This document shows, in pieces, positions 1 to 64,000 of a DNA stretch of 64,000 nt. Position 1 is the first letter of the stretch. Each line of letters opens with the position of its first letter. The DNA is taken from contig NC_014623.1 of the NCBI RefSeq assembly GCF_000165485.1, positions 949,501-1,013,500 of the forward strand, given 5' to 3'. The notes beneath the pieces are model-generated. The model was given only the letters and a program-made list of their open reading frames with translations, had not been told where the DNA came from and made no database searches. This DNA is from Stigmatella aurantiaca DW4/3-1 (lineage in GTDB: Bacteria > Myxococcota > Myxococcia > Myxococcales > Myxococcaceae). A program made the translations under genes and the position numbers.

Positions 1-87
1 GGGGCTCCAGATCTTCGCGTTGGCGGGGGTGTTCCAGTCGTGAACGTGCTTGCGCACCAATTCACACCATTGCTCGCGGTGACTCAT
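1..87 (-). CDS. unidentified protein, N-terminal fragment (runs off window)
   Basis: An ATG on the minus strand at 87 overlaps the TGA of the upstream aminotransferase gene (ATGA overlap). It opens a frame that stays open to the window edge and begins MSHREQWCELVRKHVHDW. The overlap implies translational coupling with the aminotransferase, so the two products probably belong to one pathway. Only 29 residues are visible and I do not recognise the family. They look soluble, with no signal peptide. Confidence 0.55.
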   Translation of the reverse strand, partial: MSHREQWCELVRKHVHDWNTPANAKIWSP

Positions 88-971
88 GTCGAGGCTTGCT
101 TCTCGTGATGGATGAGTTGATGGAGGGCAGCGCGCAGCTCGCGGGTGAAAGGCCCGGGCGCTGGGTGGAAGGAGTGCTCGTTCAGTTGTTGAACGGGCAG
201 GCACTCCATGAGCGAGTTGGCGAAGAACAACTCGTCGGCTTGCAGCAGGGTGTCCAGCGAGAGCCGCGTCTCGGTGGGCTCCAGCCCCACGGACGGGGCC
301 AGTTGCAGCAGGGCTTCGCGGGTGATGCCGGGCAAGCAGCCGCTGGCGAGGTCCGGCGTGAGCAGGCGCCGGCCCGAGACGGCGAAGATGTTGGACACCA
401 GCCCCGACACGACGTGCCCGGCCACCGCCAACTGCACACCCTCCACCATGCCGTCGCGGTCGAGCTCCTGGCGCGCGATGATGCTGGGCAGGTAGGCCCC
501 GCCGCTCTTGATGGTCGGATCCAAGCACTCGGGCGGCACCTTGCGGGGGCCCACGACGCGGGTGCGGATGCCCCGCGCATAGGCCTCCTCGGGGTAGGAG
601 CGCAGAGGCTTGACGGTGATGGAGAAGACGGGGTTCTCGAACCCCTTGGTGCTGATGCCCGCCCCGCCCTCACCCCGGCTCAACGTGACCCGGATGGCGC
701 AGTCCGTGTGGGGGCTGCGCGCCACCGCCTCCCGGACCTGCGCGGCCAGCGTCTCCGGGGAGCCCGGCAGCCGCAGGGCCAGCACCTGGGCCGAGTGCGC
801 CAGCCGCTCCAGGTGTCGCTCCAGCCGGAACACATGCCCCCCGTAACCCCTCAACGTCTCGAAGGCGGCATCGCCGAAGAGATATCCCCGTTCATTCACG
901 GAAACCTGGGCTTCCGTGTCTGTCACGAAGCGGCCGTTCAGGAAGACAACGTTGTTTTTCGCCGTTTCCAA
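84..971 (-). CDS. class IV PLP-dependent aminotransferase (branched-chain / D-amino acid aminotransferase or aminodeoxychorismate lyase fold)
   Basis: The 295-residue length is typical of fold-type IV PLP enzymes. The N-terminus has FLNGRFV and NERGYLFGDAAFETLRGY, which match the family's WxNGxxV and RGxxxGDGxFE signatures. Lys155 in TIKSGGAYLPS is at the position of the PLP Schiff-base lysine. LVSNIF and the CLPGITR motif follow, as in BCAT, D-amino acid transaminase and PabC. These subfamilies cannot be separated safely by eye. The start is a TTG without a strong ribosome-binding site. The stop overlaps the ATG of the next gene, so the pair is an operon. Confidence 0.88.
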   Translation of the reverse strand: METAKNNVVFLNGRFVTDTEAQVSVNERGYLFGDAAFETLRGYGGHVFRLERHLERLAHSAQVLALRLPGSPETLAAQVREAVARSPHTDCAIRVTLSRGEGGAGISTKGFENPVFSITVKPLRSYPEEAYARGIRTRVVGPRKVPPECLDPTIKSGGAYLPSIIARQELDRDGMVEGVQLAVAGHVVSGLVSNIFAVSGRRLLTPDLASGCLPGITREALLQLAPSVGLEPTETRLSLDTLLQADELFFANSLMECLPVQQLNEHSFHPAPGPFTRELRAALHQLIHHEKQAST

Positions 972-1036
972 TTTTTACAGGGATACCATAGTGTTTCTAA
1001 TCTAGCAAGAGCGTTTTTTTACATTCATAAGCGAAC

Positions 1037-1537
1037 CTATGACGCAGGAGCGCTTGCGCTGGGGGCGGCAAGGCACTCCTGGGTGCGCGCCAGGCACCGG
1101 ACCATGGACTGGTGGAACGAGCCCCGGATGAGGGCGGAGACCACCGGGTAGACGAGGGGGGTGGTGAGTTCAAAGACGTAGACCCACTCCACATCGGTGC
1201 CCCCCTGGGGGCCGGGCGTGAAGGTCCACACGCCATGGCCGGAGCGGAGCAGCCAGGAGAGGGGCTTCTTGAAGCCGCTGGCGAGCTGGTACTCGTGGCG
1301 CTTGGGGCGGTCGAGCACGGTGATGAGGCGCTCCATGACGGAGCCATCCGTGCCGTGGACCCGGCAGGTGGCGCCCTCCCGGAGGGGGCCGCCCCCCACC
1401 ACTTCCGTCCGGACGACCCCCGGAATGCGCCCCGTGCCCTCGAAGGTCTTCGCGGGCGCCTCCTCGGAGGTGACGAAGTCGTAGACCTGCTCGGGGGGGC
1501 GATGGATGTGGATGCGCGCTGAGGTGACGACCTTCAT
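1037..1537 (-). CDS. SRPBCC (START/Bet v1-like) ligand-binding family protein
   Basis: This 166-residue protein begins MKVVTSARIHIHRPPEQVYDF. That is the usual opening of polyketide-cyclase-like SRPBCC proteins: a first beta strand, then PPExVxDF leading into helix 1. Later strands carry TDGSVMERLI, HEYQLASG and GTDVEWVYVFEL, and a C-terminal amphipathic helix closes the cup. No catalytic residues can be assigned, and the family binds hydrophobic ligands or modifies lipids and rRNA. A good Shine-Dalgarno sequence (AGGAGATAAGGA) precedes the ATG. There is no signal peptide, so the protein is cytoplasmic. Confidence 0.8.
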   Translation of the reverse strand: MKVVTSARIHIHRPPEQVYDFVTSEEAPAKTFEGTGRIPGVVRTEVVGGGPLREGATCRVHGTDGSVMERLITVLDRPKRHEYQLASGFKKPLSWLLRSGHGVWTFTPGPQGGTDVEWVYVFELTTPLVYPVVSALIRGSFHQSMVRCLARTQECLAAPSASAPAS

Positions 1538-1612
1538 TCCTTATCTCCTGGAAAATTACGCTAACGCAGGAGGCCAAGAAGGTGCAATAATCTACTTTTG
1601 CTGGAAAAAAGA

Positions 1613-1643
1613 AGCCCGGCCACGCACGAGGCGAGGCCGGGCT
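1613..1643 (-). terminator. rho-independent terminator of the fadL operon
   Basis: AGCCCGGCC (1613-1621) pairs with GGCCGGGCT (1635-1643) around a 13-base loop. Read on the minus strand the stem is followed directly by a T-rich run (TTCTTTTTT). It lies about 40 bases past the stop of the FadL gene. Confidence 0.85.
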
Positions 1644-1685
1644 GGGAAGCGTCCGGGGCGAGAGGCCCCGGTGTGGGCAGGGCGG

Positions 1686-2885
1686 CTACTTCAGGGAGTA
1701 GCCCAGCGTGAGGCCGAAGATGTGGCCATCGCCGTCGTAGGCGCCGGAGATGCCGGGGATCGTGCTCTTGGTGTTGCCCAGGAAGATGTACTGGTAGCCC
1801 AGGTCCACGCGGACGGGGTTGAGCGCATAGCCCACGCCGGCGGCCAGACGGTAGCGGTCGGCGTCGGGCAGGTCGGGCGACAGGGTGTTCTCGGGGCTGG
1901 GGGCCCGGTCAAAGGCGGTGCCCAACCGGACCAGGAAGTTCTCGGTCACCTTGAACTCGGCGCCGAGGTGGAAGTTCCACGTGTTCTCCCAGAACTTGGG
2001 CAGCGGGTTGGTGAGCGAGGGGTCATCGAACTCGATGGTGAACTCCTCGAAGGTGGACCAGAGCATCAGCTTCAAGTCGAAGGCGATGGACAGCCGCTCG
2101 CTCGGCGTGAAGAGCAGGCCCGCGCTGGCGGAGCCAGGGAACTGCACCGTGGACTGGACCGACTGGTCCCGGAGCTGTGTCTGGAAGGCGGGAGGAATGT
2201 CCCGGAAGTCCACGTCGCCCTTGAAGGTGAGCGACGAGGGGCTGCGGAACTGCCCACCGAATTGCAGCAGCTTGTCCAGAATGGTGAGCTGGATGCCCGC
2301 GTTGTAGGCGAGGCCCCAGGCGCCACCGCCCAACTCGACGGTGCCTTCACTGCTCACGAAGTTGAGCTTGCGCTCGATGTCCACCGTGCCGCGGATGACG
2401 CTCACCCCCACCCCCACCCGGAGCCGGGGGTGGGCCTGGTAGGCGAACGTCGGGTTCAAGTGGTAGGTGGCCAGCTGCGCCTTGTAGCCGCGGGTGCGGA
2501 AGTCGAAGTCGTCCGGCCACTTGGAGCCCGCGGCGAACGGGACGAAGAGGCCGAGGCCGACCGCCATCTTCTCGTTGAGCCGGTAGACGCCAAACGCGTG
2601 GGGCGGGGGGGCCAGCAGCGTGTCGAAGGCCTGCGTCCTGTCGGTTCCTTCCGCGGTGAAGTTGATGCGCGGCAAGGTGATGAGGTCGCCCGCGGTGATG
2701 TCGAGCTTCTCCACGCCGAGGATGTTGGCGGCGTTGTAGGCGATCGCCGACGAGTCCTGCATGTTCGCGACGGCCGCAAAGCCCATGCTCGTGGCGCGGG
2801 CGCTGTGGGTGTCGAAGGAGAAGCCCGCCGCGTGGCCGGTGCCGGCAGCGAGCAGGGTGAGGATGGAGAGTGTCTTCTTCATCAT
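1686..2885 (-). CDS. OmpP1/FadL-family outer membrane long-chain fatty acid channel
   Basis: The mature protein of about 380 residues follows a signal peptide (MMKKTLSILTLLAAGTGHA). The mature N-terminus (SFDTHSARATSMGFAAVANMQDSSAIAYNAANI) is the FadL hatch signature: a short N-terminal plug with the alternating small residues and the YNPA-like motif of the family. Alternating hydrophobic strands follow, and the protein ends GLTLGYSLK, a typical barrel closure. An in-frame GTG lies nine bases upstream, but AGAGGA is better spaced for ATG at 2885. The gene sits 31 bases downstream of a lipase-like lipoprotein gene on the same strand and ends at a strong terminator. The pair resembles the VolA-FadL arrangement of Vibrio: lipid cleavage outside the cell and fatty acid uptake through the channel. 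Confidence 0.92.
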   Translation of the reverse strand: MMKKTLSILTLLAAGTGHAAGFSFDTHSARATSMGFAAVANMQDSSAIAYNAANILGVEKLDITAGDLITLPRINFTAEGTDRTQAFDTLLAPPPHAFGVYRLNEKMAVGLGLFVPFAAGSKWPDDFDFRTRGYKAQLATYHLNPTFAYQAHPRLRVGVGVSVIRGTVDIERKLNFVSSEGTVELGGGAWGLAYNAGIQLTILDKLLQFGGQFRSPSSLTFKGDVDFRDIPPAFQTQLRDQSVQSTVQFPGSASAGLLFTPSERLSIAFDLKLMLWSTFEEFTIEFDDPSLTNPLPKFWENTWNFHLGAEFKVTENFLVRLGTAFDRAPSPENTLSPDLPDADRYRLAAGVGYALNPVRVDLGYQYIFLGNTKSTIPGISGAYDGDGHIFGLTLGYSLK

Positions 2886-2916
2886 GGGAATCACGGTCCT
2901 CTGTCGCTAGGGGGGA

Positions 2917-5799
2917 TTACGGCAGGGTGCCGGTCTGGAGGAACCCGGCCACGTCGGCCTGGGCCTGGGCGGTCGTCGCGGGCGCCTTGAAGTTGAGCAG
3001 GAAGCCATGGCGCTCCTCCTGGGGCTCGGCGGCCGTCACGAGGGAGATGGCGGGTTTCTTCGCGGCCGCGGGCCGGTGGGTGGCCGCGCTGATGAGGGCT
3101 TCCGTGGAGGAGGTGGGGACGACCTCGTCCTGGGTGATGTAGTGGATGAGGGCGCTGCGATCCTTCGGCCCCTCCGCGCTGTTCAGAACGCTGTAGGCGT
3201 AGTTCACCGGGTCGGCCGGATCGAGGACCATCTTGGCCAGGCCGATGAACTGATCGAACGGGGGCGTGCCCGGGACGATCTGCTCGGCGGCCAGCGTCGC
3301 CAGGAAGGCGTTGCGGGCCTTCACGAAGTCAGGATGCGGGGACGTCAGCAGGATGTTGGTCAGGTCTCCGCCCGGCACGTTGAGGGCCACGTTGCCCACG
3401 TTCTCGGACACCGAGGTGGACAGCGTCCCGAGCATGCCGCCGAGGCTCTGGCCCACGTAGACGATCTTCGTCCCATCCAGGCCGGTGGCCGTTCCTCTGT
3501 TGGCCGAGGTGAGGAGCTGATCGATGGCCGCCGACTGGATGACGCGCTCGGCCTGGCCCAGGTCGATGGCGTGCTGACGGAAGTTGTCGCGGGTGGCGAA
3601 CAGGTTGTCCGGGCGGATGAAGTTCCAGCCGGAGATGGCCTGGTTGCTGGTGCCCGGGGAGAGCCCGAAGGTGCCGCCCTCGCACTTGCTGTCCGAGGCG
3701 CAGCGGCCCTGGCCCTCCGCGCTGCAGAAGAGGTCCGCGCCCGCGGCGGCGGGATCGCACGCGGCCCGGGCGGCTTCGGTCCGGGCGACGCAGCGGCCGT
3801 AGGTCCCCACTTTCAGCGGGTCCGTTTCGCAGCGCTGGGTGCTGGGGTTGGCACACGCGTAGTCGTCGCTCGGCAGGCCCGCGGCGGCGGCCACGCCCGT
3901 GCAGCTGCTGCGGTCGCCGTGGAAGGGCGAGTCATAGGAGAGGGTCGCGAAGCCCTTTTTCGCCAGCTCGTTGGCGATGGCGAGGGCGCTCGTGTGGGAG
4001 TTGCGCAGGGCGTGGCTGAAGATGGCGACGGGCCAGTTCACCGCGGCGTCCACCGCCGGGCGCTTGGGGAGCACCAGCAGGAACGGGACGTGGTCGAAGC
4101 GGGGCGCGGTCGGGTTGAGCGTGCCCGTCGGGCTGTTGAGCGCGAAGGGCAGAATCAGGGTGCCCTGGAAGATCTGACCGATGTCGGCCTTGGGCAGGGT
4201 GCCCATCTGTCCCAGGAGGATGCTGGTCCTGTCCTCAAGCCCCAGGGGAGCGTCGGGCAGTCCCGCGGCGCCGTAGGTCTTCGATGGGAGGGCGTACAAT
4301 TGTGCCAGCGTGGAGACGGTGCTCTGGGTGGTGAAGGCCCAGGCCAGCGCGATCTTCGAGCGCGGCAGCTTGGCGCTCGCCTCCAGCCCGTCGAACAGCG
4401 GCTTGAGCCCAGCGCGCAGCGGCTCGAGCGCGAAAGCTTGGGCGTCCGAGACGGCCGACACCTGGCTCTTGCCATCCACCGAGAGCGGGTGGCTCAGCCG
4501 GAGCAGCGCGAACACCGCGGGCGGGGCGATCTGCTTGCCCAGCGTGTCCTTGAGGTCCGTGGTGAGCACCGCCGCATAGGTGGTCTTCTCATTCAGCGGC
4601 ACCGGCGAGAGGGTGGGCTGCCCGTTCTTCATTTCCATGACGCCAGGGATGAACTGGAGCTGCTGCGGGCCCCCCTGGGGGGTGCCATCGGGCTTGCGGC
4701 TCGAGGCGCAGCTGATGCACGGCACCACCTGCGGTTGGGTTGGCCCCGTGAGGTTGTAGACGCCGGTGGCCGTGGCCAGATTGGCCGCGTCCAGCGTGCT
4801 GCCCGCCTCGAGGATGCCCTGGGTGAGGCCGTTCTCCGACACGATGGCGGAGGAGGTGGAGAAGCCATCCAGCGTGTTAAGGCCCGCGAAGAGCTGCTGC
4901 TGGGTGGGAGAGGCGTTGGGCGGAATGGGCAACTGCACCTGGGTGGTGTTGCCGGTGCGCTTGAGCAGCAGGTCGTTGGGGAAGGGCACCACGCCGCCCA
5001 CCGGATCAAACGTCACCTCGGGCATGTCCATGATGCGGTAGGTCCACATCAGGACGACGTCCTCGCGCTTGCCGTTCGGGCCCACGATGGCCTTGATGAT
5101 GTCGCTGTAGCTGCGGCGCAGCTGCTCCAGGCGCAGGGCGCTCGCGTTCTGATCCGCCAGGCGCTTGACTGGATCCGTCTCCTTGGAGGGGATGATGTCC
5201 GTGCGGCTGCGGCAGTCGGGGGCGGTGAGCTCCTCACAGGTGACGAGCGGCACATCCGAGTTGATGAAGCTCCACGTCGCGGAGCCCACCACCTGCTTGC
5301 CTCCCACGCCCTTCAGGCCGTTGTCGCCGCCAATGAGCGCCACCGCATAGCGGCCGCGCTTGGGCCAGCCCGTGGCCGGGGGCGCGATGCTCAGCGTGTC
5401 CGTGTCCTCGTTGTACGAGATGGAGGGGGTGACGGGCGGCGTGGCCACGGGCGTGCCCGCCTGCAAGTCGATGAAGCGCACCGTGCTGGCGTTGATGGTG
5501 CTGGGATCCAGGTCGGCGATCTTCGCCGTGGCCACCGCGCTGACGGGGAAGCCGTTGAGGGTGTTGAGGTAGTCGCGCGTGAACTCCTGCTCCGCCGGCG
5601 AGGTCAGCGGATTGATGGGCGCGTTGACCCGCTGCGTGGCTTCATCGAACGCCAGGTCATTGGGTGACGGCACCACGGGAGGAGACGCGGACGGATCGAA
5701 TTGCGCCAGCGCGACGTTGGGAGGTGGGTCCTGCGCGATGTCTGGTACGCAGGCAGAAGCGCCCACGGACAGTGCCCCGACGAGCCACAGCTTCTTCAT
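2917..5799 (-). CDS. surface lipoprotein, VolA-like lipase (bacterial virulence-factor lipase N-terminal domain plus alpha/beta hydrolase)
   Basis: This 960-residue protein starts MKKLWLVGALSVGASAC, a lipoprotein signal with the lipobox ending at Cys17 and Val at +2, consistent with outer membrane sorting. The N-terminal half has the FDP..VVPSPNDLAFD motif, which recurs as FDPVGGVVPFPNDLLL around residue 270. It is followed by LNTLDGFSTSS, the repeated signature of Lipase_bact_N proteins such as VolA. The C-terminal third is an alpha/beta hydrolase with GQSLGG and nucleophile Ser785. A Cys-rich insertion lies between the hydrolase strands. ATG at 5799 is chosen because GGAGGGGG precedes it at good spacing and it opens directly into the signal peptide. 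It is the first gene of an operon with fadL. The substrate (phospholipid, lysophospholipid or triacylglycerol) is inferred, not visible. Confidence 0.85.
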   Translation of the reverse strand: MKKLWLVGALSVGASACVPDIAQDPPPNVALAQFDPSASPPVVPSPNDLAFDEATQRVNAPINPLTSPAEQEFTRDYLNTLNGFPVSAVATAKIADLDPSTINASTVRFIDLQAGTPVATPPVTPSISYNEDTDTLSIAPPATGWPKRGRYAVALIGGDNGLKGVGGKQVVGSATWSFINSDVPLVTCEELTAPDCRSRTDIIPSKETDPVKRLADQNASALRLEQLRRSYSDIIKAIVGPNGKREDVVLMWTYRIMDMPEVTFDPVGGVVPFPNDLLLKRTGNTTQVQLPIPPNASPTQQQLFAGLNTLDGFSTSSAIVSENGLTQGILEAGSTLDAANLATATGVYNLTGPTQPQVVPCISCASSRKPDGTPQGGPQQLQFIPGVMEMKNGQPTLSPVPLNEKTTYAAVLTTDLKDTLGKQIAPPAVFALLRLSHPLSVDGKSQVSAVSDAQAFALEPLRAGLKPLFDGLEASAKLPRSKIALAWAFTTQSTVSTLAQLYALPSKTYGAAGLPDAPLGLEDRTSILLGQMGTLPKADIGQIFQGTLILPFALNSPTGTLNPTAPRFDHVPFLLVLPKRPAVDAAVNWPVAIFSHALRNSHTSALAIANELAKKGFATLSYDSPFHGDRSSCTGVAAAAGLPSDDYACANPSTQRCETDPLKVGTYGRCVARTEAARAACDPAAAGADLFCSAEGQGRCASDSKCEGGTFGLSPGTSNQAISGWNFIRPDNLFATRDNFRQHAIDLGQAERVIQSAAIDQLLTSANRGTATGLDGTKIVYVGQSLGGMLGTLSTSVSENVGNVALNVPGGDLTNILLTSPHPDFVKARNAFLATLAAEQIVPGTPPFDQFIGLAKMVLDPADPVNYAYSVLNSAEGPKDRSALIHYITQDEVVPTSSTEALISAATHRPAAAKKPAISLVTAAEPQEERHGFLLNFKAPATTAQAQADVAGFLQTGTLP

Positions 5800-6027
5800 T
5801 GTTAAAACCCCCTCCAAACCAGAGTGGACAGGACGACGAATCTGGGAGCGGTGGTAGCACGTTCGTCACAGGGTCGAAAGCGAGAGCGAGTGACGCACCG
5901 AGTCACATGTGTCGAGTGAGATCCGATTTCCCGGGTAGGCCGCGTGAGCAGGGACCCGGCGTGGGTCGAGTCCGTGCGCGCGGCGTGTCTGCGGCGGCGC
6001 GGGCGGTGTTCGGTTACGCTCGCGCGC

Positions 6028-6558
6028 ATGAACCCAATGCTCAGAGTCGCACTCTTCGGTTTGTTGGTGGCAGGTGTTGCCCACGCGGAGGAAGCCGGAG
6101 GTTTGTCTTGGACCGCTCCCAAGGAGTGGGCCGTTCAGGGCGAGCGCCCCATGCGGGTGGTGACCTATGGCGTCCCCGCGGCCAAGGGAGATGCGGAGGG
6201 TGGGGAGGTGGCCGTCTTCTATTTTGGCGCGGGGCAGGGGGGGGGCGTGGAGGCCAACGTTCAGCGTTGGGTGAAACAGTTTCAAAAAGCGGACGGATCC
6301 TCCGCGGAGAAGGACGCGAAAACGAAACAAGAAAAGGTCAGCGGGCTGCCCGTCACCCTGGTGGATGTGAAGGGGACCTATCACGGGGGCGGGCCGATGA
6401 TGGGGCCCGCGACGCCCAAGCCCGGCTTCCGGTTGCTCGGCGCCATCGTGGAGGGGCCCGAAGGGGCGGTCTTCTTCAAGTTCACGGGCCCGGAGAAGAC
6501 CGTGTCGGGCGCGGAGAAGACGTTCCGCAAGATGCTCGAGAGCACGAAGAAGAAGTAG
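6028..6558 (+). CDS. secreted protein of unknown function
   Basis: This 176-residue protein has a clear signal peptide (MNPMLRVALFGLLVAGVAHA, cleaved before EEAGG). The mature part begins GLSWTAPKEW and continues with a mixed alpha/beta pattern (RVVTYGVP, EVAVFYFG, VEANVQRWVKQF) ending in a Lys-rich tail. The LSWTAPxxW...MRxxxYxVP pattern is common in small periplasmic proteins of myxobacteria and planctomycetes, for which no function is known to me. ATG at 6028 is chosen over the upstream in-frame GTG because it opens the signal peptide. The gene is divergent from the lipase-fadL operon and ends just before a strong hairpin. Confidence 0.75.
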   Translation: MNPMLRVALFGLLVAGVAHAEEAGGLSWTAPKEWAVQGERPMRVVTYGVPAAKGDAEGGEVAVFYFGAGQGGGVEANVQRWVKQFQKADGSSAEKDAKTKQEKVSGLPVTLVDVKGTYHGGGPMMGPATPKPGFRLLGAIVEGPEGAVFFKFTGPEKTVSGAEKTFRKMLESTKKK

Positions 6559-6590
6559 CCGTCAGGCGCTTCTCCCAGGCCCTGGGGAGT

Positions 6591-6616
6591 GCCCCGTCAC
6601 GGAAGGGTGACGGGGC
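6591..6616. terminator. bidirectional hairpin terminator between convergent genes
   Basis: GCCCCGTCAC (6591-6600) and GTGACGGGGC (6607-6616) form a perfect 10-bp stem with a 6-base loop, in the gap between the convergent genes ending at 6558 and 6632. There is no clear T-run on either side. Confidence 0.7.
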
Positions 6617-6631
6617 GAGGGGGCCGCTGGC

Positions 6632-8635
6632 TTAGAACGGCAGCCAGGACGGCTTGACGCTGCGGGGGTTGCTCAGCGCGTAGGTCAGCTGCGCGTTCAG
6701 GTCCCCGTAGGCCAGGTGATCCAGGTACATGGATTCGATCTTCTGCTGGCCCAGCTTCAGGTCCATCTGCTTGCCGGTGGTGGTGTTGACGGCCCGCAGG
6801 GTGTCTCCGCCGGTGTAGGCCACGTCGTAGCGCTGGCCGTGGATGGACACCTGCTCGTTGAAGCGCAGGTTCTTGGGGATGTCCGTGGTGACGTTGGTGC
6901 CCCGCGAGCCCGGCACGCGCATGTCGTCCATGAAGCCCTTGAGGAAGTCGCGCGTCACCTGGCGTGTCTGCTGATCCAGGATGGGGTCCACCTTCGCGTC
7001 GTAGCCGAAGCCCAGGGTGCTGTTGCCCTGCTGGGGGTTGTCCAGGTTCCACGTGGGCAGGCTCAGCATGAACTGGTTGGGCCCGGGGGCCGTGCGGTCC
7101 CGGAAGTCCGCCGCGTTGGTCGCGTTGTCCTTGAGGAACGTGTAGCCGTTGACCGCGTTCCACAGGACGTTGGTGGCATCCAACTGGCCGGTGGGCAGCG
7201 GCTTCGGCCGGGCCAGCCCGTTGGTGGGGTGGTTCGAGTCCGGGCCCACCAGCGCCGCGCCGATTTGCGGCAGGGAGTGCTTTCCGTAGCCCATGGGCAA
7301 GTTGTCCAAGGTGCCCCCGTCCACCAGGTGCATGCTGCGGCCCGTCGTGGGGTCCACCATCTGCACGGGCTCGAAGACGCCGGGGATGGCCATGGAGGCG
7401 CGCATCGCCAGCGCCACCGGGGTGTCGGGCGTCGTCTCCTGGCTGAAGACGAAGGTGCGATCCTTGGTGGTGGGAAAGCCGTTGGACGCCGCGCTGTCGT
7501 ACGTCTTCGCGGCGACGAGCTGCAGCGGCACCTTCAGGTCCGCGAAGGTGACGGGCCGGCCGTGGATGCCGGTCAGCTCCCGCAGCTTCTGGTCGAACAT
7601 CTCGTAGGCGGCGTTGCCGTTGAGCAGGCCGCCATCCTTCATGTCCAGGTCGAGGTCGTAGAACTGCTGGAGCCGGGGGTCCTTCGCCACGTCCTCGATC
7701 TGCTTCGCCGAGGCCCCCGTGGCCGCGAACGCCGCGGCGATGGAGCCGGCGGACGTGCCGCTCAGGCTCACCGGCACCACGCCCAGCTCCTGCATCTCCG
7801 CGAGCATCGCCGCGTAGCGCTTGCCCTTGCCGCCACCGCCCTCCAGGCTCATGTGCACGCCGATGGGCTTTCCGTCCTGCACGGGCATGCCCAGCTCGGC
7901 GCGGCGCGCGGCCACCGACTGCTGGTACGCCTGGGACTTGGCGGCGGCGCCAGGGCCCTTGCCGAAAAGGAAGTCCAGCGGCTCGGGGGGCTTGGTCACC
8001 GGCGTGCCCGTGGGCAGCCGGGAGGCGGAGAGCTTTCCGCCCGGCAGTTGCTGGGCCATGAACTGCGGGTCCACCCACAGCGAGCCCGGCTTGGGGGCGG
8101 TGGCGCGGGTGTACCCGTACTGGGACTTGAGCGTGCCCTCGGCCTGGGCCAGCGCGGCCTTCACCTCGGCGTGGCGCGGGTGGCTGGGGGGCACCAGCTC
8201 CAGCTCCGTGGACAGGGAGCGCACCTGGGCCAGCGTGTCCCGGAAGTCCTTCGTCTGGCCCACGAGCTGCTGGGCCTCGTCGTTGCGGATCTTCTGCGGC
8301 ACGACGCGCTCGAGGATCTTCCGCACCTGACCCAGATCCACCGACAGCAGCTTGTCGAGCGGGATCTGGAGCGGCTTGCCGCTCAGGGTGATGCCTTCCC
8401 AGGGTTTGGCGCTGTTGGCGGCCGCGGGGCGCGGCAGCGAGGGCAGGCGCGCCTCGAAAGCGTCCACCCGGGCCTGGACGTGGGCTTCGGCTTGCTGGGC
8501 CACGCGCTGCAGCCCCTGGCCCAGCCGGGCCAACGGGCTCGCGGACTCGGTCTTCGGCGAGGTCTGCGGCGCCTGGGCGTCCTGGGAACGCCGGGGCGCC
8601 CCGGGGGCCGGGGGCGTGTTCAGTTTGACGGACAT
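6632..8635 (-). CDS. patatin-like phospholipase
   Basis: This 667-residue protein has the patatin catalytic fold in its C-terminal 400 residues. SLEGGGGKGKR (about 263-273) is the oxyanion loop, GTSAG holds the nucleophile Ser295, and VDGG near residue 439 supplies the dyad Asp. The first 250 residues are a Pro/Ala/Gln-rich tail followed by a helical region with no recognised domain. No signal peptide is seen. ATG at 8635 (MSVKLNTPPAPG) is preferred to upstream in-frame codons, whose translation looks non-coding. The expected activity is hydrolysis of membrane phospholipid acyl esters. The size and disordered N-terminus recall patatins delivered by non-Sec routes, but nothing in the sequence proves export. 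Confidence 0.85.
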   Translation of the reverse strand: MSVKLNTPPAPGAPRRSQDAQAPQTSPKTESASPLARLGQGLQRVAQQAEAHVQARVDAFEARLPSLPRPAAANSAKPWEGITLSGKPLQIPLDKLLSVDLGQVRKILERVVPQKIRNDEAQQLVGQTKDFRDTLAQVRSLSTELELVPPSHPRHAEVKAALAQAEGTLKSQYGYTRATAPKPGSLWVDPQFMAQQLPGGKLSASRLPTGTPVTKPPEPLDFLFGKGPGAAAKSQAYQQSVAARRAELGMPVQDGKPIGVHMSLEGGGGKGKRYAAMLAEMQELGVVPVSLSGTSAGSIAAAFAATGASAKQIEDVAKDPRLQQFYDLDLDMKDGGLLNGNAAYEMFDQKLRELTGIHGRPVTFADLKVPLQLVAAKTYDSAASNGFPTTKDRTFVFSQETTPDTPVALAMRASMAIPGVFEPVQMVDPTTGRSMHLVDGGTLDNLPMGYGKHSLPQIGAALVGPDSNHPTNGLARPKPLPTGQLDATNVLWNAVNGYTFLKDNATNAADFRDRTAPGPNQFMLSLPTWNLDNPQQGNSTLGFGYDAKVDPILDQQTRQVTRDFLKGFMDDMRVPGSRGTNVTTDIPKNLRFNEQVSIHGQRYDVAYTGGDTLRAVNTTTGKQMDLKLGQQKIESMYLDHLAYGDLNAQLTYALSNPRSVKPSWLPF

Positions 8636-8808
8636 GGAATGATTGAGGCCCGGTGAAAGAAAACGTGCAGCGTGTCCTTCATTATCCACCGGATCGCCCC
8701 GGAGGTTGTCAGGCGAGTGGTGAACACTCCCACCCCCAGATCGGCGGCAAGCGATTTGCTTAGGAGATCCCCCAGAACCCACCTCGGGGTTCGAACCTGG
8801 AGGCTCTC

Positions 8809-9129
8809 TTGGCGACGTGCCGCACGCGTAACTCGGCCCTCATCTCTGGCGCTGTCACCCTTTTTCCGAGCGACACGGTCCTCGCGTCGCTCCAGGTGAT
8901 GCAGCGATACGGACTGGCGGTGTTACCGGTGGTGGACGAGGAGCGAGGGGAGTTGCTCGCCGAGGTGACCGAGGCGGAGCTCTGCCGCGTTGCGGCGAGA
9001 CTGCCGCTGTTGCGTGTGGCTGAAATTTTGACGGCCAAAGCCCTGGCGGCGGAGGAAGGAATGACCGGACCGGGAGGCTCGCGGGGAGCCCGGCTGCCCG
9101 CGGAGGGGAGCCCGGTCTGGCTGCACTGA
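8809..9129 (+). CDS. small single-CBS-domain protein
   Basis: This short protein of 106 residues contains one CBS motif: an initial VTLFPSDTVLASLQVMQRYGL, the sheet strand AVLPVVDE, then GELLAEVTEAELCRVAARL. CBS domains bind adenosyl ligands as pairs, so one copy implies dimerisation. The start is TTG with a strong TGGAGG five bases upstream. The C-terminal 30 residues are Gly/Pro-rich and probably disordered. It lies 180 bases before a nucleotidyltransferase gene on the same strand. Confidence 0.65.
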   Translation: MATCRTRNSALISGAVTLFPSDTVLASLQVMQRYGLAVLPVVDEERGELLAEVTEAELCRVAARLPLLRVAEILTAKALAAEEGMTGPGGSRGARLPAEGSPVWLH

Positions 9130-9309
9130 AGGCGCACGGGTGTTTCGTAGAGGGCACAGTGCTCTGCTTCGTCCGTTTAATCGAACACCGGAGACATGCG
9201 TCTGCCCGTTTCCCAACGAGTGGTACCTCAGGACCGGCTGCAATCTGGCGCGGAAGCATCAGCCTGAAGCCTGGAACCCCAGAAGCCCAAGGGGTGGAGG
9301 AGAAGGGAC

Positions 9310-9987
9310 ATGAAGGCAGTGGCGATCATCCTTGCGGCAGGGGGGGCCCGGTACATGGACCACCCCAAGGCACTCATCGAGCACGAGGGGGGCAAAAGTT
9401 TCCTTCAGTCACTCACGTCGACCTTCGGGAAGGCGGGGTGCGCGGTTCTGGGGATCACGGGAAAGGACGCGGAGGCGGTGAGGGAGCAGCACCCCTCCCT
9501 GGCCTTGGCGCACAGCGAGCACTGGCAGGAGGGGCTCCTGGCGTCCGTCAAGGCAGGGGTGTCGGCCGCGCTGGAGGAAGGGGCGGAGGTGGTGCTGATT
9601 CACCCGGTGGACATGCCCGCGGTCCGGGCCTCCACGCTCAAGTCCCTGCTCAAGGTCCGGGGCGAGGCGGAGGAGGGGCTGCGGCCCGAGTTCGAGGGGG
9701 CTCCCGGGTATCCGCTGGTGCTCTCGCGCGCGGCGGCCGAGCGGCTCGTGGCGAGCGGGGCCTCACAGCTGGAGGGCGCGCTCGCGGAGGTGAAGGTGCG
9801 GCGGGTGCCGGTGAAGGATCCGGGCGTGGTGGTCAACATCAACACGCCGGAGACCTATGAGCGGCTCTTCGGTACGCCTCCGAGGCTGGCGCCGCCGCCC
9901 AAGCGCCGCGTGAAGAAGCCCGCGGCCCTGGGAATGTCCCTGCCGCCGTCCTCGGATGTAGAGATGTCGGCCTCACCGGAGGAGTAA
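9310..9987 (+). CDS. MobA-like NTP transferase (nucleotidyltransferase family)
   Basis: This 225-residue protein begins MKAVAIILAAGGARYMDHPKAL, a version of the LAAGxSxRMGxPK nucleotide-binding loop of the MobA/MocA family. VVLIHPVDMPAV (about 95-106) is the strand carrying the metal-binding Asp, and EFEGAPGYPLVLS matches the GxxGHPVLF region of MocA-type enzymes. The expected reaction is transfer of a nucleotidyl group to a cofactor such as molybdopterin. No molybdenum cofactor genes are adjacent, so the substrate is open. The last 35 residues are Pro/Lys-rich. A ribosome-binding site (GGAGGAGAAGGGAC) precedes the ATG. Confidence 0.8.
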   Translation: MKAVAIILAAGGARYMDHPKALIEHEGGKSFLQSLTSTFGKAGCAVLGITGKDAEAVREQHPSLALAHSEHWQEGLLASVKAGVSAALEEGAEVVLIHPVDMPAVRASTLKSLLKVRGEAEEGLRPEFEGAPGYPLVLSRAAAERLVASGASQLEGALAEVKVRRVPVKDPGVVVNINTPETYERLFGTPPRLAPPPKRRVKKPAALGMSLPPSSDVEMSASPEE

Positions 9988-10003
9988 GGCCATGCCAAGA
10001 GGG

Positions 10004-10027
10004 CCCTCTCCTGGGAACAGGAGGGGG
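10004..10027. terminator. hairpin between convergent genes
   Basis: CCCTCTCCTG (10004-10013) and CAGGAGGGGG (10018-10027) form a 10-bp stem with one mismatch and a GGAA tetraloop, between genes converging from 9987 and 10034. Confidence 0.5.
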
Positions 10028-10033
10028 AGTCGG

Positions 10034-10873
10034 TCAGAAGGTGAGTCCGAGTCCGACGTAGGGGCCGGACAGGGCATCCTGGTGAGACACACCGTCCACG
10101 AGACCGGAGTCATCCAGGAAGAGCCCCCGCCACCCGCCGCGCAGCACCAAGGCATTGAGGTGGATGGCCAGGCCCGCCTGGGCATCGAACTGCTGATAAG
10201 GCAGGGGCGTCGCCTGGGCGCGAAGCTCGAGGTCGAAGGGCCCGCCCAGGCACGCATCGAAGGAGAGGCCGAAGCTGGGGCCCCCGGTGGTCAGGTCCGG
10301 GGCCGTTGCGATGCTGACGCCGCCCTCCAGGCGCAGGCGGAGCCGGTCGTGTGCCACCAGGGCATAAGTGAGGTGCACGCTTCCCACGGAGAGTTCATCG
10401 CTTCCCTGGGTGCCGTCGTCGGTGGGCAGGCTCAGCAGGGTCAATCGCCCGTCGAGCCCCATCCGCTGGCCCTCGATGGCCAGGAACAGGTTTGCCCCGG
10501 CGCCGCCGCCCATGGCGCTCCCATCCACGCCCAGCCGCAGGGTGCCTCCGGTCCCTTGTGAGGGGGCTGCCTGCACCTCGGCCGTGGCGCTGGAGACGGC
10601 GGCGTCCCGGCTGGGGGTCGAAGCGACATCGGCGATGAAGAACAGCAGGTTCGCGATCGAGTTCACCGTCGAGGCGGCGTCGCTTCCGGACGAGCCGCTG
10701 TCATGGTGGTCATCGTCGTCGTCGTCGTCGTCGCCCACGGCGGAGGCCTCGTGGGTCTTCTCCCCATTCGAGGAAGAGCGCTTGCCAAAGCGGGCTTCAG
10801 CCTCCGAGGCGGACAACAGCAGGCCCATCGTGGTCACGGCGCACAGCAGGTTCCGGAGGAGAAACACGGTCAT
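10034..10873 (-). CDS. exported protein with poly-Asp/His segment and beta-barrel-like C-terminus
   Basis: This protein of 279 residues has an N-terminal signal peptide (LLCAVTTMGLLLSASEAEA). After it comes a segment of eight Asp followed by HHD and a Gly/Ser linker (about residues 47-65). From about residue 105 the sequence alternates hydrophobic and polar residues (GGTLRLGVDGSAMGG, RLRLRLEGGVSIA, ALVLRGGWRG) and ends PYVGLGLTF, with a terminal Phe. This is the pattern of an outer membrane beta-barrel. I do not recognise a named family. The acidic tract could bind calcium or other cations in the periplasm, but that is inference. Confidence 0.7.
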   Translation of the reverse strand: MTVFLLRNLLCAVTTMGLLLSASEAEARFGKRSSSNGEKTHEASAVGDDDDDDDDHHDSGSSGSDAASTVNSIANLLFFIADVASTPSRDAAVSSATAEVQAAPSQGTGGTLRLGVDGSAMGGGAGANLFLAIEGQRMGLDGRLTLLSLPTDDGTQGSDELSVGSVHLTYALVAHDRLRLRLEGGVSIATAPDLTTGGPSFGLSFDACLGGPFDLELRAQATPLPYQQFDAQAGLAIHLNALVLRGGWRGLFLDDSGLVDGVSHQDALSGPYVGLGLTF

Positions 10874-11033
10874 GGCTCCTGGCGGAACGCTCTAGAGGTT
10901 CCGCCCGCCGCCCAGGACGGCAAGCAACCCTGAAATATTCACGGTGCGCGTGCAGAAACTTCAGAGCCTACCAGGCTGGCAGGCCATGAGGTGGGACTGG
11001 TGGGGCAGGCCTCCCAGGGGATATGGGGGCGGT

Positions 11034-12281
11034 ATGGACAGTGCCCTCCCGGCACCGATGGGCTCCGTCTTCGCGCACCGCGATTTCCGGCTGTACCAGG
11101 CGGCACGCCTCTTCATGACCCTTGGTGCGCAGATGCAGTCGGTGGCGGTGGGGCTCCACGTCTATGGCATCACCCATCGGCCCCTGGATCTGGGGTATGT
11201 GGGGCTCGCACAGTTCCTGCCCATGTTCATCCTGTCGCCCCTCACCGGGGATGTGGCGGACCGCTATGACCGGCGCAAGGTCCTGCTCTGCTGCTACGTC
11301 ACGATGGTGGTGGCGATGCTGGGCCTCTTCGGACTGGCCTGGGGCGGGGTGACCGAGACGTGGCCGCTCTATGGGGTGCTCGTGCTGGTGGGCACCGCGC
11401 GCGCCTTCGCGGGGCCCGCGGGCCAGTCCCTCGTGCCCCACATGGTGTCCCCGCATCAGCTCTCCAGCGCCGTGGCCTGGAGCTCGACCTTCTTTCAGGC
11501 GGGCACCATCGTCGGCCCTTCCATGGGCGGCATGCTCTATGACGTGTTGCAGGCGCGGGGCGTGTATGCGGTGTGTGCCGCGCTGATGGCGGCCGCTGCC
11601 CTGCTGCTGGGGTCGATGCGGGTGCGCACCGGGCGCATGGATGCGTCCGTGAGTTCCTGGCAGCGGCTGCTGGCGGGCCTGCGCTACGTGTGGACGCAGA
11701 AGGTGGTGCTGGGGGCCATCTCGTTGGATCTCTTCGCGGTGCTGCTCGGGGGGGCGGTGGCCCTGCTCCCCATTTACGCCCAGGACATCCTGCACACCGG
11801 CCCCTGGGGGCTGGGCCTGCTGCGCAGCGCCCCGGCGGTGGGGGCGATTCTCGTGGCCGCGTGGATGGCCTTCTTCCCGCTCCAGCGCAACGCGGGGGCG
11901 AAGATGCTGGGGTGCGTGGCGCTCTTCGGCGGGGCCACGGTGCTCTTCGGGCTGTCACGCCACCTGGTGCTGTCGCTCGTGGCGCTGGTGGTGCTGGGGG
12001 CCGCGGACATGGTGAGCGTGGTGATTCGCCAGACGCTGGTGCAGTTGGCCACCCCCGCGGAGATGCGCGGCCGGGTGAGCGCCGTGAACATGGTGTTCAT
12101 TGGGGCCTCCAACGAACTGGGGGATTTCGAGTCCGGGGCCACCGCCCAGTGGTTGGGCGTGGTGCCCGCGGTGGTGGCGGGGGGCGTGGGGACGTGTGGG
12201 GTGGTCTTGCTGTGGGCCTGGCTCTTTCCGGCCTTGCGCCGCATCTCCCGGACCGAGGAGGTGCGGCCCCTGCGCCGCTGA
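11034..12281 (+). CDS. MFS transporter, EntS/MFS_3-type exporter
   Basis: The 415 residues hold about twelve hydrophobic helices in the major facilitator arrangement. FAHRDFRLYQAARLFMTLGAQMQSVAVGLHVY is the typical first helix of the EntS-like family (FxxLxxxRxxGxxGxQM). DVADRYDRRKVL is the conserved loop between helices 2 and 3. GRVSAVNMVFIGASNELGDFESG near the C-terminus is also diagnostic. Family members export siderophores, macrolides or other small molecules by proton antiport. ATG at 11034 follows a GGGGG-rich site; the longer in-frame ATG upstream lacks homology. The gene converges with the OmpA-domain gene, separated by one base. Confidence 0.87.
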   Translation: MDSALPAPMGSVFAHRDFRLYQAARLFMTLGAQMQSVAVGLHVYGITHRPLDLGYVGLAQFLPMFILSPLTGDVADRYDRRKVLLCCYVTMVVAMLGLFGLAWGGVTETWPLYGVLVLVGTARAFAGPAGQSLVPHMVSPHQLSSAVAWSSTFFQAGTIVGPSMGGMLYDVLQARGVYAVCAALMAAAALLLGSMRVRTGRMDASVSSWQRLLAGLRYVWTQKVVLGAISLDLFAVLLGGAVALLPIYAQDILHTGPWGLGLLRSAPAVGAILVAAWMAFFPLQRNAGAKMLGCVALFGGATVLFGLSRHLVLSLVALVVLGAADMVSVVIRQTLVQLATPAEMRGRVSAVNMVFIGASNELGDFESGATAQWLGVVPAVVAGGVGTCGVVLLWAWLFPALRRISRTEEVRPLRR

Positions 12282-12282
12282 C

Positions 12283-13137
12283 TCAGCGCTGGGCCGTCTT
12301 CTTGCTGGCCTGGAGCGCGGGGGCGGCTGCCGGCGGCGAAGGGGGGGTTGCGGGGGCTGGGACGGCCTCGGGCAGGGGACGGAGCATCAAGGTCACCCGC
12401 CGGTTGCGCAGCCGGTTGACGGGCGAGTCCGAGGGAACCACCGGCCGGAACGAGGCATGGCCCGTGGCGCTGAGGCGCTCCTGGGCAAGCCGGGCGGGGC
12501 CTTCATGGAGGGCGCGGACAACCGTGGCAGCCCGTGCCGTGGACAGCTCCCAACTCGTGCCCTCTGTTTCCGCCTCCGCGGGCACGGGGAGTTCGTCCGT
12601 GTGGGCGGCGACTTCCACCGTGTGCCCCTCCACGGCGGCCAGCACTGCCCCGGCCCGGGCCAGCACCTCCGTCCCACGGGGGGTGAGGTTGGACTGACCC
12701 GGCTCGAAGAGCAGCCGCTCGGACAGCTCCAAGCGCAGGGCCTCGGTCCCGATCGCGTCGAGCCAGGCATCCCCCCGGGTAAGCTCCTCCTTCAGCTTCG
12801 CCGTCAGGTTCAGGCGGGCGGTCTCCCGGCGCACCATCTGTGTGCCCAGCTCCCGGGCCTTCCGCAGGTCTCCGGGGAGGCTCGTTGCCCCCTGCTGTTG
12901 CTGCTCCAGGACGCGGAGCCGGCGCTCCATGCTGACGCGCAGGGCTTGCAGCTCGGCGACCCGGGCCTCGGACTCGTTCGCCTCCTGCTCCAACTGGGCG
13001 TTGCGCGCCTCGAGCGCCGAGATGGAACTGGCGGCCAGCACTCCCCCGCCTCCGCTCAGCACCACCATGCCGCCCAGCAAGGCCCAGGGCCGCCAGGCAC
13101 GGCGTCGCGCACGTCTTGGGCTTCGGGCTTCCTCCAT
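12283..13137 (-). CDS. membrane-anchored OmpA/MotB-domain protein with coiled coil
   Basis: This 284-residue protein has an Arg-rich N-terminus, one transmembrane helix (about 16-38, PWALLGGMVVLSGGGGVLAAS) and a heptad-rich coiled coil (about 39-80). A C-terminal OmpA-like peptidoglycan-binding domain runs from about residue 135 to 255. It shows LLFEPGQSNLTPRG, VEVAAHTDELP, LSTARAATVVRALHEG and NRLRNRRVTLML, the family's NX2LSXXRAXXV and NRRVEI motifs. The topology (basic N-terminus inside, OmpA domain in the periplasm) resembles MotB and the envelope-tethering proteins of myxobacteria. The C-terminus is Pro/Ala-rich. Confidence 0.83.
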   Translation of the reverse strand: MEEARSPRRARRRAWRPWALLGGMVVLSGGGGVLAASSISALEARNAQLEQEANESEARVAELQALRVSMERRLRVLEQQQQGATSLPGDLRKARELGTQMVRRETARLNLTAKLKEELTRGDAWLDAIGTEALRLELSERLLFEPGQSNLTPRGTEVLARAGAVLAAVEGHTVEVAAHTDELPVPAEAETEGTSWELSTARAATVVRALHEGPARLAQERLSATGHASFRPVVPSDSPVNRLRNRRVTLMLRPLPEAVPAPATPPSPPAAAPALQASKKTAQR

Positions 13138-13394
13138 GCCAGGGCGTTCCCTTCAGGTCGTTGGGGCCCCAACCCTAACGGCAAGGCTTGGGTGGACTGC
13201 AAGGCGAAGATTCGTGCGGCCCTGCCACATGAGGGGAACTGTTTCAGTCCTGGTCATGTACCGCAGTGCGTTAGCTGGAATCGTTCGCCTTTTGAGCAAC
13301 GGGAGACGCCGGGGTCCGGGGGCTGGACTTCGCACCCGGTGGGATGACGTGGTATCCCCACTGCCCCCCTTTCGTGGAGCGCAGAGGACGGACG

Positions 13395-14255
13395 ATGGGC
13401 ATCGGGTGCGTGGTACTGGACTTCGACGGAACCTTCACCGACGTGGCGGCGGAGGGGGCTCCTTTCGTGCGCCATTTCAAGCACCACCTGGGGGAAGTGC
13501 TGGGGCAGGACGCGGGGCGCGTGGAGGAGGCCTGGCGCGAGGAGGAGGCCGCGGTGCTCGCGGGGGCGCACGCCTTCGGTTGGGACATCGGGGGCCGGAC
13601 GGTGGCGCCGGCCACGGCGGATCCCTACCTGTTGTCCAACTGCGTGGCGCGCCAGCTGATGAACCGCTACGGGGTGATGACGGAGCAGCACCAGCGCGAT
13701 GAGGCCCTCCAGTCTCTCTACCGCGAGGCCTACAAGCTCACCGGCACGGCCTTCAAGCCCGAGGCGAAGGAGGTGCTGGAGGCGCTGCTCGCCACGGGGC
13801 TGCCCGTGTGGGTGGTGACCAATGCGCACACGGACCTGGTGGACGCCAAGCTGGACCGGCTGGCCCCCAAGGGGCGCGAGCGTCTGAAGGTGAAGGGCGA
13901 CGCGCGCAAGTACCTCATCCAGCCGCCCGCCGACTCCGATGCGCGCTTCGCCTCGGTGCCCGAGACGCTCTCGTTTGGCGAGCTGCTGCCGCGCCCCGTC
14001 TACCTGCGGCGAGGGCTGTATTACGAGGCCCTGAGCGACATCTGGGACACGACGGGCACCGGGCCGGAGTCCACGTTGGTGGCCGGTGACATCTATGAGC
14101 TGGATCTGGCGCTGCCGGCCGTGCTCGGGGCCCAGGTGCAGTTCGTCGCGCGCGACAACGCGCTGCCGTACGAGCTGAAGGCGATGGCGCTGCTGGGGCC
14201 GCGCGGTGGATCGGACCGGAGCCTGCGCGCCATTCTGCCCCGCCTCCGGGGCTGA
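13395..14255 (+). CDS. HAD-superfamily hydrolase
   Basis: This 286-residue protein opens MGIGCVVLDFDGTFTDVA, where Asp9 and Asp11 form HAD motif I (DxDGT). VWVVTNAH near residue 145 fits motif II (hhhT/S) and a Lys-containing segment follows. STLVAGDIYELDLALPAVLGAQ near residue 230 is the motif IV acidic pair (GDxxxxD). A helical cap of about 100 residues lies between motifs I and II (C1 type). The substrate is unknown. ATG at 13395 is chosen because GAGGACGGACG precedes it; an upstream ATG gives no homology. It converges on atpA with a strong terminator between. Confidence 0.82.
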   Translation: MGIGCVVLDFDGTFTDVAAEGAPFVRHFKHHLGEVLGQDAGRVEEAWREEEAAVLAGAHAFGWDIGGRTVAPATADPYLLSNCVARQLMNRYGVMTEQHQRDEALQSLYREAYKLTGTAFKPEAKEVLEALLATGLPVWVVTNAHTDLVDAKLDRLAPKGRERLKVKGDARKYLIQPPADSDARFASVPETLSFGELLPRPVYLRRGLYYEALSDIWDTTGTGPESTLVAGDIYELDLALPAVLGAQVQFVARDNALPYELKAMALLGPRGGSDRSLRAILPRLRG

Positions 14256-14270
14256 GCGAGGAAACACAAA

Positions 14271-14301
14271 GCCCCGCCTCCCGGAAGCGGGAGGGCGGGG
14301 C
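14271..14301. terminator. strong GC hairpin between the HAD gene and atpA
   Basis: GCCCCGCCTCCCG (14271-14283) pairs with CGGGAGGGCGGGGC (14288-14301) with a single bulged G and a GAAG loop. It lies between the convergent stops at 14255 and 14328 and can serve both strands. Confidence 0.75.
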
Positions 14302-14327
14302 CTGGGCACTGCCGGAGAGGGCGCGGC

Positions 14328-15875
<1,548 letters not shown>

Positions 15876-16050
15876 GGGCGTCTTGCGTCCTTGCTGGGGC
15901 GGCCTCGGCGGGGCCGTCTCGAAACCTGAATGGGGGCCCCCTTAACATGCGCCCCCGGGGACCGCAAAGCGATCCGTTGAGGTGGGAGGCGAAGCTTATC
16001 GGCGCGGTAAGCGCCATAAGGCAGGGGGGCCTCAGGCTCCGGAGAGCGCC

Positions 16051-17514
16051 TCAGAGCGCGGGGACTTGCCGGGGCAGCCAGACCTTGAAGCACGTCCCCT
16101 GCTCGACCGAGGACTCCACGGTGATGCGCCCACCATGGGCCTCGGCAATCCGGCGCGACAGGTAGAGCCCCAGGCCCATGCCCTCCCTGCCCTGCTTGCG
16201 GCCCTTGCGGAAGGGCTCGAAGAGGGATTCGTGCTCCTCGGGCAGCAGCGGGGGGCCCTTGTCGAGCACCGCCACGGTGACGCCGTCCTTGCGGCCCTTC
16301 GCGCTCAGCTCCACCGGGTTGCTCGAACTGCTGTGCTGCAACGCATTGGAAAGCAGGATTTCCAGCAGCTGCGTCAGCCGTGTCTCGTCCCACTGGCCCC
16401 GGAGGTCGCCCTCGACGGCGCGGATGAGCGGGCGCTCCGGGTGGACCTTTTGCTGCTCTTCGATGGCCCGCTCCATCGCCGTCTCCAGGGACATGGGGGC
16501 GGGGCTGACGGGCAGGGTGCCGGTCATCCGGGCGCGGATGAAGTCCAGCAACTCGCGGAGCATCCGGTCCATGCGCTTGGCCGCGCCCGTCAGCTGGCGC
16601 GCCTGTCCGGCCTCCAGCTTGCCCTCCTGCTGGAGGTTGTTCAGGCCCAGGTGGAGCGACTTCAGCGGCGCGCTCAGGTCATTGCCCACCACGCCCAGCA
16701 GCTGCTCGCGGAAGGACTCGTCGCGCGCCGCGGCCTCCTGCGCCGCCTTGTGGCCGCTGATGTTCCACAGGGCGACCAGCCGCGCCCGGTGGCCGCAGTA
16801 GTCCACCTCCCGGGCGAGCACCTGGAGGGGCAGCCGCCGGCCATCGCGCCGCAGGGCGACGACCTCATAGGGCGTGTCGATCCCCTTGCGCACCGCCTCC
16901 GCGAAGGTGGGGCGGGACTCCGGCGCGGTCCAGTTCATCAGCTGATCGCCGATCAGCTGCTCCGGCGTGGAGTCGAAGAGGGCGGCACAGCCACGGCTCA
17001 CATCCAGCAGCGTGCCCCCATCGTGGATGATGTACCCGTCGCAGGAGATGTCCACGAGGGCCTTCATGCGCTCCTCGCTCTCGCGCAGCAGGATGTGCTC
17101 CCGAACCCGGAGCGTCTCGTCCTGCGCGATCAGCGTCAGGCCGGACATCAACCCGCCCGCCACCGCGGGCATCAGGCTCACCCGGAGGTGGAGGGCCGCG
17201 CCCTCGGGCGTCGTGCAGGCCAGCGACACCCCGGAGATGACCTCTCCTTGGAGGGCGCGCGCGCAGAGCCCCCCCAGGGGCGAGGCCAGCGCGGGCCACA
17301 GCTCGCCCACCCCCCGGCCGATTTGGCCCGAGAGCGGCCGGCCCGCGAGGGTGGCCAGGGCGTCGTTCGCCCACTTCAAGCGCAAATCCCGGTCCAGGAA
17401 TCCCAGCGCCCAACCCGGGGCGTTCAGCAATGCTTGGAGGAAGGGTCGCCCCTCTTCAGGGACTGCGGCGGGCAGTAACCCCTCGGGGATGCGGGAAAGA
17501 ACGGGTTGCTCCAT
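16051..17514 (-). CDS. PAS-PAS sensor kinase-like protein lacking the phosphoacceptor histidine
   Basis: The 487 residues hold two PAS domains (about 24-140 and 145-260), a dimerisation helix pair and a GHKL ATPase domain (about 370-485). The ATP site is largely intact: LLEILLSNALQHSSSS is the N box, LFEPF the F box and GMGLGLYLSRRIAEAHGG the G2 box. In the G1 box VLDKGPPL the second Gly is replaced by Pro. In the H box, where related proteins read VVGHDLRxPL, this one reads VVGNDLSAPL with Asn278, and the codon AAT at 16681-16683 is unambiguous. Autophosphorylation on the usual residue is therefore impossible. No membrane segments are seen. The gene lies between atpH and atpA in the same orientation. 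An in-frame TTG two codons upstream is an alternative start. Confidence 0.85.
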   Translation of the reverse strand: MEQPVLSRIPEGLLPAAVPEEGRPFLQALLNAPGWALGFLDRDLRLKWANDALATLAGRPLSGQIGRGVGELWPALASPLGGLCARALQGEVISGVSLACTTPEGAALHLRVSLMPAVAGGLMSGLTLIAQDETLRVREHILLRESEERMKALVDISCDGYIIHDGGTLLDVSRGCAALFDSTPEQLIGDQLMNWTAPESRPTFAEAVRKGIDTPYEVVALRRDGRRLPLQVLAREVDYCGHRARLVALWNISGHKAAQEAAARDESFREQLLGVVGNDLSAPLKSLHLGLNNLQQEGKLEAGQARQLTGAAKRMDRMLRELLDFIRARMTGTLPVSPAPMSLETAMERAIEEQQKVHPERPLIRAVEGDLRGQWDETRLTQLLEILLSNALQHSSSSNPVELSAKGRKDGVTVAVLDKGPPLLPEEHESLFEPFRKGRKQGREGMGLGLYLSRRIAEAHGGRITVESSVEQGTCFKVWLPRQVPAL

Positions 17515-17673
17515 GTGCAAATAGGCCTGGATTCGAGGATTTCGTCAGGGGGACGGACGCAGTATAGCGGCTTCACGTCCCGCTGGAAATACCGGGCTTC
17601 CTGGATGCACAGGAGTCAGGCTGAACCTGACACGTAGGGGAGCGGCCCACCGGGGGGGACTCCCCTGGGTTGC

Positions 17674-18219
17674 CTACTGCTGCTTGAGCTGGCGGCGCAT
17701 CTGCTCCAGCTGGGTGCGCAGGCTGCCATCATAGAGGACGCTGCCCACCTGCGCGGCCGCGCCGCCGATGAGGGCCGGGTCCACCTTCTGCTCGAGGATG
17801 ACATCGCGCTGGGTGGCCTGCTGGAGGTTCTTGCGCAGCTGCTCCAGGGTGGCCGGAGACAGGGGCGCGGCGCTGGTGACGTGCCCGCGCACCCGGCCGG
17901 CGCGCGTGTCCGCCATGTCCCGGAACACCCGCGAGATGTCCGGCAGGTAGATGAGGCGGTTGCGCTCCACCAGCAGCCGCAGGGTGTTGGCCAGGACAGG
18001 CTCCAGGTTGCCCGCCAGCTGGATCAGCGACTCGACCACCTGAGCGCGCTGGGAGCGGCTGTAGGCAGGGTTGAGGAGCACATCCGACAGCTCGGCGCTC
18101 TTCTCGAAGGCCTGGACGAGGGAGGCCAACTGCGTGGCAACGGCATCGGTGCGCTGCGACTCGGCGGTGACGTCGAGAAGCGCGCGGGCGTAACGGCGGG
18201 CAATGGACACGTTCACCAT
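17674..18219 (-). CDS. atpH: ATP synthase F1 subunit delta
   Basis: The 181 residues match the delta/OSCP family. The N-terminal SIARRYARALLDVTAE and the helical domain with FEKSAELSDVLLNPAYSRSQR are characteristic. So is the C-terminal part DVILEQKVDPALIGGAAAQVGSVLYDGSLRTQLEQMR, the family signature. Delta joins the peripheral stalk to the top of F1. ATG at 18219 matches the family start (MVNVSIARRYA); the longer frame upstream is not conserved in character. It is the first gene of the atpH / kinase-like / atpA operon and is divergent from an Hsp70 gene. Confidence 0.96.
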   Translation of the reverse strand: MVNVSIARRYARALLDVTAESQRTDAVATQLASLVQAFEKSAELSDVLLNPAYSRSQRAQVVESLIQLAGNLEPVLANTLRLLVERNRLIYLPDISRVFRDMADTRAGRVRGHVTSAAPLSPATLEQLRKNLQQATQRDVILEQKVDPALIGGAAAQVGSVLYDGSLRTQLEQMRRQLKQQ

Positions 18220-18399
18220 GGCGGCGGCGGCCTTAACATGGCGTTCACGGCGGGGCAACGGCTGGCCCTTCTTTCCAGTGCAACACGCCGGGTCCTCCCC
18301 CAGGGAGGGAGAGCGCCTGGTTCCAAGCAATTCAAGACAGGCAGGACTTGGCTTGGAAAGCGGAACTCCCTAGTTAGGGCTCGGGGGGGCGAACCACTG

Positions 18400-20220
18400 A
18401 TGCAAGAGCCTGTCATTGGGATTGACCTGGGGACCACCAACAGCGCCGTGGCCACGGTGGAAGGAGGCCAGGCGCGCCTCATCCCGTCGCGGTCCGGAGG
18501 GCGGCTGACGCCCTCCATCGTGGGATTGACCCGGGAGGGGGCGCGGGCGGTGGGGCTGGCCGCGCAGCGCCTGGCGGAGGTTCAGCCGGATGCGGTGGTG
18601 TGGGCCACCAAGCGCTTCATGGGCCGGCGCTGCACGCCGGAGCTGGTGCAGCAGTCCCGGCGGATGGTGCCCTTTCCGCTGATCGCCGGGCCGACGGGGG
18701 ATGTGCGCGTGCGCCTGGCGGGAAGGGCGCTGCCCGTCACCCAGGTGGCGGCCATGGTGCTGGGCGAGCTGAAGCTGGACGCGGAGGCGTGCCTGGGGGG
18801 GCCCGTGCGCCGATGCGTCATCACCGTGCCCGCCCACTATGATGACAACCAGCGCTCGGCCACGCGCGAGGCGGCCGCCATCGCCGGGCTGGAGGTGATG
18901 CGGCTGGTCAACGAGCCCACGGCGGCGGCGCTCGCCTACGGGCTGGCGAGCGGCTTCGAGGGCAATGCGCTGGTGTTCGACCTGGGCGGCGGCACCTTCG
19001 ATGTGTCCATTCTCGAGGTGAAGGACGGCGTCTTCGAGGTGAAGGCCACCGGGGGCGATGCGTCGCTCGGGGGCGAGGACTTCGATCAGCGCATCGTGCA
19101 GTGGCTGCTGGCCCAGGTGGACGGCGCGTTCCGCGAGACGGTGAGCCAGGATGCCGTCTCGATGCGCCGGCTGAAGGTGGCGGCGGAGGCGGCCAAGCGC
19201 GAGCTGACCGAGTACGAGGAGACGCTCATCTCCGTGGGGGACCTGGGGGACCACTCTGGACCGGGCACCCCGCGGGTGACCGGCGTGGAGACGGTCCTCA
19301 CGCGCAGCTTCTTCGAGACGCTGTCCGAGCCGCTGTCGCGCCGCTGCCTGGCGGTGTGCGAGTCGGTGATGCGCGAGGCGAAGATGAGCCCCCGGTCGGT
19401 GGATGCGGTGCTGCTGGTGGGGGGCATGACGCGGGTACCGCTGGTCCGCCGGCTGGTGCAGGATTTCTTCGGCCGCCTGCCCACCACGGAGCTGAACCCG
19501 GACGAGGCCGTGGCGCTGGGGGCCGCGGTGCAGGCGCATGAGCTGGCCACGCAGTCGGGCGCCGCGCTGCTGTTGGACGTGGCGGGACAGTCGCTGGGGG
19601 TCGGGGTGCTGGGGGGACGCGTCAAACGCCTCATCGCCAAGAACACGAACGTGCCGGTGGTGACGCGGCAGATCTTCCTGCCAGGCCGGTCGGGACAGGC
19701 CGAGGCCCGCATCCCCATCTACCAGGGAGAGGGCGAGTTCCAGGACGAGAACCACAAGCTGGGCGAGGTGGTGCTGCGCAACCTCCAGGTGGGCTACCGC
19801 TCGGACATTCAACTGGAGGTGACGTTCACGCTCTCCAGCGAGGGCATGCTCTCGGTGCGCGCGGTGGACCTGAGGACCGGCACGGTGGAGCAGGTGCGGC
19901 TGGAGGCGCGCAACAGCCTGCCGGTTCCGGAGGCGCAGCAGCTCTCCCAGGAACAGGCCCAGTACGCCAGCGTCCAGGCCCAGCAGGACGGCCGGCGGGC
20001 GGAGGAGAAGCTGCGGCGGCTGCTGGAGCGCGGAGAGAAGCTGTCGCGGATGCTTCAGCGCACCGCCCAGGAGAGCCCGGGCACGGAGGCACGCTTCGCG
20101 GTGGGCACCATGCGCAGCCTGTTGGACCACGGCCGTGCCGCGCTCCAGGCGGGCAACATCGAACAGTGCGCGCGTGTCGCACGTCAGCTCACCACGGTGC
20201 TGACGGGCCGCCCGGTCTGA
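18400..20220 (+). CDS. Hsp70/DnaK-family chaperone
   Basis: The 606-residue protein has the complete actin-like ATPase domain. It shows GIDLGTTNSAVATVEGG (phosphate 1), LVNEPTAAALAYG, VFDLGGGTFDVSILEVKDG (phosphate 2) and VDAVLLVGGMTRVPLVRRLV (adenosine). A beta-rich substrate domain from about residue 385 (LLLDVAGQSLGVGVLGG) and a helical lid with coiled-coil character follow. The C-terminus has no EEVD or DnaK-type acidic tail and the protein is shorter than DnaK. No dnaJ or grpE is adjacent. This suggests one of the extra, specialised Hsp70 paralogues of myxobacteria rather than the main DnaK. Confidence 0.92.
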   Translation: MQEPVIGIDLGTTNSAVATVEGGQARLIPSRSGGRLTPSIVGLTREGARAVGLAAQRLAEVQPDAVVWATKRFMGRRCTPELVQQSRRMVPFPLIAGPTGDVRVRLAGRALPVTQVAAMVLGELKLDAEACLGGPVRRCVITVPAHYDDNQRSATREAAAIAGLEVMRLVNEPTAAALAYGLASGFEGNALVFDLGGGTFDVSILEVKDGVFEVKATGGDASLGGEDFDQRIVQWLLAQVDGAFRETVSQDAVSMRRLKVAAEAAKRELTEYEETLISVGDLGDHSGPGTPRVTGVETVLTRSFFETLSEPLSRRCLAVCESVMREAKMSPRSVDAVLLVGGMTRVPLVRRLVQDFFGRLPTTELNPDEAVALGAAVQAHELATQSGAALLLDVAGQSLGVGVLGGRVKRLIAKNTNVPVVTRQIFLPGRSGQAEARIPIYQGEGEFQDENHKLGEVVLRNLQVGYRSDIQLEVTFTLSSEGMLSVRAVDLRTGTVEQVRLEARNSLPVPEAQQLSQEQAQYASVQAQQDGRRAEEKLRRLLERGEKLSRMLQRTAQESPGTEARFAVGTMRSLLDHGRAALQAGNIEQCARVARQLTTVLTGRPV

Positions 20221-20359
20221 GCCCGTTCGCGGGACTGTTCGGCACTCACCAGTTTCCGCCGCATCCTGTCGAGCCGCGCACGCGGAGGGCGTCTGTCCAT
20301 GCACAGGGCCTTGGGGGGTGCATGGCGGTTCGGTTCCGTGCGCCCTACCGGGAAGGCGC

Positions 20360-21526
20360 ATGGGACTGCTCTTCTCACGGGACGAGATCTTCGTTGTCGA
20401 CGATTGTCGGATGACACGTGCGATGGTGTGCGACCTCTTGGTCCGCCTGGGATGCGAACCGGTTCCCCTGGACAGTGGCGCGGCGTGCCTGGAGGCGCTG
20501 GGGCAGCGGGTGCCCTCGCTGGTGCTGATGGATCTGCGGATGGAGGGCATGCAGGGGGATGAGGCGTGCCGCCGCGTGAAGGCGCACCCCGCTGCCCGGG
20601 ATGTCCCCGTGGTCATGCTCACCGGCGCCAGCGCTCCGCACGAGGTGATGCTCTGCTCGCGCGCGGGCGCGGATGACTTCCTGCCCAAGCCCGTGGATGC
20701 CGATGCGCTGACGGCGAAGGTGCTGGCGGTGCGCGCGGCGCGCGAGTATGCCCGGCAGAGGCCTCCCGCGGGCTTGGGGGTGCTGCTGGCGGAGGGAAGC
20801 CGCTCCCTGGGGGCATTTCTGGGCGGAGCGCTGCAACACGAGGGCTTTCACGTGCTCTGCACGGGCAACCCGAAGGAGGCGTTGGCGCAGGCCACGGAGC
20901 ACGAGGCCAGGGTGGACAGCCTCGTCATCGACGTGTCGCGCAGCTTCACCTCTGGCGATGGCATGGCGCTGGCGGCCCGGTTCCGGGAGCTCTGCCCCCG
21001 CAAGCCCATGGTGCTGGTGTCCAGCGTGGAGGAACCCACGGAGGTGCACGCGCGGGCCCAGGAGCTGTCGGGAGGGCCCCTGCTGGAGCGGCGGCACCTG
21101 ACGCCGGGGGTGCTGGTGGCCCGCGTGCTGGAGCGGATCCACCCGGGACTGACTTCGGTGCGCGCCGCCGAGCGCGTGCCCTTGTTCTCCGTGGTGGAGT
21201 TCTCCGCGCGCAGTGGCTCCACCCTCACGGGCTTCAGCTCGGACGCCAGCCCCGAGGGGCTCTTCGTGCGCACCCTCACCCCGGCGCGGTCGGGGACGCG
21301 GTTGTCCTTGCAAGTGATGCTCGCGGGCCAGCGCGCCCCTTCCGCGGTGGAAGCCCTCGTGGCCTGGTCCAACCCCCTGCGGGGCGGCTCGGCCTTCCAA
21401 TCCTCCATCGGCATGGGGTTGCGCCTGGAGCGCGTGGACACGCACATGGCCATGCAACTGCAGCGCTTCGTGCCCCGCTCTCACGGATTTTCACTCGCCT
21501 CCCCCCGGCGTCCCTCAACTTTCTGA
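20360..21526 (+). CDS. REC-REC-PilZ response regulator
   Basis: The 388 residues divide into three parts. The first receiver (about 6-122) is complete, with the acidic pair Asp14-Asp15, phosphoacceptor Asp58 in LVLMDLRMEG, Thr in VVMLTGAS and Lys110 in FLPKPVD. The second receiver (about 133-255) is degenerate: GVLLAEGSRSL replaces the acidic pair, VIDVSRS keeps one Asp, and no Lys is found at the end of strand 5. The C-terminal PilZ domain (about 275-380) shows SDASPEGLFVRT, matching the DxSxxG motif, and GMGLRLERV. The RxxxR motif that normally opens a c-di-GMP site is not obvious. A GGAAGG site precedes the ATG. Confidence 0.87.
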   Translation: MGLLFSRDEIFVVDDCRMTRAMVCDLLVRLGCEPVPLDSGAACLEALGQRVPSLVLMDLRMEGMQGDEACRRVKAHPAARDVPVVMLTGASAPHEVMLCSRAGADDFLPKPVDADALTAKVLAVRAAREYARQRPPAGLGVLLAEGSRSLGAFLGGALQHEGFHVLCTGNPKEALAQATEHEARVDSLVIDVSRSFTSGDGMALAARFRELCPRKPMVLVSSVEEPTEVHARAQELSGGPLLERRHLTPGVLVARVLERIHPGLTSVRAAERVPLFSVVEFSARSGSTLTGFSSDASPEGLFVRTLTPARSGTRLSLQVMLAGQRAPSAVEALVAWSNPLRGGSAFQSSIGMGLRLERVDTHMAMQLQRFVPRSHGFSLASPRRPSTF

Positions 21527-21662
21527 GAGGCTCAAGGGGGCTTAACTCCCCGTAATTCCAAGCAGCTCTTGCTGGCATGCGCATGGCAAGGAGTCCCGGC
21601 GCGGCGAGAGTCTCCCTCGGAGTCAGAGGTGCTCCGCTGGGCCGGAGCGCTTGGGAGGATGC

Positions 21663-23768
21663 ATGAAGTGGACATGGGGAAGCTTCGGATTGGCACTGGC
21701 TGCCGTGGGGTGTGGCGGTGGAGAGGGTGAATGGGAGCAGCCGCCGAACCAGCCGGTGAGCAGCGAGGCGAGGCTGGAGGGCTTTGCCGGGTGCTCGGAG
21801 CTGGAGGCTTACATTGAGGACACCGCCGTCCTCGACATGCGCACCCAGCTGAGCTGGCAGCGGCGGTGGCGCAACGGCGGCATTGGCGTTCCGGACATGG
21901 GCGCCGGAGAGCCGCCGATGGCCAGCCCGGAGGCGCCTGGATCCGGCGGGGACTCTTCGGGCGGGCCGAACGACTACACCGACACCAACAACCAGGTGGC
22001 GGGGGTGGACGAGGCGGACTTCGTGAAGAACGACGGGACGCGCATCTTCGTCATCTCCGGCCAGAAGCTGTACGTGCACAAGTCCTGGCCCGCGGCGTCC
22101 CTGCAGGCGCAGGGCAGTCTCGCCCTGGAGGGCTATCCGCGGGAGATGTTCCTCACGGATCAGAACCGGGTCATCGTCTTCTCCGGCGTCATGGTGGCGG
22201 CGGAGGCCACCGGAGGGAACTCGGGAGGCAAGAGCCCGGCGCCGGACGTCTCGGACTCCGCGCCCTGCTCGCCGATGGGCTGCGGGGGCTACGGCGCGAA
22301 CGCGACGAAGGTGACGGTGGTGGACGTGACGGATCCGGCGTCTCCCCGGGTGGCGGATGAGCTGTACCTGCCGGGGATGTATGCCCAGGCGCGCCGCTCG
22401 AACGGGACGGTGCGGATGCTGCTCAACGAGACCTTCCAGTGGCCCCAGGGCGTGCGCTGGTACATGGAGGGCTCGTTCTCCACGGAGAAGCAGTGGAAGA
22501 AGGCGCTCCGGGAGCTGATGAACCAGAACGAGCGCCTCATCCGCCAGCAGACGCTGGCGCAGTGGCTGCCGAGCGGCTGGCGCAAGGCCGCGGATGGCTC
22601 CAAGGTGGAGGTGCAGCACGACTGCCAGAGCTTCTACCGCAGCAACACGCCCACCCAGCTGGGCTTCGTCACCGTGGCCACGCTCAACCTGGAGGGGAAC
22701 GAGACCCTCTCCCTGAACAACACCCACCTGCTCGCCCCTCCCGGAGAGCTGTACGCGTCCAAGGACTCGCTCTACCTGGCCAACACCCACTGGTGGTGGT
22801 GGCCGGAGAATGACCAGAAGACCTACTCGTACCTGCACAAGTTCGATCTTCGCCAGCCAGGCGAGGCCCGCTACGTGGGCAGCGGCGTGGTGGAGGGCAC
22901 CCTGCTCAACCAGTTCAGCATGGACGAGCACGAAGGGGTGCTCCGGGTGGCCACCACCCTGTCCACGCTGGAGGTGAATGACAACTCACCCTGGGGCTCG
23001 CAAAAGCTCTCCAGCCGCATCACCACCTTCCGCGAGGAGGGGGGGCGGCTCAAGGAGGTGGGCAAGAGCGTGGAGTTGGCGGACGGAGAGCGCATTTACA
23101 GCGCGCGCTTCATGGGGCCCAAGGGCTACGTGGTCACATTTCGGCAAACCGACCCGCTCTTCACCTTTGATCTCTCGGATCCCGCCCACCCGCGCAAGGT
23201 GGGGGAGCTGAAGGTGCCGGGTTTCTCCACCTATATCCACCCGCTGGGGGAGACGCATCTGCTCACCATCGGACAGCACGTGCCGGAGAATCCCAACGAT
23301 CCCACCCCTCGCGGGCTCAAGCTCTCCTTGTTCGACGTGTCGGACATGAGCCATCCCACGGAGGCCTTCACCCTGCGCGTGGGTTCGTCCTCGGGGTGGA
23401 GCGACGCGTCTTATGATCACAAGGCCTTCAACTTCTTCCCGGCCAAAGGGCTGCTGGCCATTCCTTTCGCGGAATACTTGCCCTATGCCTCTGATTATTG
23501 GTCTGGATTCCGCAGCGAGCTGCGGGTCTTCCGGGTGGATGCGGCCACGGGCTTCACCGCGGTGGGAGCACTGCCCATGTCGGATCTGTACAACACGAAC
23601 CCCTACAGCGGTTGGACGTGGTACTGGAGTCCCACCGTGCGCCGAAGCGTGATGGCGGATGACTATGTCTATGCCATCAGCGACGCGGGGGTGCGTGTGG
23701 CCAACGTGAACACCCTTCAGGTGCCACTGGCGACCGTGCAGCATGAGAGGGAGATCCCTTCTCCGTAG
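21663..23768 (+). CDS. beta-propeller-domain lipoprotein
   Basis: The 701-residue protein has a lipoprotein signal (WGSFGLALAAVGC followed by GGG). The mature part begins with an acidic linker. It then shows DTNNQVAGVDEADFVKNDGTRIFV, the highly characteristic start of the secreted beta-propeller domain family (PF09826 type). Repeating propeller blades follow (VTVVDVTDPASPRVADELYLPG; FDLSDPAHPRKVGELKVPG; LSLFDVSDMSHPTEAF). Trp/Tyr-rich stretches are frequent. The family is extracytoplasmic and its function is not established. ATG at 21663 follows GGGAGG. Confidence 0.88.
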   Translation: MKWTWGSFGLALAAVGCGGGEGEWEQPPNQPVSSEARLEGFAGCSELEAYIEDTAVLDMRTQLSWQRRWRNGGIGVPDMGAGEPPMASPEAPGSGGDSSGGPNDYTDTNNQVAGVDEADFVKNDGTRIFVISGQKLYVHKSWPAASLQAQGSLALEGYPREMFLTDQNRVIVFSGVMVAAEATGGNSGGKSPAPDVSDSAPCSPMGCGGYGANATKVTVVDVTDPASPRVADELYLPGMYAQARRSNGTVRMLLNETFQWPQGVRWYMEGSFSTEKQWKKALRELMNQNERLIRQQTLAQWLPSGWRKAADGSKVEVQHDCQSFYRSNTPTQLGFVTVATLNLEGNETLSLNNTHLLAPPGELYASKDSLYLANTHWWWWPENDQKTYSYLHKFDLRQPGEARYVGSGVVEGTLLNQFSMDEHEGVLRVATTLSTLEVNDNSPWGSQKLSSRITTFREEGGRLKEVGKSVELADGERIYSARFMGPKGYVVTFRQTDPLFTFDLSDPAHPRKVGELKVPGFSTYIHPLGETHLLTIGQHVPENPNDPTPRGLKLSLFDVSDMSHPTEAFTLRVGSSSGWSDASYDHKAFNFFPAKGLLAIPFAEYLPYASDYWSGFRSELRVFRVDAATGFTAVGALPMSDLYNTNPYSGWTWYWSPTVRRSVMADDYVYAISDAGVRVANVNTLQVPLATVQHEREIPSP

Positions 23769-23809
23769 TCTGAATCGCGGCATTTTTCCCTTCAGTTCGA
23801 GGGAACGGC

Positions 23810-23840
23810 GGCCGGCCTGCTCGGGGGATGCAGGCCGGCC
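23810..23840 (+). terminator. hairpin after the beta-propeller lipoprotein gene
   Basis: GGCCGGCCTGC (23810-23820) and GCAGGCCGGCC (23830-23840) form a perfect 11-bp stem with a 9-base loop, followed shortly by TTTT (GTGGCATTTT). Confidence 0.8.
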
Positions 23841-23933
23841 GTGGCATTTTGAGGGGTCAGAGGAAGCCGGGCCGCGGCGTCATTGCGTGACTCGCGCATT
23901 TCGCGTGGGAAGACGCTATAGGCCGGCCCTCCC

Positions 23934-25310
23934 ATGAGCACCTCCGTGAAGTCCCGCCGTGAAGAACTCCGAGAACTGACGCGGCTTGCCGTTCCCATCG
24001 CCATCGCCCAGGGGGGCCAGGCGCTCATGGGCTTGGTGGACACGTTGGTGGTGGCGCGGGCGGGCACCTCGGCGCTGGCCGCCGTGGGGTTGGCGCACAA
24101 CCTCTTCTTCGCCATCAGCAGCGTGGGGCTCGGGCTGATGATGGGGTTTGATCCGCTGATGTCCCAGGCCATCGGGGCGAAGAACCCCGACCGGGCCCGG
24201 GCCCTGTTGTGGCAGGGCGCCTGGGCGGCGCTCGGGGTGGGGCTCGTGCTGGGGAGCCTCCTGTTGACGCTGCCCTCGCTGCTTCCGCTGGTGGGGTACG
24301 AGGAGTCCACCCTGGTGGGGACGCGCTCCTATCTCCAATGGCGCGCGCCGGCCCTCATCCCGCTGCTCATCTTCCTGATGTTCCGCGCGTACCTGCAGTC
24401 CACGGCGAGCCTTCGGCCGCTGGTGGTGGCCACCGCGGTGGCGAACCTCTTCAACCTGGGGGCGGGCATCCTCCTCGTCTTTGGCGGGGGCGTGTTGCCA
24501 GAAGGGTGGGGGAGCCTGCGGAACATCCCGGCGATGGGGGCCGACGGCTCGGCGGTGGCCACCTTGCTGAGCACCTTGTTGGAGGTGGGCATCCTGGGCA
24601 TCGCGGTCCGCGCCTTGGGGCGGCCGGGCGCCACGCACTCCCGCTGGCCGAAGTGGGCGGATCTCTCCCAGGCCGCGCGGGTGGGGCTGCCCATTGGGCT
24701 GCACCTGGCCGCGGAGGTGGGCATCTTCTCGCTCGCGGGCGCGATGGCGTTCCGGATCAGCCCGGAGAGCATGGGCGCGCACCAGATCGCCATTGCCTAC
24801 GCGAGCCTCTCCTTCACGATCGCCATGGGCATTGGCAACGCGGGCAGCGTGCGCGTGGGCTGGGCCGTGGGGGCGCACAACACGCCCCAGGCGCGCCGCA
24901 GCGGCTTCACCGCGTTCGTGGGGGGCGCGTGCTTCATGGGCGTGTCCGGGCTGGTGTTCGCCCTGTTTCCACAGCAGATGGCCCGGCTGGCCGGGGCTCC
25001 CACCGAGGTGATTCCGCTCGTGGTGCCGCTGCTCATGGTGAGCGCCGTCTTCCAGATCTTCGACGGGGTGCAGGGCGTGGGGGCGGGCGTGCTCCGGGGA
25101 ACGGGGGCCACGCGCTTCACCTTCGTGGCCAACATGGTGGCCCACTATGGCGTCGGCTTGCCGGTCTCCTTGTGGTTGGGCTTCGGGATGGGGATGGGCG
25201 TGGTGGGCATCTGGTGGGGCTTGAGCGCGGGGCTCATCTGCGTGGCGTTCTCCCTGGTGTGGCGCTTCCACCGGCTCAGCTCGGGAGTGCTGCGCCCCTT
25301 GGAGGCCTGA
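23934..25310 (+). CDS. MATE-family multidrug efflux transporter
   Basis: The 458 residues form about twelve transmembrane helices in two homologous halves. LTRLAVPIAIAQGGQALMGLVDTLVVARAG is the first helix with the family's PxxxxQxxxxxxxxxDxxxxG pattern. The equivalent in the second half begins LSQAARVGLPIGLHLAAEVGIFS. DPLMSQAIGAKN and GSVRVGWAVGAHN are the conserved QxxGA- and RVGxxxGA-type loops. Members export cationic drugs or metabolites by Na+ or H+ antiport. The substrate is unknown. Confidence 0.9.
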   Translation: MSTSVKSRREELRELTRLAVPIAIAQGGQALMGLVDTLVVARAGTSALAAVGLAHNLFFAISSVGLGLMMGFDPLMSQAIGAKNPDRARALLWQGAWAALGVGLVLGSLLLTLPSLLPLVGYEESTLVGTRSYLQWRAPALIPLLIFLMFRAYLQSTASLRPLVVATAVANLFNLGAGILLVFGGGVLPEGWGSLRNIPAMGADGSAVATLLSTLLEVGILGIAVRALGRPGATHSRWPKWADLSQAARVGLPIGLHLAAEVGIFSLAGAMAFRISPESMGAHQIAIAYASLSFTIAMGIGNAGSVRVGWAVGAHNTPQARRSGFTAFVGGACFMGVSGLVFALFPQQMARLAGAPTEVIPLVVPLLMVSAVFQIFDGVQGVGAGVLRGTGATRFTFVANMVAHYGVGLPVSLWLGFGMGMGVVGIWWGLSAGLICVAFSLVWRFHRLSSGVLRPLEA

Positions 25311-25326
25311 TCCAGGGGGGCAGGCC

Positions 25327-26040
25327 CTACCAGGGCAGGTACTGCTGGATCATCTGGCGCCACACGGGCCAGTCATGCGTCCCGCCGCCCCAGACGGCCA
25401 GGTGGTTGCCGATGTCCTGCCGCCACAAGAGGGTGGAGAGGTTCTCGTTGGAGGGGCGGCAGAAGTCGTGTTCGCCCACCGCGAGGATCATCTCCACCTT
25501 CTGGAGCGCGGCGCGCTGGGCCGGATCCGACAGCCCCGTCAGCCACTGCGTGCTCGAGTGGAAGTACACGCTCTCGTCGTGGTAGCCGTCGAGGAAGTCG
25601 TCCGTCTCGAACTTGCCGCCCATGGAGATCAGCCGCCGGAACACGTTCGGGTGGCGAAGGCCCACGTTGTAGGTGTGGAAGCCGCCGAAGCTGCACCCCG
25701 CCAGGGTGAGCCGTCCGCCGGTGCTGCGGTTCTGCACCAGCGGCACCACCTCGTTGAGCAGGTAGGACTCCCACGCGGCGTGCCGTGCCACCCGGTCATG
25801 CGGATGGGCGCCCGTGTTGAACCAGCTCTCTTCGTCCACCGAGTCCGCGCACACCACGAGGTAGCGGCCCGCCTGGATGCGGTCGGCGATGGCGCCAATC
25901 AGTCCGAAGTCCTCGGCCTGGTAGAAGCGGCCCCGGCTCGTGGGCAGCAACAGCACGGGCTCCCCCGCGTGCCCGTAGAGCAGCACTTCCATGTCCCGGC
26001 CCAGACGCTCGCTGTGCCAGCGGTGGTATTCGCGATTCAT
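25327..26040 (-). CDS. Fes-like / putative esterase (alpha/beta hydrolase)
   Basis: The 237-residue protein has the enterochelin-esterase type fold. It starts MNREYHRWHSERLGRDMEVLLYG; GRYLVVCADSVDEESWFN is the early strand-loop. LTLAGCSFGGFHTYNVGLRHP carries the nucleophile Ser117 in GCSFG. AVGEHDFCRPSN holds a candidate acid and WGGGTHDWPVWRQMIQQYLPW the catalytic His in the usual THxWxxW context. No signal peptide is present. Family members hydrolyse siderophore or other esters, and no siderophore genes are nearby. It converges with the MATE gene. Confidence 0.83.
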   Translation of the reverse strand: MNREYHRWHSERLGRDMEVLLYGHAGEPVLLLPTSRGRFYQAEDFGLIGAIADRIQAGRYLVVCADSVDEESWFNTGAHPHDRVARHAAWESYLLNEVVPLVQNRSTGGRLTLAGCSFGGFHTYNVGLRHPNVFRRLISMGGKFETDDFLDGYHDESVYFHSSTQWLTGLSDPAQRAALQKVEMILAVGEHDFCRPSNENLSTLLWRQDIGNHLAVWGGGTHDWPVWRQMIQQYLPW

Positions 26041-26149
26041 AGGGGCGGAACCTTAAATGTCCAGGCGCGTCAGCCGGCGCCCGAACCCGCCGTGGCCGGC
26101 GCGTCTGCCGGAGTGAATGTCCAGCAGTGGACATCTGCCGGGCCCGGCG

Positions 26150-26743
26150 TCAGAAGCGCAGGGTGGGGCCCAAGAGGATGTTGTTGATGGGCTTGGCGCA
26201 CCGCTTGTCCGCGGCCTGTTCGTACCGCACATCACACCACTGCCAGGAGGTGGCCGCGGTGACCCCCAGGTGGTCGCCCAGCCACCAGTCGAGACCGAAG
26301 CGCACCGCGGCGCTCAGGTTCGCGAACTCCTGGCGGATGAGCTGGCCGAACTCATCCGGTGTCAGGGGCCGGGAGTCGCTCCGGGCCAGCCGCAGGCTCA
26401 GCCAGGGCGAGAACATCCGGTCCCTCAGCACCCGGAAGCGCACCTCCATGCCGATCTGCTTGTAGTCGAGCTGCACGTGGTGGGAGGAGTCCTCTCGGAG
26501 GTTCTCCACCGCCGCGCCCCAGGTCTCCGCGCCCTCGACGTAGACGCCCAGGGAGAGCCCCACGGGGGCCTCCACGCCCAGGTACGCGTTGACCGCGGCC
26601 CCCTTTACGTTCCATTCACTCAGGTGGTCCAGTGCCACCCCTGCCCCCAGGGACAGGTACCCGCGCCAGCCACCTGCCTCGGCGGTTCCCGTGAAGAGCA
26701 GCACCCCCGCCAGCGCCCCAAGCCTCGATACACGTCGCATCAC
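26150..26743 (-). CDS. exported beta-barrel-like protein, unknown function
   Basis: This protein of 197 residues has a signal peptide (RLGALAGVLLFTGTAEA). Amphipathic beta strands follow (WRGYLSLGAGVALDHL, AVNAYLGVEAPVGLSLGVYVEG, LDYKQIGMEVRFRVL, RMFSPWLSLRLA). It ends with ILLGPTLRF, a terminal Phe typical of outer membrane barrels. Two Cys near the C-terminus (CDVRYEQAADKRC) could form a disulphide. I do not recognise a family. It is divergent from the MoxR gene with about 100 bases between them. Confidence 0.7.
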   Translation of the reverse strand: MMRRVSRLGALAGVLLFTGTAEAGGWRGYLSLGAGVALDHLSEWNVKGAAVNAYLGVEAPVGLSLGVYVEGAETWGAAVENLREDSSHHVQLDYKQIGMEVRFRVLRDRMFSPWLSLRLARSDSRPLTPDEFGQLIRQEFANLSAAVRFGLDWWLGDHLGVTAATSWQWCDVRYEQAADKRCAKPINNILLGPTLRF

Positions 26744-26844
26744 CCCTGAAGCCTAGCCTACAGGCCCGGGGGAGGGTCCATCCGTCCGCTCCCGTTCAGG
26801 TCTCCCTTCGGGATCACGCCTCCATGCCCATACACTGCGGGCCC

Positions 26845-28017
26845 ATGTCTCCCTCGCCTCTCTCCTTCGAGCTTGCCGCCGCCTCCCTTCGCGAGGCCCT
26901 CACCGATGCGGGGACGGGCCTGGTGGAGCGCGAGGCCATGGTGGAACTGGTGGCGCTGTCCGCGGTGGCGGGCGAGCACCTGCTCGTCATCGGCCCCCCG
27001 GGCACGGCCAAGAGCGAGGCGGTGCGCCGCACGGCGCGGGCCCTGGGCGGCAGCTACTTCGAGTACTTGCTCGGCCGCTTCACCGAGCCTTCGGAGATCT
27101 TTGGCCCGGTGGACCTGCGCAAGCTGCGCGACGGGCTGGTGGAGACCGAGACGGCGGGCATGCTGCCGGAGGCGGAGGTGGCGTTCCTGGATGAGGTGTT
27201 CCTGGGCTCCACCGCCATCCTCAACACGCTGCTGGGCGTGCTCAACGAGCGGATGTTCCGGCGCGGCCACACGCGCAAGCCCTGTCCGTTGAGGGTCTGT
27301 GTGGGCGCCTCCAACGCGTTGCCCGAGGAGGAGTCGCTGGCGGCGTTCGCGGACCGCTTCCTGGCGCGCATCTTCGTGGAGCCGGTGCCGGATCCCCGGC
27401 TGGAGGAGTTGTTGGCCGGGGGGGCCCGGCTGTGGCGGGAAGCGGAGGCGCGCGTGGCTTCGCTCGAAGCGCTGGATGTGCTCGCGCGCGTGGCCCAGGA
27501 GGCGGACCTGGGGCCCGTGCGCCCGCATCTGGCCCACGCGCTGCGCACGCTGCGGGCCTCGGGCATCGGCTTGTCGGACCGGCGGGCCGTGAAAGCCCAA
27601 AGGCTCATCGCCGCGGCGGCGGCACTGGCGGGCCGGCGGACGCCAGGCCCGGCGGACCTCTGGCCACTGTTCTACGTGGTGCCGACGAAAGAGGGCCAGG
27701 AACTGGCGCGCGAAGTGCTGCGGGAACTGCTGGCCTCGACGGAGAACTCGGCGCTGGCGGCGGCGGCGCTGGAGGCGAGCGCGGGGCCATTGGCCCGGGC
27801 GCAGCGCATCGCCCGGGATGGGCGCAAGCTTCTGGAGTCCCCCCCCACGGCGGGCACCGCCGGGGAGGTTTCGGCGTGGCGGCTCAAGTTGGAGGGAGTT
27901 GCCCGGGAAATGGATGCGGGCTTCGCCCCCGAGGCACTGCCTCCGGAGCTGCGAGTCCTGCGAGAGGAACTCCGCACCCTTCTGGAAAGCAAGGCCCCGG
28001 AGCAGGCGCTGGCCTGA
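26845..28017 (+). CDS. MoxR-type AAA+ ATPase (ATPase of a MoxR-vWA-beta-propeller ternary system)
   Basis: This 390-residue protein has Walker A GPPGTAKS at residues 50-57 and Walker B VAFLDEVF with Asp116-Glu117. LGRFTEPSEIFGPVDLRKL is diagnostic of the MoxR/RavA clade, and VGASNALPEEES holds the sensor-1 Asn. The lid domain and a helical C-terminus follow. MoxR ATPases act as chaperones that remodel partners bound through vWA proteins. Here a degenerate vWA-propeller protein is encoded two genes downstream. No clear ribosome-binding site is seen at ATG 26845, and an in-frame ATG at 26824 is the alternative. It is the first gene of a four-gene operon. Confidence 0.92.
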   Translation: MSPSPLSFELAAASLREALTDAGTGLVEREAMVELVALSAVAGEHLLVIGPPGTAKSEAVRRTARALGGSYFEYLLGRFTEPSEIFGPVDLRKLRDGLVETETAGMLPEAEVAFLDEVFLGSTAILNTLLGVLNERMFRRGHTRKPCPLRVCVGASNALPEEESLAAFADRFLARIFVEPVPDPRLEELLAGGARLWREAEARVASLEALDVLARVAQEADLGPVRPHLAHALRTLRASGIGLSDRRAVKAQRLIAAAAALAGRRTPGPADLWPLFYVVPTKEGQELAREVLRELLASTENSALAAAALEASAGPLARAQRIARDGRKLLESPPTAGTAGEVSAWRLKLEGVAREMDAGFAPEALPPELRVLREELRTLLESKAPEQALA

Positions 28018-28077
28018 GACGCCGCACGCCCCAGGCTTCTGGGCTCCCCACCGGACAGGCTCTAAACTGGAGGTCCC

Positions 28078-28539
28078 GTGAACTCCCATGCCCCTGCCAG
28101 CGCCCCGCCTCGCGTGCAGGTGACATGGCGCCCTCGGCTGGAACCGTTGGCCGCGCTCGCCGTCGTGGGCGTGGGGCCCTGCGCGCTCGCGCTCGCGCGC
28201 CGGGCGCTGGCCACGGACGACCGGCAACTCGCCGCGTGGGGAGGGGTGGCAGGCCCCGGGGTGCTCGTGTTGCTCGGGGAAACGCAAGCGCTGCCCTGGG
28301 TGGAGGGGGCCGTGTACCTGGGCAGAGATCCGGCCGCGCCCTCGCTACTGCTGCCGTGCACGCTCACGCCGGACGTGGCCCCCGCGCTGCTCGAGCGGGC
28401 GGTGGCAAGGCATGCCGCCGCGGACGCACCGCTGGCCGTGCTGCCCCGCTCTGGGCACCTCGTGCCGGTGGGCGCCGCACGGCCCGTGGCGCGAGAGGTG
28501 CTCGCCGCGTGGCTGCGGGCAGCGGAGGCGCCCCCATGA
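28078..28539 (+). CDS. bpX5-like small protein of the ternary system
   Basis: This small Ala/Leu/Pro-rich protein of 153 residues lies 60 bases after the MoxR gene. Its GTG start has a strong GGAGG. VTWRPRLEPLAALAVVGVGPCALALARRAL is followed by LAAWGGVAGPGVLVLLGETQALPWVEGAVYLGRDP. This WxxRxxPLxAxxVxGxG ... LPWVxGxxYLGRDP pattern is what I associate with the bpX5 domain named for MoxR-vWA-beta-propeller systems. That match is from memory, not a search. No catalytic motif is visible. Its stop overlaps the next start as ATGA, implying coupled synthesis. Confidence 0.7.
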   Translation: MNSHAPASAPPRVQVTWRPRLEPLAALAVVGVGPCALALARRALATDDRQLAAWGGVAGPGVLVLLGETQALPWVEGAVYLGRDPAAPSLLLPCTLTPDVAPALLERAVARHAAADAPLAVLPRSGHLVPVGAARPVAREVLAAWLRAAEAPP

Positions 28540-30326
28540 GCCACTTGCCCCCCGCCCTGCGTCCGTGGGCCGCGCAGCTCGCGATCTTTCCCGAGGAGGT
28601 GGCGCTCAGCTTGGGCCCTCACGTGGCCCGGCTCTCGGCCGCCATTGGCGCCCTGCGGCCCCGGGGAGAGACCCGGGGGGGCGAGCCCCAGGGCTATGAC
28701 GGATTGACCCGCCGGGGGCCCTACGAGCGGTTGCTCCTCACCGAGTGGCTCTTTGCCTTGGAGGCCCCCGATGAGTTCATTCGCCGCGCGGCTTTTGGAG
28801 AGCAGGCATTCCTCCAGCGCGCCTTCACGGAGCCTCAAGGGGCCCGCCGCACGTTGGTGCTGCTGGATGCGGGGCCGGATCAGCTCGGGACTCCTCGCAT
28901 CGCCCACCTCGCGCTTCTAATTGTCCTGGCCCGGCGTGCAGCGGCCGCGGGCGCGGGGTTTGCCTGGGGCGTGCTCCAGACGTCTCCGGATCGGGGCGCC
29001 TTCAGCGAGGTGACCCCCGCCACCATCCAGTCCTGGCTGGAAGCCCGGAGCGCCCAGCCCGCTCAGGCCGAGCACGTGGCCCGTTGGCGCGAGGCCCTGA
29101 CGCCTGGTCCGGCGCCGGACGATGGCTGGCTCGTGGGCAGTGCGCGGCTCGCCCGGTTCCCGGAGGCCGCGGGCCTGTCCCGGGTGGAAGTCTCCGAGGA
29201 AGTGGCTCCAGGGACCCCGCGGCTGTCGGTGACGGTGGCGCGAGCCGCCCGTCTTCCCACCACCGTGGTCTTCGAGCTGCCCTCGCAGGAGACGTGTGTC
29301 CGCCTGCTGAGAAATCCTTTCGCCGCCCACACCGCCGCGCCGGTGCGCCTGGCGGGGGGAGGCCGCATTCTGTCCTTTCACTTCTCCGCGGATGGGACCC
29401 GCCTCCTGTTCTTCCGCGCCGATGGGAGTGTGGCGGCGCAACCGGTGCCCCACTCGGCGCGGGCGACCCTTCCCCGGGTGCGGCGCTTCGCGTTGCCAGC
29501 AGGGCACAGGGTCGTGGCCGCGGGATGGCGCCGCAATGGCGGCATGCTCGTGCTGTCCCGCGACGACAGGACGCTCTGGATCCATGGAGCCCTCAAGGCA
29601 GGCTCTGCCCGCAAGCCCCAGGGGATTCCCTATGTGGGCTATGAAGGGTTGCTTCCGGATGCGCCCGCCGCGAACCAACCGCCCGGGTCCGTCCTCGTGT
29701 ACACCGAGGAAGACCGTGAGCGCGTGCTGGCGCGAGACAACGAAGGCCGCCTCTTCCTGATCAACCCCCATGGCCCGGCGGTGCTGGCCCAGGGCGTGAG
29801 TGCCTTGGCCGAGGTCCGGCGTCAGCCCGTCTTCGTGATGGCCCCGGGAAGCGACCCTTCGCGGGAGGGAGTCTGGCTGGGCGTGATGGAGCACCACCAG
29901 CAGCGCCACATCCCCCTGGGGCCGGGCAGTGGCGAGGCCTACTTCGGCTGTTCGGATGCCCTGGGCCATCCGGAGGCTGGGCTCCTTGCCTTGCGGCTCC
30001 GCCCCTTCTGCTGGGAGGTGCTGCTGGCCCGGGAGCGCGTGGAGATCTCCATCCCCGTGGGCTCGCAGGTGCTGGGCGTCGCCATCACCCAGGCCACCCG
30101 GGGACGGCCGGGGTTGCTGGTGCTCGAATCCGACAAGCGCTCCTTTCGGCTCGTGAGCCCCTCCGGGGTCCAGGACGTCACCCGGGCCACGGAGGATGTG
30201 GTCCAGGCGGCCGCCAGCCATGGCATGGGCCTGTTCGCGTGGCTGACCGTCAAAGGTGAAATGGTGGTGTGGAACCTGTACGAGGAGGCCGTCGTCTTCC
30301 GCGCCGCGCCCGAGGTGGGACGATGA
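28536..30326 (+). CDS. degenerate vWA plus beta-propeller protein of the ternary system
   Basis: This 596-residue protein has two parts. Residues about 60-260 read as a von Willebrand A domain: RRTLVLLDAGPDQLG, then the long helix IAHLALLIVLARRAAAAGAGFAWGVLQ. At the metal site D111-A-G-P-D replaces DxSxS, so a normal MIDAS is lost. From about residue 290 the sequence consists of WD/propeller-like blades (RILSFHFSADGTRLLFFRADG, GHRVVAAGWRRNGGMLVLSRDDRTLWIHG, RVLARDNEGRLFLINPHG). The start overlaps the upstream stop (ATGA) and its own stop overlaps the next start (ATGA). It is likely the client-presenting partner of the MoxR ATPase. The role in vivo is unknown. Confidence 0.8.
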   Translation: MSHLPPALRPWAAQLAIFPEEVALSLGPHVARLSAAIGALRPRGETRGGEPQGYDGLTRRGPYERLLLTEWLFALEAPDEFIRRAAFGEQAFLQRAFTEPQGARRTLVLLDAGPDQLGTPRIAHLALLIVLARRAAAAGAGFAWGVLQTSPDRGAFSEVTPATIQSWLEARSAQPAQAEHVARWREALTPGPAPDDGWLVGSARLARFPEAAGLSRVEVSEEVAPGTPRLSVTVARAARLPTTVVFELPSQETCVRLLRNPFAAHTAAPVRLAGGGRILSFHFSADGTRLLFFRADGSVAAQPVPHSARATLPRVRRFALPAGHRVVAAGWRRNGGMLVLSRDDRTLWIHGALKAGSARKPQGIPYVGYEGLLPDAPAANQPPGSVLVYTEEDRERVLARDNEGRLFLINPHGPAVLAQGVSALAEVRRQPVFVMAPGSDPSREGVWLGVMEHHQQRHIPLGPGSGEAYFGCSDALGHPEAGLLALRLRPFCWEVLLARERVEISIPVGSQVLGVAITQATRGRPGLLVLESDKRSFRLVSPSGVQDVTRATEDVVQAAASHGMGLFAWLTVKGEMVVWNLYEEAVVFRAAPEVGR

Positions 30327-32953
30327 GCCGCCCGGCGCCGGTGAGCCCCCGGCAGCATGTGCACCGAGGCACCCTCGAGGTGGCCGCGTTCTGGTTCGAT
30401 CCCGCGCTTCTCGGCGAGCAGGAGGCGCGCGCGCGCGTGCTGGCCGGGTGGACTTCCGGAGCGGGCGTGTTCGCGGTGGCGGGAGGCTGGCTGCTGCGGT
30501 TGGCGCGTCCCCGGCGGCAGGCGTGTGCCACCGCGCCCGGTCTGCCCCTGACGCTGGAGGCAGAGGTCCTCATGGCCGCGCCACTCTCGGGGCCCGAGCG
30601 GGGGCGGCTCGCGCCTCCCGCGGGTTCGGCGGTGCTGGTCCGAGCCGGTCATGCGGAGGTGTTCCCCCTGGATGCCTCATGCCGGGTGGACGTGGCGGCG
30701 TGGCTGGAGGTTTCGGACTGGAACCTTCTGCCCGTGAAGGGACTGGGCGCTCCACCTCCGCCTGTCACCGTCCTCGAGCCAGTGGCCATGCCTCCGCGCA
30801 GTGCCTTTGGGCCGGGCCTCCCGGCCGCCGCCCCCGAGGCGGAGAGCATGAGGGCACGCATGAAGGGGACCGTCGGCGCGGGGGCCACTCAATCTGTGCC
30901 GGGCGGCAGCGCCCCAGCCTCCTGGTGGACCCGGTGGCGTGCCTGGCTCCAGGCGCGATGGGGCTCTGCTGCCTCCCCACCACCGGCCACGTCGGCCGCA
31001 TCAGGGCTCGCGCGGGCGAAGGGCAGGGGGGCAGGGGCGTCTCCTTCCCAGGCCCAGAAGCTCTTCTCGCGATTCTCTGCGTGGGTGCTGCGCAGCACGC
31101 CGTTGGGGGCGCTGCTGAGCCAGCGCCAGGCAGAGTACGTGCGGCGGCTCTTCGACCTGTTCGAGCAGGGAGACCTCCAGGAGGCGCTGCGCTACGCCAT
31201 CCCCCTGGGCGCTCAGATGACGGAGCCGGAGCGCGTGGCGCTGGGGCTGCCGGGGCCGAGGGAGAGCCTCACCATCCGGCCGCGTGCGGCAGGCGCGGCC
31301 AGCATCATGGGCGGAGGGGCTCAGGTCTATGACGCGCTCAAGGAGCGCTACCGGGCGGCCTTCCAGCGCCTGAAGCGAGAGGGCCGGATCGACGAGGCGG
31401 CCTTCGTGCTCACCGAACTGCTGGGGGCTCACGAAGAGGCGGTGTCCTTCCTGGAGGAGCACGGCCGGCTGCGGCTGGCGGCCGAGCTCGCCGAGGGACG
31501 AGGGCTCCCCCCGGGGCTGGTGGTGCGCCAGTGGCTGCTGGCCAAGGAGCCGGGGCGCGCGGTGGCCATTGCCCGGCGCAGTGGGGCCTTCGCGGACGCG
31601 GTGCTGAGGCTGGAGTCCTCCCGCCATCCCGAAGCGCGAACCCTGCGGAGGCTCTGGGCGGAGATGCTCGCGGAGACGGGAGACTACCTCCGCGCGGTGA
31701 CGGTCATCTGGCCGCTCGAGGAAGAGCATCCCCGGGCTCGCAGGTGGCTGGAGCGGGGAATCGCGGTGGGAGGCGTGGGGGGCGCCCGGGCGCTGGCGCG
31801 GCTGGTGGCGTTCTTCCCTGAGACCTTCGAGGCGAGCCGGGGGCCGGTGCTGGCGCTCTTGGAAGATGGCAGCCGGGAGCGGGCGTCGGAGCGGGCCGCC
31901 TTCGCGGCGGCCCTGGTGCGGGAGAGCCAGACGGACGCCGCGTCCGGCTTCGAGGGGGCCGTGGTGCGCGCGCTGCTGAGAGACAGGGCCGCGGGCCACC
32001 GTCTGGAGGTGGGGGTCCTCACACAGCTCCTGAAGAAACCGGGATGCGGTCCCCTGCGGACCGACTTGCCCAAGGTGCCGAACGCGCATCGCCCGCCGTG
32101 GGGAGAGGACCCGCAGGCGGGCATGCTCACGGAGTTCCTGGCGGCGGCCGAGGCCGGTCCCTACCCCCTTCACGACGCGGTGGCGTTGTCGGGCCAGCGC
32201 ATGTTGCTGGCATTGGGGGAGGCAGGGGTGCGGCTCATCCGGGCCGATGGCACCTGCGTGGCGCACTTCGACGTGCCCGCCTTCTCACTGGTGCCTTCGG
32301 TGCACGAAGACCGGATGGTGGCGCTCGCGCCCCGGGGAGAACTCCAGCGGCTCTCCCGGATTGAACTGGGCGCCCGCCGCGCGGTGCACTGGTGTGACGC
32401 CCGGGTGGACGCCTTCGCGCCGAGCCATGATGGCAGCCGGTGGTTCATCGCCGAAGGCGACACCGTCATGGCGGTGGACGTGCTGGAGAGCGGCGCCTTC
32501 CGGGCGCTCTGGCGTGTCTCCCAGCTGGAGGGCCCGGTGTTGGCACTGGATGTGGATGACGGGTGGCTGCGATTCGTCACCTGGAACGCCCCCTCCGCTC
32601 AGTACTGGAACTACGCGTTGGAGAACGGTCCCACGTTGCGCTCCCGCCTCGCGCAGCGCGGTGGGACGAACCTGCCGATGGTGACCCTGAACACGGTGAC
32701 GGGAAAGGCGGAGCGGGAGAAGAACTTCTTCTTCGCCATGCCGTGGATCCTGCGCACCGTGCAGGTTGGACTGAACAAGGAAGCGCTCCTCCATGGGAAG
32801 AGCGGGAGCCTCCAGGCTCGGTTCGTTTTCGAGGGCGAAGAGCCCGTGGGGGCCCGCTTCTGGGGGGATGCGCTGCTGCTCTTCGACAAGATGGGGCGGT
32901 TGCTCCGGGTGGACCTGACGGAAGGCACGGCGCGGCGGGTGCCCCTGGGCTAG
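30323..32953 (+). CDS. bpX6-like protein with helical repeats and C-terminal beta-propeller
   Basis: The 876 residues begin with RGTLEVAAFWFDPALLGEQEARARVLAGW, which I associate with the bpX6 N-terminal domain of these ternary systems. A Pro/Ala linker (about 150-240) and a TPR-like helical array (about 340-580, e.g. YRAAFQRLKREGRIDEAAFVL) follow. The C-terminal propeller, from about residue 610, has blades such as DRMVALAPRGELQRLSRI and GDALLLFDKMGRLLRVDLTEG. It is translationally coupled to the vWA-propeller gene by an ATGA overlap. No enzymatic motif is seen, so it is probably a scaffold or sensor. Confidence 0.75.
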   Translation: MSRPAPVSPRQHVHRGTLEVAAFWFDPALLGEQEARARVLAGWTSGAGVFAVAGGWLLRLARPRRQACATAPGLPLTLEAEVLMAAPLSGPERGRLAPPAGSAVLVRAGHAEVFPLDASCRVDVAAWLEVSDWNLLPVKGLGAPPPPVTVLEPVAMPPRSAFGPGLPAAAPEAESMRARMKGTVGAGATQSVPGGSAPASWWTRWRAWLQARWGSAASPPPATSAASGLARAKGRGAGASPSQAQKLFSRFSAWVLRSTPLGALLSQRQAEYVRRLFDLFEQGDLQEALRYAIPLGAQMTEPERVALGLPGPRESLTIRPRAAGAASIMGGGAQVYDALKERYRAAFQRLKREGRIDEAAFVLTELLGAHEEAVSFLEEHGRLRLAAELAEGRGLPPGLVVRQWLLAKEPGRAVAIARRSGAFADAVLRLESSRHPEARTLRRLWAEMLAETGDYLRAVTVIWPLEEEHPRARRWLERGIAVGGVGGARALARLVAFFPETFEASRGPVLALLEDGSRERASERAAFAAALVRESQTDAASGFEGAVVRALLRDRAAGHRLEVGVLTQLLKKPGCGPLRTDLPKVPNAHRPPWGEDPQAGMLTEFLAAAEAGPYPLHDAVALSGQRMLLALGEAGVRLIRADGTCVAHFDVPAFSLVPSVHEDRMVALAPRGELQRLSRIELGARRAVHWCDARVDAFAPSHDGSRWFIAEGDTVMAVDVLESGAFRALWRVSQLEGPVLALDVDDGWLRFVTWNAPSAQYWNYALENGPTLRSRLAQRGGTNLPMVTLNTVTGKAEREKNFFFAMPWILRTVQVGLNKEALLHGKSGSLQARFVFEGEEPVGARFWGDALLLFDKMGRLLRVDLTEGTARRVPLG

Positions 32954-33149
32954 GCGAGGGAGGAAGCTTCTCCGGCGTTGTCAGGAGTCTGGCCGTTCCC
33001 CCGTCGTGTTACGCTGGGGCGCCGCTCGCGGGACTGTGATGCGACTTCCGAAACGAGCCTTTGGAGCTTGACTAGCCAGTCGTGTCCTCCTTCCCCGAGC
33101 GGCGCTTCTTTTTCCGGGCCTGGGTCCGGCTGACGCGAGGGAGAGGACG

Positions 33150-34619
33150 ATGGACGCGGCATGGGCGCGTGCCGAGCAGGTCGCTCGCGAAGATCTGGTG
33201 ATGTTCGTGAATGCCTGTTTTTCGTGCACCGGGCAGCGCGAGTTCTACAACGACGGCCGGGGTCAGGCGGTCTCCATCGACTTCCTGCACGCCTACATTC
33301 TGGGCAACTACCGCCGCCTCTACTCGCGGACGCTGGCCGCGGGCATCAACCACTTCAACCAGGCGCAGATCATCCTCAACCTGCTGGCCACCGGCGCCCA
33401 GACGCGCCCCGAGGACCGGCGGGAAGAGGGGGCGCTCATCGCCATGGCGCTTCGGGCGTTGCCCCCTCAGCGGGCGTACCGGGTGCTGGAGGTGATGCGG
33501 GAGCGGCGCATCAACAACCGCCGGGCGCGCGCCATCACCCGGCAGTACCTGGCAGGGCGGCAGGATCTGAACTTCGACGCGCTCAAGTACCGCCCCAAGC
33601 TGAGGGCCGCGGTGGCGCATGGGCACCTGAAGCTCGCGGGCGAGCTGAACCCCTTCCTGTTCCAGGGCTGGCGCAAGCGCGTGTACACCACGCCGCTGCT
33701 GGAGACCTTCCGGCGAGCCCACTACGAGCAGGCCGCGATCTTCGAGCTGCCCTTCACCATCGCCGAGGGGTTTGCCCGTAAGCACAACATCCCCCGGGAT
33801 GTCTTCCTCACCCGCATCCAGCCCCGCCTGACCTCGGCCGAACGGCTGCGGCTCCAGGGCTCGGCGGCCCGGGTGGAGACCTCCCTCGCCATCGACCTGG
33901 GGCGCACCCCGCTCACGAAGCTGGCGCTCTACGTGCTCTCCCTGAAGTTGGACACGCGGCGCGAGCGGCGCGCGGAACTGCATGCCGCGCTGGAGCAAGC
34001 CGCCACGCGCACCTTGCGCCAGGCCTCGGTGCCGCTCGGCCGGGTGGCCGCCGTGCTGGACAACAGCTACTCCGCCTCGGGCTCCAGCGAGAAGCGCAGG
34101 CGCCCGTTGGGAGTGGTCCTGGCCGCGCACTACCTGCTGTCCGCCCTGGCGCGGGAGTACCGTGCCTTCTGGACCCGTCCGGCCGAGGAGCCCCTCTTCC
34201 TGGAGGCGCGGGGACAGACGGATCTGTCCACGCCACTGCTCGATGCGCTGGAGTGGAAGCCGGACCTGGTGGTCGTCGTATCCGACGGCTACGACAATGA
34301 TCCCCCCAACGCCGTGGCCGAGGTGACGCGGATCTTCCGCACCAAGCTGGACCCCTCGCGCCGGACCTCCATCATCCACGCGAACCCCGTGTTCGCCTCG
34401 GAGCTCTACGCCCCCCGGGGCATTGGGGCGCAAGTACCCACGGTGGGGGTGCGGGACGCGGAGGACCTTCCCACGGTGCTGGGGTTCGCGCGCTTCGCGG
34501 AAGGGGCCGCTCCCCTGTCGGAGCTGGAGAACTATCTCGCGGCGCGCGTGCGGCGGATGCTGGAGCCGGGACAGCGCCCCGTGCAGCCGGTGGAACTGAC
34601 TGGTGAGGAGGAGGCGTGA
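33150..34619 (+). CDS. helical-repeat/vWA protein, possibly TROVE (Ro60)-like
   Basis: The 489-residue protein has an all-helical N-terminal region of about 270 residues. It includes FVNACFSCTGQREFYNDG and YSRTLAAGINHFNQAQIILNLLATG, with many Arg-rich helices (RRINNRRARAITRQYL). A vWA domain (about 298-470) follows with an intact MIDAS: D304-N-S-Y-S, a later Thr, and VVSDGYDNDPPN. HEAT-like helices followed by a MIDAS vWA is the layout of TROVE/Ro60 RNA-binding proteins, and the basic helices would suit RNA. This assignment rests on architecture only. The stop overlaps the next gene (TGATG). It lies about 200 bases after the ternary system on the same strand. Confidence 0.72.
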   Translation: MDAAWARAEQVAREDLVMFVNACFSCTGQREFYNDGRGQAVSIDFLHAYILGNYRRLYSRTLAAGINHFNQAQIILNLLATGAQTRPEDRREEGALIAMALRALPPQRAYRVLEVMRERRINNRRARAITRQYLAGRQDLNFDALKYRPKLRAAVAHGHLKLAGELNPFLFQGWRKRVYTTPLLETFRRAHYEQAAIFELPFTIAEGFARKHNIPRDVFLTRIQPRLTSAERLRLQGSAARVETSLAIDLGRTPLTKLALYVLSLKLDTRRERRAELHAALEQAATRTLRQASVPLGRVAAVLDNSYSASGSSEKRRRPLGVVLAAHYLLSALAREYRAFWTRPAEEPLFLEARGQTDLSTPLLDALEWKPDLVVVVSDGYDNDPPNAVAEVTRIFRTKLDPSRRTSIIHANPVFASELYAPRGIGAQVPTVGVRDAEDLPTVLGFARFAEGAAPLSELENYLAARVRRMLEPGQRPVQPVELTGEEEA

Positions 34620-35794
34620 TGGGACAGCTTGCGGTGGAACAGAAGCGCATCCTGCCGGTGGGGCTGCGGCTTGCGCCTTCCCAGGTCTGGGGCAGCATCC
34701 GCCTGGTGCCGGTGCTGCGGGACCATGTCCCGGGAGACCTGCGCTTCACCCGGCGCAAGTATGACGATGACGTCACCGTCGTCACGCGCGAGGGCGAGCT
34801 GATGGAGCCCGGCGTCAAGTACGTCTCCTACGTGCCCCATGGGCTGGTGATGGACTGGGACGACCGGAGCGCGGCCGTGACGGTGGACACGCGGCTCGAG
34901 GCCTCCGAGGGCAAGGCCCTGAAGCGAGGGGCGGCCACCCTGCGGGTGCTGCACCGCATGGTGCACCGGGAAGACAAGAACCGGCTGCGGCTGCTGCCGC
35001 TGCACCTGGCGATGGAGGGGTTTCTGGCCCAGGCCTTCGGAGGGCCCGAGATTGCCTGGAGCGAGTACTCCGCGCAGGCCCTCTCCGAGGGTTTGAGCCC
35101 GCGCCAGGAGTGGTCGGTGATCGGTTGGGCGAGCGCGGCCTTCAACGAAGCCCTGCGCATCTTCGAGATCCACGAGCAGCAGGTGGGCGTGCTCATCTTC
35201 CATGCCGACGTACTGCTCTCGGCCTCCATCGTCTCGCATCCCCAGGACTACCGCGCACTGCACCGGGCGTTGCTGGAGGACTTTTATGGAGACCTGCTGC
35301 TCCAGTACGGCTTCCTGGGGGATGTGCCCACGCTGGGGCTCACCGTCGATGAGCGGAACATCTCCTCCGTGGCGGAGCTGCGGAGCGCCATCGTGCGCAT
35401 GCGCGAGGACTGGGCCGAGTTTCACGGCACCATGGCTGGGGGCCTCATCGGCGCGGAGGTCTTCGCGAGCACCGTGTACGAGGCGGGCCCGTTCCGGCTC
35501 CAGCGGTTCGTCACCTCCCTGGTTCCCTCGGAGGAGAACCACATTGGCGAGTTCATCCAGCGTGGGGACGGCACGCTTGAGTACCTCAAGACGTACCGGC
35601 TCTCCGCGGCGCAAACCCGGCGGGCCTACTTGCTCAAGCACCTGGCGGAGGGCGGGTGGAACCTGGAGCGCACGGCGGCCCACCTGAAGACCACTCGCGA
35701 TGACCTGATGCTGCGCCTGAAGAACGCGGGCTTCGGCTACCTGCTCAAGGAGCACGTGCTCCAGGAGGCGGCGAGGCGCCAGTCCCGCAAGTAG
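34619..35794 (+). CDS. conserved partner of the vWA protein with C-terminal Fis-type HTH (possibly ARPP-2-like)
   Basis: The 391 residues begin with beta-rich segments (GLRLAPSQVWGSIRLVPVLRDHVPGDL, GVKYVSYVPHGLVMDWDD) and a helical core (LPLHLAMEGFLAQAFGG, ALHRALLEDFYGDLLLQYG). I tentatively relate this part to the ARPP-2 domain; no search was possible. The last 50 residues (GGWNLERTAAHLKTTRDDLMLRLKNAG) match the Fis/NtrC-type helix-turn-helix: N-hydrophobic-TRAAEhLGhSRpTLhRrLKehG. The protein is thus likely to contact DNA or to be descended from an enhancer-binding-type regulator, but it has no AAA+ domain. ATG overlaps the upstream TGA by one base, so synthesis with the vWA protein is coupled. 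Confidence 0.7.
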   Translation: MGQLAVEQKRILPVGLRLAPSQVWGSIRLVPVLRDHVPGDLRFTRRKYDDDVTVVTREGELMEPGVKYVSYVPHGLVMDWDDRSAAVTVDTRLEASEGKALKRGAATLRVLHRMVHREDKNRLRLLPLHLAMEGFLAQAFGGPEIAWSEYSAQALSEGLSPRQEWSVIGWASAAFNEALRIFEIHEQQVGVLIFHADVLLSASIVSHPQDYRALHRALLEDFYGDLLLQYGFLGDVPTLGLTVDERNISSVAELRSAIVRMREDWAEFHGTMAGGLIGAEVFASTVYEAGPFRLQRFVTSLVPSEENHIGEFIQRGDGTLEYLKTYRLSAAQTRRAYLLKHLAEGGWNLERTAAHLKTTRDDLMLRLKNAGFGYLLKEHVLQEAARRQSRK

Positions 35795-35818
35795 GACTCG
35801 AGAGGAGAAGAGCGTCTC

Positions 35819-38800
35819 TCAGTGAGAGTCCTCCGGTTTCGGCGTCTGAAGAGGGAGAGGCGCAATGGAACGGAGGGGAGCATCACTGCCCAGAGCGATG
35901 AAGGGAGCCCAGGCATGGGGATGGGGGTGTGTTGCACGCAGAGAGAGCATGGCCTCTCGAAGTGCCGAGGCCCGGCCCAACCCCGCTAAGAGGTTGCGGT
36001 AATAGAGGTCCATGAGAAGGCGAGTGGAGTCGTCATTGACCTTCCAGAGACTGACGAGGAGGGTTTCAGCACCAGCGGCCATGAGCGCACGGCGAAGGCC
36101 ATAGACGCCCTGACCGAGGTGGACTTCGCCGCGACCTGTGTCGCAGGCGGAGAGGACAACGAGCTGAGTGCCCCAAAGGTTGAGCCCAGCCAGTTCCAGA
36201 GCGGTGACGAGGGAGGCTTCGGGAGCAGGAGGAGAGGACGAGGCGGTGGAGAGAGCGCCTGCTAGGACGAGGCCGGAGTTGAGCAAAGGCTCTGGCTGGG
36301 GAGGAGGAGGACTGCCCAATGAATCGACGAAGGCCAAACCCCGAGACTCGGAGGAGGAGGAGGAATTGCCGAGGAAGAATCCGTGGGTGGCCAGGTGAAG
36401 AATGCCCGGGGTCGCGAGGCTGAGAAGCCGCTGCTTGGAGGCGTCTGGGCCGAGGAAGAGTTGAGCCTGAGGAAGCAGGCGTTGAATGGCGTGGGCCTCT
36501 AGACGAGAGCCGGGAAGAGGAACCCAGGCGCTTCTGGGCAAGTGGGAGGGAGGCAGGGAGAAGAAGCGCTCCAGAGCGTCGGAGGGAGGAGCGGAAGGCA
36601 GAGAGCCAGAAGGCGCCGGAGAGAAGGGAGAGGAGAAGTCAGGGTCGGCGAAGACAAAGACAGAAGAGGAGGGAGCGCTGTCCAGGGGACGAGGCAGCAC
36701 CTCACTGCCGGAGGTGAGGTAGGAGAAGTCGAAGGAGTCCAGGAGGAAGGCGTGGCCATCGTGGAGAGCGGAGAAGGGGACGAGGCTGAGCTGGCCATCG
36801 GCCGAAAGGAAGATGCGGCGGGTAGAGCCGAGCAGGGGTCTCAGGGGACCAAAGGTGCTTCGATAGAGTTGCTGAGAAGCGGTTTGGAATGAGGCGTCCT
36901 TGTCAGCCAGAGCATCGCGAAGGCGAGAGGCAGCTTGGTCAATGGGAGGAGCCGGGCCCAAGTCGACGGAGCGGACAGAGGCATCCGGGAAGAGAACCAG
37001 AGCCAGGTAGCGCAGGTGGCGGACATTCTTGGCAGGAGAAGTGCCAGGTTTGGGAATCAAGGGGCTGTCGTTGTAGGCGATGAATTCGACGAGAGCGGAG
37101 TCCTTGGGGAGTGAGGAGGAGACGCGATCGACGATGGTGTCGGGGGAAGGCAGAGAGGAGAGGGCGCGAAAGGGAGCAGAGGTCTTGGCCAGTTCCGCTT
37201 CGAGCGCGTCACCCTCCTGGGTGAGGGATTGAAGGCGCTGTTGGTAAACCTTCGGAGAGAGCGCACCTGGGCCTGAGAAAGAGAGAGAGGCCAGTTGGGT
37301 ACGCAGGCCCCGGAGGCGCTCGAAAACATCGCGATCTTCGAGAGCCAGGCTGGAGTAAAGGGTGCGAGAGATGGTGGCGGTCTCTGAGACGGAGCGACCC
37401 TTGAGAAGGAGAGCGGCGCTGAGGGCGAGGCGTTGAACGCGAGCGTCCTGGGGGTGAGCGCGGAGCAGTGAATAGAGCCATTGCTCGTCGTTGCGCAGGA
37501 GGGAGAGGAAGGAGGAGAGGCGGGGCTCGGAGAAGTCGAGAGCCTCATGGCGAAGCCGGCGCTCGGAGATGGAAAAGGAGCGCGAGAAGAGAGGTAATGC
37601 GTCTGAAAGGCGATGCTGGGCCAGACGAAATTTACCGAATGCGTAGAGAGAGTGGGCGACTTGGGGGTGATGGTTGCCGAGAAACATCTCCAAGAGAGAA
37701 AGCGAGCGCCGGAAGAGAGGCTCCGCCCTTTTATACAACCCCTGGTCAGCGTAGAGGTTGGCAAGGCTGTTGAGAGAGGTGGCGACGTCGGGATGGTTCT
37801 TGCCAAGGGCAGCCTCTCGGATGGCCAGGGCCCGCTGGTAGAGGGGCTCCGCTTGGCCATACAACCCTTGTTCCGAGTAGAGGTTGGCGAGGTTGTTGAG
37901 AGAGGGGGCGACGTCGGGATGGTTCTTGCCGAGGGAGGCCTCTCGGATGGCCAAAGCCCTCTGGTAGAGGGGCTCCGCTTGGCCATGCAACCCCTGTTCA
38001 AAGTAGAGGCGGGCGAGGTTGTGGAGAGAGGAGGCGACAAGGGGGTGGTTCTTGCCGAGGGTGGCTTCGCGGATGGTCAGAGCCCGCTGGTACAGGGGCT
38101 CCGCCCGGCCATACAACCCTTGGGTAGTGTAGAGGTTGGCGAGGTTGTTGAGAGAGGTGGCGACGAGGGGGTGTTTCTTGCCGAGGGAGGCTTCGCGGAT
38201 GGCCAGAGCCCGCTGGTACAGGGGCTCCGCCCGGCCATACAACCCTTGGTTAGAGTAGAGGTTGGCGAGGTTGTTGAGAGAGGTGGCGACAAGGGGGTGG
38301 TTCTTGCCGAGGGATGGCTCGCGGATGTCCAGAGCCCGCTGGTAGAGGAGCTCCGCCCGGTTATACAACCCCTGGTCAGAGTAGAGGTTGGCGAGGTTGT
38401 TGAGAGAGGAGGCGACAAGGGGGTGGTTCTTGCCGAGGGCGGCTTCACGGATGTCCAGAGCCCGCTGGTAGAGGGGCTCCGCCTGGCTATACAATCCTTG
38501 GTCAGAGTAGAGGTGGGCGAGGTTGTTAAAAGAGGAGGCGACGTCGGGATGGCTCTTGTCGAGGGAAGCTTCGCGGATGGCCAGGGCCCGCTGGTAGAGG
38601 GGCTCCGCCCGGCCATACAACCCCTGGTCAGAGTAGAGGTTGGCAAGGCTGTTGAGAGAGGTAGCGACGTCGGGATGGTTCTTGCCAAGGGAGGCCTCGC
38701 GGATAGCCAGGGCCCGCTGGTAGAGGGGCTCGGCATGGGTTAGCTCCCCCTTCAGCCGATAAAGTCTTCCCACCAGATTCAGGCAATTGGCAACGTCAGG

Positions 38801-39013
38801 ATGGGTCTTCCCAAGGACGGTCTCTCTGATCGAGAGCGCATGCTCCGCTTGTGCAAGCGCCTCGGGATACTTGCCCGCGTCCATGAGCTTTGTTGCCTCG
38901 TCAAAGTTCGCCTGAGCATCTGTCAGCCGCGCATCCGACGTCTCTTCACTGGTCCTCCCTTCTGTTGCACAGAAAAGAAGTATCGCCGTCATCCAACCGA
39001 AAATCTGACGCAT
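35819..39013 (-). CDS. TPR-repeat CHAT-domain (caspase-like) protein
   Basis: The 1064 residues begin with a probable signal peptide (MRQIFGWMTAILLFCATEGRT). About ten tandem 42-residue TPRs (about 60-480) follow, built on LGKNHPxVAxSLNNLANLY and QGLYxxAEPLYQRAL (kinesin-light-chain type). After a helical linker comes a CHAT domain at about 780-1055. It has the caspase-type dyad: His877 in HLATHGFF and Cys957 in VVLSACDTGRG, followed by GLRRALMAAGAETLLVSLW. CHAT domains are cysteine peptidases activated through partner sensing. The coding strand is unusually pyrimidine-rich, unlike its neighbours. It is transcribed with the unknown gene upstream (39174-40139). ATG at 39013 is chosen because it opens the signal peptide; the longer upstream frame overlaps that gene. 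Confidence 0.88.
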   Translation of the reverse strand: MRQIFGWMTAILLFCATEGRTSEETSDARLTDAQANFDEATKLMDAGKYPEALAQAEHALSIRETVLGKTHPDVANCLNLVGRLYRLKGELTHAEPLYQRALAIREASLGKNHPDVATSLNSLANLYSDQGLYGRAEPLYQRALAIREASLDKSHPDVASSFNNLAHLYSDQGLYSQAEPLYQRALDIREAALGKNHPLVASSLNNLANLYSDQGLYNRAELLYQRALDIREPSLGKNHPLVATSLNNLANLYSNQGLYGRAEPLYQRALAIREASLGKKHPLVATSLNNLANLYTTQGLYGRAEPLYQRALTIREATLGKNHPLVASSLHNLARLYFEQGLHGQAEPLYQRALAIREASLGKNHPDVAPSLNNLANLYSEQGLYGQAEPLYQRALAIREAALGKNHPDVATSLNSLANLYADQGLYKRAEPLFRRSLSLLEMFLGNHHPQVAHSLYAFGKFRLAQHRLSDALPLFSRSFSISERRLRHEALDFSEPRLSSFLSLLRNDEQWLYSLLRAHPQDARVQRLALSAALLLKGRSVSETATISRTLYSSLALEDRDVFERLRGLRTQLASLSFSGPGALSPKVYQQRLQSLTQEGDALEAELAKTSAPFRALSSLPSPDTIVDRVSSSLPKDSALVEFIAYNDSPLIPKPGTSPAKNVRHLRYLALVLFPDASVRSVDLGPAPPIDQAASRLRDALADKDASFQTASQQLYRSTFGPLRPLLGSTRRIFLSADGQLSLVPFSALHDGHAFLLDSFDFSYLTSGSEVLPRPLDSAPSSSVFVFADPDFSSPFSPAPSGSLPSAPPSDALERFFSLPPSHLPRSAWVPLPGSRLEAHAIQRLLPQAQLFLGPDASKQRLLSLATPGILHLATHGFFLGNSSSSSESRGLAFVDSLGSPPPPQPEPLLNSGLVLAGALSTASSSPPAPEASLVTALELAGLNLWGTQLVVLSACDTGRGEVHLGQGVYGLRRALMAAGAETLLVSLWKVNDDSTRLLMDLYYRNLLAGLGRASALREAMLSLRATHPHPHAWAPFIALGSDAPLRSIAPLPLQTPKPEDSH
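37620..38830. repeat. tandem 126-bp coding repeats (TPR array)
   Basis: The same block recurs at a 126-base period. For example, the GGTTCTTGCC-type segment is found near 37795, 37921, 38047, 38173 (variant TTTCTTGCC), 38299, 38425, 38551 (variant) and 38677. AGAGTAGAGGTTGGCGAGG-type segments recur in register. The period equals 42 codons, so every unit encodes one TPR in frame. DNA identity between central units is high. Confidence 0.9.
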
Positions 39014-39173
39014 CTCGTCCCACCAGATAAAAGGGTTCAACAAAAGAGTTCGAATCTCACTGCGCGATGATAAAGGCCACACGCTAACCCCAGAGGCAAA
39101 AGATGCGGCAGCCTTCCACTGTGGTCGGCTCAATGCACATCCGATGAACGGCACAAGATTCGCCGAGTGAGAG

Positions 39174-40139
39174 TCAAGTGTCCGCGCCTCCAAAGGCAGC
39201 CGTACACGCTCCACCGGGTTCGTTCTCCTTCGTTCCATCCAGGAGGAGGTGTCTGCTCTCTCTGCCCAGGAACTTCCCCCCAGTGCCAGAGCCAACCAGA
39301 GCCTGGGGCGGTCGCTCTTGAAGGCCAAGCGGAGCCCTTCGCGACGCTTCATGGCCCGGAGGCACTTCCATGCAAGGAGCCCCCTCTCCCAGCGGAGTGC
39401 GTGGGTCAGCCGAGAGCGCCTCGGGGGGTGGGCCGCCCGGGGGCGTCTGTTGGCTCGAACCTGTAGGGCAAGCAGACAGGTTGGGCCCCTTCGCCTCCGA
39501 CAGCCTCTCCGGGGCCGCCTCTTGCTCCGGGGTGGGGTGAGAGGGGCTGGTGTCTGTGCAGAGTGGGGACCGTGACGACTCCCTGGGCTCCTGCGGGGGT
39601 GGAAGGCTGGCCAGCAGGTGCGCGTCACTCGCCTGGAGTAAGGCGGGCAGTTCCCGGCGCAGAAGCTGCGCGTCCTTGGCGGCCAGGGCATGCATCGCAC
39701 AGAGTGCCCACTGCCGAGTGGCCTGCCCATTCAGGTGCGGCCTCAGCCTCCGAGCCATTCCACGGTCCGCGCGCTCCAGCGATTGCAGCAGCAGCGCTTG
39801 TCCGGGACGGTCCACCGCGCGGGCCGCCTGCCTCAGCAACGCGAACTCCAGCTCCGCCCACCTGCTGGGGTTGTCGTCCCAGCGGGCCTCCTCCGCCAAC
39901 TCGAAGCACAGGCCTGCCAGCGTGTCCAAGTCCCTGGCGGAGGCTTGTTGGCAACTCGCCGCCAGCAGTTCCACAGCCGTCTCTCGCTTGAGGGCCAGAA
40001 AACCCTCCAGCAACTTGCGTCTCTCCGGTTGAGCGGCGCCCGGGCCCTCCAGCATCACACCCACCTGGGGCAGCAGGCCTTGCGACATCATCCGCTCCAG
40101 GTCCTGCTCCACTCGTCCGACGAGCCCCAACCCTTCCAT
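39174..40139 (-). CDS. unknown helical protein with Pro/Ser-rich C-terminus, upstream of the CHAT gene
   Basis: The 321-residue protein (from MEGLGLVGRVEQDLERMM) is helical over residues 1-190, with Leu/Ala-rich amphipathic helices such as RDLDTLAGLCFELAEEARW and GQALLLQSLERADRGMARRL. These look like a small helical-repeat domain. The remaining 130 residues are low-complexity Pro/Ser/Glu. I do not recognise it. It has no signal peptide or transmembrane helix. AGAGGGGG precedes ATG 40139; an in-frame ATG at 40172 is an alternative start. It is 160 bases upstream of the CHAT gene on the same strand, so the two probably act together. Confidence 0.6.
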   Translation of the reverse strand: MEGLGLVGRVEQDLERMMSQGLLPQVGVMLEGPGAAQPERRKLLEGFLALKRETAVELLAASCQQASARDLDTLAGLCFELAEEARWDDNPSRWAELEFALLRQAARAVDRPGQALLLQSLERADRGMARRLRPHLNGQATRQWALCAMHALAAKDAQLLRRELPALLQASDAHLLASLPPPQEPRESSRSPLCTDTSPSHPTPEQEAAPERLSEAKGPNLSACPTGSSQQTPPGGPPPEALSADPRTPLGEGAPCMEVPPGHEASRRAPLGLQERPPQALVGSGTGGKFLGRESRHLLLDGTKENEPGGACTAAFGGADT

Positions 40140-40911
40140 GTCCGTCCCCCTCTTTGTTTCAGGCGGGGTCATGACACCACCTGGGGCTGACAGGGTGGGG
40201 GGCGCTTGCACCGCTTGGGAGACTCTCCCTCTCTTCTCCTGGATGACGCAGCCAGAGGCACACGGCGCCTCATCCAATCAACGCTGGCGCGCCTGGACCT
40301 TGGACGCTTGAGGCACTTGAGCCTCGGGCATTCAGAGTTCGAGCCGGGATGCCCTTTCGTCTAGGGCAGCACCGGTGAGGGGGGAGCGGACCCACGCGTG
40401 GCTCCACCTCCAGAAGCATCTGCGCATGCGCGATGAGCAGCGCGACGATGTCCACTTCGCCTTCCTTGCGCTGAGCGGCTGCCTCATCTTCTTCCGGAAC
40501 CTCAAACCTTACTTTTGTGAGGGGCTCATAGCGAGGAGGGCCTCATCCAACAGTGCGAGCCTCAAGCGAGTTCTCTCGGCTGAAAGAGTCCGAAGCGAAG
40601 CGGACTATGCATAAAAAAGGAATCCAGCCGAATATCATTCCAGGATGTTATGACTATTCATTGCATGCCAGCCTTGCTGGCTTCGGCTGTTGAGCTCAGT
40701 AACTTCATTCGAGAGTCATGAGCTGGAATTCCTCTAGGGATGCGCCCATCCTACCGGCGTCTACATATCCCTTCATGACACGGCTGAGTCATCATCCGCA
40801 CGAGCTGCTGGACGTCCTGGAGGCATCAGACCTGTAGAGAGGGGCTGACGCGAGGGAACCACATGGGTAGGATGCCGGAAGGCCCCTTGGCCGCCTTCCT
40901 GGAGGTCCACC
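40140..40911. other. gene-poor region with locally lower GC
   Basis: This stretch between the divergent helical-protein and kinase genes holds no convincing intact gene. Bases about 40600-40760 are distinctly more AT-rich than the rest of the window. They contain a small hairpin (GCCAGC-CTT-GCTGGC, 40667-40681). A decayed coding fragment is listed separately at 40270-40609. Promoters for the kinase gene and the minus-strand pair must lie here. Confidence 0.6.
40270..40609 (-). pseudogene. possible frameshifted gene remnant
   Basis: On the minus strand one frame reads LRTLSAERTRLRLALLDEALLAMSP and then stops at 40509. A second frame overlapping it at CCCCTCACAAAAG continues LTKVRFEVPEEDEAAAQRK ... 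VDIVALLIAHAQMLLEVEP to a TGA at 40270. Both pieces look protein-like and one shift would join them. I do not recognise the family. It could also be chance coding potential in GC-rich DNA. Confidence 0.25.
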
Positions 40912-42270
40912 TTGGACACGCTGTCCCCCGAGGCACTCCCGGATGGGACCCGGCTGGGCCCCTGGCGGGTGGAAGGCCGCGCGGGGTACGGCACCTATGG
41001 CGCGGTCTACCGGGTGCGCCGGACGCGGCGGATCCTTCCCCAACTCGTGGCCCTCAAGCTGGCACGCTACCCGGATGACTTGCGGTTCGAGCGTGAGGCG
41101 GAGCTTCTCACCCGGATCCGGCACCCCAGCGTCCCGCGCCTGCTGGGACAGGGCACCTGGAAGGCGAGCCCCCACGGTGACACGCATCCCTATGTGGTGA
41201 TGCAGTGGGTGGAGGGCCTCCGGCTGTATACCTGGGGGAAAGAGCGGCCCTTCACGTCCCGCCAAGTGCTGCGGCTGCTGGCCCAGGTGGCGCGGGCGCT
41301 TGAGGCGACCCACGCCCGCCAGGGGCTTCACCGGGACGTAAAAGGCGACAACATCCTGGTGAGCCCCGAGGGGAAAGCCTTCCTCATGGACTTCGGGTGT
41401 GGCACCTGGGCTGGGGCGCCGCCGCTCACCGAGGGGTTGTTGGCCCCCGGCACGAAGCCCTACCGAAGCCCCCAGGCCCTGCGCTTCCAGTGGGACCACC
41501 GCCGCGAGGCCCGTCCCCCCTACCGCGCCACCCCCGCGGATGACGTGTACGCGCTGGGGGTGACGGCCTACCGCTTGTGCACGGGAATCTACCCTCCCCC
41601 GGCGACGGACCCATCGCTCGTGGGCGATAATGCGCGGGAGACCTTGGAGGAGATGAAGCCTCCAGGCCAGCTCCAGCCGCTGGCGCCCCTGTTGGAATCG
41701 CTCATCCTCCGCATGCTTTCCGACAATCCCCAGGATCGAGGCAGTGCCGGTGAGTTGGCCGCAGCCCTGGAGGCGGCAGCGGAGGCCGCCGGGCCAGAGG
41801 CCGATGCACCGATGAGTCCGAATGGCTCGCGGGGGGGCACGGAGAGTGTCAGGCGGCCCGTCTCCGAGTCTCAGGGAGGATGTCTTGGGCCTGCGGTGCT
41901 GATGTCCTTGGCGGCCTGGCTCATCATTCAGATTGTAGGGAACTTGAACCTGGCGGAGTTCGTCGATCCTCCCCCCATCCTGGAAGATGGGGGGACCACT
42001 GGCGTGGCCGATGCGTCCGTGGAAGAGGTGCCGGTGCCCAACGTGGCACGAGAACCCGAGCCGAGTGGATTAGCGCTTGAGATGCCCAAAGCGCCTCTGC
42101 CCGGTCAGCGCCGTCCGCCGTGTGCTCGATTTCAAATCCACATCCAAGGAGGCTGCTGGCTGGAAGTTCCTCGTGCCTCTCCTCCCTGTGGAGAGAGCTA
42201 TGACTGGAAAGGGGCCTGCTACTATCCAGTCGCCGCGCCCCCAAGAACCAACACGTCAGAAAAACAGTAA
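40912..42270 (+). CDS. transmembrane Ser/Thr protein kinase
   Basis: The 452-residue protein has a Hanks-type kinase domain (about 14-290). The Gly loop is GRAGYGTYGAVY, the catalytic Lys is Lys49 in VALKL, the catalytic loop HRDVKGDN is at 140-147, DFG at 160-162, and the activation/P+1 segment is APGTKPYRSPQAL. A transmembrane helix (about 322-345) precedes an exported tail ending in a small Cys-containing module (GGCWLEV ... PPCGESYDWKGACYYPV). That module is seen at the C-terminus of many myxobacterial kinases and is probably disulphide-stabilised. The start is TTG with a strong TGGAGG. It is divergent from the helical protein/CHAT operon and could regulate it. Confidence 0.9.
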   Translation: MDTLSPEALPDGTRLGPWRVEGRAGYGTYGAVYRVRRTRRILPQLVALKLARYPDDLRFEREAELLTRIRHPSVPRLLGQGTWKASPHGDTHPYVVMQWVEGLRLYTWGKERPFTSRQVLRLLAQVARALEATHARQGLHRDVKGDNILVSPEGKAFLMDFGCGTWAGAPPLTEGLLAPGTKPYRSPQALRFQWDHRREARPPYRATPADDVYALGVTAYRLCTGIYPPPATDPSLVGDNARETLEEMKPPGQLQPLAPLLESLILRMLSDNPQDRGSAGELAAALEAAAEAAGPEADAPMSPNGSRGGTESVRRPVSESQGGCLGPAVLMSLAAWLIIQIVGNLNLAEFVDPPPILEDGGTTGVADASVEEVPVPNVAREPEPSGLALEMPKAPLPGQRRPPCARFQIHIQGGCWLEVPRASPPCGESYDWKGACYYPVAAPPRTNTSEKQ

Positions 42271-42347
42271 AGCGCAGTCAGCCAAAAACCCAGGCGCCAA
42301 GTGCGGCTGAACCACGAGAACGTGTGCCAGGAGGGCACGAGGCCAGC

Positions 42348-43187
42348 TCAGGACAGCCGCGAGCCCGTCATCTCCAGAATCGAATCTCCCGTGATGTCTT
42401 TGTACTTCTGTCCGGCGAGTGTGCGGATCACCTCGGAGGTGGCGTAGCGGAAATGGGGTGTTTCGGCCGTGGCAGCCTCGACAATCACCTTCGCCACGTC
42501 ATCGCTGCTCTGAGCCATGTGCGCATAGGCCCCCATGGCCGCGCGGATGTAGGCGTCCAACATGGGCCGGTACTCCTCGGAGACAACGGGCCCTCCGGGC
42601 TTGCGCCCCTGGACCGTGGTGACGAACTCGGTGGTCACCGCCCCGGGCTCGATGGCCACCAGTTGGATGCCCAGCCTCTTCGCCACGGGGGCGAGGCTCT
42701 CCAGGAAGCCCTCACAGGCGAACTTGGCGGCGCAGTATGCGTCGTTGAAGGGTTGGCCAATCAGTCCTCCCACGCTCGTGACCGTGAGGATGCGCCCCGA
42801 GCGGGCCTGACGCATGGAGGGGAACACCGCCTGGGTCGTCCGCCACACGCCGAAGAAGTTTACCTCCATCGTCTGGCGCAGCTCCTCCGGAGTGGTCTGC
42901 TCCAGCGAGCCGAGATGACCCGCGCCCGCGTTGTTGACGAGCACGTCGATTCTTCCGTACTTCGCGAGCACCGCTTGGACGCAGGCCTGGACCGAGGCGT
43001 CGCTCTGAACATCCAGCGGCAGGATGTCGAGCGTGACGCCTTCGTCGCGGGCGCGCGCCTGCAAGGGCCCTGCCTTGCCGGTGTCTCTCAGGGTCGCGAC
43101 CACTTGAAAACCGGCCTTGGCCAGGTGAATGGCGGAGCTGAGCCCGATGCCCGAGGAGGTTCCGGTGATGAGGGCGATGCCAGACAT
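42348..43187 (-). CDS. SDR-family oxidoreductase
   Basis: The 279-residue protein is a classical short-chain dehydrogenase. TGTSSGIG is the dinucleotide loop (about 8-15), NNAGAG follows strand 4, Ser of VTSVGG and YCAAK (YxxxK) form the catalytic set, and EPGAVTTEF closes the active site. The first loop (LRDTGKAGPL, with Arg after strand 2) suggests NADP(H). The substrate is unknown. It is divergent from an AraC-type regulator starting about 100 bases away. In many bacteria such pairs are regulator and target. Confidence 0.9.
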   Translation of the reverse strand: MSGIALITGTSSGIGLSSAIHLAKAGFQVVATLRDTGKAGPLQARARDEGVTLDILPLDVQSDASVQACVQAVLAKYGRIDVLVNNAGAGHLGSLEQTTPEELRQTMEVNFFGVWRTTQAVFPSMRQARSGRILTVTSVGGLIGQPFNDAYCAAKFACEGFLESLAPVAKRLGIQLVAIEPGAVTTEFVTTVQGRKPGGPVVSEEYRPMLDAYIRAAMGAYAHMAQSSDDVAKVIVEAATAETPHFRYATSEVIRTLAGQKYKDITGDSILEMTGSRLS

Positions 43188-43283
43188 GATCCTTCTCCAT
43201 GCGCTGTTTGTCAGTGCTGTCGAAGGTCATGTATCTTCACGGGCGTGGGGGCGCACTGGCCGAAGGCGCCAAACCACCTGCCC

Positions 43284-44297
43284 GTGACGCCAAACCGTTC
43301 TCCGCGCTTTCTGCTTCTGCCCCGAGCCATGGTGATCGCCTTGCGCGAGGGCGGGGTGGACGTGGATGCCATCCTCCGGAAGGTGGATGCCAGCAGCCTC
43401 CCCACCGGCGCCCGGATGACGGTGGCCCAGTGGAATGCGTTCCAGGATCTGGCACTGGCCCGGGTGGAGCCTTCCCTGGGACTGGAGCTGGGAGCCCAGA
43501 TTCACCCGGAACTCTTCGGCATCGCGGGGCTGTCCGCCATGGCGGCGCCCACCTTCGGCGCGGCACTGGGCCGGCTGGTGCGGTACAAGCGGATGTTCTC
43601 CACGGACGTGCTGGAGCTGGTGCCTCAGGGAGATGACCAGGCGCTCCGCGTGGACGTGTCGATGCCTGAGCGGTCCCATGCCCGGCTCCGGGTGGACATG
43701 GAGCTCGCGTTCCTCGTTTCCTTTGGGCGGGTGATGACCCGGACGCGGATCATCCCCCGGGCCGTCTCGTTGAGGGGGCCCGCGCCTGCCTACCAGGAGC
43801 GCTACGGCGCGCTCTTCGCCTGTCCGGTGCGGTTCCAGCAGCCTGTGGATGAGCTGCTCTTCTCCGCGCTGGACCTGGCCCGGCCCTTGGTCAGCAGCTC
43901 TCCCGAGTTGGAGGCACTGTTCGGCGCTCGGGCCGAGCAGCTCTGGGAGGAGACGGGAGGGGACGAGCGCGTCTCGCAGGTGCGCTCGGTGTTGCGGCGC
44001 CAGCTCAGCGGGGAAGAGCCCTCCATCGGCGGGGTGGCGCGAGCCCTCGGCATGAGCGAACGAAGCCTGCAGCGGAAGCTGTCGGAGGCACACACCTCGT
44101 TCAAGGCCCTGCTCTCCGAGGTCCGCCGGGACATGGCCCGGGAGCAACTGGCGACGACGGACATCGAGCTGGCGGAGCTGTCATTCCTGCTGGGGTTCTC
44201 GGATCCCAACTCCCTGCACCGGGCGTTCAAGCGCTGGGAGGGGATGACGCCGCTGGAGTACCGCCGCAAGCATGGCCCGCGGCGGCACCTGGCTTGA
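43284..44297 (+). CDS. AraC-family transcriptional regulator
   Basis: The protein is 337 residues from GTG 43284. The N-terminal region (about 10-200, e.g. LGAQIHPELFGIAGLSAMAAPTFGAALGRLVRYKRM) is the arabinose-binding-like ligand domain of the OruR/ArgR-type AraC family. The C-terminal 100 residues hold two helix-turn-helix motifs: SIGGVARALGMSERSLQRKLSEAHTSF and IELAELSFLLGFSDPNSLHRAFKRWEGMTPLEYRRK. The start is unclear: GTG 43245, GTG 43284 and ATG 43329 are all in frame without a clear ribosome-binding site. It is divergent from the SDR gene, its likely target. Confidence 0.85.
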   Translation: MTPNRSPRFLLLPRAMVIALREGGVDVDAILRKVDASSLPTGARMTVAQWNAFQDLALARVEPSLGLELGAQIHPELFGIAGLSAMAAPTFGAALGRLVRYKRMFSTDVLELVPQGDDQALRVDVSMPERSHARLRVDMELAFLVSFGRVMTRTRIIPRAVSLRGPAPAYQERYGALFACPVRFQQPVDELLFSALDLARPLVSSSPELEALFGARAEQLWEETGGDERVSQVRSVLRRQLSGEEPSIGGVARALGMSERSLQRKLSEAHTSFKALLSEVRRDMAREQLATTDIELAELSFLLGFSDPNSLHRAFKRWEGMTPLEYRRKHGPRRHLA

Positions 44298-44310
44298 TTC
44301 GTCCGCCGCG

Positions 44311-44925
44311 TCAGGACTTGAAACGGGGCAGTGACATGGGAAGGGGCTGGGGCTCTGGCTCTGGAATGGGCTCTGGAGCCGGTTCTGTATCAGGGATGGG
44401 CAAGGGGTCGACGACGTCGACCGCCATGACCGCATCCACTTGGTAGGCGGCCGCCAACCCTCCCTTCAGTCGCACGTACCGGTAGGGTGTCGTCAATCCC
44501 TTGTATTTGACCACCGTGACTTCATTGCCGCCCCGGATCTTGGCGAGCTGCAACAAGCTCTTGGTGATGACCGTTCCGTCCGCCCGCAGAAACTCCACCT
44601 GCGTCACGAGTCCGATGGAGACACCGCTGTAATAGACCCTCAGGTCGCCCGTGCCCTCTTCCCCCTCGCCCATGTCGAGGAGCAGCGAGGCCCCCAGCAC
44701 GCCCAGGACGGTGGCCGAGTTCAAATCCGGAGCGCCGAGGGCACTCTCGGCATTGATCACATGGACATTCTCTTCGAGCGAGGTGGCATTGGCATACAGC
44801 CTGCTGGGAGGAGGTTCCTCTTCCACATCCAGGGAATGTCCTGGCGCCAGAGCGCTGGCATACCCCGTCAGCACCAGCAGCATGCCCAGCAGACGATACG
44901 CGACGAAACCTCGGTTTCCGCTCAT
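44311..44925 (-). CDS. secreted protein of unknown function with Pro/Glu-rich tail
   Basis: The 204-residue protein has an N-terminal hydrophobic signal (VAYRLLGMLLVLTGYASALA). A single beta-rich domain (about 45-165) contains ESALGAPDLNSATVLGVLGASLLLDMG and GTGDLRVYY. This is the GAPDxxxATL...LxLDxG...GxDLxVYE layout of secreted carbohydrate- or matrix-binding beta-sandwich domains. The C-terminal 35 residues are alternating Pro/Glu, a spacer of the kind used to cross or approach the cell wall. Function is unknown. Confidence 0.65.
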   Translation of the reverse strand: MSGNRGFVAYRLLGMLLVLTGYASALAPGHSLDVEEEPPPSRLYANATSLEENVHVINAESALGAPDLNSATVLGVLGASLLLDMGEGEEGTGDLRVYYSGVSIGLVTQVEFLRADGTVITKSLLQLAKIRGGNEVTVVKYKGLTTPYRYVRLKGGLAAAYQVDAVMAVDVVDPLPIPDTEPAPEPIPEPEPQPLPMSLPRFKS

Positions 44926-45044
44926 CCCGTGCTCCCCCTGTCCGGAGAATTTCTATTCTCGGCGTCTCAATCAAATACAAACCTGAATGGCGCCAAGGCA
45001 GGGGAATCAACAGTTGTTGCAGTCCAGTGGGACGGAAGGGCGGC

Positions 45045-45992
45045 TCAGATGCGCCTCAAGACACAGCTCCGTCCCCCCGTCCGCAGGTTGATTGCAGGCA
45101 GCCGTGAGAGCGGTACCTCGAAGCCCGCGGCCTTGGCCTCCTCGCGCGAGAAGGGGATGGGGAACATGACGTTCTCCAGCACCACGAAGCCCCCGGGGGC
45201 TGTCAGCTCGTGAAAGCGCCGCAGGACGGCAGGCGAGTTGTTCTTCGCGTCGGAGTCCGGCTCGCCGCGGGCGCACGAGCTCGACTCGAAGACCGCGGTC
45301 GCGACGATGAGCTCGAAAGGTCCGGGCAGGGCGGTGTGCAGAAAGTCGCCCTGGATGAGCCGGGGGTGTTCGATTTGTGGCCCCAGGTCGATCCCCAAGG
45401 CATCCGCGCCCAGCTTGATCAACTCCAGAAGAAGACCGCCTTCCTGGGGGCCCACTTCGAGGATCTTGCGTCCCTGAAGAGGGCCCAGGAGGGCTTCCGC
45501 CCGGGTGAGTGCCTGGACCTGAAGGATGTGAAGGGAGCCGCCGAGCCGGGCTTTCATGGCAGGCAGCCGCGAGAGCAAGGAGGCGGCTTCCTCGGCGATG
45601 GCGTCCAGCTCGGTCACCAGCGCGCGTGCCGCCTGGACCCCGCCCGATTGAAGCGCCCGGAGGTGGGTCTCGGCCCAGCCGCTGTCGATGAGCGCCTGCG
45701 GGAGGGGCTGGTGAAAGCGGACGTCTTCCGGGAAGACGGCCGTGTACTCCTGAAGGTGGAGGGGGAGCCACTTCGACCACTTGGGATCCGCGTGGTGCGC
45801 TGTGAGCTGGGTCCGTGCCGCGGCGCTGCCCGCCTCGTGGACCGCGAGCTCCGTCAAGGCACTGGCCGGGTTCGGCGCGGCGAGCAGGGTTTCCAGCAGG
45901 GCATCACGCGCTGCCTCCTGTCCCGCGGCGAGGTCCCGGAGAAGCTTCCAAAGCTTGGGGTTCTGCTCCAGAGGTTCGGCTGTGCCCGTCAT
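45045..45992 (-). CDS. SAM-dependent methyltransferase, last gene of the PKS/NRPS operon
   Basis: The 315-residue protein has a helical N-terminal extension of about 165 residues, then a class I methyltransferase core. ILEVGPQEGGLLLELIKLGADALGIDLGPQ contains motif I (ExGxxxG) and the acidic end of strand 2. LIQGDFLHTALPGPFELIVAT holds the QGD and motif II regions, and FHELTAPGGFVVLENVMFP is motif III. It lies 63 bases downstream of the giant synthase on the same strand, so it probably methylates the product (O- or N-methyl). The acceptor atom cannot be read from sequence. Confidence 0.8.
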   Translation of the reverse strand: MTGTAEPLEQNPKLWKLLRDLAAGQEAARDALLETLLAAPNPASALTELAVHEAGSAAARTQLTAHHADPKWSKWLPLHLQEYTAVFPEDVRFHQPLPQALIDSGWAETHLRALQSGGVQAARALVTELDAIAEEAASLLSRLPAMKARLGGSLHILQVQALTRAEALLGPLQGRKILEVGPQEGGLLLELIKLGADALGIDLGPQIEHPRLIQGDFLHTALPGPFELIVATAVFESSSCARGEPDSDAKNNSPAVLRRFHELTAPGGFVVLENVMFPIPFSREEAKAAGFEVPLSRLPAINLRTGGRSCVLRRI

Positions 45993-46055
45993 GGTTTCTC
46001 CCGCACACCGCGATCGGCCGTGAGTGTGTCAGCAGCCACCCTCCTAGGGCCAGTT

Positions 46056-56357
<10,302 letters not shown>

Positions 56358-56383
56358 CTTGTCTCGTCTCTGAGGCAGAGCGT

Positions 56384-57604
56384 TCAGGGATTGAGGAGAA
56401 CGGGGAGCGTCTGCGGCCCCCGGAAGATGATCTCCTTCTGCCAGTCGATCGTCCCGGGCACGAGTTCCATTTTGGGAAACTCCCGGGCGAGCGTGCTGAT
56501 GGCGAGCTGCCCCTCGATGAGGGCCAGCGCGGCCCCGAGGCAGTAGTGGATGCCTCCGGAGAAGGCGAGGTGGCGGTTCTCCTTGCGGGTGATGTCGAAC
56601 TTGTCCGGATCCGGGAACTGAGAGGGATCCCGGTTCGCCGAGCCCAGCGAAAAGTAGATCAGATCGCCTGCCGGAATGGTCTTCCCGTGGAGGGTGAAGT
56701 CCTTCTTGGGCACCCGCGTGTTGAGCTGCACCGGACTGTCGTAGCGGAGAATCTCATCGATGGCGCCGCGGATGAGCGCTGGATCCTGCTTCAACCGCTC
56801 GAACTCGTCCCGGTGGCGCAGCAGCGCGAGCACGCCGTTGCTGATGAGGTTCACCGTCGTCTTCTCGCCCGCGATGAACAGCAGCATGCAGACCGAGAGC
56901 ATCTCGTCCTCGGTGAGCTTGTCGCCCTGGTCGGTGACGGCGATGAGGCTGCTGATGAGGTCGTTCTGCGGATTGCGCCGGCGTTCCGCGAAGAGCTGCC
57001 GGAAGTACTCCAGGAACTCCTGGGCCACGCGGTTCATCTCCGCGTACTGCTCGAGTGACCGGAGTGGATCGAGGACGCGGGACAAACCATCGGCCCAGCG
57101 CGTGACGGAGGCGTGCGCCTCCTCTGGCACCCCGAGCATGCTCGCGATCATGGTGACCGCCAGCGGGCAGGCCAGCTCCCCGACGATCTCCATCTTGCCG
57201 GTGTCCCTCACCCGGGCAATGAGCTGGTCCACCATCTCCTGCACGCGCGGGCGCAGGGCCTCGACGGCGCTGGGGGTGAACGAGCGGTTGACCAGCCCCC
57301 GGAGCCGGGTGTGGTCGGGTGGATCGCACAGCATGAGCCAGCGGCGCATCGCCTGGGCGAGCGTGCGCAGCTCTCCGGTCTTGTTTCTTTCGAGGAACTG
57401 GCTCTTGCGCTCGATGCGCGTCGGGATGTCGAAGACGCCGAAGGTGTTGTCCCGCAGGAGCACCTTGACGTCCGCATAGCGGGTGATGACCCACGCGCCC
57501 ATGACGGTCCGGTGAACCGGCTCCTCTTCGCGAAGGCGCGTGTAGACCGGATAGGGGTCCGCGTGGAACGCGGGATCGAACAGGTTGAGTTTGACGGGAT
57601 TCAA
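56384..57604 (-). CDS. cytochrome P450, tailoring enzyme of the cluster
   Basis: The 406-residue protein has all P450 landmarks: I-helix LLFIAGEKTT, EILR (ExxR), RDPSQFPDPDKFDITR and the heme loop FSGGIHYCLGAALA with Cys355 as iron ligand. HTRLRGLVNRSFTP is the bacterial CYP C-helix motif. It is soluble, of the actinobacterial/myxobacterial class. The start is TTG overlapping the FAAL stop (TTGA), and translation upstream of that point is just the FAAL gene in another frame. It lies between FAAL and the synthase, so it likely hydroxylates the acyl chain or the released product. Confidence 0.92.
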   Translation of the reverse strand: MNPVKLNLFDPAFHADPYPVYTRLREEEPVHRTVMGAWVITRYADVKVLLRDNTFGVFDIPTRIERKSQFLERNKTGELRTLAQAMRRWLMLCDPPDHTRLRGLVNRSFTPSAVEALRPRVQEMVDQLIARVRDTGKMEIVGELACPLAVTMIASMLGVPEEAHASVTRWADGLSRVLDPLRSLEQYAEMNRVAQEFLEYFRQLFAERRRNPQNDLISSLIAVTDQGDKLTEDEMLSVCMLLFIAGEKTTVNLISNGVLALLRHRDEFERLKQDPALIRGAIDEILRYDSPVQLNTRVPKKDFTLHGKTIPAGDLIYFSLGSANRDPSQFPDPDKFDITRKENRHLAFSGGIHYCLGAALALIEGQLAISTLAREFPKMELVPGTIDWQKEIIFRGPQTLPVLLNP

Positions 57605-59649
57605 GGCTTCAGCTCGTTGACGAGGTGCTTGGCCAGAATCTCCGCGCTGGGATGCTCCCAGAACAGGGTGGGCTCGAACTCCCGGCCCAACCAGCCCGCC
57701 AGTTCGCCCGTGAGGCTCACGGCGACCGCGGAGTCCAGGCCATAGCGCTCGAAGGGATCCTTGATATCGATTTCCTCTGCCTTGATGCCCAGGTACTGGG
57801 CCATGCGGCCGAGGAGCCAGTTCTGGATGTCCTCTTCGGTTCGCCCGGCCGGGGCCGCCGCCCACGCGGGGTTCGCCAAGGTGTCTTCTTGAAGGCTCTC
57901 CACCCACTCGCCCACGGTGTTCAGGCTCTTGTCGAGGAAGCCCTTGCGGCAGGCATGGCGTTGGATTTTCCCGCTGGAGGTCTTCGGGATGCTGCTCGTC
58001 TTGATGAGCACCACCGCGTGCACGTGCAGCTCATGGGATTCCGAGACGGCTTGCCGGATGCTCCCCACCACGTCGTCGACGTCGAGGTTGCGCAGGTAGC
58101 TGCGCTCCACCTCCTGGACGATGACGAGGCGCTCCTCGTCCTCCACCGTGACGGAGAACGCGGCGCCGCCGCTCGCCTTCAACGCCGGGTGGCACTCCTC
58201 CACCGTCTGCTCGATGTCCTGAGGGTAGTGGTTGCGCCCGCGGATGATGATGATGTCCTTCAGGCGGCCGGTGATGACGAGGTCCTCCCCGCGGAAGAAC
58301 CCAAGGTCCCCCGTGCGCAGGAAAGGCCCTTCGCCCGTGTCTTGGAGGTAGGCGCGGAACGTCTCTTCTGTCTGGGCGGGCCGGTTCCAGTACCCCTGGG
58401 CCACGCTGGCGCTGGAGACCCAGATCTCTCCGACCTGGTCCTCCGCGCAGACCGTCCGGTTCGTGGGCTCCACGATGCGGACCTTTTCGAGCCCGCTGCG
58501 GCCGGAATACACGAGGGCGTGGGTTCCATCCCCGCCGGGACCGGTCGAGCCGCCATCCACTTCGACGATGCGGCCTTGTTCCAGCGCGGCCGCCTGGACG
58601 TTGCAGATGAAGGGCCTCTTCTTGGGGACGCCTCCCGAGACGACCAGCGTGGTCTCCGCCATGCCGTAGCAGGGGTAGAGCGCCGAGGACTTCAGGCCAT
58701 AGTCCTTGAAGGTCTCCATGAAGCGAAGGACGGTGCTGGCGCGGATGGGCTCGGCGCCGTTGAAGGCCACCTCCCAACTGCTGAGATCCAGCCCCATGCG
58801 CTGCTCGGGAGACACCTTGCGGGCGCACAAGTCATAGGCGAAGTTGGGCCCGCCGCTCGTCGTTGCCCGGTAGCGGGAAATCGCATGCAGCCACCGCGCT
58901 GGCTTCTGGATGAACGCTGCGGGAGGCATCAGGACGGACTTGATGCCCAGGTAGAGCGGCTGCAACACATTGCCGATGAGCCCCATGTCGTGAAACAGCG
59001 GCAGCCAGCCGGCGAAGACCGTCCGCTCGCTGTGACCGAAGGTCTGCTGAATCATCCGCTCGTTGTGCAACACGTTCCCGTGGGAAACCATCACGCCCTT
59101 GGGGGTGCCGGTCGAGCCCGAGGTGTATTGGAGGAACGCCAGCGTCTCGCCGTTGACGTCCGGCTCCTTCCACGTGTCTCGCGCCTCCACGGGGATGTTG
59201 TCGGTCGAGAGCCATTGCATCTTGCCCAGCTCGGGCACGCGCTCGAACTGGACTTCCAGGTTGGACAGCAGGGGGGTCGTGGTGAGCACCCACGCCGCGC
59301 CCGCGTCCTCGATGACGGTCTTCAGCCGGCGGAGGTTCTGATTGGTCCGGGGCGGATAGGCGGGAACAGCCACCACGCGGGCATAGACACAGCCCAGAAA
59401 CGCGACGATGAACTCCAACCCTGGCGGATACAGCAGCAGCGCCCGTTGATTCGCGGCTCCCAGCGCTTGCAGCCGGGCCGCGACCGCTCGCACGCGTTGC
59501 TCGAGCTGGCCGAACGTCAGCGTTTGGGATTCGTTCTCCCCATCGTCCATGAAGATGAATGCCGTCCTGTCGGGATGACGGGCGGCGCGCTCCCGCAGCA
59601 ACGCGATGAGCGTGGGGAACTCAGCGGCTTCAATCGATTGGGCAGACAT
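57601..59649 (-). CDS. fatty acyl-AMP ligase with C-terminal ACP (starter loading)
   Basis: The 682-residue protein has the FAAL adenylation fold. YTSGSTGTPKGVMVSHGN is the P-loop, GWLPLFHDMGLIGNVLQPLYLG is the FAAL/FadD32 signature, YGMAETTLVVSGG the A5 region, and GRLKDIIIIRGRNHYPQDIEQTVE the hinge. KIQRHACRKGF follows at the end. A carrier domain (about 605-680) has Ser640 in YGLDS. FAALs activate free fatty acids as adenylates and load them directly on ACP without CoA. It is the first gene of the minus-strand biosynthetic operon, preceded by a candidate promoter with an inverted repeat at 59791-59826. Confidence 0.93.
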   Translation of the reverse strand: MSAQSIEAAEFPTLIALLRERAARHPDRTAFIFMDDGENESQTLTFGQLEQRVRAVAARLQALGAANQRALLLYPPGLEFIVAFLGCVYARVVAVPAYPPRTNQNLRRLKTVIEDAGAAWVLTTTPLLSNLEVQFERVPELGKMQWLSTDNIPVEARDTWKEPDVNGETLAFLQYTSGSTGTPKGVMVSHGNVLHNERMIQQTFGHSERTVFAGWLPLFHDMGLIGNVLQPLYLGIKSVLMPPAAFIQKPARWLHAISRYRATTSGGPNFAYDLCARKVSPEQRMGLDLSSWEVAFNGAEPIRASTVLRFMETFKDYGLKSSALYPCYGMAETTLVVSGGVPKKRPFICNVQAAALEQGRIVEVDGGSTGPGGDGTHALVYSGRSGLEKVRIVEPTNRTVCAEDQVGEIWVSSASVAQGYWNRPAQTEETFRAYLQDTGEGPFLRTGDLGFFRGEDLVITGRLKDIIIIRGRNHYPQDIEQTVEECHPALKASGGAAFSVTVEDEERLVIVQEVERSYLRNLDVDDVVGSIRQAVSESHELHVHAVVLIKTSSIPKTSSGKIQRHACRKGFLDKSLNTVGEWVESLQEDTLANPAWAAAPAGRTEEDIQNWLLGRMAQYLGIKAEEIDIKDPFERYGLDSAVAVSLTGELAGWLGREFEPTLFWEHPSAEILAKHLVNELKP

Positions 59650-59790
59650 GGCTACACACTCTCGCGAAACAGGTGAGCTTTGCCTACATACGCTTGGCGA
59701 TGACGAGGACACGGACGAGGCAGGGGCCACTGCCAAGGACAGCTCGGGTGCCCCTTCACCCTTCCCGTATGAACGGCTTTGTTGAATCGC

Positions 59791-59826
59791 AGCATACAAA
59801 CCCAACTGCTCACTGACAACCAGTGA
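59791..59826 (-). promoter_or_regulatory. candidate sigma70-type promoter and operator of the PKS/NRPS operon
   Basis: On the minus strand TTGTCA (59819-59814) and TATGCT (59796-59791) are separated by 17 bases. These are good matches to -35 and -10 elements. The -35 lies inside a perfect inverted repeat TCACTG-N5-CAGTGA (59810-59826). The start codon of the FAAL gene is about 140 bases downstream. This placement is typical of repressor operators, but no regulator gene is adjacent. Confidence 0.45.
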
Positions 59827-59891
59827 ACTGTGGATTTACATGATGTCGCGAAGCGGCTTGCCGGCGAGAGGGCGGCGGTGGAGGGCGCGGC

Positions 59892-60683
59892 TCAGCGGGA
59901 GCGGGCCATCAGCGACGCGGGGACGTTCGTCGCCGTGAGTCCTCCGTCCACCGCGAGGTCCTGTCCGGTAAGAAAGGACGCCTTGTCACTGAGGAGGAAT
60001 GCGACGAGCCCGGCGACTTCCTGGGGCGTTCCCACGCGGTTCATGGGTTGGAACGAGGAGGCGAAGGCGCGGCCCATGCGATCATGCAGCCGCCAGCCCG
60101 CGGTGGCCATCTCGGACTCGACGATGCCTGGGCTCACCGTGTTGGCGCGGATGTTTTTCTGCGCATACTCCACGGCCACCCCGCGTGTGAGCGCGGCGAG
60201 CCCCGCCTTGGACGCGCTGTAGGCGGAGAGTCCCGGCATGGCGCGCACCGCGCTGACGGAGGCGCAGTTGACGATGGCGCCCCCGCCTCCGGCGAGCATG
60301 GCCTTGAGCTGGTATTTCATGCACCAGAAGGCGCTGCGCACGTTGGTGGCCATGACGGTGTCGTACTCGTCGTTGGTCATCTCGATGAACGGCTTCGAGA
60401 GGCTGGTGCCCGCGTTGTTGAAGGCGCCATCCAACCGCCCGTAGGTGGTGAGGGCGGCCTGGACCATCGCCTCGACATCGCGCTCGGAGAGGACATCGGC
60501 GGTGACCCAGGTGGCTTGGCCTCCCTGGGCCTGAATGAGGGCGATGAGCTCCCGGCCTTTGTCCTCGCGCCGCGCGCACGCGACAACCTTGGCCCCCTCG
60601 GCGGCCAGGGTGAGGGCGGTGGCCCAACCGATGCCCGAGCTCGCGCCCGTCACGAGGGCGACTTTGTCCTTCAGGATGCCCAT
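59892..60683 (-). CDS. SDR-family oxidoreductase (glucose 1-dehydrogenase-like)
   Basis: The 263-residue protein shows TGASSGIG (cofactor loop, about 12-19), ACARREDKG (Arg pair after strand 2, suggesting NADP), NNAGTS, the catalytic Ser in CASVSA, YSASK and SPGIVESEM. The C-terminus [15 protein letters not shown] is typical of classical SDRs. ATG at 60683 begins [13 protein letters not shown], the family's usual start. It lies upstream of the biosynthetic operon on the same strand but before that operon's own promoter. Membership in the cluster is possible, not shown. Confidence 0.88.
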
Positions 60684-60753
60684 GTCACTGCTCCTGCGGC
60701 GGGAAGAGAGGGCCCGCCCCAGGGGCAGGGGCGGGCGCAGGGCATTGAACCCG

Positions 60754-62850
60754 CTACTTCGCGCCCGGGGAAGGGGGCGTGCTGGGGGCGCCACCGTCCA
60801 GGAAGGCGCGGTAGGCCTCGAAGCTGTACGGACGGCCGAGGAAGTTCTTCACGAGCTCGGCGGCAGGCTGGGCCCCTCCGGGCTCCAGCACCGTGCGGCG
60901 GTACTTCAGCGCGGTGTCCGCGTTCAGGTAGCCGCTCTTCTGGAACTCGGCCTCCAGGTCCTTCGCGATGACCGAGGACCAGAGGTAGGTGTAGTACGCG
61001 GCCGAGTAGCCATCCAGGTGGCCGAAGGCGAGCTCGAAGTGGGTGCCGTCCCGGTACTCGTGCCGGAAGGGGCTTAGCTGCTTCTGGAGTTCCGCCATCA
61101 CCGCCGTGGTGTCGAAGCCCGGCGCGCGCGAGTAGTACTGAAGGCTCACGGCGGACAGGAAGAGCTGGCGCCGGGCCCACAGCCCCTGGCCGAACTCCTT
61201 CGAGGCCCGCAGCTTCTCCACCAGCTCCGCCGGAATCGGCTCGTTCGTCTGGAAGTGCCGGGCGAACTCCTTCATCACCTCGGGCTGCTTGGCCCACTGC
61301 TGGAGCAGCATGGAGGGGGTCTCCACGAAGTCCCACTCCGTCTTGATGCCGCTGATGCCGCTCCACCGCTGGTGGCCCGAGAAGATGGCGTGCAGCAGGT
61401 GCCCGAACTCGTGGAAGAACGTCTCGACTTCATCGTGCGTCATCAGCTCGCCGGGGCGCGCGAAGTTGCACACCAGCACGCCCTCCGGGAGGCGCTTGCC
61501 GGACTGGCCCGTCACCAGATCGAACTGCGCCGCGTGCTTGTACTTGTCATTCCGCGGGTGCATGTCGAGGTAGATGCGGCCCAGGGACTGGCCGCCCTCC
61601 ACCACGTCATAAGCCTCCACCTCGGGGTGCCATACCGGGGTGTCCTTCACGGGTTGAAAGGTGATGCCCCAGAGGTGGGAGGTGATGCCCATCACCCCCT
61701 CTTTCATGCGCGCATACTCGAGGTAGGGGCGCACCGCCTGGGAGTCGAACCCGAAGCGCTCCGCCCGCAGCCGGTCCTCGTAGTAGTCCTGCTCCCACGG
61801 CTCCACGGTGGTGGCGCCCTTCACATCCTTCTTCTTCCGCTCCAGCAGCTCCGCCATCTCCCGCTGGGCCCGGGCCCGCGTCACGCCCTCGAGCTGCTCG
61901 ATGAAGCTGGCCGCCACCTGGGGCGTGCGCGTCATCCGGGTCTCGGTGTTGTAGGCCGCCCAGCTCGCATAGCCCAGGAGCGTCGCCAGCTCGTGCCGCT
62001 TGGCGATGAGCTGCGACAGGACGGGCTGGTTCTGGGGGAAGGCGCGCTGCCGGTAGGTGCGCCACAGCTTCTCGCGCGTCTTGGCGTTCTTCGCGTACGT
62101 CATCAGCGGGAAGTAGTCCGGGTAGTTGGTCGTGATGACCACCTTGCCGTCCTTGCCCGGCGCGTGCGCCCGGAGATAGTCCTCCGGCAGCCCCTCCAGC
62201 TCCTTGGGCGTGAACGCGACGGTGCGCACGTCCTCGGCGATGTTCTTGCCGAACTGCTGGCCGAGCTTGAGGATCTCCTCGTTGAGCGCCTTCACCTGGG
62301 CCCGGGTGGCGTCGTCCCGGTCCACGCCCGCGCGGCGGAAGTCGAGCAGCGTGCGCTGCATCCAGTAGCGCGTGGCGTCATCCGCCCGCGAGAGGTCCAC
62401 CGCGGACAGGGCGTCATAAACCCCTCGATCCTGGGAGATCTCCACGTTGGCGGTGTCCACCAACTGCTCGCACGTGCGGGCCGCATCCCGCATGGCCGCG
62501 TCCGGGTGCACTTCGCGGGCGAGGCTGGAGCGGCTGGCGGTGTTGAAGAGCGAGGCCATGGCCTCGTCATACGCGGCGAGCACGGCGGCCCCTTGGGCCT
62601 TCACGTCGAGCGTCTTCAGCGAGGCCACCTGGGCGTGCGCCCGCTCGATGCCGGCGGTGCACGCGGCGGTGAAGGCGGCGGCAGTGCCCGTGAGCAGCTC
62701 CGAGCCGTTCGGGGGGGGCAGGGGCTGCTTCACCGCCTCGGCCGTCTGGGACGAGGCCTCGGGGGCAGGGGGCGCGGCCTCGGGCGCGCGGTGGGTGGAG
62801 CAGCCCGTCATGGCCAGGGCGGCCGAGAGGGCGAAAGTGGCGAGTCTCAA
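60754..62850 (-). CDS. M3-family metallopeptidase (oligoendopeptidase-type), lipoprotein
   Basis: The 698-residue protein has a lipoprotein signal ([10 protein letters not shown], Cys17) followed by a Pro/Ala linker. The peptidase M3 domain carries the zinc site [16 protein letters not shown] (HEFGH near residue 480), and the third ligand Glu lies in [28 protein letters not shown] and the C-terminal helices are also typical of thimet/Dcp-type enzymes. It would degrade short peptides in the periplasm or at the outer membrane, fitting a predator that feeds on protein. It is transcribed in the same direction as the YebC gene 84 bases upstream. Confidence 0.93.
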
Positions 62851-62934
62851 GAATGTCCTCCAGGAGGTCTGCGAAACGCGGGACCGTCATGCCACATCCC
62901 GGCCCGCTTGGCCTGCCTGGCGGAGGGCCCGCCG

Positions 62935-63657
62935 TCACGCGAGGTTGTGGAAGACCCGCTGGACGTCCTCGTCCTGCTCGAGCGCGTCCACCACCTTGAG
63001 GACGTCGGTGGCCTTGTCCTCGGGCAGCTCGATGGGGTTCAAGGGGATGTACTCGGACTCGGCGGAGATGAGCTTGAGGCCGCGCTCCTCGATGGCCGTC
63101 TGGAGCTGCCCGAAGTCATTGAAGGCACAGCGGATGATGATCTGCTTCTCGCCCTTCTCGCCAGTGCCCTCGCCCATCTCCTGGAGTCCATGGTCGATGA
63201 GCTCCAACTCGATGGCGTCGAGGTCCAGCCCCTCGGGGGACAGCCGGAAGACGCCCATTCGCTGGAAGAGGTAGGCGACGCTGCCGGTGGTTCCCAGGTT
63301 GCCGCCGCCGTCCTTGAAGTGCATGCGGACGTTGGCCACGGTGCGCACGACGTTGTCGGTCGCGGTCTCGACGAGCACCGCGATGCCGTGGGGCCCATAG
63401 CCTTCGTAGAGGACGACTTCGTAGTCCTTCGTGTCCTCGCCGCTGGCACGCTTGATGGCGGCCTCGACCTTGTCCTTCGGCATGTTGCCGACACGGGCGT
63501 TCTGCAGGGCGCGGCGGAGGGCGGGGTTGTGGTCCGGGCTGGATCCTCCAGCCTTGACGGCGATGACGATGTCCTTGCTGATCCGCGTGAACAGCTTCGC
63601 CATCTTGTTCCAGCGGGCGAACATCGTGGTCTTGCGTGTCTCGAAGATTCGTCCCAT
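62935..63657 (-). CDS. YebC/PmpR-family regulator or translation factor
   Basis: The 240-residue protein matches the family along its length. It starts [30 protein letters not shown], the variant N-terminus of the second YebC subgroup. [18 protein letters not shown] is the family signature and [19 protein letters not shown] the core strand. [17 protein letters not shown] and [17 protein letters not shown] end the protein. Members were described as transcription regulators, and recent work on YebC_II proteins links them to translation of proline stretches. Which applies here cannot be decided. Confidence 0.93.
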
Positions 63658-63814
63658 GACCGGTGCGGGGAAGGGTGTGGTTCTGAAGAATGGTCAGGCC
63701 TGCGCGCGTTCCGCAAGCACCACGGCGAGCCCATACGGCCAATGTCGAAGGATGGATAGCCCCTGGAAATAAAGGGGTTTCGGCTTAAGTTCGCCCCCCA
63801 CTTTGGGAATTCTC

Positions 63815-64000
63815 TTGCGTCATTTTACCTTCCTCGCCGCGCTCGCGGCATGGCTCGGCGTGGGCTCGGCCGCCGTGGCCGCGGACGAAGACCCCTATCT
63901 CTGGCTCGAGGACGTCGAAGGTCCCCGGGCCCTGGACCAGGTGCGTCAGTGGAACGCCTCCACCGCCGCGATTCTCGAGAAGGCGCCAGGCTTCGAGGCG
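63815..64000 (+). CDS. prolyl oligopeptidase-family (S9) serine peptidase, N-terminal fragment
   Basis: A TTG start opens a signal peptide (RHFTFLAALAAWLGVGSAAVAA) followed by DEDPYLWLEDVEGPRALDQV. This is the hallmark N-terminus of S9A prolyl oligopeptidases (DPYxWLE...ALxWV). The frame is open to the window end. The ribosome-binding site is weak (GGGA). It is divergent from the yebC gene. The catalytic part lies outside the window. Confidence 0.8.
   Translation, partial: MRHFTFLAALAAWLGVGSAAVAADEDPYLWLEDVEGPRALDQVRQWNASTAAILEKAPGFEA

What the first reader, a model, noticed from the sequence alone, without database searches (positions are those of the whole stretch)
45045..59649. Compact pathway predicted to make a 3-amino-2-hydroxy-acyl-glycine lipopeptide
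Seen: FAAL-ACP, P450, KS-AT(malonyl)-ACP-aminotransferase-monooxygenase-C-A-PCP-TE, methyltransferase. Known: the FAAL plus KS-AT-ACP-AMT-MOX-C order builds 3-amino(-2-hydroxy) fatty acids in microginins and puwainaphycins, and AMT modules act the same way in iturins/mycosubtilin. Here one glycine-type NRPS module and TE follow at once, so the product should be very small. Such alpha-hydroxy-beta-amino acyl units are metallo-aminopeptidase inhibitor pharmacophores (microginin, bestatin, amastatin). I do not know a myxobacterial compound matching this.
Basis: partly seen in the sequence, partly recalled or inferred. Interest (0 to 1): 0.78.

Follow-up and report, generated by a model that had tools for sequence, protein, structure and literature searches.

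The report
Tiny lipopeptide pathway in a myxobacterium
A compact block of four myxobacterial genes appears to build a very small lipid-plus-glycine compound whose head group is of a kind known to block metal-containing peptidases; no matching compound turned up in the papers searched.

Summary
The core observation holds: on the minus strand lie a FAAL-ACP, a P450 and one 3,433-aa KS-AT-ACP-AMT-MOX-C-A-PCP-TE protein. The gene list needs two corrections. The "methyltransferase" (45045-45992) is probably a flanking gene: two same-genus genomes carry it directly beside the M3 peptidase gene with nothing between, and 5 of 7 genomes with the cassette lack it. A short-chain dehydrogenase (59892-60683) travels with the cassette.

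Best reading: the FAAL loads a fatty acid, the PKS module adds C2, and AMT and MOX give a 3-amino-2-hydroxy-acyl chain (MOX closest solved relative PuwE, about 64% identical; AMT closest MycA, about 55%). One residue, predicted glycine, is added and the TE releases the product. The nearest other condensation domain is about 373 kb away. The TE has a cysteine nucleophile, 1 of 15 thioesterase-family matches in this genome, and present in 6 of 6 glycine-type cassettes, so plain hydrolysis should not be assumed. A divergent cassette (G082) keeps the lipid-building half and has a different NRPS and release half. Product, P450 and SDR steps and bioactivity are all inferred. New variant of a known kind.

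The parts
59892..60683 (-). Short-chain dehydrogenase/reductase (263 aa), upstream gene of the cassette; ATG at 60683
   Evidence: Pfam adh_short_C2 1.1e-68 (on a slightly longer frame); 72-94% identical neighbour of the FAAL in G077, G073, G074, G075, G043; absent near G082's cassette
57601..59649 (-). Fatty acyl-AMP ligase with C-terminal ACP (682 aa)
   Evidence: AMP-binding 3.2e-71, PP-binding 3.4e-12; closest solved chains are FAAL-type (7r7g, 3kxw, FadD32/FadD23); no NCBIfam FAAL model reaches its cut-off
56384..57604 (-). Cytochrome P450 (406 aa), TTG start overlapping the FAAL stop codon
   Evidence: p450 1.1e-33; closest solved CYP267B1, PksS, BioI; I-helix AG[E/Q]KTT in 7 of 7 cassettes; start context
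46056..56357 (-). Hybrid PKS-NRPS, 3,433 aa: KS-AT-ACP-AMT-MOX-C-A-PCP-TE
55068..56357 (-). KS domain
   Evidence: ketoacyl-synt 1.8e-98; DTACSSS motif
53748..54770 (-). AT domain, HAFH motif (malonyl type, recalled)
   Evidence: Acyl_transf_1 2.6e-68; motif
53388..53645 (-). ACP
   Evidence: PP-binding; GADS motif
51519..52880 (-). Aminotransferase domain (AMT)
   Evidence: Aminotran_3 1.4e-53; MycA AMT 6kfm 4.6e-160, 245 of 443 identical
50253..51320 (-). Luciferase-like monooxygenase domain (MOX)
   Evidence: TIGR04020 531 bits, cut-off 244; PuwE 6ket 1.3e-163, 223 of 350 identical
48813..50150 (-). Condensation domain
   Evidence: Condensation 3.9e-94; HHIFCDG motif
47283..48773 (-). Adenylation domain; code read as D-I-L-Q-L-G-L-I-W (glycine type, recalled)
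   Evidence: AMP-binding 3.3e-82, TIGR01733 433 bits, cut-off 317; motifs
47028..47240 (-). PCP
   Evidence: PP-binding; GGNS motif
46059..47015 (-). Thioesterase domain, nucleophile Cys3231, with Asp3258 and His3405
   Evidence: PF00975 3e-15; closest solved AB3403 4zxh; GGFCSGS in 6 of 6 glycine-type cassettes; only Cys among 15 TE matches in the genome
45045..45992 (-). Methyltransferase-like gene: flanking, probably not part of the pathway
   Evidence: Adjacent to the M3 peptidase gene in G078 and G079, which lack the cassette; no match in G073, G074, G075, G043, G082
60754..62850 (-). M3-family oligopeptidase gene: the other flank, not part of the cassette
   Evidence: Peptidase_M3 1.9e-108; next to the methyltransferase in G078 and G079

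Best explanation
A four-gene cassette (SDR, FAAL-ACP, P450, KS-AT-ACP-AMT-MOX-C-A-PCP-TE) makes a minimal lipopeptide. Inferred steps: the FAAL adenylates a fatty acid and loads its own ACP; the KS-AT-ACP module adds one malonyl-derived C2 unit; AMT turns the 3-keto group into a 3-amine; MOX hydroxylates C2; the C-A-PCP module adds one residue, predicted glycine; the TE releases the chain from its cysteine. The backbone is therefore a 3-amino-2-hydroxy-acyl-glycine, a lipid counterpart of bestatin and a one-residue relative of microginins. The P450 most likely oxidises the lipid chain, because it stays with the lipid-building half even in the divergent cassette; the SDR most likely oxidises a hydroxyl, on the chain or at C2. 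Release as free acid or as a ring is left open. Shown: gene content, domain order, intact active-site motifs, conservation, cassette boundaries. Not shown: any enzyme activity, the product or its target.
For: Domain architecture in one open frame. MOX and AMT each have a near full-length match to the enzymes of the known pathways, PuwE (223 of 350 identical) and MycA (245 of 443). The published PuwE has the same order and is assigned a 3-amino-2-hydroxy-acyl product (passages of PMC4219810). The cassette is the only block shared by the window, G075 and G043 under the thresholds used (ORFs of 90 aa or more, 1e-15, rows of 100 bits or more), and sits between two genes that are adjacent in G078 and G079. 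Only one of the 43 condensation-domain matches of this genome lies in the window; the nearest other is about 373 kb away. In G082 KS, AMT and MOX are 72, 74 and 68% identical but C, A and PCP only 43-45%, with no TE match.
Against: No product is known. The glycine code is recalled; my full-text search for the code string found 0 papers and two papers searched by passage did not hold it. No NCBIfam FAAL model reaches its cut-off for the ligase. SDR relatives 65-69% identical occur in G048, G045 and G081 without the cassette, so the SDR is not cassette-specific. A cysteine TE argues against simple hydrolysis (passage of PMC6668435). G043's copy has its reading frame broken inside the MOX, so the pathway is broken or mis-sequenced there.
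Confidence: 0.68

Rival explanations
1. The same assembly line ends in ring closure: the cysteine-bound chain is attacked by its own 3-amine (a seven-membered 1,4-diazepane-2,5-dione) or by that of a second chain (a head-to-tail cyclic dimer), or by the 2-hydroxyl (a morpholine-2,5-dione).
For: The TE has a Cys nucleophile in 6 of 6 glycine-type cassettes, 1 of 15 TE matches in the genome. Swapping Cys to Ser in ObiF favours hydrolysis (passage of PMC6668435), which suggests that cysteine TEs favour nucleophiles other than water.
Against: The Asp aligns with AB3403, i.e. the common triad position and not the position seen in the ring-forming ObiF and SulM enzymes (passages of PMC11298585). AB3403 itself is uncharacterised. 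No ring-size evidence exists.
Confidence: 0.2
2. The methyltransferase is recruited into the pathway in this genus and the product is methylated.
For: Same strand, 63 bases downstream of the PKS-NRPS stop, in the window and, in the same order, in G077.
Against: Present next to the M3 peptidase gene in G078 and G079 without the cassette, also in G081 without it; absent in 5 of 7 cassette genomes.
Confidence: 0.08
3. The module works as part of a larger assembly line (iteration, or partner modules encoded elsewhere), giving a longer peptide.
For: Iterative single NRPS modules have been proposed, e.g. for solanimycin (first part and passages of PMC10204066). The genome holds 43 condensation-domain matches.
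Against: The protein ends in its own TE, the cassette is a closed block in four genera-level contexts, and the nearest other condensation domain is about 373 kb away.
Confidence: 0.08
4. The end product is an alpha-keto amide: the SDR oxidises the MOX-made 2-hydroxyl, giving an electrophilic 2-oxo-3-amino-acyl-glycine.
For: The SDR is conserved with 6 of 6 glycine-type cassettes and the MOX-made alcohol is the one certain alcohol in the scheme.
Against: The SDR substrate is unknown; its best solved relatives are general SDRs; the alcohol could equally be one made by the P450.
Confidence: 0.15

Closest known systems
Puwainaphycin synthetase PuwE with FAAL PuwC and ACP PuwD (cyanobacteria)
   Same: FAAL start, then KS-AT-ACP-AMT-MOX-C-A-PCP in one protein; MOX 223 of 350 identical
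   Different: PuwE passes its chain on to further modules and the final peptide is a large ring, with an extra reducing, methylating PKS module; here a TE follows at once, and a P450 and SDR are added
Microginin synthetases (mic)
   Same: FAAL, KS-AT-ACP, AMT logic giving 3-amino-2-hydroxy fatty acids; zinc-peptidase inhibitors (passages of PMC12250027)
   [quoted passage not shown] here one residue
Iturin / mycosubtilin MycA
   Same: FAAL and AMT logic; AMT 245 of 443 identical
   Different: Products are cyclic heptapeptides and the lipid has no 2-hydroxyl (recalled); no MOX in MycA (recalled)
AB3403 (Acinetobacter, PDB 4zxh)
   Same: C-A-PCP-TE terminal module with a cysteine nucleophile and the usual Asp position
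   Different: No PKS, AMT or MOX part; product unknown (described as uncharacterised)
Bestatin / amastatin (actinobacterial aminopeptidase inhibitors)
   Same: A short peptide headed by a 3-amino-2-hydroxy acid
   Different: Aryl or short alkyl head group, other biosynthesis (recalled); here a fatty chain
Split system on a Streptomyces chartreusis plasmid (L083)
   Same: KS-AT-ACP then AMT-MOX-C-A-PCP; about 37-38% identical over these parts
   Different: Two proteins, a second condensation domain instead of a TE, an MFS transporter; no P450 or SDR match found

Membership tests
PuwE/microginin-type 3-amino-2-hydroxy-acyl synthases | FAAL plus ACP at the start | tested here: met
   Pfam and PDB matches; NCBIfam FAAL models below cut-off
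PuwE/microginin-type 3-amino-2-hydroxy-acyl synthases | KS-AT-ACP-AMT-MOX-C order | tested here: met
PuwE/microginin-type 3-amino-2-hydroxy-acyl synthases | MOX of the TIGR04020 family | tested here: met
   531 bits, cut-off 244; PuwE closest solved chain
PuwE/microginin-type 3-amino-2-hydroxy-acyl synthases | AMT aminates C3 and MOX hydroxylates C2 | not testable with these tools
   Needs enzyme assay or product structure
Microginins (compound class) | At least two NRPS elongation modules (PMC12250027) | tested here: not met
   One module, followed by TE; no other condensation domain within about 373 kb
Iturin/mycosubtilin synthetases | No MOX; FAAL fused to the PKS-NRPS (recalled) | tested here: not met
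   MOX present and FAAL on a separate protein
ObiF/SulM ring-forming cysteine thioesterases | Cysteine nucleophile | tested here: met
   GGFCSGS
ObiF/SulM ring-forming cysteine thioesterases | Catalytic Asp in the shifted position | tested here: not met
   Asp and His align with AB3403, which has the usual position; by sequence alignment only
Glycine-activating A domains | Specificity code DILQLGLIW | tested here: inconclusive
   Residues read from motifs; the code's meaning is recalled, 0 papers found for the string

The most novel reading that the evidence does not exclude
A cysteine thioesterase closes the smallest possible AMT/MOX lipopeptide into a ring (a lipidated 1,4-diazepane-2,5-dione or its cyclic dimer), and the same lipid-building half (FAAL-ACP, P450, KS-AT-ACP-AMT-MOX) has been joined to different terminal modules in different myxobacteria (glycine with Cys-TE; in G082 a code I recall as glutamate-like with a serine hydrolase), i.e. 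a natural set of interchangeable one-residue peptidase-inhibitor makers.
Probability: 0.17. Interest if true: 0.72.

Novelty: new variant of a known kind. Interest (0 to 1): 0.52.

Why it matters
It would be a small system for studying how AMT and MOX domains work on carrier-bound chains, how a cysteine TE chooses between water and an amine, and how the lipid-building half is joined to different terminal modules. The predicted head group is that of known aminopeptidase inhibitors, so the product could be tested directly. The bounded four-gene cassette tells which genes to delete or express.

Tried and rejected
Solanimycin was followed because NCBIfam listed SolG and SolI as weak hits (far below cut-off). 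The paper's cluster is a trans-AT PKS with three NRPS genes, not this architecture (first part and passages of PMC10204066). Rejected.

The methyltransferase was first used as the query for the single genome-contig scan. It found one locus, a Myxococcaceae MAG in which no cassette was seen. In hindsight the MOX or P450 would have been the better query, so named relatives outside the order were not surveyed.

A search for ring-forming TE relatives led to AB3403, ObiF and SulM; the shifted Asp of ObiF and SulM is not seen here by alignment, so a beta-lactone or beta-lactam was set aside; the last residue, if glycine, also has no suitable side chain.

Repeats at the cassette edges: no direct repeats of 12 or more bases within either edge region searched; the two edges were not compared with each other, so the mode of insertion is unknown. 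Gain here versus loss in G078 and G079 was not tested with a tree. No structure prediction was run.

Paper searches that gave no matching compound. The library holds open-licence papers only, so this is weak evidence of absence.

Rows left out: one search printed only tblastn rows above 90 bits; only ORFs with a hit of 100 bits or more; one search holds only the first half of G043 (its second half was read) and includes an unrelated G047 protein, which is not counted.
Full report
WHERE IT IS. The window lies in a single-contig genome of 10,260,756 bases. This size is what I recall for Stigmatella aurantiaca DW4/3-1; a review table lists that strain with 10.3 Mbp, 67.5% GC and one contig (passages of PMC8538405). 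No call names the genome.

WHAT IS THERE. On the minus strand: SDR (59892-60683), FAAL-ACP (57601-59649), P450 (56384-57604, its TTG start overlapping the FAAL stop) and the hybrid protein (46056-56357). Pfam gives KS, AT, ACP, class-III aminotransferase, luciferase-like monooxygenase, condensation, AMP-binding, PCP and thioesterase in that order in one open frame. The monooxygenase scores 531 bits against TIGR04020 (cut-off 244) and the A domain 433 bits against TIGR01733 (cut-off 317). Active-site motifs are intact: DTACSSS, HAFH, GADS, YGK, HHIFCDG, GGNS, GGFCSG.

WHAT BELONGS TO IT. The methyltransferase-like protein matches in 6 of 145 genomes of the order at 1e-6: G000, G077, G078, G079, G081 at 73% or more, and G138 in two weak pieces. 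The MOX matches at 68% or more in 7 of the same 145: G000, G077, G073, G074, G075, G082, G043; the next best hit is 55%. Both are found in only two genomes, G000 and G077. In G078 and G079 the M3 peptidase gene and the methyltransferase are neighbours: homology to the window runs to window position 60786 and resumes at 45975, with 89 bases between in each of the two genomes, against 14,810 bases in the window. So the cassette is bounded by these two genes and the methyltransferase is most simply a bystander. It cannot be excluded that it was recruited, as it is 63 bases downstream on the same strand, also in G077. The SDR sits upstream of the FAAL in 5 of 5 other glycine-type genomes (G077, G073, G074, G075, G043; 72-94% identical). 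Against a dedicated role, relatives 65-69% identical occur in G048, G045 and G081 with no cassette beside them (near the G081 copy there is a P450, 38% identical). Between the window, G075 and G043, the cassette is the only shared block that passed the thresholds.

DISTRIBUTION. With the P450 as query, 12 of 195 genomes of the phylum matched at 1e-100: six at 84% or more (window included), G082 at 54%, five at 42-45%.

HOW IT SHOULD WORK. PuwE, as described, is a PKS module, aminotransferase, monooxygenase and one NRPS module, and is assigned the making of a 3-amino-2-hydroxy-acyl unit on a FAAL-loaded chain (passages of PMC4219810). Our MOX is identical to PuwE's at 223 of 350 positions and our AMT to MycA's at 245 of 443. 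The A-domain residues read D-I-L-Q-L-G-L-I-W, which I recall as a glycine code; a full-text search for the string found no paper. Only one of 43 condensation-domain matches of the genome is in the window, and the nearest other is about 373 kb away. The direct prediction is 3-amino-2-hydroxy-acyl-glycine.

RELEASE. The TE nucleophile is Cys3231. GGFCSGS is seen in 6 of 6 glycine-type cassettes (window, G077, G073, G074, G075; G043). Among the 15 matches to PF00975 in this genome, 14 show serine and one, this one, cysteine. The closest solved TE is AB3403. A paper on SulM states that among the structurally characterised NRPS thioesterases only ObiF, SulM and the uncharacterised AB3403 use cysteine, and that AB3403 has its Asp in the common position (passages of PMC11298585). 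Our Asp3258 and His3405 align with AB3403's. In ObiF a Cys-to-Ser change led to hydrolysis (passage of PMC6668435). Cysteine therefore hints at a nucleophile other than water, such as the free 3-amine, but does not prove it.

THE P450 AND SDR. The P450's closest solved relatives are CYP267B1, PksS and BioI. Its I-helix reads AGEKTT in six cassettes and AGQKTT in G082 (7 of 7), where CYP267B1 has AGHETT. A lysine stands where the usual acid is (the acid's role is recalled). This may mean unusual chemistry. The P450 stays with the lipid-building half also in G082, whereas no SDR match is found in G082.

THE DIVERGENT CASSETTE. G082 has FAAL-ACP, P450 and a 3,576-aa protein. KS, AMT and MOX are 72, 74 and 68% identical to ours, AT 59%, but C, A and PCP only 43, 44 and 45%, and there is no TE match. 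Its last domain is a serine alpha/beta hydrolase (GHSRAG) and it has two ACP-like motifs in tandem. Its A code reads D-T-K-D-L-G-V-V-D, which I recall as glutamate-like. An ABC transporter and a 3-hydroxyacyl-CoA dehydrogenase follow. This pattern, conserved lipid half and different terminal half, suggests that the halves evolve separately.

WHAT IS KNOWN. [quoted passage not shown] No paper in ten searches described a myxobacterial compound of this predicted skeleton; I read listings, and passages of a few papers, not whole texts, and the library holds open-licence papers only.

VERDICT. It is a new variant of a known kind: a PuwE-type synthase ended after one residue.

Noticed in passing
window 35819-39730 (-): 1,303-aa protein with many TPR repeats and a C-terminal CHAT (caspase-like) domain; the 36-38 kb bin has an outlying GC skew of 0.319.
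   Followed up: no
window 60754-62850 (-): M3-family oligopeptidase, with a lipoprotein-like N-terminus, directly beside a pathway for a predicted peptidase inhibitor; but it is also there in genomes without the cassette.
   Followed up: partly
L063 1721-19698 (G082): Divergent cassette with tandem ACPs, another A code, a serine hydrolase release domain, an ABC transporter and a 3-hydroxyacyl-CoA dehydrogenase.
   Followed up: partly
L064, L057-L058 (G043): The hybrid gene's reading frame is broken inside the MOX domain in this otherwise complete cassette; real inactivation or a sequencing error cannot be told apart here.
   Followed up: no
L083 7093-22137 (Streptomyces chartreusis plasmid): Unannotated split system: AMP-binding protein, MFS transporter, KS-AT-ACP, AMT-MOX-C-A-PCP-C; the only one of 116 plasmid records whose match covers 80% or more of the AMT-MOX query.
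   Followed up: partly
window 56384-57604 (-), I-helix: P450 with AG[E/Q]KTT in place of the usual AGxET motif in 7 of 7 cassettes.
   Followed up: no
G000 C1:943867-944205, about 5.6 kb before the window start: Another FAAL-type C-terminal AMP domain in a 747-aa frame; 1 of 10 such matches in the genome.
   Followed up: no
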